Positions 1-48,531 of a stretch of DNA of 48,531 nt are shown one piece after another; the first letter of the stretch is position 1, and each line of letters begins with the position of its first letter. Source of the DNA: Robiginitomaculum sp. (GTDB taxonomy: Bacteria; Pseudomonadota; Alphaproteobacteria; Caulobacterales; Maricaulaceae). Location: the NCBI GenBank assembly GCA_027080345.1, contig JALWSB010000146.1:1-48531 (forward strand), given 5' to 3'. Under the pieces are notes generated by a model, which made no database searches, was not told the DNA's origin, and saw nothing but the letters and a program-made list of their open reading frames with translations. The translations under genes and the position numbers were made by a program.

Positions 1-802
1 TTTCATTGCCTTCTTCAGTCAGGGTGACGGAGCGCTGTTTTTCATCCAGATCATAATCACCATCGCTGATAATTTCCATCATGGCATCAATGGTCTGGTA
101 AAAATCGGTACGATCTTCGGTCGGTCCGGAAATGATCAGCGGCGTGCGCGCCTCATCGATCAGGATGGAGTCAACTTCATCGACAATGGCAAAATAGTGC
201 GCGCGCTGTACCATGTCCGCCAGGTCGTATTTCATATTATCGCGCAAATAATCAAAGCCAAATTCGTTATTGGTGCCGTAAGTCACATCACAGGCGTAAT
301 TTTCTTTGCGCTGCGGGTCGGTCAGATCATTGGTGATACAGCCGGTCGTCAGACCCAAAAATCCATAAACCTTGCCCATCCATTCCGCATCACGGCTGGC
401 CAGATAGTCATTGACCGTAACAATATGCACGCCTTTTCCCGGCAAGGCATTGAGGTAAGCAGCAAGGGTGGCGACAAGGGTTTTACCCTCGCCAGTACGC
501 ATTTCAGCAATATTACCCTCGTGCAAAACAATCCCGCCCATAAGCTGCACATCATAATGGCGCTGACCGAGTGTGCGCTTGGCCGCTTCGCGCACCGCCG
601 CAAACGCCTCAGGCAGCAAGGCATCGAGCGTTTCGCCGGCTTTATAGCGTTCGCGAAACTGCGGCGTCAGGGCCTTGATCTGCGCATCATCCATGGCCTC
701 ATATTCGGCCTCCAGCGCATTGATCTGGTCAACGCGCGGCTGCATGCGGCGGACGAGACGCTCATTGGATGAGCCAAATATTTTTTTGACGATATTTAAC
801 AT
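1..802 (-). CDS. secA: Preprotein translocase ATPase SecA (N-terminal part, cut by window start)
   Basis: SecA is the motor ATPase that pushes unfolded preproteins through SecYEG at the inner membrane. The reverse strand reads [20 protein letters not shown] at the amino end, the normal SecA start, with the Walker A motif MRTGEGKT at residues 101-108 and the DEAD-like box VDEVDS near residue 208. About 267 of the roughly 900 residues are present; the preprotein-binding domain, the second nucleotide-binding fold and the C-terminus lie beyond the window edge. The ATG at 802 directly precedes the conserved LNIVKKIFG segment, so the start is secure. It is divergent from a periplasmic foldase lipoprotein, a neighbour that fits a role in protein export. 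Confidence 0.97.
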
Positions 803-940
803 GATCTTCACTCAAAATAACATTGCCCCGACTGCGCATGCGCATTGCAACACCTTGAAGGGGACGCCCGGCTGACTTAAGGACGGTGACCGGCAGTGTC
901 AACGATCTGCCTGTTTTGCTTTTTGGCCTGGAGGTACTGG

Positions 941-1918
941 ATGTCGTTTTTACCGGTTTTTTCCAAACCCATGGCGATGGGGCTTATTGTCTTTGCCGCG
1001 CCACTGGTCTTGTTGAGCGCTTGTGGGCCGGGAACAGCGCCAAACGGCGATAGCGGACGCCATAACCGGGCCCGCAGTGGCGATGATGTGGCCGCGCGGG
1101 TTAATGGCACCACCATTTACGCCTCTGATGTCGAGCGCGAAGCGGCGGCGCAAAACATCATTCAAGTTGGCGAACCGCTCTTGAAAGGCTCCAAACAATA
1201 CCGCCAGGTTCTTGACGATCTGATTGACCAGCGCCTGATGGCCCTCGAAGCGGTGCGCAAAGGTCTGGACCGCAACCCCGAAGCCAGCCGCCGCCTGCAG
1301 GCCGCCCGCGAGCGCATATTGGGTGACATCCTTCTTGAAGACACCGTATCCAAAGCGGTCACCGACAAGGCTGTGCGCCGCATGTATGACGAACAATCCC
1401 GCCTCGCCCCGCCCGGCGACGAGGTGCGCGCCCGCCATATTCTTGTGCAAACCAAGGAAGAGGCGCAAGACATTATCAAGACGCTGAAGGCTGGCGGTGA
1501 TTTTGCCAAGCTGGCGCTGGAAAAATCTCTCGATCCGGGCAGCCGTCTTGAAGGTGGCGATCTTGGCTATTTTACCAAAGATTCCATGGTTGAACCCTTT
1601 GCCAAGGCTGCTTTTTCCCTCAAAGTCGGGCAAATATCCGCCCCGGTGAAAAGTGAATTTGGCTGGCACGTCATCAAGGTCGAAGGGCGACGCAAGCAAA
1701 AACTGCAAAGTTTTGATGAAATGCGCGCCCGCATTGTACGCTTTATGACGTTTGACCAGATCCAGAAATTAATTACCAAGCTGCGCAAAAACGCTATTAT
1801 CGAGCGGGATGAGGATGAAAAGCCGGTCACCGTCGCCCCGGTGTCTGAAGACAAAGCCTCCAAAACACCGATCGACCCCGCCTCGAAAGACGAGGCCCCA
1901 GCGGCGCAAAAACCATGA
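941..1918 (+). CDS. Peptidyl-prolyl cis-trans isomerase lipoprotein (SurA/PpiC parvulin family)
   Basis: A predicted lipid-anchored periplasmic foldase that isomerises Xaa-Pro bonds in exported proteins. The chosen ATG has GGAGGT five bases upstream; an ATG 45 bases earlier is open but lacks this site. The 325-residue product has a hydrophobic leader ending in the lipobox LLSAC (Cys28), a SurA-like helical region (about 55-150), one parvulin domain (about 162-250, with the family signatures ARHILVQT, GGDLGYF and FGWHVIKV), and a charged Lys/Asp/Pro-rich tail. Its last four bases overlap mutT (ATGA), suggesting translational coupling. In many alphaproteobacteria secA, such a foldase, argJ and mutT are neighbours; argJ is missing here. 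The family call is firm; the substrates are unknown. Confidence 0.9.
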   Translation: MSFLPVFSKPMAMGLIVFAAPLVLLSACGPGTAPNGDSGRHNRARSGDDVAARVNGTTIYASDVEREAAAQNIIQVGEPLLKGSKQYRQVLDDLIDQRLMALEAVRKGLDRNPEASRRLQAARERILGDILLEDTVSKAVTDKAVRRMYDEQSRLAPPGDEVRARHILVQTKEEAQDIIKTLKAGGDFAKLALEKSLDPGSRLEGGDLGYFTKDSMVEPFAKAAFSLKVGQISAPVKSEFGWHVIKVEGRRKQKLQSFDEMRARIVRFMTFDQIQKLITKLRKNAIIERDEDEKPVTVAPVSEDKASKTPIDPASKDEAPAAQKP

Positions 1919-2319
1919 AACTTTTACTGGTTGTTGCCTGCGCTTTAATCGATCGTGATGGCCGGGTCCTGCTGAGCCGCCGCCCACAAGGCAAGACGCA
2001 CGGCGGATTATGGGAATTTCCCGGCGGCAAGATCGAGCCGGGAGAACGCCCCGAACAGGCGATTGTACGTGAACTGCGCGAAGAGCTGGGCATAGAACCA
2101 TGCGAGCGCTGTTTGCAATCTTTTGCCTTTGTGTCGCACGGTTATGAAGATTTTCATATTCTTATGCCACTTTATGTCTGCCGCCAATGGGACGGCATTG
2201 TGCGCGCCTGCGAGGGCCAGGAAACCAAATGGGTTCGCCCGGCAGATTTGCACCTTTTTCCCATGACGCCTGCGGATGTGCCGCTGGCCGCAGAAATAAG
2301 GGACCGGTTGCGCCGGTAG
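1915..2319 (+). CDS. mutT: 8-oxo-dGTP diphosphatase MutT (Nudix hydrolase)
   Basis: MutT hydrolyses 8-oxo-dGTP to the monophosphate, removing oxidised guanine from the nucleotide pool in the cytoplasm. The 134-residue protein has a complete Nudix box at residues 38-60: G38, E44, R52-E53, E56-E57, G59. The preceding WEFPGGK segment is typical of the MutT subfamily. Length is normal. The start codon lies inside the stop region of the upstream foldase gene (ATGA overlap), so the two are probably translated together. The flp pilin gene begins 11 bases after the stop. A related Nudix specificity cannot be excluded from sequence alone, but the subfamily and its position near secA support MutT. Confidence 0.9.
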   Translation: MKLLLVVACALIDRDGRVLLSRRPQGKTHGGLWEFPGGKIEPGERPEQAIVRELREELGIEPCERCLQSFAFVSHGYEDFHILMPLYVCRQWDGIVRACEGQETKWVRPADLHLFPMTPADVPLAAEIRDRLRR

Positions 2320-2330
2320 GGGTATAAAAG

Positions 2331-2516
2331 ATGGCTATGGTAAAACGGTTCTTGAACGACACCCGCGGCGCGGCGGCGATGGAATATGGCCTGATGCTGG
2401 CGCTGATTGCGGTGGCGCTGATCGCCGCCTTGTCATTGCTGGCCGATAACACGAACCAGACTTTAGACACCGCCAGTGATGCTCTGGCTGCCGCCAACGC
2501 CGCAGCGGCGGAATAA
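2331..2516 (+). CDS. flp: Flp family type IVb pilin
   Basis: A 61-residue small pilin of the Flp/Fap class, the structural subunit of tight-adherence (Tad) pili. A short basic leader ends at Gly13; cleavage by a CpaA/TadV-type prepilin peptidase would give AAAMEYGLM, with the canonical Glu at +5 and Tyr at +6. One hydrophobic helix (about 20-40) and an Ala-rich tail follow. Start choice is supported by an AGGGG stretch ahead of the ATG; an in-frame ATG two codons later is possible. It sits directly behind mutT with no other tad/cpa gene in the window, so the assembly machinery must be encoded elsewhere. It converges with the next gene, their stop codons being adjacent. Confidence 0.88.
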   Translation: MAMVKRFLNDTRGAAAMEYGLMLALIAVALIAALSLLADNTNQTLDTASDALAAANAAAAE

Positions 2517-3320
2517 TCAAGGCTTGAACACATCCTTGAAGGAAACCTCGGCAGAACCGGGCTTTAACGGCTTTTGCTGGCTTTCATGGGGCGCCCAGCC
2601 GCTTAAATGCACAATATCAAAGCGCGCCGGCAAAAAACCATCCTTGTCACCATAGCGCTCTTTATAAAGCGCCTCGGTAAGCGCCAGAACATCACGGCGC
2701 AAAGGCCGCACCGGGCCGCATAAAGGGTTGGCCTCGCCCATGCCGCGTATGTCATGCAGCAGCGCGCTCAGGGTTTTATAGTGCACCGTCACCCGGTCCA
2801 CATCAACAACAGGCAAGGCGAACCCGGCCCGTTGTAACAGCCCCCCAAGGGCGCGCACCTCGGCAAACGGAATGATGCGCGCCTGCGCCCCGCCCAAAAG
2901 CGCGCTTTCCGCCTCCAGCAGGCACTGCCGCAAGCGATGCAAGGTCCGTTCGCCAAAAAGTGCCCCCAGAAAAAGGCCATCGGGGCGTAAATTGCGGCAA
3001 ATCGCCACCAGAGTGTTCGGCAGATCATTATCTATGTGCAGATGCAAAAGGCTAATGACCAGATCGTGAGGGGCGGCGCGTAAAGCCGGGCCCAGTACCG
3101 TTTCCACCTGATCAAAATCGGCTGGCACGACCAGCCCGGCACCGGCAAACGGCGAACACAATAAGGCCGCCTCAAAGTCCCGTTTGATCATATCAAGACG
3201 ATCACGCAAATCGTCCAAAACCCGGTTATGCAAAAACGCGTGTCTGGCAAAATTACGCTTTGCCCTTGCGCGGTGCCTGCAAATCTTGCCAGAATCAAAC
3301 AGGTTTTCTTTTGTGGTCAT
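2517..3320 (-). CDS. Methyltransferase-like protein of the BioC/NDUFAF5 group
   Basis: Related to class I SAM-dependent methyltransferases and to NDUFAF5, the mitochondrial complex I assembly factor. The family is recognised from the N-terminal RARAKRNFARHAFLHNRVLD and DRLDMIKRDF segments and from the C-terminal SGWAPHESQQKPLKPGSA block. Oddly, the place where the family usually has a D-L-G-C-x-x-G SAM loop reads ALLCSPFAGAG (about residues 50-60), with no acidic or glycine-rich pattern, so SAM binding may be altered or lost. The start chosen (MTTKENLFD) is the first that fits the family length; an in-frame ATG 57 bases upstream would overlap comF more. It is divergent from comF. The exact function is unknown. 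Confidence 0.8.
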   Translation of the reverse strand: MTTKENLFDSGKICRHRARAKRNFARHAFLHNRVLDDLRDRLDMIKRDFEAALLCSPFAGAGLVVPADFDQVETVLGPALRAAPHDLVISLLHLHIDNDLPNTLVAICRNLRPDGLFLGALFGERTLHRLRQCLLEAESALLGGAQARIIPFAEVRALGGLLQRAGFALPVVDVDRVTVHYKTLSALLHDIRGMGEANPLCGPVRPLRRDVLALTEALYKERYGDKDGFLPARFDIVHLSGWAPHESQQKPLKPGSAEVSFKDVFKP

Positions 3321-3338
3321 GGAACAAGGCATATCGGT

Positions 3339-4106
3339 TTGCGTATTGTTGACAAGACATTTCATGCGGCGCGGCATTGGGGGCGCGCCGGGCTGGACGT
3401 GCTGATGCCGCCTTTATGCCCAGTCACCGGCACCCTTGTTGATGAGGCCGGCACCTTGTCGCCTTCCGCCTGGGCGGGCTTACGCTTTATTACGCCGCCC
3501 CGGTGCGCCGCTTGCGGTTTGCCGTTTGATTATGATGTTGGCGATAATGCCCTGTGCGCCGCATGCCTGGCAAAGCCGCCAAAGATCGGCACGACCCGCT
3601 CCGCTTTGGTTTATAATGATGTCAGCCGGGCGCTGATTTTGGCGCTTAAACATGGCGGTCGCACCGATGGCGTGAGCCGCATGGCCGGGTGGATGACTAT
3701 GGCCGGGCGGGATATTCTGGGCCCGCACAGCCTGATCTTGCCAGTGCCTTTACATTTTTTCAGGCGTATCAGGCGCCGCTTCAACCAATCGGCCCTTCTG
3801 GGCCGGGCCATTGCCCGCCAGACCGGCGCGCCATTTGCCCCGGCATTGCTGCGCCGCACCCGTGCCACCAGTTCGCAAGCCGGGCGCAATGCGCGGGCGC
3901 GCCAACATAATGTCGCCGGGGCCTTTACTATTAATCCGCGCCAAGCAGCCCGCATTAAAGGCGCACATATTGTTTTGATCGATGATGTACGCACCACCGG
4001 GGCGACGCTGCACGCGTGCGCCCGGCCACTTATCAAGGCCGGGGCGGCGCGCATTGATGCTTTGACACTGGCCCGCGTTGTCAAAACCGCAGATCAGACT
4101 ACATAG
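3339..4106 (+). CDS. comF: ComF family phosphoribosyltransferase-like protein
   Basis: ComF proteins combine an N-terminal zinc-finger-like region with a phosphoribosyltransferase fold and are linked to DNA uptake. Visible here are MPPLCPVTG, CAACG and CAAC (the first Cys pair is incomplete), then a PRPP-loop-like strand VLIDDVRTTGATL near the C-terminus and the segment RRFNQSALLGRAIA typical of the family. The start is uncertain: the frame is open from an ATG at 3228, but that would overlap the divergent methyltransferase-like gene. A TTG at 3339, GTG at 3399 or ATG at 3405 all fit the usual length of about 230-260 residues. grxC follows 19 bases downstream. Enzymatic activity has not been established for most of this family. 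Confidence 0.87.
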   Translation: MRIVDKTFHAARHWGRAGLDVLMPPLCPVTGTLVDEAGTLSPSAWAGLRFITPPRCAACGLPFDYDVGDNALCAACLAKPPKIGTTRSALVYNDVSRALILALKHGGRTDGVSRMAGWMTMAGRDILGPHSLILPVPLHFFRRIRRRFNQSALLGRAIARQTGAPFAPALLRRTRATSSQAGRNARARQHNVAGAFTINPRQAARIKGAHIVLIDDVRTTGATLHACARPLIKAGAARIDALTLARVVKTADQTT

Positions 4107-4125
4107 GATATAGAAGGAGAAGTTT

Positions 4126-4401
4126 ATGACCACAGTCACCATTTATACGCGCCCCATGTGCCCCTATTGCGCCGCCGCGCTGTCTTTGCTGAAGAAAAAA
4201 AAGAAAAAATTAAAAATAAAGATCGCGGAAAAGGCCGCCGGGTTTAACAAAAAACTGCGCGAAGAAATGATCCAGCGTTCCAATGGCGGGCGCACCTACC
4301 CACAAATTTTTATCGGTGACACGCATATTGGCGGCTGTGACGATATGATGGCACTGGACCACGAGGGCAAACTTGATGCATTGCTGACGGCGGGGGACTG
4401 A
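4126..4401 (+). CDS. grxC: Glutaredoxin 3 (dithiol, CPYC)
   Basis: A small glutathione-dependent thiol-disulfide oxidoreductase. The CPYC active site is at residues 12-15, the cis-proline loop reads TYPQIFIG, and the glutathione-contacting GGCDD motif follows. The length, 91 residues, is near normal. What is odd is the segment after the first helix: six consecutive lysines (residues 23-28) and further Lys/Ile replace the usual loop and acidic strand (typically GxxYEEIDV). The DNA there is a 30-base run almost entirely of A, although the reading frame is intact on both sides. AAGGAGA precedes the ATG. The stop shares one base with the next start, so these genes are coupled. Confidence 0.93.
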   Translation: MTTVTIYTRPMCPYCAAALSLLKKKKKKLKIKIAEKAAGFNKKLREEMIQRSNGGRTYPQIFIGDTHIGGCDDMMALDHEGKLDALLTAGD

Positions 4402-5225
4402 TGAGACATTTGCCGCTCGCTTTGGTGCAAATGTGCGCCGGGCCAGACCCGGCGAAGAATATTATTGCCGCCGAAATGATGATTCGTGACGCGGCGGAGC
4501 GCGGGGCGCGGCTCGTCTGCACCCCGGAAAACACCAATCTCATTGAAAGCGACCGCCGCACCTATTTCAACACCATACACGAAGAGAAAAACGACCCCTC
4601 TTTGGCCCATTTGCGCGGTCTGGCCAACAAGCTCGGCATTTATATTCTGATTGGCTCGCTGGCCATCAAAGTGGCGCCAGCCATGGCCGTCAATCGTTCA
4701 TACCTGATTGACCCGAAAGGACGCATTGCCGCGCATTATGATAAAATCCATCTTTTTGATGTGCAGGTCAGCAAAAAGGAAACCTGGCGCGAATCTGATT
4801 TTATCCAACCCGGCGATCGCGCCGTTATCGCCGATGTGGACGGGACCAGGCTGGGCATGAGCATTTGTTATGACCTTCGCTTCCCTGCGCTTTATCGCCG
4901 CCTCAGCCTTGGCGGGGCACAAATCTTGGCGGTACCATCGGCCTTTACCCGCGTTACCGGGCGCGCCCATTGGGAGGTGTTATTGCGCGCCAGAGCCATT
5001 GAAAACGGCGCATTTGTTATCGCCCCGGCGCAAGGGGGCAAACATGGAGACAACCGGCGCACATGGGGCCACTCGATGATTATTGACCCATGGGGTAAAA
5101 TCATTGCGCAGCGCGATAATGACCGGCCGGGGATTGTGTTCGCCAAGATTGACCTTGAAAAAGTCGAGGCCGCGCGCACACGCATACCGGTGCTGGAACA
5201 CGGGCGGGAGTTTACCGGCCCATGA
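4401..5225 (+). CDS. Carbon-nitrogen hydrolase, Nit2/omega-amidase-like
   Basis: A cytoplasmic nitrilase-superfamily amidase of 274 residues. The catalytic triad is visible as Glu43 (CTPEN), Lys115 (HYDKIHLFD) and Cys156 (GMSICYDLRFP). The branch containing Nit1/Nit2 hydrolyses deaminated glutathione or alpha-keto acid omega-amides; the CYDLRFP and YDKIHLFDV signatures place it there. It overlaps grxC by one base and the DUF1178 gene by four. The grxC, Nit-like and DUF1178 order is common in alphaproteobacteria. A role in clearing deaminated glutathione would suit the glutaredoxin neighbour, but that is inference. Confidence 0.9.
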   Translation: MRHLPLALVQMCAGPDPAKNIIAAEMMIRDAAERGARLVCTPENTNLIESDRRTYFNTIHEEKNDPSLAHLRGLANKLGIYILIGSLAIKVAPAMAVNRSYLIDPKGRIAAHYDKIHLFDVQVSKKETWRESDFIQPGDRAVIADVDGTRLGMSICYDLRFPALYRRLSLGGAQILAVPSAFTRVTGRAHWEVLLRARAIENGAFVIAPAQGGKHGDNRRTWGHSMIIDPWGKIIAQRDNDRPGIVFAKIDLEKVEAARTRIPVLEHGREFTGP

Positions 5226-5647
5226 TACGTTATGCCCTCATATGCGCCCATGAACATACGTTCGAAGCCTGGTTTTCCAGCGCCGATGATTATGACCAGC
5301 AGCATGCCGCCGCGCAGGTACAATGCCCCTATTGCGGCGATCATGATGTGCGCAAGCAAATCATGGCCCCGGCCCTTAAAGGGGCCAAAAAGGCGGATGC
5401 CAGCACCCCCATGGCCAGCCTTTCGGCCATGGCCCGTAAAATTCAGGAAACCATTCGCAAAACCCACGATTATGTCGGCAGTGATTTCGCCAAAGAGGCC
5501 CGCGCCATGCATAACGGCGAAAAGGAAGAAAAGCCGATTTACGGGCAAACCACCCCGGCCGAGGCCAAGGCATTGCATGATGAGGGCGTGCCGGCAACGC
5601 CCCTGCCACCCGCCTTTGCACCGACACCGCCCAAAAAAGTGAACTGA
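5222..5647 (+). CDS. DUF1178 family protein
   Basis: A 141-residue member of DUF1178, a family of unknown function. The N-terminus IRYALICAHEHTFEAWF and the following CPYCG motif (with Cys8 and His10/12) look like a small zinc ribbon. The middle has the family's charged helix (KIQETIRKTHDYVGSDFAKEARAMHNGE) and the segment IYGQTTPAEAKALHDEGV, and the tail is Pro-rich. The start codon overlaps the stop of the amidase gene by four bases (ATGA). No catalytic residues can be assigned. A metal-binding or RNA-binding role is only a guess from the zinc-ribbon-like N-terminus. Confidence 0.9.
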   Translation: MIRYALICAHEHTFEAWFSSADDYDQQHAAAQVQCPYCGDHDVRKQIMAPALKGAKKADASTPMASLSAMARKIQETIRKTHDYVGSDFAKEARAMHNGEKEEKPIYGQTTPAEAKALHDEGVPATPLPPAFAPTPPKKVN

Positions 5648-5713
5648 ATTATTCACCGCTTCGGGGTTGCGCTGTGCGTCGCTTGCGCTATGGCCAAGGG
5701 ACAGGAGAAGACT

Positions 5714-6730
5714 ATGGGTATATCAGCAGCATTGGTTGGTGCGACCGGCAATATCGGGCGCGAAATTTTAAGCATTCTGGACGAACGCCTGTTCGAACTG
5801 GATGCCATGCATGCGGTGGCATCGCGAAAATCCATGGGGCGCGAAGTTTCATTCGGCGATCAGGACCTTAAATGCGAGGATATTGAACAGTTTGATTTTT
5901 CAACTGTTGATCTGGTGTTCATGGCCGCCGGCGGCGAACTAGCGCGCCAATGGGCACCAAAAATTGCCGCAAAAGGGGCGCTGGTGATTGATAATTCATC
6001 GGCATTTCGCATGAACCCCGATGTGCCGCTAATCGTTCCAGAGGTAAATCCTGGCGCGATTATGGGCGCGCGCGGCAAAAACATTATTGCCAATCCCAAT
6101 TGCTCGACCATTCAAATGCTGGTGGCGCTTAAACCCCTGCACGATGAAGCCACCATTCGGCGCATCGTCGTTTCGACCTATCAATCGGTTTCGGGGGCCG
6201 GCAAAGCCGCCATGGACGAATTGTGGGATCAGACCAAGGGCATTTTTGTCACCGACGAGCCGACCAGCAAGGTCTTTACCAAACAGATCGCCTTCAACGT
6301 CATCCCCCATATTGATGACTTTATGGACGATGGCGGCACCTTTGAAGAGCATAAAATGATCAATGAAACCCATAAAATCCTCGATCCGGATATTCAGGTC
6401 AGCGCCTCGTGTGTGCGGGTGCCGGTTTTTGTTGGTCACGGGGAAACGGTGAATATTGAACTGGCCAAGCCGATCAGCGCCCAAGAGGCACGCGATTTAT
6501 TGCGCGAATCACCCGGCATTATGGTGGTCGACAAGCCCGAGGACGGCGGCTATATGACGCCGGTCGAAAGCACCGGCGAATTTGCCGTTTATGTGTCGCG
6601 TATCCGTGAAGACAGGTCCGTTGAAAACGGCCTTAATCTTTGGGTTGTTTCTGATAATTTGCGCAAAGGCGGGGCGCTGAATGCGGTGCAAATCGCCGAA
6701 CTGGCCCGTAATCGCGGCTTGTTAGGCTAG
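5714..6730 (+). CDS. asd: Aspartate-semialdehyde dehydrogenase
   Basis: Reduces aspartyl phosphate to aspartate semialdehyde with NADPH, the branch point to lysine, diaminopimelate, threonine and methionine. The 338-residue product starts with the dinucleotide-binding GATGNIGREI, and the nucleophile is Cys130 in NPNCSTIQ. Other family blocks are SGAGKAAMDEL, IPHIDDF and CVRVPVFVGHGE. An upstream in-frame ATG is open, but the chosen ATG has AGGAG at 5703-5707 with proper spacing and begins just before the first beta strand. rarD follows after three bases, probably in the same transcript. Confidence 0.96.
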   Translation: MGISAALVGATGNIGREILSILDERLFELDAMHAVASRKSMGREVSFGDQDLKCEDIEQFDFSTVDLVFMAAGGELARQWAPKIAAKGALVIDNSSAFRMNPDVPLIVPEVNPGAIMGARGKNIIANPNCSTIQMLVALKPLHDEATIRRIVVSTYQSVSGAGKAAMDELWDQTKGIFVTDEPTSKVFTKQIAFNVIPHIDDFMDDGGTFEEHKMINETHKILDPDIQVSASCVRVPVFVGHGETVNIELAKPISAQEARDLLRESPGIMVVDKPEDGGYMTPVESTGEFAVYVSRIREDRSVENGLNLWVVSDNLRKGGALNAVQIAELARNRGLLG

Positions 6731-6733
6731 GTC

Positions 6734-7627
6734 GTGACCCCGGCCCGACCCGAAAACGCCGGACGCGCCGGGCTTCTGGCCGCCCTTGGCGCGTTTTTGA
6801 TGTGGGGGCTGATGCCGCTTTTCTTTCACGCCTTTCCCGATGGTGTGAAACCTTTTGAGATTACCCTGCACCGGATTTTCTGGACGCTGGTTATTCTTCT
6901 TTTTGCGCTTTGGTTCAGCGGTGCATTGGGTCAGGCACTGGCGCTCTTTAAACGCCCCAAAGTCATTGCCACGCTGGCCGCCAGCACGGTTTTGATCGCC
7001 ATTAACTGGTTTGTTTATGCCTGGGCGGCGATGAACAATCATCTGGCCGAAGCGTCTTTGGGCTATTTCATCAACCCGTTGGTTAATGTCGCTTTCGGGG
7101 TTGTTTTCCTGCGCGAGCGGCTTAATGCCTGGCGCTGGATCGCTGTTGGGCTGGCCGGGCTTGGGGTCTTGAACCAGATTATACTGGTCGGCCAATTGCC
7201 CTGGATTGCCCTGACTTTGGCGTTCTCTTTTGGCGGTTATGGCGTTTTGCGCAAAACCGTCGATGCCGAGGCCGGGGAAGGTCTCTTTATTGAGACCCTG
7301 CTAATCTTGCCGTTTATTTTGGGTGCCATTATCTGGCTGGAAAGCCATGGCACCGGCCATTTATTGCACGGCACAACCTGGACCAAAATTTTACTCTTAA
7401 GCGCCGGGCTGACCATCACCTTGCCGCTGACCTTGTTTAACTATGCGGCGCGGCGCATCCCGCTTTCCACTTTGGGGATTATTCAATATATCGCCCCCAG
7501 CTCGACCTTCACCATGGCGATAATGTTTGGCGAACATATCGGCGCGGCGGGCATACTCACCTTTGCCCTGATCTGGGCCGGGCTGGCGGTTTATTCGTTT
7601 GACCTGTGGCGCAAAAGGGCGCGCTGA
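6734..7627 (+). CDS. rarD: EamA/DMT family transporter RarD
   Basis: An inner-membrane permease of the drug/metabolite transporter superfamily, 297 residues with about ten hydrophobic helices. The N-terminus (AGLLAALGAFLMWGLMPLFF, then FEITLHRIFWTLVI) is the RarD pattern, and the C-terminal half repeats the EamA fold (PLSTLGIIQYIAPSSTF). Translation probably starts at a GTG three bases after the asd stop, so asd and rarD form one unit. The substrate of RarD is unsettled; a link to chloramphenicol sensitivity was noted in Enterobacteria. It converges with ccrM, six bases away, with no clear terminator between them. Confidence 0.9.
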   Translation: MTPARPENAGRAGLLAALGAFLMWGLMPLFFHAFPDGVKPFEITLHRIFWTLVILLFALWFSGALGQALALFKRPKVIATLAASTVLIAINWFVYAWAAMNNHLAEASLGYFINPLVNVAFGVVFLRERLNAWRWIAVGLAGLGVLNQIILVGQLPWIALTLAFSFGGYGVLRKTVDAEAGEGLFIETLLILPFILGAIIWLESHGTGHLLHGTTWTKILLLSAGLTITLPLTLFNYAARRIPLSTLGIIQYIAPSSTFTMAIMFGEHIGAAGILTFALIWAGLAVYSFDLWRKRAR

Positions 7628-7633
7628 AGCCTC

Positions 7634-8821
<1,188 letters not shown>

Positions 8822-8829
8822 TCAAAGGT

Positions 8830-9399
8830 TTATACCTTACTTGCCGCCCGCACCGGGGCAAAGGAAAAGCGGTGAATCGGGCACGGGCCATGGCGGGCAA
8901 GCGCGGCGCGGTGCAGCGCCGTCATATAGCCTTTATGGGCGGTAAACCCGTAGTGCGGATAAAGCGCATCGGCACGGATCATCAGCGCATCGCGGCTTAC
9001 CTTGGCGATAATGCTGGCCGCCGATATGGCATTTTCCGTCGCATCACCGCCAATAATAAAGCGCCCCGGACAAGAAAGGTCTTTTGGCACCCGGTTCCCA
9101 TCAATCAGGGCCAGATCCGGTCGCATGGGCAAAGCCGCCACCGCCCGCTCCATAGCGCGCATGGTGGCGTGCAGGATATTCAGCCGGTCAATTTCCTCTG
9201 GTTCGGCCATGCCAATGCCCCACTGCGTGTGCGCAATAATGCGCTCAAAAAGGCGTTCACGTTTTTTGCGGGTAAGTTTTTTACTGTCATCAAGACCAGC
9301 ACCGTCAAAGCCGCGCGGCAGTATCACTGCCGCCGCCACAACCGGCCCGGCGCCAGGGCCACGCCCGGCCTCATCAACGCCGCAAATCACTTTGTTCAT
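8830..9399 (-). CDS. rnhB: Ribonuclease HII
   Basis: Cleaves the RNA strand of RNA-DNA hybrids and misincorporated ribonucleotides. The 189-residue protein starts with the RNase HII motif GVDEAGRGP (Asp9 and Glu10), followed by [15 protein letters not shown], the third acidic residue in ALIDGNR, and the fourth in KVSRDALM. The ATG has AAGGGGG at good spacing; a GTG six bases upstream is too close to that site. One small variation is GPGAGPVV where most homologues have GPLAGPVV. In many alphaproteobacteria rnhB and ccrM are adjacent in this order, which supports both assignments. Confidence 0.96.
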
Positions 9400-9478
9400 T
9401 AACACACCCCCTTACCGTTTTTGGATTTCAGCCTCGTTTATGGTAAATAACGCACGGGACACGACAAGGATATCTGTT

Positions 9479-11782
9479 ATGGGGATTCACATACACACCA
9501 AGGTTTATTGGACAGGTTTTGGCAATAATATCTTTGGCAAAATACTGCCGCTCTTGTTTTTGCTTTCTCTTTTTTCGCCTGCGCAGGCGGCTGTTTCGCA
9601 GATAACGCCAAAAAAGATTTATACGCCACCTGTCAAGCTGCCGGTGCGCATTCCCAAAAAAATAAAACTTCCCACCCGCACCGTACCCGGCCTTCATTGC
9701 CGCAGCACCGACCCGGCGATAAGCGGCGTGCGCATTGAACAAACCCGGCGCTATGAAAACGGCAATAGCCGTGTTGTCATACGGGGCAATATTGTCAACG
9801 CAGGTTCGGTCGCCTATGCGCTTGCCGAACGCCCCCTGCTTATCACCTTGCGTGAGGCAGGCACGCACAGTCTGATCGGTCATAGAACATTTGACCGGGG
9901 GTCTTTGAATCCGGCACCTGCCGGGGCGCGCAATTTCAGTTTTACTGTCACCGTTTCGGGAGGTGGCGATCTGGTGCCGGATTATGAACTGGCATTGACG
10001 CAAAACCTGCGCACCGGAGCCGTCCCCACAGGTGCCGTCGGCAATTGCCGCCCGGGCAATGACAAACACATTGTCACCGGCGCGCAAATCAATGCCGCCC
10101 TGGCCGCGCACGTACAGACCAGCATGCACATCACCCGTATCCGGGCCTGCATTCGCCCCGGGCGCGGCCTCGTTATTGATGGGGTGGGATTTGGCGCCAG
10201 CCCGACGCCATCGTGGGGTGGTCAGGCCCGCACCGTCTGGTTTGACAACCAAAAAGGCGATATTATGTCATGGACAGACCGGCAATTGATTATCAAGGCC
10301 CCGACCAATCTTGACCCGCGCCACAACGTCACCATTTCGCTGCGCACTTCAAGCGCTCCGGATTCGGCATCTTTGACCCATTTTGCCAAAAACGTCTGCC
10401 CGGCGGTGAATGCCCCGGCAACAACAACAGCAACAGCCGCAGATTTCAAGTTTGGCACCATGCTGAACGCCTATGACCGTTCGGCCGCACGCGGGGCGCG
10501 TCCCTTGGTGGTTTTGTTATTGCAAGCACGGCCCGGCGAGGGAAAAACCCCCGCATTAATCCATAATGCTGCCTATTTTGACCGGCTTTTGTTTGGCTCG
10601 AATTACCCCAATATTGTCAATTTCTACAAGGTGAATTCCTATTATAGCGACCGCGACAAGCGCGGCATGACATGGCGCAAAGCGGCCATTTTAGGTCCGG
10701 TGGTGGATACAACGCCGGCAGATAAAGACCGGTTTTTAACCGTGCAGGGCATGATCGCCGCCGCCGGGTTTGATTTTGCCGCCTATGATCGCAATAGAGA
10801 TGGCACAGTTAGCGAACGTGAACTGGGTATTCTGGTTGTCGATAATTTTGGCGATTGGGGTGGCCAGTCGAGCGCCTATCCGGGCTGTGTAAAAGTACGT
10901 GGGCGCAGCAATGGCGGCAAAAAAATAAATGTATGTTCGGGTGTTTCCAATGTGTCACAAAAAGCCACTTTTGCCACCTTTGCCCATGAGCTGAGCCACC
11001 AATTGGGGACTATTGATATTTATGGCTCCAGCTGCCTGAGCATGGGCCTGTCGCTGATGAGCTGCACGGGCGGGACCGGCAATCCGGACTCAACATACAT
11101 ACTCGATCCTTGGCACCGCAGCCGTCTTGGCTGGTTAAAACCGCGAATTTATCCAATGACTCGTGCAGGCGCAGCAGACCTTCGTGAACCATCACAGCTT
11201 TATGGCCAACCTTATAATGGCGGGCCAATCATTCTTTATGACCCACGCCGGGGTACCAATGAGTTTTTTATGGTCGAGTTTCGCGAACGACAAAGGACTG
11301 GCCCGCGTGCATCCAGTCCGGACAATGCCTATGGTTATGACGCCGATGCACCGGAAAACGGGGTCGCGGTCTGGCATGTCAAAACTGATGCGGCGGGCAA
11401 TCTGCTGCAAATTCCCGATCGCATCCCTGAATCACGTAATCATAAATGCGGCGACAAGGACGAAGATGGCAGCAATTACCGCATATCTCCACAAATTGTC
11501 GCCCGGCGATTACGTGAAGCCGCGATTGCACGCCCCACCCAAATCCCCGGCGTTGGCCTTAGCTGTGGCAAGGTGTCTTCGGCGGTGGTGGTGTCTCCAG
11601 CCGGCCATGGTGGCCTTAAAGGTGGCTGGGGTGGCCGGGCCTTGTGGCGACCAAGCGACGGGAGCTTCACCCTTAACTGGCTAACCCCGGCCAATGATGC
11701 GGATGGCCCCGATACAGGCGTTGTTTTTCGGGTTTACGATATGGGCAAGGGCTTTGCCCGTATACGTTGGGATCCACGCTGA
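9479..11782 (+). CDS. Secreted M6-like metalloprotease with EF-hand
   Basis: A predicted exported zinc endopeptidase of 767 residues, related to the M6 (immune inhibitor A) group. A signal peptide (FGKILPLLFLLSLFSPAQA) comes first, then a beta-rich CARDB-like region (about 75-185), an IPT/TIG-like segment (GLVIDGVGFG and following), and the protease domain from about residue 325. The zinc motif is His503-Glu-Leu-Ser-His507 followed by QLGTIDIYG; the M6-type Met-containing turn SLMSC follows. A canonical EF-hand loop, DRNRDGTVSERE, starts at Asp437, suggesting calcium binding. The ATG has ACAAGGA upstream; the frame remains open for 159 codons upstream, over rnhB, but that is antisense. Its neighbours give no hint of the target. 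Confidence 0.85.
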   Translation: MGIHIHTKVYWTGFGNNIFGKILPLLFLLSLFSPAQAAVSQITPKKIYTPPVKLPVRIPKKIKLPTRTVPGLHCRSTDPAISGVRIEQTRRYENGNSRVVIRGNIVNAGSVAYALAERPLLITLREAGTHSLIGHRTFDRGSLNPAPAGARNFSFTVTVSGGGDLVPDYELALTQNLRTGAVPTGAVGNCRPGNDKHIVTGAQINAALAAHVQTSMHITRIRACIRPGRGLVIDGVGFGASPTPSWGGQARTVWFDNQKGDIMSWTDRQLIIKAPTNLDPRHNVTISLRTSSAPDSASLTHFAKNVCPAVNAPATTTATAADFKFGTMLNAYDRSAARGARPLVVLLLQARPGEGKTPALIHNAAYFDRLLFGSNYPNIVNFYKVNSYYSDRDKRGMTWRKAAILGPVVDTTPADKDRFLTVQGMIAAAGFDFAAYDRNRDGTVSERELGILVVDNFGDWGGQSSAYPGCVKVRGRSNGGKKINVCSGVSNVSQKATFATFAHELSHQLGTIDIYGSSCLSMGLSLMSCTGGTGNPDSTYILDPWHRSRLGWLKPRIYPMTRAGAADLREPSQLYGQPYNGGPIILYDPRRGTNEFFMVEFRERQRTGPRASSPDNAYGYDADAPENGVAVWHVKTDAAGNLLQIPDRIPESRNHKCGDKDEDGSNYRISPQIVARRLREAAIARPTQIPGVGLSCGKVSSAVVVSPAGHGGLKGGWGGRALWRPSDGSFTLNWLTPANDADGPDTGVVFRVYDMGKGFARIRWDPR

Positions 11783-11829
11783 CAAGCGTGCCGGACGGCC
11801 CTTCCCTTTTTGCGCCATATCTTATAAAC

Positions 11830-11844
11830 CTACAAAGCATGTAG
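11830..11844. promoter_or_regulatory. Inverted repeat upstream of the MerR-type gene
   Basis: CTACA-AAGCA-TGTAG is a perfect 5-bp dyad ending 15 bases before the regulator's start codon, just upstream of its GGAGAG ribosome-binding site. MerR-type proteins bind dyads between promoter elements and often control their own gene, so this is a candidate operator. No convincing -35/-10 pair with the 19-20 bp spacing of MerR promoters could be placed around it. Confidence 0.3.
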
Positions 11845-11859
11845 ATTTTGGAGAGAGCA

Positions 11860-12291
11860 ATGCCTATTTCCATTGGTGCGCTGGCGCAAAAAACCGGGGC
11901 CAAGGTGCAAACCATCCGCTATTATGAAGAGCTGGGCCTGATCCCTGCGCCGGACCGCACGCAAGGCGGGCAGCGGCGCTATGATGCCCACCATATCAGC
12001 CGCCTCAGCTTTATTCGCCATGCGCGGGCGCTGGGGTTTTCGCTTGCCCAAGTGCGCGACCTTCTCGCGCTGGCCGACGATCCGAGTCGCGATTGCAGCG
12101 CCGCCGATTCCATTGCCCGGGCGCATTTACGTGCCGTCAAAGCCAAAATCGCGGCCCTTAACAGCCTTAAAAAGGAGCTTGGCCGCATGGTTGATCAGTG
12201 CACCGGCAAAAGCACCTCTGAATGCCGGGTTATCGAGACGCTCGCCAATCATGACTTATGCGCCACTGACCAGCATCCGGTGTTATCATGA
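11860..12291 (+). CDS. MerR family regulator, metal-responsive type
   Basis: A 143-residue DNA-binding protein with the MerR winged helix at the N-terminus (ISIGALAQKTGAKVQTIRYYEELGL), the second wing (RRYDAHHISRLSFIRHARALGFSL), a dimerisation helix and a C-terminal ligand loop. Three cysteines, Cys79, Cys114 and Cys122, have nearly the spacing of ZntR (79/114/124) and MerR (82/117/126), so it probably senses a thiophilic divalent metal such as Zn, Hg, Cd or Pb. Metal choice cannot be read from sequence. No efflux or resistance gene lies next to it; instead its stop overlaps prmA by four bases. A GGAGAG site supports this start over an upstream TTG. Confidence 0.87.
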   Translation: MPISIGALAQKTGAKVQTIRYYEELGLIPAPDRTQGGQRRYDAHHISRLSFIRHARALGFSLAQVRDLLALADDPSRDCSAADSIARAHLRAVKAKIAALNSLKKELGRMVDQCTGKSTSECRVIETLANHDLCATDQHPVLS

Positions 12292-13166
12292 GCGCCCCAA
12301 GCGCCCCGCCGCTGGTCCAATGCCGGATTGAAGGTGATTTTGAGGCTTTAAAATCTTTTTCTGCCGCCCTCGACGCATGGGAGGAGCCAGCCTGGCTGGC
12401 CTTGTCGGTTTTTGAAACGCAGCTACCCGCCGGGCGGCTGGATTTGCTGTTTACGGACAAGAAGAGCGCCGCCGACTTTGTGCAAAACACACCCATGGAT
12501 GCGGCCTTTAACGCCCATATTGAAACGCTGGCGCAGGAAAACTGGGTGGAAAAGTCCCTTGAAGGCCTGCCGCCGGTGCGCGCCGGGCGCTTTTTTATGC
12601 ATGGTGCCCACCATCACCCCCCTGCCGATCCGCGCACCATCCCCATTCTCGTCGAGGCGGGCGAAGCCTTTGGCACCGGCCATCACGGCACCACAAAGGG
12701 CTGTTTGCTGGCCTATGAAGATGTGCTGAAAAGCGCGCCCCCCCACTCCGTTCTCGACCTTGGCACCGGGGCCGGGACGCTCGCTATTGCGGCGGCTAAA
12801 ACCCTGAACGTACCCATTGTCGCTACCGATATTGACCCGGTGGCGGTGCGCGTTGCCGCGCAAAATGCAACCGCCAATGACGTGGCCACGCAGATCAATT
12901 TTATTTGCGCTGATGGGTGCGCCCATGAGGCCCTATATGATCAGACCTTTGATTTGGTTTTTGCCAATATTCTCGCCGGGCCGCTGATCGACATGGCCAG
13001 TGACATTGCCGCCAGGGTTGCCTCTGGTGGCCAGCTTGTCCTGTCGGGTCTTCTGGATACGCAAGAAGACAAAGTGCAAAGCGCCTATGAAGCGCAAGGC
13101 CTTAGCCAAATACAGCATTATGCCCTTGATGAATGGCGGGTTTTACGCATGAAAAAGCCGGGCTAA
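12288..13166 (+). CDS. prmA: Ribosomal protein L11 methyltransferase
   Basis: Trimethylates lysines and the N-terminus of ribosomal protein L11 using SAM. The 292-residue protein has the linker and catalytic domain typical of PrmA: EAGEAFGTGHHGTTKGCL (123-140), SAM motif I VLDLGTGAGTLAIA (155-168), DIDPVAV, and the NPPY-equivalent FANILAGPL. The N-terminal L11-binding domain is shorter and less conserved, as usual in alphaproteobacteria. The start overlaps the MerR-type gene (ATGA), implying translational coupling. The final codons and stop lie within a strong intrinsic terminator. An aminopeptidase P gene often neighbours prmA in this class, as it does here. Confidence 0.94.
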   Translation: MSAPSAPPLVQCRIEGDFEALKSFSAALDAWEEPAWLALSVFETQLPAGRLDLLFTDKKSAADFVQNTPMDAAFNAHIETLAQENWVEKSLEGLPPVRAGRFFMHGAHHHPPADPRTIPILVEAGEAFGTGHHGTTKGCLLAYEDVLKSAPPHSVLDLGTGAGTLAIAAAKTLNVPIVATDIDPVAVRVAAQNATANDVATQINFICADGCAHEALYDQTFDLVFANILAGPLIDMASDIAARVASGGQLVLSGLLDTQEDKVQSAYEAQGLSQIQHYALDEWRVLRMKKPG

Positions 13167-13180
13167 ACGCCCGGCTTTTT
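13152..13180. terminator. Bidirectional intrinsic terminator at the end of prmA
   Basis: AGCCGGGC (13156-13163) pairs perfectly with GCCCGGCT (13169-13176) around a TAAAC loop, flanked by A5 on the left and T5 on the right, so it can terminate transcription from either side. The prmA stop codon TAA occupies the loop. It also serves the convergent small gene that ends at 13202. Confidence 0.9.
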
Positions 13181-13201
13181 GGTTATATCAGCACCAGTAT
13201 T

Positions 13202-13483
13202 TTAAGCGGCGCGATCGGCGCGGCGCTCGCGGCGCGCCCGGCGGCGGGTAAGCGTACCGCCGTTGTAACCCGTTTTGGTTTTTGTATCATTGGCGACCAG
13301 ATCAAGATCCGGCATTTGGGTTTTCGAAAGCGCCCGCCCACCCAGACCATTGGCTTCAAGATAATCCTGAACATTGGTGGTGGAAGGCAAGGCCCGCACC
13401 CCGGCAACGCGCCGGATACGGTTCATGGTGTTGTCAAACATGGTAGTGGCATCAAAGTGTGCAAAAGCTTCAGCGACCGACAT
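13202..13483 (-). CDS. Small basic protein of unknown function
   Basis: A 93-residue protein not recognised as a member of a named family. A GGAAT(AG) site precedes the ATG at good spacing and the frame ends just before a strong terminator, both of which support a real gene. The N-terminal half (VAEAFAHFDATTMFDNTMNRIRRV) could form an amphipathic helix, the middle is polar (SKTQMPDLDLVANDTKTK), and the C-terminus is very arginine-rich (TRRRARRERRADR), suggesting nucleic-acid or membrane-surface contact. No cysteines, signal peptide or membrane segment are present. It is divergent from the aminopeptidase P gene. Confidence 0.65.
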   Translation of the reverse strand: MSVAEAFAHFDATTMFDNTMNRIRRVAGVRALPSTTNVQDYLEANGLGGRALSKTQMPDLDLVANDTKTKTGYNGGTLTRRRARRERRADRAA

Positions 13484-13571
13484 TTTTCTATTCCTTTTTT
13501 CAAGTGTTATGTCTTGACCGGGGATATGGTCCCCAATGGCTGATTTGAGAAGCGATATTGCACGTTAGGTG

Positions 13572-13589
13572 CTATGCATATTTGCATAG
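13572..13589. promoter_or_regulatory. Perfect 7-bp inverted repeat between divergent genes
   Basis: CTATGCA-TATT-TGCATAG is an 18-base perfect palindrome with a 4-base centre in the 180-base gap between the small basic protein gene and the aminopeptidase P gene. It is AT-rich relative to the surroundings and has no T-tract, so it looks more like a protein-binding site than a terminator. The cognate regulator is unknown. Confidence 0.4.
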
Positions 13590-13663
13590 ATCAAATGGAG
13601 CGCGGCACGGGCTTACGGTATTTTTTAATTGCGTTGGTCCGGCCCTGACCCTAGCCTTCGCCC

Positions 13664-15478
13664 ATGATACAGGATTTTACAGTCAAGGGCGGGCCGCAGT
13701 TTGGCCGCGCCCATGTCCCGGTTTTACGCGACGCGCTGGCGCGTCTCGGGCTGGATGGGTTTATTGTCCCGCACGCGGACGAATATAATAATGAATATCT
13801 GCCTGCCGCCACCGAGCGCCTTGGCTGGTTGACCGGCTTTACCGGCTCGGCCGGGGCGGCCGTGTTGATGCAGGATACGGCGGTTATTCTGACTGACGGG
13901 CGCTATACCTTGCAGGTGCGCAATCAGGTTGATGGCGATCTTTTTACCTTTGCGGATCTGGTGGGGACCGGTGTGGCGGGCTGGCTGGAAGCCAACACCA
14001 AAAACGGCCAGAAAATCGGCTATGACCCGCGTTTGCACAGCCCCGACGCGCTGGCCTCTTTACAAAAAGCGGTGCAAAAAACCGGCGCGGTACTGGTCGC
14101 ACAAAACCCCAATCCCATTGACACGGTCTGGACGGACCGTCCGCCCATGCCCAAAGCGCCCCTGACCGTACAGCCCCTTGAATTTGCTGGCGAAGGCTAT
14201 GGTGAAAAAATCACCAAAATCGCCAAATCCCTTAAAAGTGATGGCACCGATGCGGCGGTTATCACCGCCCCGGCCTCCATTGCCTGGCTGTTTAATATTC
14301 GCGGCGGCGATGTTGCCTGCACGCCGCTCCCCTTGAGCACGGCAATTGTCAATGCCGATGGCAGTGCCGCTTTGTTTATCGACCCGGACAAGGTTGGCGA
14401 TGATGTGCGCCGGCATTTGGGCAATCGGGTGTCGATTCAGGAAGAAAGCGCCCTTGATGACGCAATCACAGGCTTTAAAGACAAAACCGTCAGCCTCGAC
14501 CCGCAAACCGCATCGGCTTTTATTTTTGATGCGGTCAGTAAGGCCGGGGGCACCATTACCCGCGCGCAGGACCCGTGCGCTTTGCCCAAAGCGTGCAAAA
14601 ACGCCGCCGAGATAGAAGGCGCGCGCCGCGCCCATATTCGCGATGGCGCGGCCCTGACGCGGTTTTTGTGTTTCATGGCGGGGGATGCGGCACAAAGCGG
14701 CGAAATGGATGAAATATCTGCCGCCATCAAACTTGAAACCTTTCGCCGCGATACCGGTGCTTTAAAAGATTTATCTTTCGAATCAATCTCAGGCGCCGGA
14801 CCGCACGGGGCCATTGTTCATTATCGCGTCACCGAAGCCAGCAATGCGCAGATTCTACCCGGTTCGCTTTATCTGGTTGATTCAGGCGGCCAATATGAAG
14901 ACGGGACCACTGATGTAACGCGCACCATTGCCATTGGTGAGCCTAGCGAAGAAATGCGCGACCGGTTCACCCGCGTCCTCAAAGGCCATATTGCCCTGGC
15001 GCGGGTACGCTTTCCGGCGGGCACAACTGGCGGGCATCTTGATGTGCTGGCGCGGATGTATTTGTGGGAAGCGGGGCTGGATTACGCCCATGGCACCGGC
15101 CATGGGGTTGGCTCATATCTTGGCGTGCATGAAGGCCCGCAAGTGATTGGCCGCGTATGGAATCCAACACCACTGCAGGCGGGGATGATCGTCTCTAACG
15201 AGCCAGGATATTACAAGGCCGAGGCCTATGGCATTCGCATTGAAAACCTGCAAGTGGTCACCCCGGCCGAAGATATTGAGGGCGGCGATCTGCCCATGCT
15301 CGGCTTTGAAACCCTGACCCTGGCACCAATTGACCGGCGGCTGATTGTGCGCGAACGCCTAAGCGAGGCGGAACGCAAATGGCTTAACGACTATCACGCC
15401 CGCGTTTTGGCCATTCATGAAATGGCGCTGGATCGTGACGAACAGGTCTGGCTGCGCAGCGCCTGCGCGCCCATATAG
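13664..15478 (+). CDS. pepP: Aminopeptidase P family protein (Xaa-Pro aminopeptidase, M24B)
   Basis: A cytoplasmic metallopeptidase that removes N-terminal residues preceding proline. At 604 residues it is the long, three-domain form (two creatinase-like N-terminal domains plus the pita-bread catalytic domain), like eukaryotic XPNPEP1 rather than the 440-residue E. coli PepP. The dimetal ligands are visible: Asp406 and Asp417 (VDSGGQYEDGTTD), the His in HGTGHGVGS, and the two Glu in SNEPGYY and GIRIENL. The N-terminal GLDGFIVPHADEYNNEY and GFTGSAG blocks are characteristic. There is no strong ribosome-binding site before the ATG. It follows prmA, a frequent arrangement in alphaproteobacteria. 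Confidence 0.93.
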   Translation: MIQDFTVKGGPQFGRAHVPVLRDALARLGLDGFIVPHADEYNNEYLPAATERLGWLTGFTGSAGAAVLMQDTAVILTDGRYTLQVRNQVDGDLFTFADLVGTGVAGWLEANTKNGQKIGYDPRLHSPDALASLQKAVQKTGAVLVAQNPNPIDTVWTDRPPMPKAPLTVQPLEFAGEGYGEKITKIAKSLKSDGTDAAVITAPASIAWLFNIRGGDVACTPLPLSTAIVNADGSAALFIDPDKVGDDVRRHLGNRVSIQEESALDDAITGFKDKTVSLDPQTASAFIFDAVSKAGGTITRAQDPCALPKACKNAAEIEGARRAHIRDGAALTRFLCFMAGDAAQSGEMDEISAAIKLETFRRDTGALKDLSFESISGAGPHGAIVHYRVTEASNAQILPGSLYLVDSGGQYEDGTTDVTRTIAIGEPSEEMRDRFTRVLKGHIALARVRFPAGTTGGHLDVLARMYLWEAGLDYAHGTGHGVGSYLGVHEGPQVIGRVWNPTPLQAGMIVSNEPGYYKAEAYGIRIENLQVVTPAEDIEGGDLPMLGFETLTLAPIDRRLIVRERLSEAERKWLNDYHARVLAIHEMALDRDEQVWLRSACAPI

Positions 15479-15490
15479 TCTTACCGCATA

Positions 15491-15523
15491 AAAGAAAACG
15501 GCGACTGGCTTTTACCAGTCGCC
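15491..15523 (-). terminator. Intrinsic terminator of the glycine-zipper gene
   Basis: On the minus strand, GGCGACTGG pairs with CCAGTCGCC (15500-15508 and 15515-15523) around a 6-base loop and is followed by GTTTTCTTTT. It lies about 34 bases after the stop of the repeat-rich gene. It may also stop read-through from the aminopeptidase gene on the other strand. Confidence 0.8.
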
Positions 15524-15556
15524 GTCTCGCCTGCGTGCGTCCCCCCAAGGGTGCGC

Positions 15557-16474
15557 TTAGCGGCGGATCCAATTGCCGTTGGTTTGTGAACGACATTCCT
15601 TGACCTGACGGGTCCGCCGGGTGCCATCAGCATACCGCGTGACGATATTGCGGGTGCGGCACTGTTTACGGGCCTGAACCGGGCGGCGACCATTATGGGC
15701 AACCTGATAGGATGCGCCCTGGCGTGGCGCCCCGGCAAGGTGACGGTTCTGATACGGCCGTCTGGCGTCATGCTTCATCGGCCGTTTGACCACGCGGCGA
15801 CCCGTATGCCCGCCTTTATAGGGTTTTGCCATATTCTGATTATAATCATTATAGCCATACCCATTGCCATGCCCGTTCATATTGTGGCCATGTCCTTTAC
15901 GGTATCCATACCCTTTACGGTATCCGCCATTATTATAGCCATTGCCTTTATTGTAATAACCGTATCCGGCCTGCATGTTATGACCATCGCGATAGCCATG
16001 GCGGCGGTGGTGCTTGCGATATCCATAGCCATCATTATAGCCGCGCCGATTGGTGTAGCCGTAACCGTTATTGTAACCACGGCGGTTGGTGTAACCATAA
16101 CCGTTATTATAGCCGCGCCGGTTGGTATAGCCATAACCATTATTATAGCCATACTGGTTACGATAATGGCGCTTGCCATAACGTTTCTTGCCGCAATCAG
16201 GACCATTATCGGCGACAACAGCGCCCAGCGCCCCGCCAACAACGGCGCCAGCGACCGCGCCTTCGGTTTTATCATGATGCCCGGCAACTTCGCTGCCCAG
16301 CAAACCGCCAAGAATACCGCCGATCAACGCGCCAACGACTTGATCGTCCTTGTCGCTTTTGCAGCGGTATTTGCCATTATAACCATTGTTATAGCCATTG
16401 TGGTCTGCCAGAGCGGTGGCCGGAAGGGTGAGTGCCGCGCCAAGCGCCACGGCGGTGATGAGTGCTTTACGCAT
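15557..16474 (-). CDS. Exported glycine-zipper protein with Gly/Tyr/Asn repeats
   Basis: A 305-residue protein with a signal peptide (MRKALITAVALGAALTLPATALA), a glycine-zipper region at residues 46-88 (VVGALIGGILGGLLGSEVAG and AVAGAVVGGALGAVVA) like the Rickettsia 17-kDa surface antigen family, then a low-complexity region (about 107-215) rich in Tyr, Asn, Gly, His and Arg, and a basic C-terminus with two Cys (RKQCRTRNIV, RQVKECRSQ). Three exact 12-residue units (NRRGYNNGYGYT-like) are followed by looser ones. The chosen ATG has AGGAGAG upstream; the frame extends 40 codons further without a signal sequence. It is likely envelope-associated; no function is known. The opposite strand is open for 276 codons only because of the repeat composition. 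Confidence 0.85.
   Translation of the reverse strand: MRKALITAVALGAALTLPATALADHNGYNNGYNGKYRCKSDKDDQVVGALIGGILGGLLGSEVAGHHDKTEGAVAGAVVGGALGAVVADNGPDCGKKRYGKRHYRNQYGYNNGYGYTNRRGYNNGYGYTNRRGYNNGYGYTNRRGYNDGYGYRKHHRRHGYRDGHNMQAGYGYYNKGNGYNNGGYRKGYGYRKGHGHNMNGHGNGYGYNDYNQNMAKPYKGGHTGRRVVKRPMKHDARRPYQNRHLAGAPRQGASYQVAHNGRRPVQARKQCRTRNIVTRYADGTRRTRQVKECRSQTNGNWIRR
16034..16141. repeat. Three tandem 36-bp repeats inside the glycine-zipper gene
   Basis: Three consecutive 36-base units (16034-16069, 16070-16105, 16106-16141) each encode 12 residues of the Tyr/Asn/Gly repeat, followed by a partial copy. The units differ at several bases, mostly at synonymous positions, so the protein repeat appears maintained. 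Copy number may vary between strains by slippage. Confidence 0.85.
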
Positions 16475-16584
16475 AATGTCTCTCCTTGTTTGCCCGCTGA
16501 GTATCCAGCGATGCGCAAACAATAGATGAGGCCACCTGAACGGCACCTGAAAGCGATTGTCATGTTCTGTTGGGGTAGAAAACC

Positions 16585-17655
16585 TTACCCGCACTGCCCG
16601 CGATGGCGAAGCTTATGATCCGCCAGAACGCAGGCCAGCATGGCTTCGGCGATCGGCGCGGCACGCACGCCAACGCATGGATCGTGGCGGCCTTTGGTGC
16701 GCACATCGATCTCATCACCGGCGCGGTTGACGCTTTTGCGCACGGTCAAAATTGACGAGGTGGGTTTAAACGCCACCCGCACCACCACATCCTGGCCGCT
16801 GGAAATACCGCCCAAGACGCCGCCATTATTATTGGAAAGAAACACCGGCCCATCCGGTCCGGCGCGCATTTCATCGGCGTTTTGCGCGCCGGTAAGACGC
16901 GCCGCGCCAAACCCGGCGCCGATCTCGACGCCCTTGGCCGCCGGGATCGACATCATCGCCCCGGCAATATCCGCATCCAATTTGCCATAAACCGGCGCGC
17001 CCCATCCGGCCGGGACGCCGCTGGCCACCACTTCGACAATCGCCCCCAGCGACGAACCGCTTTTGCGGGTCTCGTCCAGAAGCGCCTCCCATTTGGGCAA
17101 GGTTTTGGCGCTGGGGCAAAAAAGCCCGCCTTCACGCGCTTGCGTCCAGTCCCAATCATCGCGATCTACCGGATGCGCGCCGATCTGCACCAACGCGCCA
17201 CCAAACCGCACCCCATCACCAAGGATTTGCCGCGCCACCACGCCCGCCGCCACCCGCACCGCGGTTTCACGCGCCGAAGCGCGACCGCCGCCGCGATAAT
17301 CGCGAAACCCGTATTTGGCATCATAGGTGTAATCGGCGTGGCCGGGGCGATAGGCGTCTTTGATATCGCCATAGTCTTTTGAGCGCGCATCGGTGTTTTT
17401 GATCATCATACTGATCGGCGCGCCAGTGGTCAGGCCCTCAAATACGCCCGAAAGAATTTCAACCCGGTCGTCTTCTTTGCGCTGGGTGACGTGGCGCGAG
17501 GTGCCGGGTTTACGCGCATCAAGAAATGGCTGGATGATCTGTTCATCGAGCGCCACGCCCGGCGGGCAGCCATCAACCACACAGCCAATGGCGGGTCCAT
17601 GGCTTTCGCCCCAAGAGGTAAAGCGAAACATATGTCCGAAGGTATTATGACTCAT
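16585..17655 (-). CDS. aroC: Chorismate synthase
   Basis: Converts EPSP to chorismate with reduced FMN, the last step of the shikimate pathway. The 356-residue protein begins [20 protein letters not shown] and has the three family signatures: [27 protein letters not shown]...RPGHADYTY...[12 protein letters not shown], and [11 protein letters not shown] near the C-terminus. The length is normal. It lies 17 bases downstream of the J-domain gene on the same strand and is probably co-transcribed. The 110-base gap to the downstream glycine-zipper gene contains that gene's own ribosome-binding site. Confidence 0.97.
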
Positions 17656-17672
17656 GGGATCAGCTTAAGTGC

Positions 17673-18446
17673 TCAGGCGCTCTTGCGCAACGGATTGGCC
17701 CATTTGCGGCTGAACCGCGCCAAGGCCGCGCCAAACCCCGGTGTATCGGCGCATATCAGGCGCACATAAAGATCGCCGGGCGTTTTATTTTTGCCCTGAG
17801 CAGGCAGGCCCATGCCTTTGAGACGCAGGCGCGTTCCCGGCCCGGCCAATGGTGGCACGGTGATTTTAAGCAGCCCCTGCGGCGCGTACAGATCGGCCTT
17901 GCCGCCGCTACGCAGGCGCGGCAAATCAATGGCCAGTTTAAGATGAATATCGCGTCCTTTAAGGGTGCAACCTTGCGTATCACCCACTTGCAGACGAATG
18001 AGCGCATCACCATTTTTGCCGCCATTTTTGCCCTCATGACCGGCGCCGCGCAAACGGATCACATCGCCAGCGCCGCAGCCGGGCGGGCATTCGACCTCCA
18101 GCACCCGCCCCCCGGCCAGGGTCAGACGGCGGCTGGCCCCGCACACCATGTCTTTCAAGCTAAGCTGCAAGCGCGCCTGAATATCCGCACCCCGCACTTT
18201 TGGTTTTGTTTTCGGCGTGGTTTTGGCCTTGCGCCAAAATGCTGAAATCATGCCCCGGCGTCTGGATATGGCTTTTTCCGGCTGGCGAACCAGCGTCTGA
18301 TAGGCCTGGTTAAGCGCCAAAAACCGCGTTTCATCGCCGCCGCTGGCATCCGGGTGCCAGATTTTGGCAAGACGGCGATAGGCGGCGCGGGCCTCATGCA
18401 GGCTGGCATTTTTATCCAGCCCCAAAATGGCATAAGAATCATTCAT
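17673..18446 (-). CDS. J-domain co-chaperone, CbpA-like (no zinc finger)
   Basis: A cytoplasmic partner of DnaK. The 257-residue protein has an N-terminal J domain ([34 protein letters not shown]) with the essential His-Pro-Asp intact, then a basic linker, and a DnaJ C-terminal substrate-binding region ([47 protein letters not shown]). There is no Gly/Phe-rich stretch and no CxxCxGxG zinc finger, so it is type II/CbpA-like. The ATG before NDSYAILG fits the J-domain border; the frame is open 37 codons upstream but overlaps pdxH. It is divergent from pdxH with only 70 bases between the starts. Confidence 0.9.
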
Positions 18447-18516
18447 GCACACGAGGCTAGCGCCCAAGGGTATTCGAGGCGTAAACAGATATGACTTTGT
18501 TTTTGGAAAAATTATC

Positions 18517-19185
18517 ATGACCAAATCACCCCTGATCCCGCCCAGTCCCGATGCCAAGGCCTATCGCGACAGCGCCGATGACGAACAAAAAGACCTGTTC
18601 AGCCGCGCCGATCCATTTGCGTTGTTTGCCGACTGGCTGGCCATGGCCCGCGATAAAGAGCCAAACGACCCCAATGCCATGTGTCTGGCGACGGTGGACG
18701 CAGACGGCCTGCCTGATGCACGCATGGTGCTCTTGAAAGATTTCGACGAAGCGGGCTTTGTTTTTTATACCAACACCAAAAGCGCCAAAGGGCGCGAGCT
18801 GACGGGCAATCCCAAAGCCGCCTTGGTGTTTCACTGGAAAAGCATCCGCCGTCAGGTGCGCGTGCGCGGCGCGGTTATGCCGGTCAGTGATAAAGAAGCC
18901 GATGAATATTTTGCCAGCCGCGCCCGCGACAGCCGCATTGGCGCCTGGGCGTCGAAACAATCGCAAGTGCTGGAAAGCCGCTTTGCGCTGGAAAAACGCG
19001 TGACGGCCAAAGCGACAAAATTCGGCCTTGGCAAAGTCCCCCGCCCGCCGTTCTGGTCCGGCTATCGCCTTAGCCCCATACAAATCGAGTTCTGGCGCGA
19101 CCGCCCCTTTCGCCTGCATGACCGGCTGGTATTTTTACGCGATACGCCGGATGAGGGCTGGAGAACAGAGCGGCTATATCCGTAA
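18517..19185 (+). CDS. pdxH: Pyridoxamine 5'-phosphate oxidase
   Basis: An FMN enzyme that oxidises pyridoxine or pyridoxamine 5'-phosphate to pyridoxal phosphate. The 222-residue product carries the family blocks [39 protein letters not shown], the [17 protein letters not shown] stretch and the C-terminal [20 protein letters not shown]...WRTERLYP. An upstream in-frame ATG overlaps the J-domain gene and adds 24 unrelated residues, so the downstream ATG is preferred despite a weak ribosome-binding site. The divergent J-domain gene next to pdxH recurs in alphaproteobacteria. Confidence 0.95.
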
Positions 19186-19197
19186 AACTTTTGTACG

Positions 19198-19298
19198 TGT
19201 CATACCGGGTTTGACCCGGTATCCATGATGCGTTTCATCCTGCGCAGCATGAAATAGTATTAGCCTTGTTATGGACCCCGGCTCGGGGGCCGGGGTGA
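19198..19298. repeat. Paired palindromic intergenic repeat
   Basis: Two hairpins form a mirrored pair. ATACCGGGT-TTG-ACCCGGTAT (19202-19222) is bounded by GTC on the left and CCA on the right. CCCCGGC (19276-19282) pairs with GCCGGGG (19289-19295) and is bounded by TGGA on the left and TGAC on the right. The outer ends GTCAT and GTGAC are thus inverted relative to each other. The same design with different stems recurs at 21.2-21.45 kb. The first stem could also help end pdxH transcription. Confidence 0.75.
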
Positions 19299-19436
19299 CA
19301 CGTATGGGGGCCGAGGTGACACGCCTTTTGAGGCCAAAATGACCAGAAAAGAGCGGTGAAAATAGCAAAAACCCTTTGCATAATTGCTCTTCACCCCTAG
19401 AACATAAGCAAGAATAAAACCACCGGGGAATATATC

Positions 19437-21143
19437 ATGCAAGGATTGATGCAGGACTGGCAGTTAACCACCGATCGGATACTGCGCCACGCCAAAATAA
19501 ACCATCCGAACCGCACCATTGTCTCGCGCCAGGTTGATGGCTCGATCACCCGCACCACTTACGGCGAGGTTTATGACCGGGCGCGGCGGCTGTCCTCGGC
19601 GCTGGTTGCGCGGGGCATGAAGCTGGGCGACCGGATCGGCACCATGGCCTGGAACAATGCCCGCCATATGGAGGCCTGGTACGCGATTATGGGGGTTGGG
19701 GCGATCTGTCATACGCTGAACCCGCGCCTGCATCCCGATCAGCTTAAATACATCGCCAACCATGCGGGCGACAGCATCTTTTTTGTTGACCTGAGCTTTG
19801 TATCGCAGCTCGAAGCGGTGCAGGACGAACTGACGACCATCGGTCTTTACGTCATTATGTGTGGCCCGGATGAGATGCCCGAAACCACATTGAAAAATGT
19901 CATTTGCTTTGAAACCTTGCTCGAAGAAGGCGATGGCGATGTGGTCTGGGGGGATTTTGACGAAAACACCGCTTGCGGGCTTTGTTATACCTCCGGCACC
20001 ACCGGCAACCCCAAAGGGGTTTTATATTCGCACCGCTCCAACACCTTGATGGGCATGACCGCCGGCCTGCCCGGCTGTATGGGTGTCGATGGCAATGATA
20101 CCTGTTTGATGGTGGTGCCCATGTTTCACGCCAACGCCTGGGCCATAACCTTTACCGCGCCGATGACCGGGATGAATTTGGTCATGCCTGGACCAATGAT
20201 GGACGGGGCCAGCATTTATCAGCTCCTGGACGAGGAAAAATGCACCCTTTCGGCCGCCGTGCCGACGGTCTGGCTGATGCTTTTGAATTATCTTGAAGAA
20301 AGCGGCCATAAACTGCCCCACTTGAGAGAAGTGGTTATTGGCGGCTCTGCCTGCCCACGCGCCATTATGGAAACTTTTGACAAGAAGTATGGCGTCACCG
20401 TCATTCACGCCTGGGGCATGACTGAAACCTCGCCGCTGGGCACCATGTCGCGCATCGAGCCGGAACTGGCCGATCTTGATTATGACCAACAACTTTCAGT
20501 GCGCCTGAAACAGGGCAAGACGCCGTTTGTCATTGAAATGCGCATTGTCGATGATGAGGGCAAAGAGTTGCCCCGCGATGGCATTGCCTTTGGTAATCTT
20601 ATGGTGCGCGGCCCGATTGTTTCACGAGGATATTTTGGCGGTGAAGACGGCGATATTCTTGATGCGGATGGCTGGTTTGATACCGGCGATGTGGCAACAA
20701 TTGATCCCCTTGGCTATATGCAGATCACCGATCGTTCGAAAGATGTGATCAAGTCCGGCGGCGAATGGATTTCGTCTATTGACCTTGAAAATGCTGCTCT
20801 TGACCACCCGGCCGCCGCCGAGTGTGCGGTGATCGGCATGCCGCACCCCAAATGGGACGAGCGGCCTTTGCTGATTGTAGTTTTAAAAGAGGGGATGAGC
20901 GCCACGGCGGAAGATTTCAAAGAATTTCTCACCGGCAAAATCGCCAAATGGTGGATGCCCGACGATGTGGTGTTTGTCGATGACATTCCGCACGGACCAA
21001 CGGGAAAAATCTCCAAGCTCGACTTACGTAAACGCTTTGAAGGCTATGTCCTGCCCACGGTTAAAAACACCGGTGGCAAAAAACCCGCTGGGTCAAAAGA
21101 GAAGAAAAAGAAGAAAAAACGCTTTTCCCTTTTCGGGAAATAA
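19437..21143 (+). CDS. Fatty-acid-CoA ligase, AlkK-like (AMP-forming)
   Basis: A 568-residue adenylate-forming enzyme that should activate a medium- or long-chain fatty acid to its CoA ester. The phosphate loop YTSGTTGNPKG is near residues 184-194, HAWGMTETSPLG is the A5 region, GWFDTGDVATIDPLGYMQITDRSKDVIKSGGEWIS covers A7-A8, and the A10 lysine is in GPTGKISK near residue 524. The pattern resembles AlkK-type ligases and the methylthiopropionate ligase DmdB, so the substrate is open. The C-terminus is unusual: KEKKKKKKRFSLFGK, a lysine run that could dock to membranes. The ATG is preceded by CCGGGGAA. No operon partner is adjacent; palindromic repeats flank it on both sides. Confidence 0.9.
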   Translation: MQGLMQDWQLTTDRILRHAKINHPNRTIVSRQVDGSITRTTYGEVYDRARRLSSALVARGMKLGDRIGTMAWNNARHMEAWYAIMGVGAICHTLNPRLHPDQLKYIANHAGDSIFFVDLSFVSQLEAVQDELTTIGLYVIMCGPDEMPETTLKNVICFETLLEEGDGDVVWGDFDENTACGLCYTSGTTGNPKGVLYSHRSNTLMGMTAGLPGCMGVDGNDTCLMVVPMFHANAWAITFTAPMTGMNLVMPGPMMDGASIYQLLDEEKCTLSAAVPTVWLMLLNYLEESGHKLPHLREVVIGGSACPRAIMETFDKKYGVTVIHAWGMTETSPLGTMSRIEPELADLDYDQQLSVRLKQGKTPFVIEMRIVDDEGKELPRDGIAFGNLMVRGPIVSRGYFGGEDGDILDADGWFDTGDVATIDPLGYMQITDRSKDVIKSGGEWISSIDLENAALDHPAAAECAVIGMPHPKWDERPLLIVVLKEGMSATAEDFKEFLTGKIAKWWMPDDVVFVDDIPHGPTGKISKLDLRKRFEGYVLPTVKNTGGKKPAGSKEKKKKKKRFSLFGK

Positions 21144-21198
21144 CACCCTTGACCATGAACGCACCCGAAGGCGGGAAGGCATATACCCCCGCACACGC

Positions 21199-21448
21199 GT
21201 CATTGCGGCTAAGAGCCGCAATCCACCTTGAGGCATTTCATCCGCGCATGGCATGCTGGTTCGATACGCCGCACTGGATCACCCGAATGAATTGGGTGAT
21301 GACACGTTAGAGTAGGCCCTTACCCCCTCGTCATTCTCCGACAGATACGGAGAATCCATAGTAAAATGTCCAATGGACCCTCCGGTTAAACCGGAGGGTA
21401 ACGAAGGAGGGTAAGGGCTGGAATACCCGGACAAGCCGGGTGATGACA
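21199..21448. repeat. Cluster of palindromic intergenic repeats
   Basis: The gene-free stretch between the two acyl-CoA synthetases (637 bases) starts with at least five hairpins. ATTGCGGCT-AAG-AGCCGCAAT (21202-21222) and ATTCTCCG...CGGAGAAT (21333-21355) have the border GTC...CCA. TCACCC...GGGTGA (21273-21300), ACCCTCCGGTT-A-AACCGGAGGGT (21377-21399) and CCCGG-ACAAG-CCGGG (about 21426-21440) have the border TGGA on the left; TGAC follows on the right in two of them. Stems differ but remain paired, and the borders are shared with the repeat at 19.2 kb. No open frame with codon support was seen here. Confidence 0.75.
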
Positions 21449-21575
21449 CTAAATATGGGGCGCGTGAGGGGTATTGCGCCTACCCGCTATAACGAAAGCC
21501 CATGCCCGGTTCGCGTATCAAAATAAAACACTTTGAGGGATTCTCTTTTGGCGCGAACCTTGCTAGAGTCTTAAT

Positions 21576-21668
21576 GAACATGTCCCGAGCCTCCCGGTTT
21601 GGACGGTTTGCAAGCGACAGACTTTTCGCCCCCTGTTTGGCTTTACGCCGCACAGGGGGTTTTCTTTT
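21576..21668 (+). ncRNA. Candidate small RNA or transcription attenuator
   Basis: A strong intrinsic terminator, CCCCCTGT (21629-21636) paired with ACAGGGGG (21652-21659) and followed by TTTTCTTTT, stands alone: the nearest gene on this strand ended 486 bases earlier and the next starts 112 bases later. Upstream is a possible -10 box TAGAGT (21564-21569) with a poor -35, then a small hairpin, CCG-AGCCTCC-CGG, that would display an anti-Shine-Dalgarno CCTCC in its loop. The product would be about 90 nt. Alternatives are an attenuator in the leader of the next gene, or the end of an unrecognised short transcript. A 62-codon frame across it looks spurious. Confidence 0.4.
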
Positions 21669-21724
21669 GCTGATCAGGCTTTGCATATGAGCCGCTTTTT
21701 GTGAAATTTACGCATGAGAATTTA

Positions 21725-21753
21725 TTGACCCGCCCCGGCGAAGCCCTGAATAT
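21725..21753 (+). promoter_or_regulatory. Possible promoter of the second acyl-CoA synthetase
   Basis: TTGACC (21725-21730), 17 bases, then GAATAT (21748-21753) resembles a sigma-70-type promoter, about 27 bases before the start codon. It lies downstream of the lone terminator, so the gene could be transcribed independently of any leader. Confidence 0.4.
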
Positions 21754-21780
21754 GTAGACCGTAAATGTGAGAAAAAGACC

Positions 21781-23589
21781 ATGGGTTTGATCAGTGCCAT
21801 AGGCGCCTCGGTTCGGCGCGAATATATTTTTATTACCGGCATGCGCGCCACCTTGAAGCGCCTGAAGCATATTGACCCCAAATCAGACTTTCTGATGACT
21901 GACGAGATTGAGCAGGCGGTAGACCGCTTTACCGACAATCACGCCTTTATCTGTAATGACCGGCATTGGACGTTCGCGCAATTTGACCGCTATGCCAACA
22001 AGGTGGCCAATTGGGCCACCGCGCAAGGCTATAGGCGCGGCGATACGCTGGGGATTTATTGTCATAACCGGCTTGAATATGTGGCGCTCTGGTTTGGGCT
22101 GTCCAAAGTCGGGGTTATTGGCGCGCTTTTGAATGATGCGCTGGTCGGCCAAAGCCTGACCCATTGCCTTGATGTGGCGGATATCCGCGCCCTGATCTGC
22201 CCCCCGGCGCTTCTTGATAATGCCAAAACCGCGCTGGCGGCCATGTCAAAAGATACGCCCCTATGGTGTCTTGATGGCGTATCTGATGGTGCAGCGCAAG
22301 ATTTTGATGCCGCGTTGGCCAATGTTTCTGACAGCCGCCCGGACCGGCAGATGCGCAGCGGTATTATTGCCGGTGACCCGGCATTGAAAATGTTCACCAG
22401 CGGCACAACCGGCCTGCCCAAGGCGGCCAATGTCAGCCACGCCCGCGCCCAGCGTTATATGAACTCATTTTGCGCGCTGGTTGGCTCCAATGAGCGCGAC
22501 CGCATGATGATGGTATTGCCGCTTTATCACGCGACCGGCGGCTTGTGCGGGGTGGGCACGGTATTGCTGTGCGGCGGTGCGGTGATCGTTGAAAAGCAAT
22601 TTTCCGCCTCGCGGTTTTGGGCGCAGGCGGTGCGCCAGGGGGCGACACAATTTATGTATGTGGGCGAGTTGTGCCGCTTTTTGGTAGGCACCCCGCCCTG
22701 CAAAGAAGAACAGCACCATAAAATCCGCGCCATTATTGGCAATGGCCTCAGACCAGAAGTTTGGGTACGCTTTCGCGATCGTTTCCACATTCGCAAAATT
22801 GTCGAGTTTTATGGCTCTACCGAAGGCAATGTTGGCCTGGTCAATGCAGATGGACAGGTCGGGGCCATGGGCCGCATCCCCTGGTATGCGCGCAGAAGTT
22901 TTAATCTCGATCTGGTCAAACACGATTATGCCAGCCTCGAACCGGTGCGCGGCCCGGACGGGTTTTGCATCAGGTGCAAAGTCGATGAGCCGGGCGAAGG
23001 TATTGGCCGCATCGACAAGGATGATGCCCGGTTTCGTTTCGATGGCTATAATGACAAGGAAGAAACAACAAAAAAATTGTTGAAAAATGTTTTCCGGTCC
23101 GGCGATCTTTATTTTCGTACCGGTGATTTGATGCGCCGCGACCGGCATGGTTATTACTATTTTGTCGACCGTATTGGCGACACCTTTCGCTGGATGGCGG
23201 AAAACGCCTCGGCCAGTGCCGTTGCCGGGGCCTTTGCCGGGTTTGACGGGGTTGGACAAGCCAATGTTTATGGCGTTGAAGTGCCCCATTATGATGGCCG
23301 CGCCGGCATGGCCGCCGTGGTCACCAAAGGGCCGATTGACTTTGCCGCACTTTATGCCCATCTGGCCGCGCAATTGCCCGCTTACGCCCGGCCGGTATTT
23401 TTGCGCATACAACAACAGGCCAACACCACAACCACCTTCAAATTCAAAAAGACGGACCTTGTCGAACAGGGCTTCGATCCGCAAAAAACGGACGATCCTT
23501 TGTATGTAATCGACCGGGCGGCGCGCACTTATGTGCCTTTGACGATGCAGGTGTATACGGCAATTTTGGGCGGCAAAATGCGCCTGTGA
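21781..23589 (+). CDS. Long-chain acyl-CoA synthetase, FATP/FadD-like
   Basis: A 602-residue adenylate-forming enzyme of the fatty-acid transport protein type, probably activating long- or very-long-chain fatty acids at the membrane. The phosphate loop FTSGTTGLPKAANVSHAR begins at Phe205, the A5 region is FYGSTEGNVGL, and the FATP-type end includes RSGDLYFRTGDLMRRDRHGYYYFVDRIGDTFRW and TTTFKFKKTDLVEQGFDP. One difference stands out: the usual FATP sequence RWKGENVST reads RWMAENASA, replacing a basic residue and the ENVST core. The ATG lacks a strong ribosome-binding site (GAGAAAAAG). It does not seem to form an operon with the first ligase, which lies beyond a repeat cluster. Confidence 0.9.
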   Translation: MGLISAIGASVRREYIFITGMRATLKRLKHIDPKSDFLMTDEIEQAVDRFTDNHAFICNDRHWTFAQFDRYANKVANWATAQGYRRGDTLGIYCHNRLEYVALWFGLSKVGVIGALLNDALVGQSLTHCLDVADIRALICPPALLDNAKTALAAMSKDTPLWCLDGVSDGAAQDFDAALANVSDSRPDRQMRSGIIAGDPALKMFTSGTTGLPKAANVSHARAQRYMNSFCALVGSNERDRMMMVLPLYHATGGLCGVGTVLLCGGAVIVEKQFSASRFWAQAVRQGATQFMYVGELCRFLVGTPPCKEEQHHKIRAIIGNGLRPEVWVRFRDRFHIRKIVEFYGSTEGNVGLVNADGQVGAMGRIPWYARRSFNLDLVKHDYASLEPVRGPDGFCIRCKVDEPGEGIGRIDKDDARFRFDGYNDKEETTKKLLKNVFRSGDLYFRTGDLMRRDRHGYYYFVDRIGDTFRWMAENASASAVAGAFAGFDGVGQANVYGVEVPHYDGRAGMAAVVTKGPIDFAALYAHLAAQLPAYARPVFLRIQQQANTTTTFKFKKTDLVEQGFDPQKTDDPLYVIDRAARTYVPLTMQVYTAILGGKMRL

Positions 23590-23688
23590 GCCTATTTTAC
23601 CCTCCCGCCACATATGTCTCTCCTTAATAATAAAAGCATTTCGGGGTTGGCCCATACCTTGCAAGTTGTGCTGGCAAAGGAGAACACA

Positions 23689-23901
23689 ATGTCGATAACA
23701 CCGGATGATTTGCGCACCATCGCCTATACCCTTGTGGATCGCCACGGCGATGCGGCTTTGCTGCTGGCCGATCAGGCCATTGGCGAAATGCGCACCCTGG
23801 GTGATGCGCCGCGCACCCATGCCTGGGAAGCGTTAAAATCGGTTATTGACGATGCCCTTGGCGGGCGCATCACCCGCGATGGACCGCTCAGCCTGCATTG
23901 A
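23689..23901 (+). CDS. Small conserved alphaproteobacterial protein, function unknown
   Basis: A 70-residue soluble protein, probably all helical: ITPDDLRTIAYTLVDRHGDAALLLADQAIGEM, then a turn, then THAWEALKSVIDDALGGRI. The DRHG...A pattern followed by a Trp-containing helix resembles short uncharacterised proteins common in alphaproteobacteria, but no name can be given. AAGGAG precedes this ATG at proper spacing; an in-frame ATG 75 bases upstream has none. It lies between an acyl-CoA synthetase and an esterase on the same strand, 32 bases from the latter, so it may share their transcript. Confidence 0.75.
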   Translation: MSITPDDLRTIAYTLVDRHGDAALLLADQAIGEMRTLGDAPRTHAWEALKSVIDDALGGRITRDGPLSLH

Positions 23902-23933
23902 CGCACAGCTATCGGGTACCTACCTGTTAAGCC

Positions 23934-24866
23934 ATGGAACAACGCATACGCGATCTTTATACCGCTGCCTTGAAAAAGTTTAATCTGGATACCCCGGATC
24001 AGGCGGTCAATTTTGCCCGTAATGCCATTTCGGGCGGCAAGGATGGCTGGCAAAAACCGGCACCCGACATTGCCAGCGTCCGTGGCCTGAACATTCCGGG
24101 CAAAGGTGGGTCGATACCGGCCCGGCTTTACGTGCCACTGGGGGCCGGTGTGGCCCCGGGGCCGGGACTGGTTTTTTTTCATGGCGGCGGTTTTATTGTC
24201 GGCGATGTCGCCAGTTATGATAATGCCTGCCGCCGTCTGGCCGCCTGTTCGCGTCTGCGGGTATTGTCGGTGGAATACCGCCTGGCCCCCGAACACCCGT
24301 TTCCGGCGGCGCATGATGATGCGCAAAGCGCCCTGCAATGGGTTTTGGCACACCCGGAAAAGGTCGATATGGACCCGGCGCGGCTGACCGTTGGTGGTGA
24401 TTCGGCGGGTGGTACGCTCAGCGCCTGGCTGGCGCAATGGGCACGTGATCAGGGCATTAAACTGGCCGGTCAGTTTTTAATCTTTCCGCTTTTACAACTG
24501 GTCGAAACCCGCTCAAAACTGCGCAAATCCCCGGACGGGCATATTTTTGGCAATCAGGCCCTGACCGCCATTCGCAATCTTTATGCCGGTGATGCCGATT
24601 TGATGGATCCGCGTTTATCGCCACTGTTTTGTAATGATTTGCATGGCCTCGCCCCGACATTAATGGTCACCGCGGGCCTTGACCCGTTAAAGGCAGAAGG
24701 CCGCGCCTATGCGGACAAGCTGGCCGCTTTTGGCGTGCCGGTACGCTCATTACATTATAATGCATTGACGCACGGGTTTATTTCGCTGACTTCACTACTT
24801 CCCGGCGCACTGACAGCTTCGGAAGAATGCTTTGAAACTTTTGGCGAAATAATGGGCAGCCGATAA
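23934..24866 (+). CDS. Alpha/beta hydrolase, hormone-sensitive-lipase-type esterase
   Basis: A 310-residue cytoplasmic carboxylesterase of bacterial family IV. The oxyanion-hole motif HGGG begins at His83 (VFFHGGGFIVGD), the nucleophile is Ser157 in GGDSAGG, and the acid and base are Asp250 (AGLDPLKAEG) and His280 (LTHGFISL). The cap helix (RIRDLYTAALKKFN) and the DNACRRLAACSRLRVLSVEYRLAPEHPFPAA block are typical. It probably cleaves short- to medium-chain acyl esters. Its place behind two acyl-CoA synthetases suggests a shared role in fatty-acid or ester catabolism, which is inference. It converges with the receiver-like gene, six bases away. Confidence 0.92.
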   Translation: MEQRIRDLYTAALKKFNLDTPDQAVNFARNAISGGKDGWQKPAPDIASVRGLNIPGKGGSIPARLYVPLGAGVAPGPGLVFFHGGGFIVGDVASYDNACRRLAACSRLRVLSVEYRLAPEHPFPAAHDDAQSALQWVLAHPEKVDMDPARLTVGGDSAGGTLSAWLAQWARDQGIKLAGQFLIFPLLQLVETRSKLRKSPDGHIFGNQALTAIRNLYAGDADLMDPRLSPLFCNDLHGLAPTLMVTAGLDPLKAEGRAYADKLAAFGVPVRSLHYNALTHGFISLTSLLPGALTASEECFETFGEIMGSR

Positions 24867-24872
24867 ATGCTG

Positions 24873-25388
24873 TCAGTTTTCCGGGTGATCATCATGACCG
24901 GCGCGCCCGCGCTGCTCGGCCCCATCCAGGGCGGTTACGCGGCGGCGGCGGTCCGGGCCTTTGAACTCTTGCGCCTCGACAAAATCGCGGTGCCGTGAAA
25001 GCGCCGCCACAACCCGTTTGCGCAGGCTGGAAACAGAAAGCGGCGCGGCCACAATTTCCGTCACCCCGGCATCGCGGGCCTGCTCAATGCGCGCGCGAGT
25101 ACTTTTCGCAACCACGTGAATAATCGGCACATCCTTCGGCGCACCGGTTTTTCCCTCGCGGATATCGCGGACAAAATCAAATACGGGCCGGGGCTGTATT
25201 TCATCACCAAGAACAATCAGCCCGGGCTTGTTAAAATACATCTGGTCCAGCGCCTCTTCGGTATTGGTGGTTGTGATGATATGGGCCAGACCCAGATCTT
25301 CCAACGCAAATCTGTAAAGAGAACCGTTTTGAATTTGCTGTTCAATCAGCAATACATTCACCTCTGGAAAGAGGCTTTTCTTGATCAT
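24873..25388 (-). CDS. Degenerate receiver-domain protein (pseudo-receiver)
   Basis: A 171-residue protein with the CheY-like fold order: VNVLLIEQQ, a helix, LIVLGDEIQ, FVRDIREG, VPIIHVVAKS, ARDAGVTEIVAAPLS. Compared with active receivers, the acidic pair is only Glu16 (then Gln17), the phosphoacceptor position is Gly61 (Asp62 is one place off), and the conserved Lys of the KP motif is Ala115. Phosphorylation is therefore unlikely. The C-terminal FKGPDRRRR matches a motif seen in single-domain alphaproteobacterial regulators. GGTGGGG precedes the ATG; the frame is open 29 codons upstream. It is divergent from lgt, and no kinase is adjacent. Confidence 0.8.
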   Translation of the reverse strand: MIKKSLFPEVNVLLIEQQIQNGSLYRFALEDLGLAHIITTTNTEEALDQMYFNKPGLIVLGDEIQPRPVFDFVRDIREGKTGAPKDVPIIHVVAKSTRARIEQARDAGVTEIVAAPLSVSSLRKRVVAALSRHRDFVEAQEFKGPDRRRRVTALDGAEQRGRAGHDDHPEN

Positions 25389-25560
25389 TTCCCCACCCCG
25401 TGATTGCGCTTTTCGCGTCTTTTGAGCGTTAGGCAGGAATAAACCAAAAAGTTGAAAAAGCGGTAAACAGATCAAAAAAACTTTTGGTAAAGGGATTTAC
25501 CCCTTATCCCCGAACAAAAATCTGGCCTATATATGCGACAAGGCCTAAAAAGGAAAAATC

Positions 25561-26418
25561 ATGTACGACATCAACTGCTCGCCAATTCCAGGCTTCAACC
25601 CGGTCATATTCCATTTGTTTGGCCCCATCTCTTTGCGCTGGTATTCTCTGGCCTATATTGCCGGCCTGCTTTTGGGGGCCTGGTATTTTTCCAAAATCAT
25701 CAAAAACAAGGCCTTGTGGGCACCGCGCGGCAAAACCGCCGCCGCACCAATCCCGACCACCCTGACCGAGGATCTTCTGTTTTGGTGCACACTGGGGGTG
25801 ATCGTTGGCGGGCGGCTGGGCTTTGTGCTTTTCTACCGTACCGAATGGATATGGGAACAACCCTTGTCTATCTTGCTGACTTGGACCGGCGGCATGTCGT
25901 TTCATGGCGGGTTTTTGGGCGTGGTCGCCGCCATTCTTTATGTCGCCCGCACGCGCAAAATCAACACCTTCTCGCTGGCCGATGCCATCGCCCCGGTGGT
26001 CCCGATTGGTCTGTTCTTCGGGCGCTTGGCCAATTTTATCAATGGCGAGCTTTATGGCCGGGTTTGGGACGGCCCCTGGGCCATGCGGTTTCCATGTGAA
26101 AACCCCTCCGTGCAGGCCGCCCTTTTGCCAACCCGCCACCCCAGCCAGCTTTATGAAGCGGCATTGGAGGGCATTGTGCTTTTGATAGCTTTACGTATCG
26201 CCATTACCTGGTTTCGCACCTTGACGCGGCCCGGCCTGACCACGGGTTTGTTTTTTGTCGGCTATGGGGTGTTTCGCACGGCCATCGAATTTGTCCGCGA
26301 ACCCGATGCCGGGCTGGTGTTTGGCATGACCCGGGGCATGGCCTATTCCATTCCCTTGTGGGTTGCCGGGGGCGTTTTGATCATCCTGGCTTTGCGTAAA
26401 TCCGCGCCGGTAAAATGA
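25561..26418 (+). CDS. lgt: Prolipoprotein diacylglyceryl transferase
   Basis: An inner-membrane enzyme that attaches diacylglycerol from phosphatidylglycerol to the lipobox cysteine of prolipoproteins. The 285-residue protein shows the Lgt signature GRLANFINGELYGR, the HGG(F) loop in SFHGGFLG, the HPSQLYEA motif, and FVGYGVFRTAIEFVREPD. About seven membrane helices are evident. It begins with SPIPGFNPVIFHLFGPISLRWYSL, a normal Lgt start. The stop overlaps the midA start by four bases (ATGA). Several probable lipoproteins in this window (the foldase, the M13 peptidase, the P460 protein, the outer-membrane factor) would be its substrates. Confidence 0.97.
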   Translation: MYDINCSPIPGFNPVIFHLFGPISLRWYSLAYIAGLLLGAWYFSKIIKNKALWAPRGKTAAAPIPTTLTEDLLFWCTLGVIVGGRLGFVLFYRTEWIWEQPLSILLTWTGGMSFHGGFLGVVAAILYVARTRKINTFSLADAIAPVVPIGLFFGRLANFINGELYGRVWDGPWAMRFPCENPSVQAALLPTRHPSQLYEAALEGIVLLIALRIAITWFRTLTRPGLTTGLFFVGYGVFRTAIEFVREPDAGLVFGMTRGMAYSIPLWVAGGVLIILALRKSAPVK

Positions 26419-27521
26419 CCGATAACACCTGTGTAAAAAACGGCCTTGCTGCCCGTATGGCCGCGCGTATCAAGGCGGGGGGGCCTATCAGCGCCGGAGC
26501 GTTTATGAACGAAGCCCTGTTCGATCCACGCGAAGGGTTTTACGCCACCAAAGACCCCATCGGCGCGGGCGAGGATTTCATCACCGCACCGGAAATCAGC
26601 CAGATTTTTGGTGAACTGACGGGCCTGTGGCTGGCCGGATGCTGGCATAATATGGGCAGGCCAAACCCGGTGCGTCTGATCGAGCTTGGCCCCGGGCGCG
26701 GCACCATGATGAAGGATATTTTACGCGCCGCGCGCGCCGTGCCGGAATTTGCGGCGGCGCTGGATATCACCTTGGTTGAGGCCAGCCCGGCCTTGATGAC
26801 TGTGCAGGCGGGCAGGCTTGCCGATGCCCCCTGCCCGGTGGGGTGGGTATCGGCGCTGGAAAGTGCCCCAAAAGGACCGGCACTGATTATCGGTAATGAA
26901 TTTCTCGATTGCCTGCCCGTGCGCCAGTTTGTGCGCCATGAGGAGGCTTGGCATGAACGTCTGGTCGGACTTGGCGACGATGGTCATTTTGATTTTGTGC
27001 GCAGCGCCGCCCCGGCCTCTGCCCTTGAGCTGGATATGATCCCGCCATCTTTACGCGATGCGAAGGATGGGGAAATCGCCGAATGTCGCCCGGCCATCGA
27101 TAGCATAATCGACCATTTGGCAATACGTTTTAAGGCGGCCCCGGGCGCAGCCCTGTTTATTGATTATGGCCCGATGAACAGCGAAACCGGCGACACCTTG
27201 CAAGCCATTACCGCCCATAAAAAAGTCGACCCGCTGGCCGCGCCGGGTACGGCTGACATCACCGCGCGGGTGGATTTTGCGCAGATCGCCCATCAGGGGC
27301 GCGCCGCCGGGCTGGCGTGCGCCGGGCCAGTTACGCAAGGAAACTGGTTAAAAAAGCTGGGGCTGGAATATCGCGCCGCTGATCTGATGCGTAAAAACCC
27401 GGACCAGAAAGCCAGACTGGCGCGCCAGGTGCACCGGCTGACTGATCGGGACGAAATGGGTGATCTTTTCAAGGTCATCGCCCTTTATGGTAAAGGCCAG
27501 CCCGCCCCGGAAGGGTTTTAG
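26415..27521 (+). CDS. SAM-dependent methyltransferase, MidA/NDUFAF7 family
   Basis: A homologue of mitochondrial NDUFAF7/MidA, an arginine methyltransferase needed for complex I assembly. The 368-residue protein has DPREGFYATKDPIGAGEDFITAPEISQIFGELTG at the N-terminus, the SAM loop LIELGPGRGTMMKDILRA near residues 92-108, IIGNEFLDCLPVRQF, and FIDYG in the C-terminal half. In contrast with the NDUFAF5-like gene near 3 kb, the SAM motif here is intact. It is translationally coupled to lgt (four-base overlap) and followed by pgeF after two bases; this trio is a widespread alphaproteobacterial operon. Whether the bacterial protein modifies complex I is not established. Confidence 0.92.
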   Translation: MTDNTCVKNGLAARMAARIKAGGPISAGAFMNEALFDPREGFYATKDPIGAGEDFITAPEISQIFGELTGLWLAGCWHNMGRPNPVRLIELGPGRGTMMKDILRAARAVPEFAAALDITLVEASPALMTVQAGRLADAPCPVGWVSALESAPKGPALIIGNEFLDCLPVRQFVRHEEAWHERLVGLGDDGHFDFVRSAAPASALELDMIPPSLRDAKDGEIAECRPAIDSIIDHLAIRFKAAPGAALFIDYGPMNSETGDTLQAITAHKKVDPLAAPGTADITARVDFAQIAHQGRAAGLACAGPVTQGNWLKKLGLEYRAADLMRKNPDQKARLARQVHRLTDRDEMGDLFKVIALYGKGQPAPEGF

Positions 27522-27523
27522 AA

Positions 27524-28315
27524 ATGGCCAATCTTGATCCCGTCATCGCCGATTCTCTCATCATGCCGGGTGTAAAGCATGGTTTTTTTGGCCGTCAGGG
27601 CGGCGTCTCCAGCGGCATATATGCGTCTTTGAATGCCGGTAAGGGATCAAGTGATGTGGCGGCGCATGTGCGGCAAAACCGGGCGCGTATTGCCGCGCGC
27701 ATGTCTGTGGCGGATGAACATTTGCTGGGTGTTTATCAGATCCACTCACCAACGGCGGTTTATGTTGATGACCCGCACAAAGAACAACCGCCGCACGCCG
27801 ATGCCCTGGTCACCGCCACGCCAGGATTGGCGTTGAGCATAGTGACCGCCGATTGCGCGCCAATCCTTTTGGTCGATCATCAGGCCGGATTGATCGGGGC
27901 CGCCCATGCCGGCTGGCGCGGGGCGCTGGATGGTATTACCGACGCGGTTATTGACTTGATGATCGCAAAAGGGGCGCATGGCCCACATATCCGCGCCGCT
28001 ATTGGCCCATGCATTGCACAGCTTAATTACCAGGTCGGCCCGGAATTTGCCGCAAAATTTATCGCCAACGATCCAGCCAATGCGCGGTTTTTTGCCCCTG
28101 GCACCGCAGACCGGCAATATTTTGATCTTAAAGGCTATTGCGCCAGACGTTTGACGACTCGCGGCCTGCACGCGGTGCAAACCCTGCCCCATGACACCTA
28201 TGCACAGGAAAATGATTTTTTTAGCTATCGGCGCGCCACACACCGCGGCGAATCAGACTATGGACGCAATATCAGTGTTATTGTTTTGCAAGAAAATGCT
28301 GCACCGCCCCATTGA
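27524..28315 (+). CDS. pgeF: Peptidoglycan editing factor PgeF (DUF152/laccase-domain family)
   Basis: In E. coli the homologue YfiH removes wrongly incorporated L-Ser from UDP-MurNAc intermediates; related proteins cleave purine nucleosides. The 263-residue product has HGFFGRQGGVSSGIYASLN, the metal-site motifs HSPTAVYV, TADCAPILLVD (Cys in the usual place) and AHAGWRGALDGI, and the C-terminal GPCIAQLNYQVGPEF. The length is typical. The start lies two bases after the midA stop, so lgt, midA and pgeF form one operon. A glutathione or nucleoside substrate is also possible given the family's range. Confidence 0.92.
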   Translation: MANLDPVIADSLIMPGVKHGFFGRQGGVSSGIYASLNAGKGSSDVAAHVRQNRARIAARMSVADEHLLGVYQIHSPTAVYVDDPHKEQPPHADALVTATPGLALSIVTADCAPILLVDHQAGLIGAAHAGWRGALDGITDAVIDLMIAKGAHGPHIRAAIGPCIAQLNYQVGPEFAAKFIANDPANARFFAPGTADRQYFDLKGYCARRLTTRGLHAVQTLPHDTYAQENDFFSYRRATHRGESDYGRNISVIVLQENAAPPH

Positions 28316-28382
28316 CCGCCCGCCGGGCATGGGCCACAGCACCGGGCAAGACATATAGGGTTACGACCTGGGGGTGATTGCC

Positions 28383-29315
28383 ATGAAACTTCTTAGCGCC
28401 AATGCCAACAAATCGCTGGCGATGGATGTTGCCAAAGTGGTTGATATTCCGCTGACCAAAACCAATGTCCAGCGCTTTGCCGACAATGAAATATTCGCGG
28501 TTATTGAAGAAAATGTGCGTGGTCAGGATACTTTTATTGTACAGTCTACATCGTTTCCGGCCAATGACCATCTTATGGAATTATTGATCTGCATTGATGC
28601 CTTGCGGCGCGCCAGCGCCCGGCGCATTACTGCGGTTTTACCGTATTTTGGCTATGCGCGCCAGGATCGCAAATCCGAAGGCCGCACCCCCATCTCGGCC
28701 AAACTGGTGGCCAATCTGATCACCAAGGCCGGGGCTGACCGGGTGTTGACCATTGATCTTCACGCCGGGCAGATTCAGGGGTTTTTCGATATACCCACCG
28801 ATAATCTTTTTGCCGGGCCGGTCATGCGCGATGATATTCGCACCGTTTACGGGGATAAAAACCTGATGTTTGTGTCGCCGGATGTTGGCGGTGTGGTGCG
28901 GGCGCGCGGGCTGGCCAAGCGCCTGGGCGCCGATATTGCCATTGTCGATAAACGCCGCCCGGAGCCGGGCAAATCCGAAGTGATGAATATTATTGGTGAT
29001 GTGGCCGGGCGCAAATGCATCATTATTGATGATATTGTCGATTCGGGCGGGACATTGGTTGGCGCGGCCCATGCGCTTTTGGAAAAAGGCGCCACGGAAG
29101 TTGCCGCCTATTGCACCCACGGGGTTCTGTCAGGCAATGCCGCCGAAAAAATCGATAATTCCGAGCTGAAAGAGCTGGTTATCACCAATTCCATCGAACA
29201 GCCAAAAGCCGTTAAAGACGCCAAAAAAATTCGCGAAATTTCAGTAGCAGACCTTTTGGGCAAAGCCATTCGGCGCATCGCCAATGAAGAATCCGTATCA
29301 ATTTTGTTTGATTAA
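28383..29315 (+). CDS. prs: Ribose-phosphate pyrophosphokinase
   Basis: Makes PRPP from ribose 5-phosphate and ATP for purine, pyrimidine, histidine, tryptophan and NAD synthesis. The 310-residue product has the N-terminal block [24 protein letters not shown], the flexible loop [17 protein letters not shown], the metal and regulatory residues in [13 protein letters not shown], and the PRPP-binding loop [20 protein letters not shown] sits six bases ahead of the chosen ATG; a GTG three codons earlier also lies in frame. It begins 67 bases after pgeF, possibly with its own promoter, and converges with the serine hydrolase gene. Confidence 0.96.
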
Positions 29316-29320
29316 TGGTC

Positions 29321-30457
29321 TTAAAGGCACGCATAAACCGCCGCGATCAATTTGCGCGCCCGATCATCGCTGACCAGTTCTGCATCCTGTTTCGCCGTTG
29401 CATAGCCAAAGCTCAACCCCGTATCCGGGTCGGCAAACAGGCATGACCCGCCAAAGCCCGTATGCCCCACCGTGTGCAGGCCCGGCCCGTAAACCAGACG
29501 GCCCGGCGTATTGCGGATAAGCCCGGCGCCAAAGCTCAGATCGTTGGGTAAAACCCGGTCCTGACCGGCCACCCGCTCGGCCATTGCCGCCTCAAGAACA
29601 TCTGACGGTAAAGCCTCTGTCCTGCCGGGAAACTTTCCCCCACGGGCATAAATGCTGATCAGTTCGGCCATTGCCCGCGCCGTGCCGTGACCATTGGCCG
29701 AAGGAATTTCCATGCGCCGCCAGGCCGCGCCACCGCGCCGCCCCGGTGAAGACCATGGCTTCATGAAGGCAATTTTCTGAAATTCATTAAACTGGCCAAA
29801 ATCGGGAATACGTGACGGCTTGGTGGTTTGCGCCACCCGCCCGTGTTCCGCATCAGGCAGACCAATCCAAAAATCAATACCGGCAGGCGCACATAAATCC
29901 TCACGCAATATCGTCCCGATTGTGCGCCCGCTCGCCCGGCGCACAATCTCGCCAGCAAGATAGCCCCAACTTACCGGATGATAACCCGAACCATCACCAA
30001 GCGGCCAAAGTGGTTCCATAGCGGCCAGACGGGCGCAGGTTTTATCCCAGTCAAACCAGTCTTCGGGGTTCCAGTTATCGGGAAAGCCACATAAGCCAGC
30101 CTGATGCGACAGCATCTGTCCGATGGTTACATCGGCTTTGCCATTGGCGGCAAATTCAGGCCAGTGGTCGGCAACCTTGTCATCATAATCAAACAGACCT
30201 TGCGCCGCGCATTTGGCAATAACCAGCGAAGATACCGCCTTGGAACATGAAAAGACCGGGATCAGCGACCGTTCATCCATGGGTGTGGTTTTGGCCCGGT
30301 CCGCCCAGCCACCGACCAGATCGACAACCGGCTGGCCATCAATCAGAACCGCAAAGCTGGCCCCGCGCTCGGCACCATCAATAAACAATTGGGTGAAGGC
30401 ATCGCGCGCCGCATCAAAACCATGCGCACAAACACCGCTTAAAGGTAAATCCGTCAT
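29321..30457 (-). CDS. Beta-lactamase-fold serine hydrolase (class C/EstB type)
   Basis: A 378-residue member of the penicillin-binding-protein-like hydrolases, which includes EstB esterases and D-amino-acid peptidases. The nucleophile motif is Ser70-Cys-Ser-Lys73 (FSCSKAVSS); a Tyr in YHPVSWGYLAGE is the likely second base motif, and HTGFGGS replaces the KTG box near the C-terminus, as in esterase-like members. The start chosen (MTDLPLSG) gives the normal domain border; the frame is open 47 codons upstream into the promoter region of the HD gene. No secretion signal is evident, so a cytoplasmic esterase is more likely than an antibiotic-resistance enzyme. It converges with prs. Confidence 0.88.
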   Translation of the reverse strand: MTDLPLSGVCAHGFDAARDAFTQLFIDGAERGASFAVLIDGQPVVDLVGGWADRAKTTPMDERSLIPVFSCSKAVSSLVIAKCAAQGLFDYDDKVADHWPEFAANGKADVTIGQMLSHQAGLCGFPDNWNPEDWFDWDKTCARLAAMEPLWPLGDGSGYHPVSWGYLAGEIVRRASGRTIGTILREDLCAPAGIDFWIGLPDAEHGRVAQTTKPSRIPDFGQFNEFQKIAFMKPWSSPGRRGGAAWRRMEIPSANGHGTARAMAELISIYARGGKFPGRTEALPSDVLEAAMAERVAGQDRVLPNDLSFGAGLIRNTPGRLVYGPGLHTVGHTGFGGSCLFADPDTGLSFGYATAKQDAELVSDDRARKLIAAVYACL

Positions 30458-30564
30458 AAAAAATATGTGCCGTAAATTCATCCGTTGCGCAAGCGTATAA
30501 CAGCTACACAGGCAGGTGGTTTGGTTGTAAACAGGGCCGCGTGAGAAAGAGACAGACGATTGCC

Positions 30565-31179
30565 ATGAAAAAACCTGCACAATCATCCACCCCACCACGG
30601 GCGTGGCAGCGCATGTTATCGGGACGGCGTCTGGATATTCTGGACCCGTCCCCTCTGGATATCGAGATCGAAGACATCGCCCACGGCCTGGCGCGGGTGG
30701 CGCGCTGGAATGGCCAGACCCGTAGCCGCTATGCCTATTCAGTGGCAGAGCATTGCGTTGCTGTCGAGGCCATTGCGGTGCATTTAAAACCGTCCTTGAG
30801 CCCGCAAATGCGGCTGGCGGCCCTTTTACACGACGCGCCTGAATACGTCATTGGTGATATGGTCAGCCCGTTCAAGGCGGCGCTGGGGAGTGGTTATAAA
30901 GCCATTGAGCAGCGCCTTGAAGAAGCCATTCATGTGCGCTTTGGTTTGCCGCCAAAATTATCGCCAGGCGAGCATCGGTTGATCAAGCGCGCGGACCGTT
31001 TATGCGCCTGGTTTGAAGCCACACAGATTGCCGGGTTTTCGAAAACCGAAGCCAAAAAGTATTTTCTCCAGCCCCCGGCGGGCCTGCACATGGATATTAC
31101 GCCCGTTTCCATCAAAACCGCACAAGCGGCCTTTCTGGCCCGCTTTCATAAACTGTATATGCAAAAGTCAGCCCCATGA
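30565..31179 (+). CDS. HD-domain phosphohydrolase, YfbR-like
   Basis: A 204-residue cytoplasmic HD phosphohydrolase, the fold of 5'-deoxynucleotidase YfbR and related enzymes. The metal ligands are visible: His in VAEHCVAVE, His-Asp in LLHDAPEYVIGDM, and Asp in KRADRLCAWFEA. The ILDPSPLDIEIEDIAHGLARVARWNGQT N-terminus is characteristic of the alphaproteobacterial branch. The ATG is chosen over a GTG 24 bases upstream, though neither has a strong ribosome-binding site. The stop overlaps the NrtR-like regulator by four bases (ATGA). The coupling suggests it acts on a nucleotide of NAD metabolism, which is inference. Confidence 0.85.
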   Translation: MKKPAQSSTPPRAWQRMLSGRRLDILDPSPLDIEIEDIAHGLARVARWNGQTRSRYAYSVAEHCVAVEAIAVHLKPSLSPQMRLAALLHDAPEYVIGDMVSPFKAALGSGYKAIEQRLEEAIHVRFGLPPKLSPGEHRLIKRADRLCAWFEATQIAGFSKTEAKKYFLQPPAGLHMDITPVSIKTAQAAFLARFHKLYMQKSAP

Positions 31180-32117
31180 TCAGTGCGTCCCGCCCCCCCG
31201 ATACGGCGATTTGTGCGGTGCTGGTCGCCGCTGATGCTGATGATCTTTACATACTGACAGCACGCCGCCAGCGCGCCGCTATTCCGGTTTTGCCGGTTAC
31301 CGGGTTTGACCCGGCGCGGGGGATAAGCCTTGAACGGTGCCTGCGCGATTGGGCCGCTATTCACACCACCGCGAAAGTGACTGCCATTCATATGACCGGC
31401 GCGCGGGTTTTGGCGGGGCAGGTGCAGATATGCCTTGTTGGTCTGGTTGAAAACCGCCTGGCCTTTACCCCGCGCGGGGGACGCTGGTACCCGGCAAGCG
31501 CTCTTTTCCCCTGGGAGGATTGGCGCAATGGCGAGCCTGAAGGTTTGCGCGCCACCTTGCGGCCTGCTTTGGCCCAATGGAGCGCGGCACCGACAAAAAA
31601 AGGCGAGGGTCCGCGCCACCCCAGAGTTGATTCCTTGTTTACATCCAAGGGGAAAAACTGGCGCAGTGACGCCGCGCAGGCGCGTTATGAACTGCTTTAC
31701 GATGCCGGGCTGGTCCCCGAAGCATTACGTGATCGCAGCGGCGCGGCCATTATGGTCAAGCAAAGCCATGCCCGCGCCTTTGGCCAGATCATGCACGCCA
31801 GTGATCGCCATATTGTAGCCCAAAGTCTCGATTGGATCAGGCAGGGGACGCAGCGCGGGGATGTTCTGCCGCATTTACTGACCAGCCCGTTTTCCCTAGG
31901 AAGCTTGCAAAATACCGCGCAGGCGGTAATGGGGGTGGCCCTGCACACACAAAATTTCAGGCGCGATATCGTGCGTGGAAATTTTATCCAGGACACCGGC
32001 AAAACCGGCCGCGCCCATGGCGCCCGTCCCGCGCGCTTGTGGCGATGGGTGGAAAATAGCGCGCACACGGGCAATGTGGATTTTCCTTTACCACGACAAA
32101 AACTGAACGCCGGATAA
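31176..32117 (+). CDS. NrtR/NadQ-like transcriptional regulator with inactive Nudix domain
   Basis: A 313-residue regulator of the kind that senses ADP-ribose or related nucleotides and controls NAD synthesis. The N-terminal half follows the Nudix fold, but the box that should read RExxEExG is RDWAAIHT (58-65), so hydrolysis is lost. From residue 170, RYELLYDAGLVPEA, then FSLGSLQNTAQAVMGVALHTQNFRRDIV (239-266) and the wing GARPARLWRW (282-291) match the winged-helix domain of NrtR. Alphaproteobacteria have a NAD-regulator branch (NadQ) of this type. It is translationally coupled to the HD phosphohydrolase. The nad genes it might control are not in the window. Confidence 0.8.
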   Translation: MISASRPPDTAICAVLVAADADDLYILTARRQRAAIPVLPVTGFDPARGISLERCLRDWAAIHTTAKVTAIHMTGARVLAGQVQICLVGLVENRLAFTPRGGRWYPASALFPWEDWRNGEPEGLRATLRPALAQWSAAPTKKGEGPRHPRVDSLFTSKGKNWRSDAAQARYELLYDAGLVPEALRDRSGAAIMVKQSHARAFGQIMHASDRHIVAQSLDWIRQGTQRGDVLPHLLTSPFSLGSLQNTAQAVMGVALHTQNFRRDIVRGNFIQDTGKTGRAHGARPARLWRWVENSAHTGNVDFPLPRQKLNAG

Positions 32118-32120
32118 AGT

Positions 32121-32155
32121 TGCGCCGCACGATCAGGGGTTGACCGCGCGGCGCA
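32121..32155. terminator. Stem-loop after the NrtR-like gene
   Basis: TGCGCCGC (32121-32128) pairs perfectly with GCGGCGCA (32148-32155) around a 19-base loop, four bases after the stop codon. It has no T-tract, so it could be a weak or factor-dependent terminator or an RNA-stabilising hairpin. Confidence 0.4.
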
Positions 32156-32221
32156 CGATGGGACCAACAGGCCCATCACTACCCGACATACCCCCCGGAA
32201 TGAACGGGTAATTTCATTTGG

Positions 32222-32425
32222 CTATTTTGCCGCCTTCATAGGGCAGGTTTTAATGCCCAGAATAGCGTAAGCCGGGCACCAGCCAATCAACCCGGTAACC
32301 AGCGGCACAATGCCGATCCAGCCCCACGGGTTTAACCATGATGGTCCAAAAAAAACACCAAGCAGCAAAGCAGCACCAATAATAATTCTCAAAATGCGGT
32401 CCAAACCGCCTTCATTCATTTTCAT
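32222..32425 (-). CDS. DUF2892/YgaP-like inner-membrane protein
   Basis: A 67-residue membrane protein like the transmembrane part of YgaP. After MKMNEGGLDRILRIIIG come two hydrophobic helices (RIIIGAALLLGVFFG, then IGIVPLVTGLIGWCPAYAILGI), ending in the family motif GWCPAYxxLGIxTC with Cys at both ends. Family members often sit beside rhodanese or persulfide genes. GGAGG precedes the ATG at 32425 with ideal spacing; the frame remains open upstream without such a site. Its promoter region contains a palindrome like a Crp/Fnr operator, and a Crp/Fnr gene lies 96 bases upstream on the same strand, suggesting local control. Confidence 0.85.
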   Translation of the reverse strand: MKMNEGGLDRILRIIIGAALLLGVFFGPSWLNPWGWIGIVPLVTGLIGWCPAYAILGIKTCPMKAAK

Positions 32426-32481
32426 AAGGGCCTCCATTGCTATTAGATTAGCCCTATCTTGCATACGGCATGGCAAAAGCA

Positions 32482-32498
32482 ATGTGACAAAATCACAT
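32482..32498. promoter_or_regulatory. Crp/Fnr-like operator upstream of the DUF2892 gene
   Basis: ATGTGA-CAAAA-TCACAT is a perfect 6+6 palindrome with a 5-base centre, similar to the Crp consensus TGTGA-N6-TCACA but one base shorter. It is 57 bases upstream of the DUF2892 start. A TATCTT/AAGATA box at 32455-32460 would place the operator about 41 bases ahead of the transcription start, the position used by Crp/Fnr activators. Confidence 0.55.
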
Positions 32499-32521
32499 AG
32501 TCAAAACATTATTTGGAAAAA

Positions 32522-33163
32522 TCAGTCGGCAGACCCGGCGATATGCGTCAGGCGGGTTTTATCCAAAAGTCTTACCGTGCCGCGCGACAGGGCGACAATA
32601 TCGGCCTTTTGCCATAAATTCAGCTGGCGGTTGACCGCCTCGCGGGCCGCGCCAAGCGCCGCGGCCAGATGGTCCTGCGTGATGTTCACATCCGCGCCTG
32701 CGCCTGCTGCGCGTAATAAATACCGCGAAAGGCGCGCGTCAAGCGGCTCAAACGCCAAATCGGTCAACAACCCCATCACATCGACCAGACGCTGGCCGTA
32801 GGTTTGAAATACCCCGGCACGAAAATCGCGATCAGAGGCCAGCAAATCTTCAAAGGCGGCGCGTGGCAGCAACAGCGCCTTGGCCGGTTCTTCAACAACC
32901 GCTTCGGCCGGGTAAGGATCATCCGCCAAAAGGCAGGCCGTGGTGACAATGCAGCTTTCGCCCGGCCCGATATGATAAAGCACCAGTGTGCGGCCGTTTT
33001 CACTCGTTTGCTGAACCCGCACGCGGCCCGAAACCAGCCAGACAAAAGCCTTGCAGGCATCCCCATGGCGAAACAAAACCGCCCCTTTGGGCGCTTCGAC
33101 TGTTTGGCCGATGGCGGCCAGCCGCTCATGCATATCTTGTGGCAAAAGCGCCGGTTTATTCAT
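32522..33163 (-). CDS. Crp/Fnr family transcriptional regulator
   Basis: A 213-residue regulator with an N-terminal cyclic-nucleotide-binding beta barrel and a C-terminal HTH_Crp domain (NITQDHLAAALGAAREAVNRQLNLWQKADIVAL). The barrel contains FRHGDACKAFVWLVSGRVRVQQ and the segment GESCIVTTACLLADDPYPAEA, with Cys71 and Cys77 six apart and Cys37 nearby. It lacks the four-Cys Fnr cluster pattern and the Arg-Ser cAMP phosphate site, so it senses something else; the Cys pair hints at redox or sulfide. It overlaps the exported NTF2-like gene by eight bases, and the DUF2892 gene follows. A start 52 codons upstream is open but runs through that gene. Confidence 0.88.
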   Translation of the reverse strand: MNKPALLPQDMHERLAAIGQTVEAPKGAVLFRHGDACKAFVWLVSGRVRVQQTSENGRTLVLYHIGPGESCIVTTACLLADDPYPAEAVVEEPAKALLLPRAAFEDLLASDRDFRAGVFQTYGQRLVDVMGLLTDLAFEPLDARLSRYLLRAAGAGADVNITQDHLAAALGAAREAVNRQLNLWQKADIVALSRGTVRLLDKTRLTHIAGSAD

Positions 33164-33626
33164 GATTGGCCGCCGATGTATGATCACTGATAATGCGCCA
33201 GTCATCCCCGAACTTTTGAAATAAAAGGGTAAAAAGACCATGCGGATGATCGCCCGCCCGCGCCAGGGACCAATGCCCGAACACCTGAACGGCGGTCGGT
33301 GACAGGGTCCGCGTTTCAATATCGCTGAAACTCAATTGCCCCATTTTTGCGCAATCGGCATAGCGCGCCTTATAGCCTTGCAAGGTTTTTTCCCAGCCAT
33401 AAGTCACCTTATCACCCGAGGCAAAACGTAAATCCTTGCTATGCCAATAGCCCGCCATAAAGCCATCAATATCGCAAGAATTCCAGGCCGCAGTTTGCGC
33501 CGCCAGAACTTTGGCAGGTCCGGCCGCAGCGTTATTGGCGGGCCGCGTCTCGTTTGCACGCACAGGAAGCGCCCCCAAGGACAAAAGACCCGCAAAGAGC
33601 ATCCTTATTACACTTATTTTTTTCAT
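33156..33626 (-). CDS. Exported NTF2/SnoaL-like protein
   Basis: A 156-residue protein with a signal peptide (MKKISVIRMLFAGLLSLGALPVRA) and a single NTF2-like fold: KVLAAQTAAWNSCDIDGFMAGYW, then TYGWEKTLQGYKARYADC, LSFSDIETRTLSPTAVQVFGHW, and the final strands LFTLLFQKFGDDWRIISDHTSA. This resembles the YybH/DUF4440 group, whose members bind small ligands or act as unknown enzymes. Its stop overlaps the Crp/Fnr gene, so the two are co-transcribed. No catalytic residues can be assigned; a His near the C-terminus (DHTS) is family-typical. Confidence 0.8.
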   Translation of the reverse strand: MKKISVIRMLFAGLLSLGALPVRANETRPANNAAAGPAKVLAAQTAAWNSCDIDGFMAGYWHSKDLRFASGDKVTYGWEKTLQGYKARYADCAKMGQLSFSDIETRTLSPTAVQVFGHWSLARAGDHPHGLFTLLFQKFGDDWRIISDHTSAANHE

Positions 33627-33669
33627 CTACCCGCTTTCCAGCCCTTATGACCGGTAAAGTATAGCAGGG

Positions 33670-33870
33670 TTAAGCGTCTTCCGCATCCTCAAATATAGCT
33701 TCTATGGGCTGTTCAAAAAGCCGGGCGATCCGAAACGCCAAAGGCAAAGACGGATCGTACTTTCCCGTTTCAATGGCATTGACCGATTGGCGTGATACAT
33801 CGAGATGTTCCGCCAATACCGCCTGGCTCCATTTGCGCTCGGCGCGCAAGACCCGCAACCGGTTTTTCAT
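33670..33870 (-). CDS. Small XRE-family (Cro/CI-type) regulator
   Basis: A 66-residue protein that is almost entirely a helix-turn-helix: LRVLRAERKWSQAVLAEHLDVSRQSVNAIETGKYDPSLPLAFRIARLFEQPIEAIF, with recognition helix VSRQSVNAIE. This compact type is usually encoded beside a small membrane protein and controls the pair. The start overlaps the stop of the upstream membrane-protein gene by four bases, so both come from one mRNA. A 17-base palindrome over the promoter of that mRNA is the obvious candidate operator. The regulator lacks any ligand or oligomerisation domain beyond the HTH. Confidence 0.9.
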   Translation of the reverse strand: MKNRLRVLRAERKWSQAVLAEHLDVSRQSVNAIETGKYDPSLPLAFRIARLFEQPIEAIFEDAEDA

Positions 33871-34478
33871 TTATACCCCCTGCGCACAAAGGGCTGGACC
33901 ATGCCAAACAGGCCAAAAAATACTGGCACCAGAATATAAAGGGGAAAGTCCGGGGCTTGCGCGAAATTTTCCAAAAAACCCCAAATGGCCGCAAAAAATA
34001 AAGTCAGCCCGGTGCTGAGCAGCAGGCTCCTTGTTATAATCATGCGCTCGAACTCATCAATATCCGGGTCGGCGATAAAGCGCCCCATTGCCCAGATTAT
34101 CCAGCCAATGGGCAAGGCCGTCAGAACCGCCAAAATAGACTTGACCTGGGTGGATAAATCAAACCGGTTGAGCGCGGCAACAGACACCATCAAGACTAAA
34201 ATGTAGAAAAACAATCCCATACCCAAACGCACCATATACCGCCGGACCGGTGCGCGCCGCCGCGCCGACAGTTTTGTGACGGGATTGTTTTTAGTGTAAT
34301 TAATCGCCAGCGGGAAAATACCCAAAACAGGTAAAGTCGGCACGATATAAGCCACCAAAGACAGACCAAAGGGCAAATCGGCCCGGGCAATCATTTTTGA
34401 TGCCAGCCATTCAAGGAGCAAAAAAGCAAAAACAAGACCGGCTATCCGGGTAAAATATAGAGATTTCGCGCTCATCAC
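33867..34478 (-). CDS. Multispan membrane protein paired with an XRE regulator
   Basis: A 203-residue inner-membrane protein with about six hydrophobic helices: near 10-28, 38-58, 84-106, 115-133, 150-168 and 176-195. Between helices 2 and 3 is a basic loop (KLSARRRAPVRRYMVRLG), so that loop is probably cytoplasmic; an acidic segment (DPDIDEFERMIITRS) lies between helices 4 and 5. No catalytic motif was recognised. The gene is first in a two-gene operon with the XRE regulator and is controlled by a recognisable promoter overlapped by a palindrome. AGGTGG precedes the ATG. Similar pairs are widespread; the function is unknown. Confidence 0.85.
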   Translation of the reverse strand: MMSAKSLYFTRIAGLVFAFLLLEWLASKMIARADLPFGLSLVAYIVPTLPVLGIFPLAINYTKNNPVTKLSARRRAPVRRYMVRLGMGLFFYILVLMVSVAALNRFDLSTQVKSILAVLTALPIGWIIWAMGRFIADPDIDEFERMIITRSLLLSTGLTLFFAAIWGFLENFAQAPDFPLYILVPVFFGLFGMVQPFVRRGYK

Positions 34479-34488
34479 ACCACCTATA

Positions 34489-34533
34489 AAAGTAAACTTT
34501 ACTTTACATATCGATCAGGCACATCATTGTCAA
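34489..34533 (-). promoter_or_regulatory. Promoter with overlapping palindromic operator
   Basis: On the minus strand TTGACA (34533-34528), 17 bases, then TATGTA (34510-34505) forms a good sigma-70-type promoter, predicting a start near 34498. AAAGTAAA-C-TTTACTTT (34489-34505), a perfect 8+8 palindrome, covers that start and touches the -10 box. A protein bound there would block transcription, which fits autorepression by the XRE protein. The ATG is 11 bases downstream. Confidence 0.75.
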
Positions 34534-34625
34534 ATACGTCTCCTTCATGAGGAATGCCCTTGCCGCCCTGTAAAGCGTGTGTCAAATGCGATAAACCAGC
34601 AATTACTCATGCAGGGCGGGAATTG

Positions 34626-35153
34626 ATGATGAAATTTTCTTTATATGCCGGACTTGGTCTTTTGCTTGTCCTTGGTGGGTGCAATGAACAACAGGTGGCG
34701 GCACCTGCTGCGCCCGTCGTCGCCCCGGCGCCCAATGGCATTACTTTCCCGCACGGGTATAAAAACTGGGATCTGATCGCCGTCAGCCACCGTACGGATA
34801 ACAACTCTTTGCGCGCCATATTGGGGAATGATGTGGCCGTTAAGGCGGCGCGCGCAGGCCAGACCAATCCCTGGCCCGATGGCAGCATGCTGGCCAAACT
34901 GGTCTGGAAAGATACTGTACACGAAGACGACTGGCCCGATGCCACCGTGCCGGGCGCATTCGTTCATGCCGAATTTATGCTCAAAGATGCAGGCAAATAT
35001 AAAGCCACCGGCGGGTGGGGATTTGCCCGCTGGCTGGGCAATCAGCAAAAGCCTTATGGTGAAGATGAAAACTTTGTCGAAGAATGCTTTGCCTGCCACA
35101 CACCAATGAAGCATAATGACTATGTGTTTACTCACCCGGTGAAACTGCGTTAA
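34626..35153 (+). CDS. Cytochrome P460 family lipoprotein
   Basis: A 175-residue exported protein with a lipobox (LVLGGC, Cys19) and a C-terminal c-type heme site Cys154-Phe-Ala-Cys157-His158. The region from FPHGYKNWDLIAVSHRTDNNSLRAILGND through GSMLAKLVWKD and FMLKDAGKYKATGGWGFARW follows the P460 domain. Characterised P460s oxidise hydroxylamine or detoxify NO; many homologues in non-nitrifiers are untested. There is no partner cytochrome gene next to it. The chosen start is the first of two consecutive ATGs before KFSLYAGLG; the frame is open 24 codons upstream. It is divergent from the XRE/membrane-protein operon, and a terminator follows. Confidence 0.87.
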   Translation: MMKFSLYAGLGLLLVLGGCNEQQVAAPAAPVVAPAPNGITFPHGYKNWDLIAVSHRTDNNSLRAILGNDVAVKAARAGQTNPWPDGSMLAKLVWKDTVHEDDWPDATVPGAFVHAEFMLKDAGKYKATGGWGFARWLGNQQKPYGEDENFVEECFACHTPMKHNDYVFTHPVKLR

Positions 35154-35179
35154 AGGCATTTTATTGGCCATGCCTGATG

Positions 35180-35205
35180 CCAGCGTTCTTGCTGGATTTT
35201 TAATT
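35180..35205 (+). terminator. Intrinsic terminator after the P460 gene
   Basis: CCAGC (35180-35184) pairs with GCTGG (35191-35195) around GTTCTT, followed by ATTTTTAATT. It is a short but well-formed terminator 26 bases after the stop codon. Confidence 0.6.
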
Positions 35206-35249
35206 CCGGTGCAAATCTGAATCCAGAACGGTGTTCATGGAGGGCTGTG

Positions 35250-35392
35250 CCCCATGCTTCGACAAGCTCAGCATGAGGATTCGCGAGTTAGCAAGAGGAA
35301 TAAAACATGCCTCACCCTGAGCTTGTCGAAGGGTGCAAGCTGAAGGGGTGTGGTGGTCCCATGCTTCGACAAGCCAGTATGAGGTTCGCGAG
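35250..35392. repeat. Dispersed intergenic repeats related to CTTCGACAAGCTCAG
   Basis: The 319-base gap between the P460 and M13 genes holds three related units. Two direct copies read ATGCTTCGACAAGC with AGCATGAGG/AGTATGAGG and TTCGCGAG after it (35253-35285 and 35360-35392); an inverted copy lies between them (CCTCACCCTGAGCTTGTCGA, from 35310). The second direct copy has lost a few bases. The core occurs in many bacterial genomes as a mobile-like intergenic palindrome. No gene was found in the gap. Confidence 0.7.
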
Positions 35393-35418
35393 CCAGAAGA
35401 ACATTTTAACAGACATAC

Positions 35419-35460
35419 AAAAAACCCGCGCCAGAGCAATCCAGCGCGGGTTTTATTTTT
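35419..35460. terminator. Terminator at the end of the M13 peptidase gene
   Basis: AAAACCCGCGC (35421-35431) and GCGCGGGTTTT (35444-35454) form an 11-bp stem with a 12-base loop. A/T tracts on both sides allow termination in both directions. It is 13 bases beyond the stop of the minus-strand M13 gene. Confidence 0.85.
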
Positions 35461-35472
35461 AACCGGTCTTTC

Positions 35473-37560
35473 TTACCAGATTTTGACGCGATTTTCCGGT
35501 GACAGGTATAACGCATCCCCGGGCTTCACATCAAACGCATCATACCAGGCGTCGAAATTACGCACGATGCCATTGCAGCGATATTTCGACGGGGAATGCG
35601 GGTTGGTGGTGAGCTGGTTGATCAGCGCTTCATCGCGCTGTTTGCCACGCCAGATCTGCCCCCAGGAGAGGAAGAAACGCTGATCACCGGTAAAGCCATC
35701 AATCACCGGCGCTTCCTTGCCTTTCAAGGACAATTTATAAGCCGTGTAGGCGAAATTAATGCCGCCAAGATCACCAATATTTTCGCCCATGGTCAGCTTG
35801 CCATTAATGTGATGGCCCGGCAAAGGCTCATAGGCATCATACTGCGCACCAAATTTAGCAGCACGTGCCTTGAACGCTTCGGCATCCTCTTTGGTCCACC
35901 AGTCACGCAACATGCCCGTGCCATCAGATTTGCGGCCCTGATCGTCAAATCCATGGCCCATTTCATGGCCGATTACCGCGCCAATGCCGCCATAATTGAC
36001 CGCATCATCGGCGTTGGGATCAAAGAAAGGCGCCTGCAAAATAGCCGCCGGGAACACCACTTCATTGCGCGTTGGCGAATAATAGGCATTGACCCTTTGC
36101 GGGTTCATAAACCATTCGGTCTTGTCGATCGGTCCGCCCAGTTTGGAGATCATATCCTCCCACGCCCATTTATTGGCGGCGCGGACATTGGCGATGAGAT
36201 CATCACGCTTAATGGTCATGGAAGAATAATCCTTCCACTTGTCCGGATAGCCGATCTTCGGGGTAAAGGCAGCCAGTTTTTTATGAGCCTCAGCCTTGGT
36301 GGCGTCCGACATCCATTCAAGACTGTCGATGTGTTCACCAAGCGCCGTGCGCAAGTTTTCCACCAGGGCAACCATTTTGGTTTTGGATTCCGGCGGGAAG
36401 TATTTTTTCACATATACCTGACCAACCGCTTCGCCCAGGGAGCCATTAACCAGCGATACGCCGCGTTTCCAGCGGTCGCGTTGTTTAGGTTGGCCACGTA
36501 ATGTTTTGCCATAAAAGGCAAAGTTTTCATCGTCAAAAGCCTTGGGCAATTGCGGCGCATAATTAGACAGGGTTTTAAAGGTCAGATAGGCCTTCAAATC
36601 ATCAATCGAGGTGTCGGCAAAATCCTTGGCGATCTTTGGAAATGCGCTTTTCTCGCGCACAATCATTGACGTTATTTTGCCTTCCATGCCCATGTTTTTC
36701 ACCACCGCTTTCCAAGGAAAATCGGGGGCAAAGCTTTCCAGCTCATCCAAGGTCATCTTGTTATAGGTCAGATCACGATTGCGCCGGTCAATCCGGGTCC
36801 AATGGTCTTTGGCCAGCCGCGTTTCCATGGCCATTACCGCCGCCGCCTTGTCGGCCGCACCATCAATGCCCGCCAGTTCAAACATTTTGGCCATATGCTT
36901 TACATAAGCGGCACGAATATCTTTAAAGCGCTGGTCGTCTTTGAGGTAATAATCCCGGTCCGGCAGGCCCAGCCCTGTGTGCGTGACATAAAAGGCGTAA
37001 GCATCGGGCTGCTTGGAATCAACATTGACAAAACCGCCAAAAACAGATCCTGCCTGCATATCCGGTGCCGTCATGAGAAGCGCAATATCTTCATGGGTTT
37101 TGGCCGCATTAATCTTGTCCAGATCGCCCTGAATGGGGGCGAGGCCTTTGGCTTCGATGGCATCAGTATCCATATAGCTGGCAAAAAGATCACCGATTTT
37201 TTGCTCTACGCTACCTGGCGCGCCGCCTTTGGCGGCCGCTTCCTCGATAATGCCTTTAACCCGTTTTTCCGAGCGGTCGGCAAGCACAGAAAATGAGCCA
37301 TAGCGCGTTTTGTCAGCAGGAATTTCAAAGGTTTTGAGCCAGGTGCCATTGACGTATTCAAAAAAATCATCGCCCGGTTTGACCTGCGTATCCATAGCCG
37401 TCAGTTCAACACCAAAATCGCCAAGTTCCGGCTTGGCCGGTGCGGCGACAGGTTGCTTGGTTGCCACGGCTTCTTTTTTTACGTCCGGGCCTTGTGCATT
37501 TGGATTGCACGCCGCCAATAGGGCCAAGACGGCACCCGTTGCCAATAATCTGGTTTTCAT
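35473..37560 (-). CDS. M13 family metallopeptidase (PepO/neprilysin-like) lipoprotein
   Basis: A periplasmic, lipid-anchored zinc oligopeptidase of 695 residues. A leader with the lipobox LLAAC comes first, then the long alpha-helical M13_N domain from MDTQVKPGDDFFEYVNGTWLK, and the catalytic domain with NAYYSPTRNEVVFPAAILQ, the zinc motif VIGHEMGHGFDDQG (near residue 530), and the third ligand in ENIGDLGGINFAY. These are the neprilysin/PepO hallmarks. The C-terminus ends ENRVKIW, keeping the family's final Trp. AGGAG precedes the chosen ATG; 14 extra codons are open upstream. It stands alone between a terminator and the RND operon. Confidence 0.94.
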   Translation of the reverse strand: MKTRLLATGAVLALLAACNPNAQGPDVKKEAVATKQPVAAPAKPELGDFGVELTAMDTQVKPGDDFFEYVNGTWLKTFEIPADKTRYGSFSVLADRSEKRVKGIIEEAAAKGGAPGSVEQKIGDLFASYMDTDAIEAKGLAPIQGDLDKINAAKTHEDIALLMTAPDMQAGSVFGGFVNVDSKQPDAYAFYVTHTGLGLPDRDYYLKDDQRFKDIRAAYVKHMAKMFELAGIDGAADKAAAVMAMETRLAKDHWTRIDRRNRDLTYNKMTLDELESFAPDFPWKAVVKNMGMEGKITSMIVREKSAFPKIAKDFADTSIDDLKAYLTFKTLSNYAPQLPKAFDDENFAFYGKTLRGQPKQRDRWKRGVSLVNGSLGEAVGQVYVKKYFPPESKTKMVALVENLRTALGEHIDSLEWMSDATKAEAHKKLAAFTPKIGYPDKWKDYSSMTIKRDDLIANVRAANKWAWEDMISKLGGPIDKTEWFMNPQRVNAYYSPTRNEVVFPAAILQAPFFDPNADDAVNYGGIGAVIGHEMGHGFDDQGRKSDGTGMLRDWWTKEDAEAFKARAAKFGAQYDAYEPLPGHHINGKLTMGENIGDLGGINFAYTAYKLSLKGKEAPVIDGFTGDQRFFLSWGQIWRGKQRDEALINQLTTNPHSPSKYRCNGIVRNFDAWYDAFDVKPGDALYLSPENRVKIW

Positions 37561-37670
37561 TGTTAACTCCTGTGATGGTTTCCTGAAAATAGAGTACTCC
37601 ATGACCCGCCCACAGCAAGGGTGTTGGGGCCATCATGCATTACAAATTCGTAATATCGGACAAGACACAC

Positions 37671-40600
37671 TCATTCGGCGGGCAAGACCACCAGATGATC
37701 GACATCCTCGTTTTCTATTTCTTCCAGGCTTGTGCCAAAGCGCTCCTGTTCCTTGCCGGTAAATATCCATTTGAAGAAGCGACTGATATCGGCCCCAATG
37801 GCGTAAAGCGCCGGCACAAAGAACAAGGTTACGAATAGCGCAAACAGAACCCCGTACGAAAGACCAATGGCCACCGGCACCAAAAACTGCGCCTGAATGG
37901 ATTTGGCCAGCAAGAGCGGCACCAGACCAACAAATGTGGTCAGCGATGTCAGGATAATCGGCCGGAACCGCTCGGTCCCCGCCTCGACCAATGCCCGCGC
38001 AGCGCCCGTACCATTGGCCCGCAAGCGATTGACATAATCGACCAGCACCAGATTATCATTCACCGCCACCCCGGCCGCGGCCATGAAGCCCAGCAAGGAA
38101 AACAGGTTCATTGACTGGCCCATCACAAGGTGACCCAGCACCGCGCCCATAAAGCAGAACGGCACCGCCGCCAGCAAAATCAGCAAAGGCTGTGTATAGG
38201 AGCGAAAGGCGATGGCCACCAGAATATAGGCAACCCCAAAAGCAATCAGCGACAGGGTCAAAAGTTCGGCCATGAATTCGGCCTGACCTTGCGCCCGGCC
38301 AATATTACCCCGGTGAACCTTCGGATTATGCGCGTCGAATGTTTTGAAAAAATTCTCATTGAGGTCTTTTCGAATCTCGCCAATACGCTCTGAAACCACT
38401 TCGGCGCTGACCACCACGGCGCGTTGTCGTTCGCGGCGTTGTATCTGGCTGATGCCCGGCGCAAAGTGCATGTCGGCAATGGAATAAAGCGGCACCTCGC
38501 GCCCGTCATTGGTGCGGATACGCATGTTTTTCATGAAATCAAGCGATTCGCGGTCTTTGCGTGGATACCGCACAAACACCCGCACATCCTTGCCATCGCG
38601 CGGCAGGCGCTGCACTTCATCGCCATAAAAGCCCTGGCGAACCTGACGGGCCACGTCGGCTATGGTTATGCCCAGAGATTCCGCGCCGGGTTTGAGCTTG
38701 AACTGAATTTCTTCGGTTGCCGACTGGCTGTCATTGGCGACATTGAACACACCATTATAGCTACGCAGGCGCGCCATCAGCTCATTAGTGGCTTTTTTCA
38801 AGGCCTCGGTATCGCTGGAATTAAGGACATATTGCAAGGGTGGCCCGTTATCATTGCTGTTATATTCCACCTTGATGGCCTCCGCGTCTGGCACTTCGCC
38901 TATCAACTCGCGCAGACGCTCCGCGGTTTGCTTGGCACTCATCGCGCGGGTTTCCGGCGGCACCAGTTTGACCAGTGCCAAAACGTTGTTTTCCCGCGAG
39001 CGGGTGTACCAGTTTTCAATCAGCTTTTTGCCCCCCTCCTTCATTTCGCTTTCAAGGGTGTTTTCGGCTTTTTGGATTTGTGCCAACACCTCCAAAGAAC
39101 GTGAATAGGGCGTGCCTTGCGGCAAGGTCACATCAATATTGATCTGGTCCGACTCGACCTCAGGCATAAAGGTGAACTTCACCCAGCCCGTGCCCAACAA
39201 ACCAATGGACAGCACCGCCGCCGCGATAAAGCTGGCCGCTGTCAGATAACGTCTGCGTACGGCAAACTTCATCATCGGGCGATAAATATGATGCGCCACC
39301 CACAAAATACTGCCCGCCAGTCTGGCCTGAAAACGCGCCAGCCAGCTGTTTGGGTTTTCCGGTTTTAAGTGCGCCAGATGTGATGGCAAAATAAGCAAGG
39401 ATTCGACCAAAGAGAAAAACAGCGCCAAGATCACCACCAGAGAAATGGCACGGGTAAACTCCTTGGTTGTTCCTGAAAGAAACATCCAGGGGGCAAAGAA
39501 AATCATCGTCGTCAGGACCGCAAAAATGACCGGCTTCAAGACCATTTGCGTGCCCGAAACCACCGCCGTCAGACCTTCTTCCCCATCTTCAGTTTTGCGG
39601 TGAATGGCCTCGCCGACAATAATCGCATCATCGACGATCACGCCGATAACCAGCAAGAAGGCAAAGGTCGAAATCATATTGAACGACACGCCCAGCAAAG
39701 GCAAAAGCGCCAGCCCGCCCGCAAATGCCGTGGCAATACCGGCCGCCACCCAAAGCGCAATGGCCGGCCGTAAAAACAGCATCAATGTGACAAGCACAAG
39801 AAACAGGCCGGAAAAGAAATTGGAGCCAATGGTTTTGATCCGCGCATTATAGGCCTCGGATGCATCATCCCACAGGGTCAGCGTCACGCCCTCGGGCAAG
39901 GTAGCCTGTTTGGTTTTAAGGTATTTTTTGACCTCTTTAGCCATTTTTACAACATTCATATTCGGCCCGGACTGGATTTGCACCAAGATGGCGTGCTCAC
40001 CATTAAGAGTGGCCATCAGATTAACCTCGGCAAACCCGTCTTTGACCGTTGCCACATCCTTGACCCGGATCACCGCCCCGTCCGGGGTTTGGCGGACAAT
40101 GATGTTTTCAAAATCTTGCTGACTGTCAGCCAGATTACGGGTGCGCAATTGCATATCGCCGATCTTGGTGCGGATATTGCCCGATGACATATCCACCGAT
40201 GTGCCGCGAATGGCCCGGGTCAGATCGGAAAAACTCAAGCCATAGCGGCGCAAATTCTCTTCGGAAACCTCAATCGAGACTTCTTCCGGGCGCACCCCGA
40301 AAAGCTTCACCTCCGGCACACCGGGAAGAAGCGCCACATCGCGGCGCACTTCTTCGGCCAGACGGGATAATTTGCGCTCGTCTATATTACCGACAACGGC
40401 AATACGCATAATCTCGTTATTGGAGGAAAAAACCCTGATTTGCGGTTTTTCTGCCGCCCTTGGGAAGGTGGCGATAGAGTCCACCTCGCGCTTGATCTCT
40501 TGCAAAAATTCGGCTGAATTCAGGTTTTGCTTGCCAATAACAAACAAGGTGCCAACGCTTTCGCTGGCCACCGACCAAAGTTGGTCTATCCCGTGCACCC

Positions 40601-40820
40601 GGCTGACCGCTTCTTCCATGCGGGTGACGATCTGCTCTTCGATATCTTCAGGTGATGCGCCAACCCACAGGACGCTGACCCGCGCGCCGGGGATCTCGAT
40701 ATAAGGGTTGATCTCGCGGTTGATGCGCACAAAGGCAACAATACCGGCGATAATCAGCGCCACCATTAAAAGATTGGCCGCGACCTTGTTTTGCGCCCAC
40801 CAGTGTATAATGCCGTTCAT
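37671..40820 (-). CDS. RND efflux permease (AcrB-like)
   Basis: A 1049-residue inner-membrane pump driven by protons. Features include the first helix after NGIIHWWAQNKVAANLLM, porter-domain segments (NREINPYIEIPGARVSV, VTRMEEAVSRVHG), the helix 4 proton-relay aspartates in VIGVIVDDAIIVGEAI, and the repeat in the C-terminal half (FMAAAGVAVNDNLVLVDYV). It lacks close similarity to the metal-type CusA signatures and resembles multidrug or uncharacterised HAE-like members. The ATG has GAGGG upstream; a start 17 codons earlier has weaker support. It is the last gene of a three-gene operon after the adaptor. Substrates cannot be inferred, and no local repressor gene was found. Confidence 0.93.
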   Translation of the reverse strand: MNGIIHWWAQNKVAANLLMVALIIAGIVAFVRINREINPYIEIPGARVSVLWVGASPEDIEEQIVTRMEEAVSRVHGIDQLWSVASESVGTLFVIGKQNLNSAEFLQEIKREVDSIATFPRAAEKPQIRVFSSNNEIMRIAVVGNIDERKLSRLAEEVRRDVALLPGVPEVKLFGVRPEEVSIEVSEENLRRYGLSFSDLTRAIRGTSVDMSSGNIRTKIGDMQLRTRNLADSQQDFENIIVRQTPDGAVIRVKDVATVKDGFAEVNLMATLNGEHAILVQIQSGPNMNVVKMAKEVKKYLKTKQATLPEGVTLTLWDDASEAYNARIKTIGSNFFSGLFLVLVTLMLFLRPAIALWVAAGIATAFAGGLALLPLLGVSFNMISTFAFLLVIGVIVDDAIIVGEAIHRKTEDGEEGLTAVVSGTQMVLKPVIFAVLTTMIFFAPWMFLSGTTKEFTRAISLVVILALFFSLVESLLILPSHLAHLKPENPNSWLARFQARLAGSILWVAHHIYRPMMKFAVRRRYLTAASFIAAAVLSIGLLGTGWVKFTFMPEVESDQINIDVTLPQGTPYSRSLEVLAQIQKAENTLESEMKEGGKKLIENWYTRSRENNVLALVKLVPPETRAMSAKQTAERLRELIGEVPDAEAIKVEYNSNDNGPPLQYVLNSSDTEALKKATNELMARLRSYNGVFNVANDSQSATEEIQFKLKPGAESLGITIADVARQVRQGFYGDEVQRLPRDGKDVRVFVRYPRKDRESLDFMKNMRIRTNDGREVPLYSIADMHFAPGISQIQRRERQRAVVVSAEVVSERIGEIRKDLNENFFKTFDAHNPKVHRGNIGRAQGQAEFMAELLTLSLIAFGVAYILVAIAFRSYTQPLLILLAAVPFCFMGAVLGHLVMGQSMNLFSLLGFMAAAGVAVNDNLVLVDYVNRLRANGTGAARALVEAGTERFRPIILTSLTTFVGLVPLLLAKSIQAQFLVPVAIGLSYGVLFALFVTLFFVPALYAIGADISRFFKWIFTGKEQERFGTSLEEIENEDVDHLVVLPAE

Positions 40821-40833
40821 GGTCTTTTCCCTC

Positions 40834-42105
40834 TTAATCTTTGTCGTCTGCTTCTGCGGCAAGTTTTTCAATAGCCGCGGTACGCGCCACCGGCTCTACT
40901 TTGAGGCCTTCGGCCGGCACACGAACCGGCGATGTGATAACCCGATCGTCAGCCGTAATGCCTGCGGTCAGGATCGCGCCATTTTGCCCCGAAGAGACCA
41001 CCGTCACCTGTTTGATCGACATGGTGTTGTCATCATTGACCACAAACACCTTGTCATCACCGCGCAAGGCTGTGCGCGGGATTACCAGCGCATTGGGAAT
41101 CTCCCGCCCATCAATGCGCGCATCGACAAACAAACCAACCGCCAGCGGCATGCCCTTGTCAGCGCCCTTGCCATAAGGGTCATCAACCTCGACAAAGGCA
41201 AACAATACGCGGGTTTGCGGATCAATGGCGCTATCGGTACGCACGATGCGGCCCTTCCAATGATGCATTTGCCCGGCCACGGTCGCCGACAAATCAACTG
41301 CCGGGCCGGGGTTTTTCGCATTTTCCGTAAATGCCAATGGCAAACTTAATTGGCTTAATTCCGTATCCGTCAGGGGCAATTTAACTTCAACCACATCGGT
41401 GGCGAAAACCTTGCCCAGCCGCGCGCCCGGCGTCACATATTGACCAATATCGGCGCTACGGGTGCGTACACGCCCACTAAAGGGAACCCGAACCTTGGTG
41501 CGCGATAATTGCAATTGCGCATCGGCCAAGGTCGCCTTGGCGGACGCCAGCAGGGCGCGGGCCTCGGCCAATTGCGGCTCACGCAAGGTCAAAGGCGAGG
41601 CCTCGCCCTGGCCAAGTTCGGCCCAGTCGCGCCGGGCAATATCAGATTCGGCCTGTTCGCGCGCCAGTCTTTGTTCAGCCTGCGCCACCTGCGCCGCGGC
41701 CTGAATGACCCGCAATTCGTAATCACGCGGTTCAATTCTGATCAGCACTTCGCCTTTTTTGAAGAACCCGCCATCAATAAACCCCGGCGCAACATGCAAG
41801 ATTTTACCACTGATTTGCGGCACCACATCAATTTCGGTACGCGGCCGCACCACGCCCTGGGTACGCACCTGCAAATGCGCGGTTTCGGGTACAGGCTGGG
41901 CCACCAGAACCGGTGTAGGTTTTAATTCTTCAGGCTTTTTTTCAGGCTTTGGCCGCAGGCTCATGAGGGCCAGACCAGCCACCGCAACCAACAAGACAAG
42001 AACCGGCAACCCAAAAACAATGCCGCGCCAGATCAAAAGCGCCGGATTACGGGTTTTTGCGCGCGTGATGCCGCTGCCGCCATGATCAGATTGTGACGTA
42101 TTCAT
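40834..42105 (-). CDS. RND efflux periplasmic adaptor (membrane fusion protein)
   Basis: Links the RND permease to the outer-membrane channel. The 423-residue protein has an N-terminal membrane anchor (IWRGIVFGLPVLVLLVAVAGLALM), a barrel-sandwich/lipoyl region (VVRPRTEIDVVPQISGKILHVAPGFIDGGFFKKGEVLIRIEP), a helical hairpin (AAAQVAQAEQRLAREQAESDIARRDWAEL, and the return helix ALLASAKATLADAQLQLSRTKV), then beta-barrel and membrane-proximal domains. It overlaps the outer-membrane factor gene by four bases and ends 13 bases before the permease start. The long acidic C-terminus (AAEADDKD) is not unusual. Confidence 0.93.
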   Translation of the reverse strand: MNTSQSDHGGSGITRAKTRNPALLIWRGIVFGLPVLVLLVAVAGLALMSLRPKPEKKPEELKPTPVLVAQPVPETAHLQVRTQGVVRPRTEIDVVPQISGKILHVAPGFIDGGFFKKGEVLIRIEPRDYELRVIQAAAQVAQAEQRLAREQAESDIARRDWAELGQGEASPLTLREPQLAEARALLASAKATLADAQLQLSRTKVRVPFSGRVRTRSADIGQYVTPGARLGKVFATDVVEVKLPLTDTELSQLSLPLAFTENAKNPGPAVDLSATVAGQMHHWKGRIVRTDSAIDPQTRVLFAFVEVDDPYGKGADKGMPLAVGLFVDARIDGREIPNALVIPRTALRGDDKVFVVNDDNTMSIKQVTVVSSGQNGAILTAGITADDRVITSPVRVPAEGLKVEPVARTAAIEKLAAEADDKD

Positions 42106-43529
42106 AATGATTTTTCCTCATCGACAGGTAGAGCTGCGGTTTGTTCCGCATTGGTTTTAATCTCAGCATTAAAGTCTCCGGCAATCGCCAGATGCAGGCG
42201 TACCCGGTTGGCGGCGCGCTCACGCCCGGCGGCCAGCAATTGGCTTTGCGCGTTAATTCTGCGCCGCTGCGCATCAAGAAGTTCGAAAATGGTCCCAACG
42301 CCGCGTCCGTACTCCCGTTCGGCCAGCTTTTCCGCTTCCTCAGCTTCCCTTGCCGATTCTTCCAGCGCCGCCACCCGGCGGGCCAGATACACCTCGCCAT
42401 CCAGCGCATCTTCGGCTTCACGCCAGGCAGTCAATACCGTGCTGATATAGGTTTCCACCCGTTCACGCTGCGCCGCTTTCGCCCGCTTGACGTCATTGCG
42501 TAACGCGCCGCCACGAAAAACCGGCTGCGCCAGCGCGCCGACCAGTTGGCCGACCAAAGTATCAAGATCAAAAAGATCGCTGATTTTAGTGCCGCCGGTG
42601 GTGGCATTTGGCGAGAGGGTCAGACGCGGCAATAAGGCCTTGCGCGCTTCACCAACGCGAAACCCGGCCGCTTTCAGGCGCGCTTCGACGGCGCGCACAT
42701 CCGGGCGGCGCACCAACAGGTCCGCCGGGGTGCCTGCGCCGGTCAGTGTCGGCAAAGTTGGCAATGTTGCCGCCATATCAATTTCTTCGGCCGGATAACG
42801 GCCCAGAATAATTTCCAACCGCCGCGCCGCATTGGCCCGTTGCTGGTCACGCAAGGCCAGGCTGGCGCGGGTACCGGCCAGCGCCGAACGCGCCAGCCGT
42901 AAATCCAGCGAGGTGGAAAGGCCGCGCGCATAACGGCGCTCGACAAGCTGTTGTGAACGCTCGCGCGTTTGCACATCATCGGCGGCCAGCGCCATTTGCT
43001 GCCCCGCTTCAATCAAATCAAACCAGGCTTGCGCCGTGCGCCCGGCCACAGACAGGCGTGCCGCTTCATAATCGGCCTGCGCCGCCAGCGCATCGGCATA
43101 ACCGGCGCGGGCGCGGTCCGCCACGCGGCCCCAAACATCTGCTTCCCAGCTAACGCTGGCGCTCAGATTGTGGGCGTTGGTGTCCTTGGCGTTTTGAATA
43201 ATGGTGCGCGTGGAGCGGGCGCTTAAATCAACCGAAGGCAGCCGCGCCGCCGCGCCGACCCGGGCCAACGCATCGGCCTGATCCAGACGCGCCGCACTGG
43301 CCCGCAAATCATGATTATGGGCCAATGCCTCACCGACCAATGCAACCAGTTGTGCATCATGGAAATCAGCCAGCCAATCGGCGCTCAAGACATTTGCGCT
43401 TGTTTGCGATGGCGCGGCCCATTGCCCCGGCTGCGTTACACCTTGCAACGCATCGCCCGGTGCGATGGTGCTGCTGGCGCAGGCGCTCAAAGCCGCCACA
43501 GATGCCGTTATTATCCAGTTCCGTATCAT
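42102..43529 (-). CDS. Outer-membrane efflux lipoprotein (OprM/NodT family)
   Basis: The TolC-type exit duct of the pump. The 475-residue protein has a lipobox (AALSACASS, Cys17) and two outer-membrane-factor repeats. Recognisable blocks are SADWLADFHDAQLVALVGEALAHNHDLRASAARLDQADALARVGAAARLPSVDLSA, SWEADVWGRVADRARAGYADALA, LLVRRPDVRAVEARLKAAGFRVGEARKALLPRLTL, and QPVFRGGALRNDVKRAKAAQRE. These are characteristic of the NodT subfamily. It is first in the operon, directly downstream of a probable promoter. The adaptor gene starts within its stop codon region (ATGA). Confidence 0.93.
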   Translation of the reverse strand: MIRNWIITASVAALSACASSTIAPGDALQGVTQPGQWAAPSQTSANVLSADWLADFHDAQLVALVGEALAHNHDLRASAARLDQADALARVGAAARLPSVDLSARSTRTIIQNAKDTNAHNLSASVSWEADVWGRVADRARAGYADALAAQADYEAARLSVAGRTAQAWFDLIEAGQQMALAADDVQTRERSQQLVERRYARGLSTSLDLRLARSALAGTRASLALRDQQRANAARRLEIILGRYPAEEIDMAATLPTLPTLTGAGTPADLLVRRPDVRAVEARLKAAGFRVGEARKALLPRLTLSPNATTGGTKISDLFDLDTLVGQLVGALAQPVFRGGALRNDVKRAKAAQRERVETYISTVLTAWREAEDALDGEVYLARRVAALEESAREAEEAEKLAEREYGRGVGTIFELLDAQRRRINAQSQLLAAGRERAANRVRLHLAIAGDFNAEIKTNAEQTAALPVDEEKSL

Positions 43530-43565
43530 TTAAAATTCCAGTAATCGTCCCTTGGTGTTGCCTAG

Positions 43566-43593
43566 TCTCTACTCATAACATCGCGAATGTCAA
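43566..43593 (-). promoter_or_regulatory. Probable promoter of the RND efflux operon
   Basis: The minus strand reads TTGACA (43593-43588), 16 bases, then TAGAGA (43571-43566), about 37 bases before the outer-membrane factor start. The -35 box is perfect, the -10 only fair. No convincing repressor palindrome overlaps it. Confidence 0.5.
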
Positions 43594-43796
43594 TCAAGTT
43601 TTATCGTTTTTCGCTAAACATTTCTTGAATTTCATGATTATCACGTTTTTTATCCTTTCCCCCTTTTCGCGCCTTTCACCGGTCGACACACAAGAGCGTT
43701 TGCCCTGACTGCGCGAACGCAATACCCTTGTTCATCTATGAGATGCACAAGGCATGGCATTTGGATGCACTTCTTTTGTGCGCTTAAGGAAAAATC

Positions 43797-45158
43797 TTGT
43801 TGGCTATGACATTTCGCTTTATATTTTTGACAGTTCTGGCGGCATTATCTGGCCCGATTGCGCTTTTTTTGGGTGCGGACATAACGCCAGGCCAAGCCGT
43901 TTTTGCCGGAATTCTCAGCGCCAGCCTGACATTTTTGAGCCTGCGTGTTTGGGCCAATAGCCGCGCAGCAGCGCCGCCAATGGCGCACCCGCCAGCGCAA
44001 AACCATGACAAATCACACACTGATATTGACCGTGCCGCGCGGCCCGCTTTGCAGGTTTTGCCCGCGCCAGTTGTGCTTGTCGGGGCGCAAGACCGGGTAA
44101 TTTTTGCCAATGAGGCGGCGCAGCAGATTTATCGCGGGTACGAGCCGGGCAGCGTGTTGAGCACAATGATTCGCCATCCTGAAGTGCTGGGCGTTTATCG
44201 CAAGGCTGTGCAGAGCATGACCCCGTGCGCCGCGCTTTTTACCATTAACCGCCCCGAAGAGCGGCACATGCGGGTTTTGGCCCTGCCGGTGCGCGCGCGG
44301 CAAACTGTGTTGTTTTTTCATGACGAGACCGATGCCCGCAAGGCCGAGCAGATGCGTGCCGGCTTTCTGGCCGATGCCAGTCATGAGCTGCGCACGCCGC
44401 TGGCCTCATTAAGCGGCTATATAGAAACCTTGCGCACAACCGCTAAGGATGATGCGCAGGCACAGGCAAAATTTCTGCACATCATGGCCGGACAGGCGGC
44501 GCATATGGAAAGTCTGATCAATGACCTTTTATCCTTGAGCCAGATTGAAATGAATGAACATCTGGCCCCGCAAGACAATATAGATATTAAAGAGGTGATA
44601 CAGAGTGTTTGCGCGGCCCTGACACCGCTGGCCGAGGCACGAAAAGTGATTTTGCAAATCAACGCAAGTGACGGGCCGCTGCCAGTCATTGCCGATCAAA
44701 GGCAGATTATCCAGGTTGTCCAGAACCTTGTCGATAATGCCATTAAATACAGCCCCCCTGAAGGCGCTGTCACCATTACCATAAGCGCGGACCATAATCG
44801 GCGTGCGCTGGCCACCCAAAACCACCGTCTTGGCCCCAAAAGCGCCCGCATCGCCATTCTTGAAACCCCGCAAACCCCCGGCGTTCTTTACACTATGGTC
44901 CACATTCAGGATGCCGGGCCGGGCATAGCCGCAGAACATTTACCGCGTCTGGCCGGGCGCTTTTACCGGGTTGAGGCGGGCAAAACCCAAAGCCGTAAAG
45001 GCACCGGTCTTGGTCTGGCCATTGTCAAACATATCATGACACGCCATCGCGGTGGTTTGCGTGTTGAAAGCCTGCCAGGTGCAGGCAGTGTGTTTACTGT
45101 CGTCCTTCCTCAATCCCCGGCGCAACAAACAAGTAGACAGCGCCGCCCTGTCACATAA
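43797..45158 (+). CDS. phoR: Phosphate-regulon sensor histidine kinase
   Basis: An inner-membrane kinase that responds to Pi through PstSCAB/PhoU and phosphorylates PhoB. The 453-residue protein has two N-terminal hydrophobic helices, a PAS-like region (VVLVGAQDRVIFANEAAQQIYRGYEPGSVL), the phosphoacceptor His196 in DASHELRTPLASL, the N box LVDNAIKYSPPEG, and the G boxes DAGPGIAAEHLP and GTGLGLAIVKHI. AAGGA is well spaced for a TTG start at 43797 or 43800; the first ATG (43806) would be 15 bases away, so the start is uncertain. phoR directly before pstCAB is a usual alphaproteobacterial order. phoB and phoU must lie beyond the window or elsewhere. Confidence 0.93.
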   Translation: MLAMTFRFIFLTVLAALSGPIALFLGADITPGQAVFAGILSASLTFLSLRVWANSRAAAPPMAHPPAQNHDKSHTDIDRAARPALQVLPAPVVLVGAQDRVIFANEAAQQIYRGYEPGSVLSTMIRHPEVLGVYRKAVQSMTPCAALFTINRPEERHMRVLALPVRARQTVLFFHDETDARKAEQMRAGFLADASHELRTPLASLSGYIETLRTTAKDDAQAQAKFLHIMAGQAAHMESLINDLLSLSQIEMNEHLAPQDNIDIKEVIQSVCAALTPLAEARKVILQINASDGPLPVIADQRQIIQVVQNLVDNAIKYSPPEGAVTITISADHNRRALATQNHRLGPKSARIAILETPQTPGVLYTMVHIQDAGPGIAAEHLPRLAGRFYRVEAGKTQSRKGTGLGLAIVKHIMTRHRGGLRVESLPGAGSVFTVVLPQSPAQQTSRQRRPVT

Positions 45159-45208
45159 GCTTCACATTCGCGTTCTATGACCACCACAGTCTGGGGCCTA
45201 TGTGACAG
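45148..45208. promoter_or_regulatory. Candidate Pho-box region upstream of pstC
   Basis: CTGTCACATAAGCTTCACAT (45148-45167) contains CTGTCAC, close to the PhoB half-site CTGTCAT, and two TCACAT copies exactly 11 bases apart, the spacing of Pho-box repeats. CTGTCACATA is repeated in inverted orientation as TATGTGACAG at 45199-45208. The first copy overlaps the phoR stop. pstC starts 37 bases after the second. Confidence 0.5.
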
Positions 45209-45245
45209 ACCACCGTGCCATCACATTGGAAAAGAGCAAAGTATC

Positions 45246-46631
45246 GTGCCATCAGTTTTTCTTTTTTTGTTCCCTGCCCTTGTCGGCGCGATGGTTGTCA
45301 GCTTCTTTTTGGGCAAAACCCGCGCTCTGGGCAGCGCCAAAGAACACCCTGCACGCTTGCATTCCCTGCCCGGTTATTCGGGCTATTATCTGGCCATATG
45401 GACCACCATGCCAGCGCTTATTGTGTTGCTTGCTTACGTCTTTTTTGGCCCGGCGCTCGTCGCTATGCAGGTGCGTAGCGGCCTGCCACCTGAAACCCTC
45501 GCTTTACCGGTTGAAAAGCTGGAACTTTTTATGCGCAATGCCCGCGCCCTGGCTTTTGGCGGCGCGGCCAGCCAGACCAGTGCGGCGCTAACCGATGCGG
45601 CCCGCCATTTCACAGCCGCCGCGCGCACCCTGAATATGGCGGTTATTGTGCTGGTCGCCGGCTTGGCCATTGGTGGCTTTGCGATGGCGCGGCGACAAAT
45701 CGCCGCCGATTTTCGCGCCCGCAACAAGGTTGAGCGGTTCGTTTATGCGCTGCTTCTGGCCTGTTCAATTATCGCCGTCCTGACCACGCTGGGTATTATT
45801 CTTTCCTTGCTGACCGAATCTTTGCGGTTTTTTGCGCAAGTGAATATTATTGACTTTATTTTTGGCCTCAAATGGAGCCCGCAAACCGCCTTGCGCGCCG
45901 ACCAGATCGGCCAGTCCGGCTCGTTTGGAGCAATACCACTGTTTGCCGGCACTTTCCTTATCACCCTGATCGCTATGGCCGTGGCCGTACCAGTTGGTAT
46001 TTATGCGGCTATTTATCTTTCTGAATATGCTCGCCCCCGGGCGCGCCAGATTATCAAACCGGTATTGGAGGTGTTGGCTGGCATTCCGACTGTGGTTTAT
46101 GGCTTTTTTGCACTTTTGACCATTGGGCCGTTTATTCGCCAACTGGCCGAATCCATCGGCCTTGGGGCGCAAACCCAAAGCGCCCTTTCCGCCGGTCTGG
46201 TGATGGGGATTATGATTATCCCCTTCGTTTCCTCGCTTTCTGATGACGTTATTAATGCGGTGCCCCAGGCCTTGCGCGATGGCTCTTATGCCATGGGGGC
46301 GACGCAATCGGAAACCGTGCGCAATATTATTCTCCCCGCCGCCCTGCCGGGCATTATGGGGGCGGTGATGCTGGCCATCAGCCGCGCCATTGGCGAGACC
46401 ATGATTGTTGTCATGGCCGCCGGGCAAAGCGCCAATCTGACCGCCAACCCCCTACAGCCGGTGACCACGGTCACGGTGCAGATTGTTACCCTTCTGACCG
46501 GCGATCAGGAGTTTGACAGTGCCAAAACCCTGGCCGCCTTTGCCCTCGGTCTGGTTTTGTTTGTGGTGACATTATTACTCAACATTTTTGCCTTGCAGGT
46601 CGTCAATAAATACCGGGAACGTTATGACTGA
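45246..46631 (+). CDS. pstC: Phosphate ABC transporter permease PstC
   Basis: One of the two inner-membrane subunits of the high-affinity Pi importer. At 461 residues from a GTG start it is long: the usual six-helix permease core is preceded by a roughly 190-residue segment with hydrophobic helices (VFLFLFPALVGAMVVSFFLG; TMPALIVLLAYVFFGP; VIVLVAGLAIGGFAM), a form known in alphaproteobacteria. The core carries FIFGLKWSPQ, the binding-protein-dependent loop (QALRDGSYAMGATQSETVRNIILPAALPGIMG) with its EAA-like motif, and PVTTVTVQIVTLLTG. The frame is also open from an ATG 69 bases earlier, which would overlap the Pho-box region. It overlaps pstA by eight bases. Confidence 0.94.
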   Translation: MPSVFLFLFPALVGAMVVSFFLGKTRALGSAKEHPARLHSLPGYSGYYLAIWTTMPALIVLLAYVFFGPALVAMQVRSGLPPETLALPVEKLELFMRNARALAFGGAASQTSAALTDAARHFTAAARTLNMAVIVLVAGLAIGGFAMARRQIAADFRARNKVERFVYALLLACSIIAVLTTLGIILSLLTESLRFFAQVNIIDFIFGLKWSPQTALRADQIGQSGSFGAIPLFAGTFLITLIAMAVAVPVGIYAAIYLSEYARPRARQIIKPVLEVLAGIPTVVYGFFALLTIGPFIRQLAESIGLGAQTQSALSAGLVMGIMIIPFVSSLSDDVINAVPQALRDGSYAMGATQSETVRNIILPAALPGIMGAVMLAISRAIGETMIVVMAAGQSANLTANPLQPVTTVTVQIVTLLTGDQEFDSAKTLAAFALGLVLFVVTLLLNIFALQVVNKYRERYD

Positions 46632-48357
46632 GCCATTGCCAAAAGATACCCGCTCGACCCGGCGCATTATTGCCGCATCCTTGCCCCGGCGGTATCGCGC
46701 CGAGCAGCGCTTTCGCGCCTATGGCCAGGGGGCAATTGTGCTGGCGGTGCTGGCGCTTGGCCTGTTACTGGTCTCCATCACGGCGCAAGGGTTCAGCGCC
46801 TTTACCATATACCGGTTTTCTTTGCCCATGACGGTAACGCAAAAGCTTGTCGATCCAAAAGGCACAAACGACCCCAAAGTCATTGCCAAGGGTAAATATC
46901 GCCGCCTGATCCAAAATACATTGCGCCGCACATTTCCTGACGTGAAAGCCAGAAAGGACGTGCGCGCTTTATTTGCGCTGTCAACCTCGCTGAACGCGGT
47001 TGATCTGCGTAACCGGATTGTCAAAAACCCGGCGCTGATTGGCACAACAATCACCTACACCGCGCCAGTTTCGGACGATCTTGATCTTTATTTGAAGGGC
47101 TTGGTGACGCCGCGTCGCCAGCTCACCGCAAAGGGTGATTTACGCGTACGTTCCGCCCCAAACGGGCAGGTCAATCTTGAAACGCAAGACCAAAGCCTTG
47201 CTACCGCCTATCATCTTGTCCAGAGCGCCTGGCAGGCTGAGGCGGCAAAGGACAAGGTGCGAGCTGGCAAATTACGCCAGCTTGCCACCACAGGCGATCC
47301 GCGCCGCGCGCCGCATAACACAGCCGAAGCGGCCCGGCTGGAGACACGGGCTGCGGCACGCGAAAAAGCAGCACAATCCGCCCGCCTTACCCTTAGCGCC
47401 ACCGATCCATCGGTTTTTGTACGCAGCCAAAACAGCATTATCAAAATCACCGCCCTTGGTGCCAATACCGCAGTGGGGAAAGTTTTCGTACAGGACCAGA
47501 CTGCCCCGGTGCAGACCATAAAAGACTGGTCTGTGCTCTATCTAAAGCGTCCGGAAAAAACGCGGCGGATCAATGACCGACAGATTGCCTGGGGCGAAGC
47601 CCTGTTACAGCGCCAACAGGTCAAAAAAGTTTTCAACAGTATATTTTTTACCCACGCCGATTCACGCGAACCGGAGCGCGCCGGCATTGCCGGGGCCATG
47701 GTTGGCTCTTTGCTGACGCTTTTGGCGACCATGCTGGCGGCCGTGCCTGTTGGCATATTCGCCGCGATTTATTTGGAAGAATTTGCCCCGAAAAACCGCT
47801 TTACCGGCTTTATCGAGGTCAATATCAACAATCTGGCAGCGGTGCCGTCGATTATTTTCGGGCTTTTGGGGCTGGCGGTGTTCCTTAATGTGTTTCACAT
47901 GCCGCGCTCGGCCCCACTGGTTGGCGGGCTGGTGCTGGCTCTGATGACTCTGCCGGTGGTGATTATCGCTGCCCGCGCCGCGATCAAGGCGGTGCCGCCC
48001 TCCATACGTGAGGCGGCTTTGGGCATTGGGGCTTCGAAAATGCAAACTGTTTTTCACCATGTTCTGCCACTGGCCGCGCCGGGCATTATGACCGGTACCA
48101 TTATTGGCCTGGCCCGCGCCCTTGGCGAAACCGCGCCTTTGTTGATGATCGGCATGGTCGCCTTTATTGCGCAAATTCCGCGCTCCATCACCGCCCCGTC
48201 AACGGCCATGCCGGTGCAGATTTATTTATGGGCCAGCAGCGCCGAGCGAGCCTGGGAGGCGCGCACCGCCGCCGCCATTATTGTGCTTATCGGCCTGATG
48301 ATCGCCCTCAACCTCGCTGCGGTACTATTGCGGCACAAATTTGAACGCAGGTGGTAA
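46624..48357 (+). CDS. pstA: Phosphate ABC transporter permease PstA
   Basis: The partner permease of PstC. The 577-residue protein has one N-terminal helix ([22 protein letters not shown]), a large predicted periplasmic insert of about 300 residues rich in charged helices (the DUF3333-type extension seen in alphaproteobacteria), then the PstA core: [37 protein letters not shown], and the EAA loop ([34 protein letters not shown]). The start codon lies inside the end of pstC (8-base overlap), so the two are translationally coupled. pstB follows one base after the stop. Confidence 0.94.
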
Positions 48358-48358
48358 T

Positions 48359-48531
48359 ATGAACCAGCAAACAGACCCCCAAAACGGCCAGCCGAAAATC
48401 AAGGTCAGCACCCGCAATGTGAACGTTTATTATGGCGACAAGCAGGCTCTGTTTGACGTTGGTCTCGATATACCCGACCGTAGCGTAATGTCATTTATCG
48501 GCCCGTCCGGGTGTGGCAAGTCAACATTTTT
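48359..48531 (+). CDS. pstB: Phosphate ABC transporter ATPase PstB (5' end only)
   Basis: The nucleotide-binding subunit of the Pi importer. Only the first 57 codons are inside the window: after a polar leader ([15 protein letters not shown]) comes [25 protein letters not shown] and the Walker A motif GPSGCGKST. The signature, Walker B and H-loop lie beyond the edge. The ATG is two bases after the pstA stop codon, consistent with one operon running from pstC. Confidence 0.93.

Follow-up and report, generated by a model that had tools for sequence, protein, structure and literature searches.

Layout of the locus

The window, by which we mean the whole stretch of 48,531 nucleotides of Robiginitomaculum sp. 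that was analysed, carries on its minus strand a two-gene operon that encodes a membrane protein and a small HTH protein of the XRE/CylR2 type, the stop of the first gene and the start of the second overlapping by 4 bases (Table 1). The sequence TTGACA-N17-TATGTA that the first-pass annotation placed upstream of this operon was recovered exactly, with a spacer of 17 nt on the minus strand. It was absent from the output of a simple promoter scan of the window, because that scan demands a T at the last -10 position, where TATGTA has an A. The divergent neighbour of the pair is a cytochrome P460 gene, and the other neighbours identified by Pfam encode a DUF4440 protein, a CRP-type regulator and a YgaP-like protein; the gene of the CRP-type regulator, followed by that of the YgaP-like membrane protein, lies downstream of the DUF4440 gene (32222-33169).

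Table 1. Genes and promoter elements of the membrane protein/XRE locus (positions in the window)
Feature	Position	Strand	Remarks
Six-helix membrane protein gene	33867..34475	minus	202 aa from ATG 34475; alternative GTG 34478 gives 203 aa
XRE/CylR2-type HTH gene	33670..33870	minus	66 aa; putative recognition helix 27-34, residue 29 = Ser
-35 box TTGACA	34528..34533	minus	doubles as what remains of operator site 1, its right half
-10 box TATGTA	34505..34510	minus	identical in 9/9 aligned same-genus promoters, window counted in
Operator site 2, conserved, GTAAAGTAAAGTTTAC	34492..34507	minus	1 mismatch to GTMARG-N4-CYTKAC
Place of operator site 1	34529..34544	minus	window keeps the right half TTGAC only; 5 mismatches, counted by eye
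Perfect palindrome of the first-pass annotation	34489..34505	.	overlaps site 2; unconserved in the genus
Likely ribosome-binding site AGGTGG for the ATG start	34480..34485	minus	predicted from sequence
Cytochrome P460 gene, divergent neighbour	34623-35153		Pfam E 1.1e-39

Conservation of the pair

A match to the membrane protein was found in 60 of 99 related genomes, and in all of the 30 best-scoring loci (L002-L031, window included) an XRE homologue lies directly downstream of the membrane-protein gene. Two of these loci of the same genus, L004 and L006 (G017:C3 and G005:C41), have two tandem membrane-protein genes of the same family before the XRE gene. The XRE protein led to a wider set of 80 named loci, the best 80 of at least 575 candidates and including many MAGs, which by title belong to Alpha- and Gammaproteobacteria, Acidobacteria, genera of the Balneolota and Ktedonobacterales. 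By a simple hydropathy rule, applied without chance control, a membrane ORF adjoins the XRE gene in 75 of these 80 loci. Among these same best 80 of at least 575 it lies just upstream in 54, 39 of which have the same four-base overlap, just downstream in 21 of the other 26, and on neither side in 5. Two more XRE genes in the genome of the window itself (L033 on C127 and L034 on C145) have as neighbours small ORFs that resemble membrane proteins and carry acidic D-E motifs.

The palindrome and the conserved operator

In the first-pass annotation a perfect 8+8 palindrome, AAAGTAAA-C-TTTACTTT, was proposed as the operator of the pair. The palindrome is exact in the sequence, and some 25 centres around the promoter would be expected to yield 0.0004 such palindromes, a figure that is based on base composition and is uncorrected for a palindrome picked by eye. 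A palindrome as such is not rare, since the 48.5-kb window contains two perfect 8+8 palindromes with a 1-base centre. For this particular sequence, with up to 3 mismatches allowed, the expectation per window is 0.12. The search of the genome for further sites that had been proposed found the palindrome single at up to 2 mismatches in its own 2.24-Mb genome (81.7% complete). In the nine other loci of the same genus, however, its best match has 4-6 mismatches, and position 13, where the palindrome requires a T, is a G in all eight same-genus promoters that align. As a conserved operator unit the palindrome was therefore rejected, also because the conserved half-sites are spaced 6+4+6 and not 8+1+8.

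What is conserved is a dyad in nearly the same place. We found TATGTAAAG-N5-TTGAC at this position in seven of the nine other same-genus loci, and a second site over the -35 box in six of the nine. The conserved dyad, GTAAAG-N4-xTTKAC, has its centre 2.5 bp upstream of that of the palindrome and covers three of the six -10 bases. In a promoter alignment of the window and eight same-genus loci (L011, where a search found no such site, is not among them), all nine rows have TATGTA followed by AAG (AAA in L010), and five bases beyond it stands TTGAC (ATGAC in L010), with TTTAC in the window alone. A second dyad, GTCAAY-N4-CTTGAC, starts exactly 37 bp upstream of site 2 in L003, L004, L007, L008 and L009, and in the form GTAAAT-N4-CTTGAC 36 bp upstream in L010, which makes the -35 box its right half; it is absent from L005 and L006. 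In the window half of site 1 has been lost, with TTGAC left, and site 2 has one mismatch. The dyad also occurs in farther relatives, for instance as GTAAGG-N4-CCTTAC in L015 and as GTCAAG-N4-CTTGAC in L049.

That the palindrome itself is the operator, recognised in this species only, is thus an improbable reading: it is perfect, single in its own genome as far as assembled, and sits over the promoter, and a second overlapping register in the window, GTAAAGTTTACTTTTA (2 mismatches), could let binding spread over the stretch, but the XRE proteins of the nine same-genus loci without it are 76-87% identical to that of the window, and the half-sites that are conserved have another spacing. The first-pass annotation had named the lack of a promoter palindrome in homologous operons as the finding that would speak against autorepression; this particular palindrome is indeed absent from them, yet an operator occupies the same place. 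The search of relatives for the pair together with a matching palindrome returned the pair (30/30 of the best-scoring loci) and, in the nine other same-genus loci, not the palindrome.

In general form the operator reads GTMARG-N4-CYTKAC, and it is present, usually twice, in loci named to Proteobacteria, Acidobacteriota, Balneolota and Ktedonobacterales. Two dyads separated by 20-60 bp were found in 86 of 110 loci against 0 of 550 shuffles; members of the same genus or order among these loci share descent and are not independent samples, and one locus is double-counted (L044, which is the same place as L004 and identical to it). The two-site array is missing in the other 24 of the 110, and a usable dyad in 15, Caulobacter vibrioides (L105) included. 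With up to one mismatch and within 900 bp upstream of the XRE start, the pattern was found in 11/15, 14/15 and 55/80 loci; as controls, about 1% of the shuffled regions had it, and 0/15, 1/14 and 1/80 downstream stretches. These counts refer to a widening, made after all loci had been inspected, of two narrower patterns fixed on L002-L016, which by themselves match 13/15 (L017-L031) and 34/80 (L037-L116) at up to one mismatch. A cleaner test is given by the loci collected after the pattern was fixed, of which 18 of 22 match, against 5 of 440 shuffles. In the literature searched, as far as its text was available, no description was found of this operator or of the rule for residue 29 and base 5 given below.

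A scan that made no use of proteins, for the composite promoter CTTGACA-N16-20-ATGTMARG-N5-YTKAC, gave matches in 5 of 385 genomes of the class and none in the reversed control; the promoter of the window does not match this pattern. The seven matches represent six places, five of which have an XRE homologue in the same 3-kb stretch. At the sixth place (L130/L131, G236:C25, about 3384-3435), two perfect operators 36 bp apart precede small membrane proteins, one with a D-E motif; the match to the membrane protein is weak (E 1.6e-5), there is no XRE homologue in the 3-kb stretch, and regulation from elsewhere in that genome is possible. In several loci of Caulobacter type (L039, L046, L051, L061 and L085) about 930-1140 bp separate the XRE gene from the two-site array upstream of it, which suggests three-gene operons with a second membrane protein.

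Within the genome of the window, GTMARG-N5-YTKAC occurs at 8 places, without excess over the reversed control, and at none in the stretches of L033 and L034. One perfect operator dyad, GTAAAGATTGCTTGAC (L117:1501-1516, G000:C33:26250), lies about 110 bases before an ORF whose translation looks like that of an alpha/beta hydrolase, and is possibly a second target of the XRE protein.

The association with the divergent cytochrome P460 gene raises the question whether the XRE protein mainly controls another gene, as CylR2 does the cytolysin operon. A divergent P460 gene adjoins the pair in four of the eight same-genus contigs examined, namely that of the window, L158, L162 and L163, and CylR2, according to the available text of PMC3709268, binds the promoter of a divergent operon. 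The operator, however, is present in all eight contigs, also in L157, L159, L160 and L161, in whose examined stretches P460 was not found, and the scan of the own genome, without excess over its control, likewise speaks against a main target elsewhere. We consider this reading quite unlikely.

The position of the operator bears on the sign of the regulation as well. The -10 box matches the consensus in part only, so that help from an activator is conceivable, but both sites overlap the boxes of RNA polymerase themselves, which is the usual position for a repressor. Activation of its own promoter by the XRE protein is therefore very unlikely, and we infer repression instead.

The XRE protein and the covariation of residue 29 with the operator

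By sequence and fold comparison the XRE protein is a single-domain HTH protein of about 66 aa with the CylR2 fold. Residue 29 lies within helix 27-34 of the structure model, which by its position is the predicted recognition helix.

Residue 29 tracks base 5 of the half-site GTMAxG, alanine going with G or T and serine or threonine with A. A usable half-site was available for 95 of the 110 loci. In these, base 5 was G 105, T 39, A 10 and C 3 times with Ala29 (42 loci), A 45, T 10 and G 2 times with Ser29 (25 loci; A 43, T 10 and G 2 in 24 loci after removal of the duplicate L044, which is among the 95), and A 68, T 3, G 2 and C 1 times with Thr29 (28 loci). Among 60 columns, residue 29 has the highest mutual information with base 5 (0.51 of 0.99 bits), followed by 0.27 for the next column; the maximum in 200 shuffles was 0.10. 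Ten loci are exceptions. The half-sites in these counts had to end in G, a filter that drops arms like GTCAAC coinciding with the -35 TTGAC and that favours the rule; loci without a real operator, moreover, add chance arms. Without the filter the counts are G 118, T 44, A 31 and C 9 for alanine, A 80, T 12, G 3 and C 1 for serine, and A 84, T 5, G 5 and C 2 for threonine, so that the rule is weaker for alanine, yet holds.

The later loci, from 15 of 150 genomes of the phylum and numbering 22 after exclusion of two repeats and one unparsed locus, gave G 10, T 6, A 1 and C 1 for alanine and A 26 and T 1 for serine and threonine together. The two repeats, L146 and L137 (of L029 and L028), are outside these 22 but serve as the Ala copies of G060 and G064 in the comparison within genomes; the unparsed L142, also outside the counts, shows Thr29 with GTAAAG. 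Paralogues of both kinds with readable half-sites were present in five genomes (G060, G064, G110, G340 and G420), in each of which the Ala copy and at least one Ser/Thr copy obey the rule. The Ala copy of G110 goes mostly with T, and the same genome has an additional Thr29 paralogue with GTGATG, contrary to the rule; in G242 the operator was readable for the Ala copy only. A tree requires four or more changes of residue 29, but only a single independent pair lies on strongly supported branches, which left the tree-controlled comparison underpowered, so that the covariation may reflect ancestry. With this reservation, the sequence of the operator and the putative recognition helix of the XRE protein appear to covary.

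Since the pair is conserved, most homologues examined have promoter dyads and the operator covaries with the recognition helix, the XRE protein very likely binds its own promoter. The proposal of an autorepressor with an operator at its own promoter thus stands as to its kind, on these same three grounds, and falls as to its register, the palindrome having 4-6 mismatches in the relatives. The operator found for the protein is an inverted repeat, to which it would bind as a dimer; CylR2, SinR and ImmR form equivalent dimers, as stated in the accessible part of PMC8960796.

The membrane protein

The first-pass annotation described a six-helix membrane protein without recognised function, and this description is confirmed: six helices are predicted (mean pLDDT of the structure model 83), and no Pfam model above cut-off and no NCBIfam model recognises the protein. 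Nor did Pfam give a model above cut-off for ten other partners, for which the best matches below it were DUF5360 and DUF3483 (E about 0.003), and a fold search of the PDB with the model returned nothing below E 0.66. An alignment of the diverse membrane proteins had no conserved stretch that could be used to search the named genomes.

An Asp-Glu pair makes up the sole invariant columns among 24 aligned relatives, and the dipeptide recurs in 52 of 54 upstream partners, many without obvious kinship (shuffled mean 8.4, largest 16). The four predicted cytosolic stretches contain 1, 5, 2 and 3 lysines and arginines and the outside stretches 1, 2 and 0; as the basic residues are mostly in cytosolic stretches, D140-E141 is predicted to lie in the cytosol, in the loop before helix 5 and at the start of that helix.

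Relation to known systems

The closest solved structure to the XRE protein is DR_2454 of Deinococcus radiodurans (PDB 9k3w; E 9.5e-23 by sequence, 69% identity over 61 aligned columns, TM 0.90 by fold), for which the literature search returned no paper under the entry code and we saw neither a function nor an operator. The best described relative is CylR2 of Enterococcus faecalis (PDB 1utx), a 66-aa HTH protein with the same fold (E 8.6e-13 by sequence, TM 0.87), which is likewise paired with a small membrane protein, CylR1. According to the available text of PMC3709268, CylR2 binds a promoter, induction requires CylR1, a suspected membrane protein, the system was suggested to work without phosphorelay, and the route of the signal from CylR1 to CylR2 was not understood. 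There are also differences: CylR1 has three predicted helices and the membrane protein of the window six, and CylR2 regulates, in response to a peptide, a divergent toxin operon, whereas the conserved sites of the window pair are on its own promoter. Beside the window pair the divergent gene is that for cytochrome P460 and not a toxin or lantibiotic operon, so that the pair is not a full CylR1/CylR2 member if that class is defined by a divergent toxin operon. A further CylR1/R2-like pair, Bib1R1/Bib1R2 of Bacillus thuringiensis, resembles that of the window but sits in a lantibiotic cluster, as far as described in PMC11343131, whereas the window pair has the neighbours named above.

The conserved gene neighbourhoods of Xre repressors listed by Makarova et al. 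2009 (PMC2701414) include three further pairs with a membrane protein, the PA2784-like, PA4076-like and YoaS-like ones, and it is through this membrane-protein/Xre arrangement that they resemble the window pair. In the part of that study available they were set aside because no type II system with a membrane component was detected, which weighs against a toxin-antitoxin module with the membrane protein as toxin and the XRE protein as antitoxin and autorepressor. A small coupled pair with likely autoregulation and a scattered distribution (60/99 relatives) would agree with such a module. On the other hand, the gene order varies among the loci, L130 has such a membrane protein and two operators without an XRE homologue in its 3-kb stretch, and the partner beside the XRE gene is a predicted membrane protein without Pfam or NCBIfam match above cut-off and not a soluble toxin of a known family. 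A toxin-antitoxin module is therefore unlikely.

Proposed mechanism

From its CylR-like layout and from the operator at the promoter of the pair itself, we read the pair as most probably a CylR1/CylR2-type module that represses its own expression and takes its input from the membrane, the membrane protein relieving repression; to this reading we assign a probability of roughly 0.7. Transcription of the operon would be blocked by a dimer of the 66-aa XRE protein bound to GTAAAGTAAAGTTTAC (34492-34507), a site that overlaps the -10 box; in relatives the copy at the -35 box would be bound as well. Ser29 of the putative recognition helix would go with the A that each half-site has as its fifth base. 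The membrane protein would be the input, and we infer that its Asp-Glu cytosolic loop contacts the XRE protein. On a membrane signal the loop may weaken the binding of the XRE protein to DNA or hold the protein off the DNA.

The window locus is an ordinary member of a broad kind. More tentatively, and with somewhat less than even confidence, these loci may form a widespread family for signalling from membrane to DNA without phosphorylation, in which varied sensors would all contact a well-conserved repressor of 62 residues through the same cytosolic Asp-Glu pair, residue 29 of the repressor would set one operator base, and several copies would function per cell without cross-talk. The cytolysin quorum-sensing system had, according to the available text of PMC11343131, previously been described for cytolysin only. 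The composite-promoter scan indicates that such switches can be found from promoter sequence alone. The points of specialist interest are the operator rule and the common Asp-Glu pair: together the operator, the rule connecting residue 29 to base 5 and the recurring Asp-Glu pair make the question of how CylR1 signals to CylR2 testable by point mutants.
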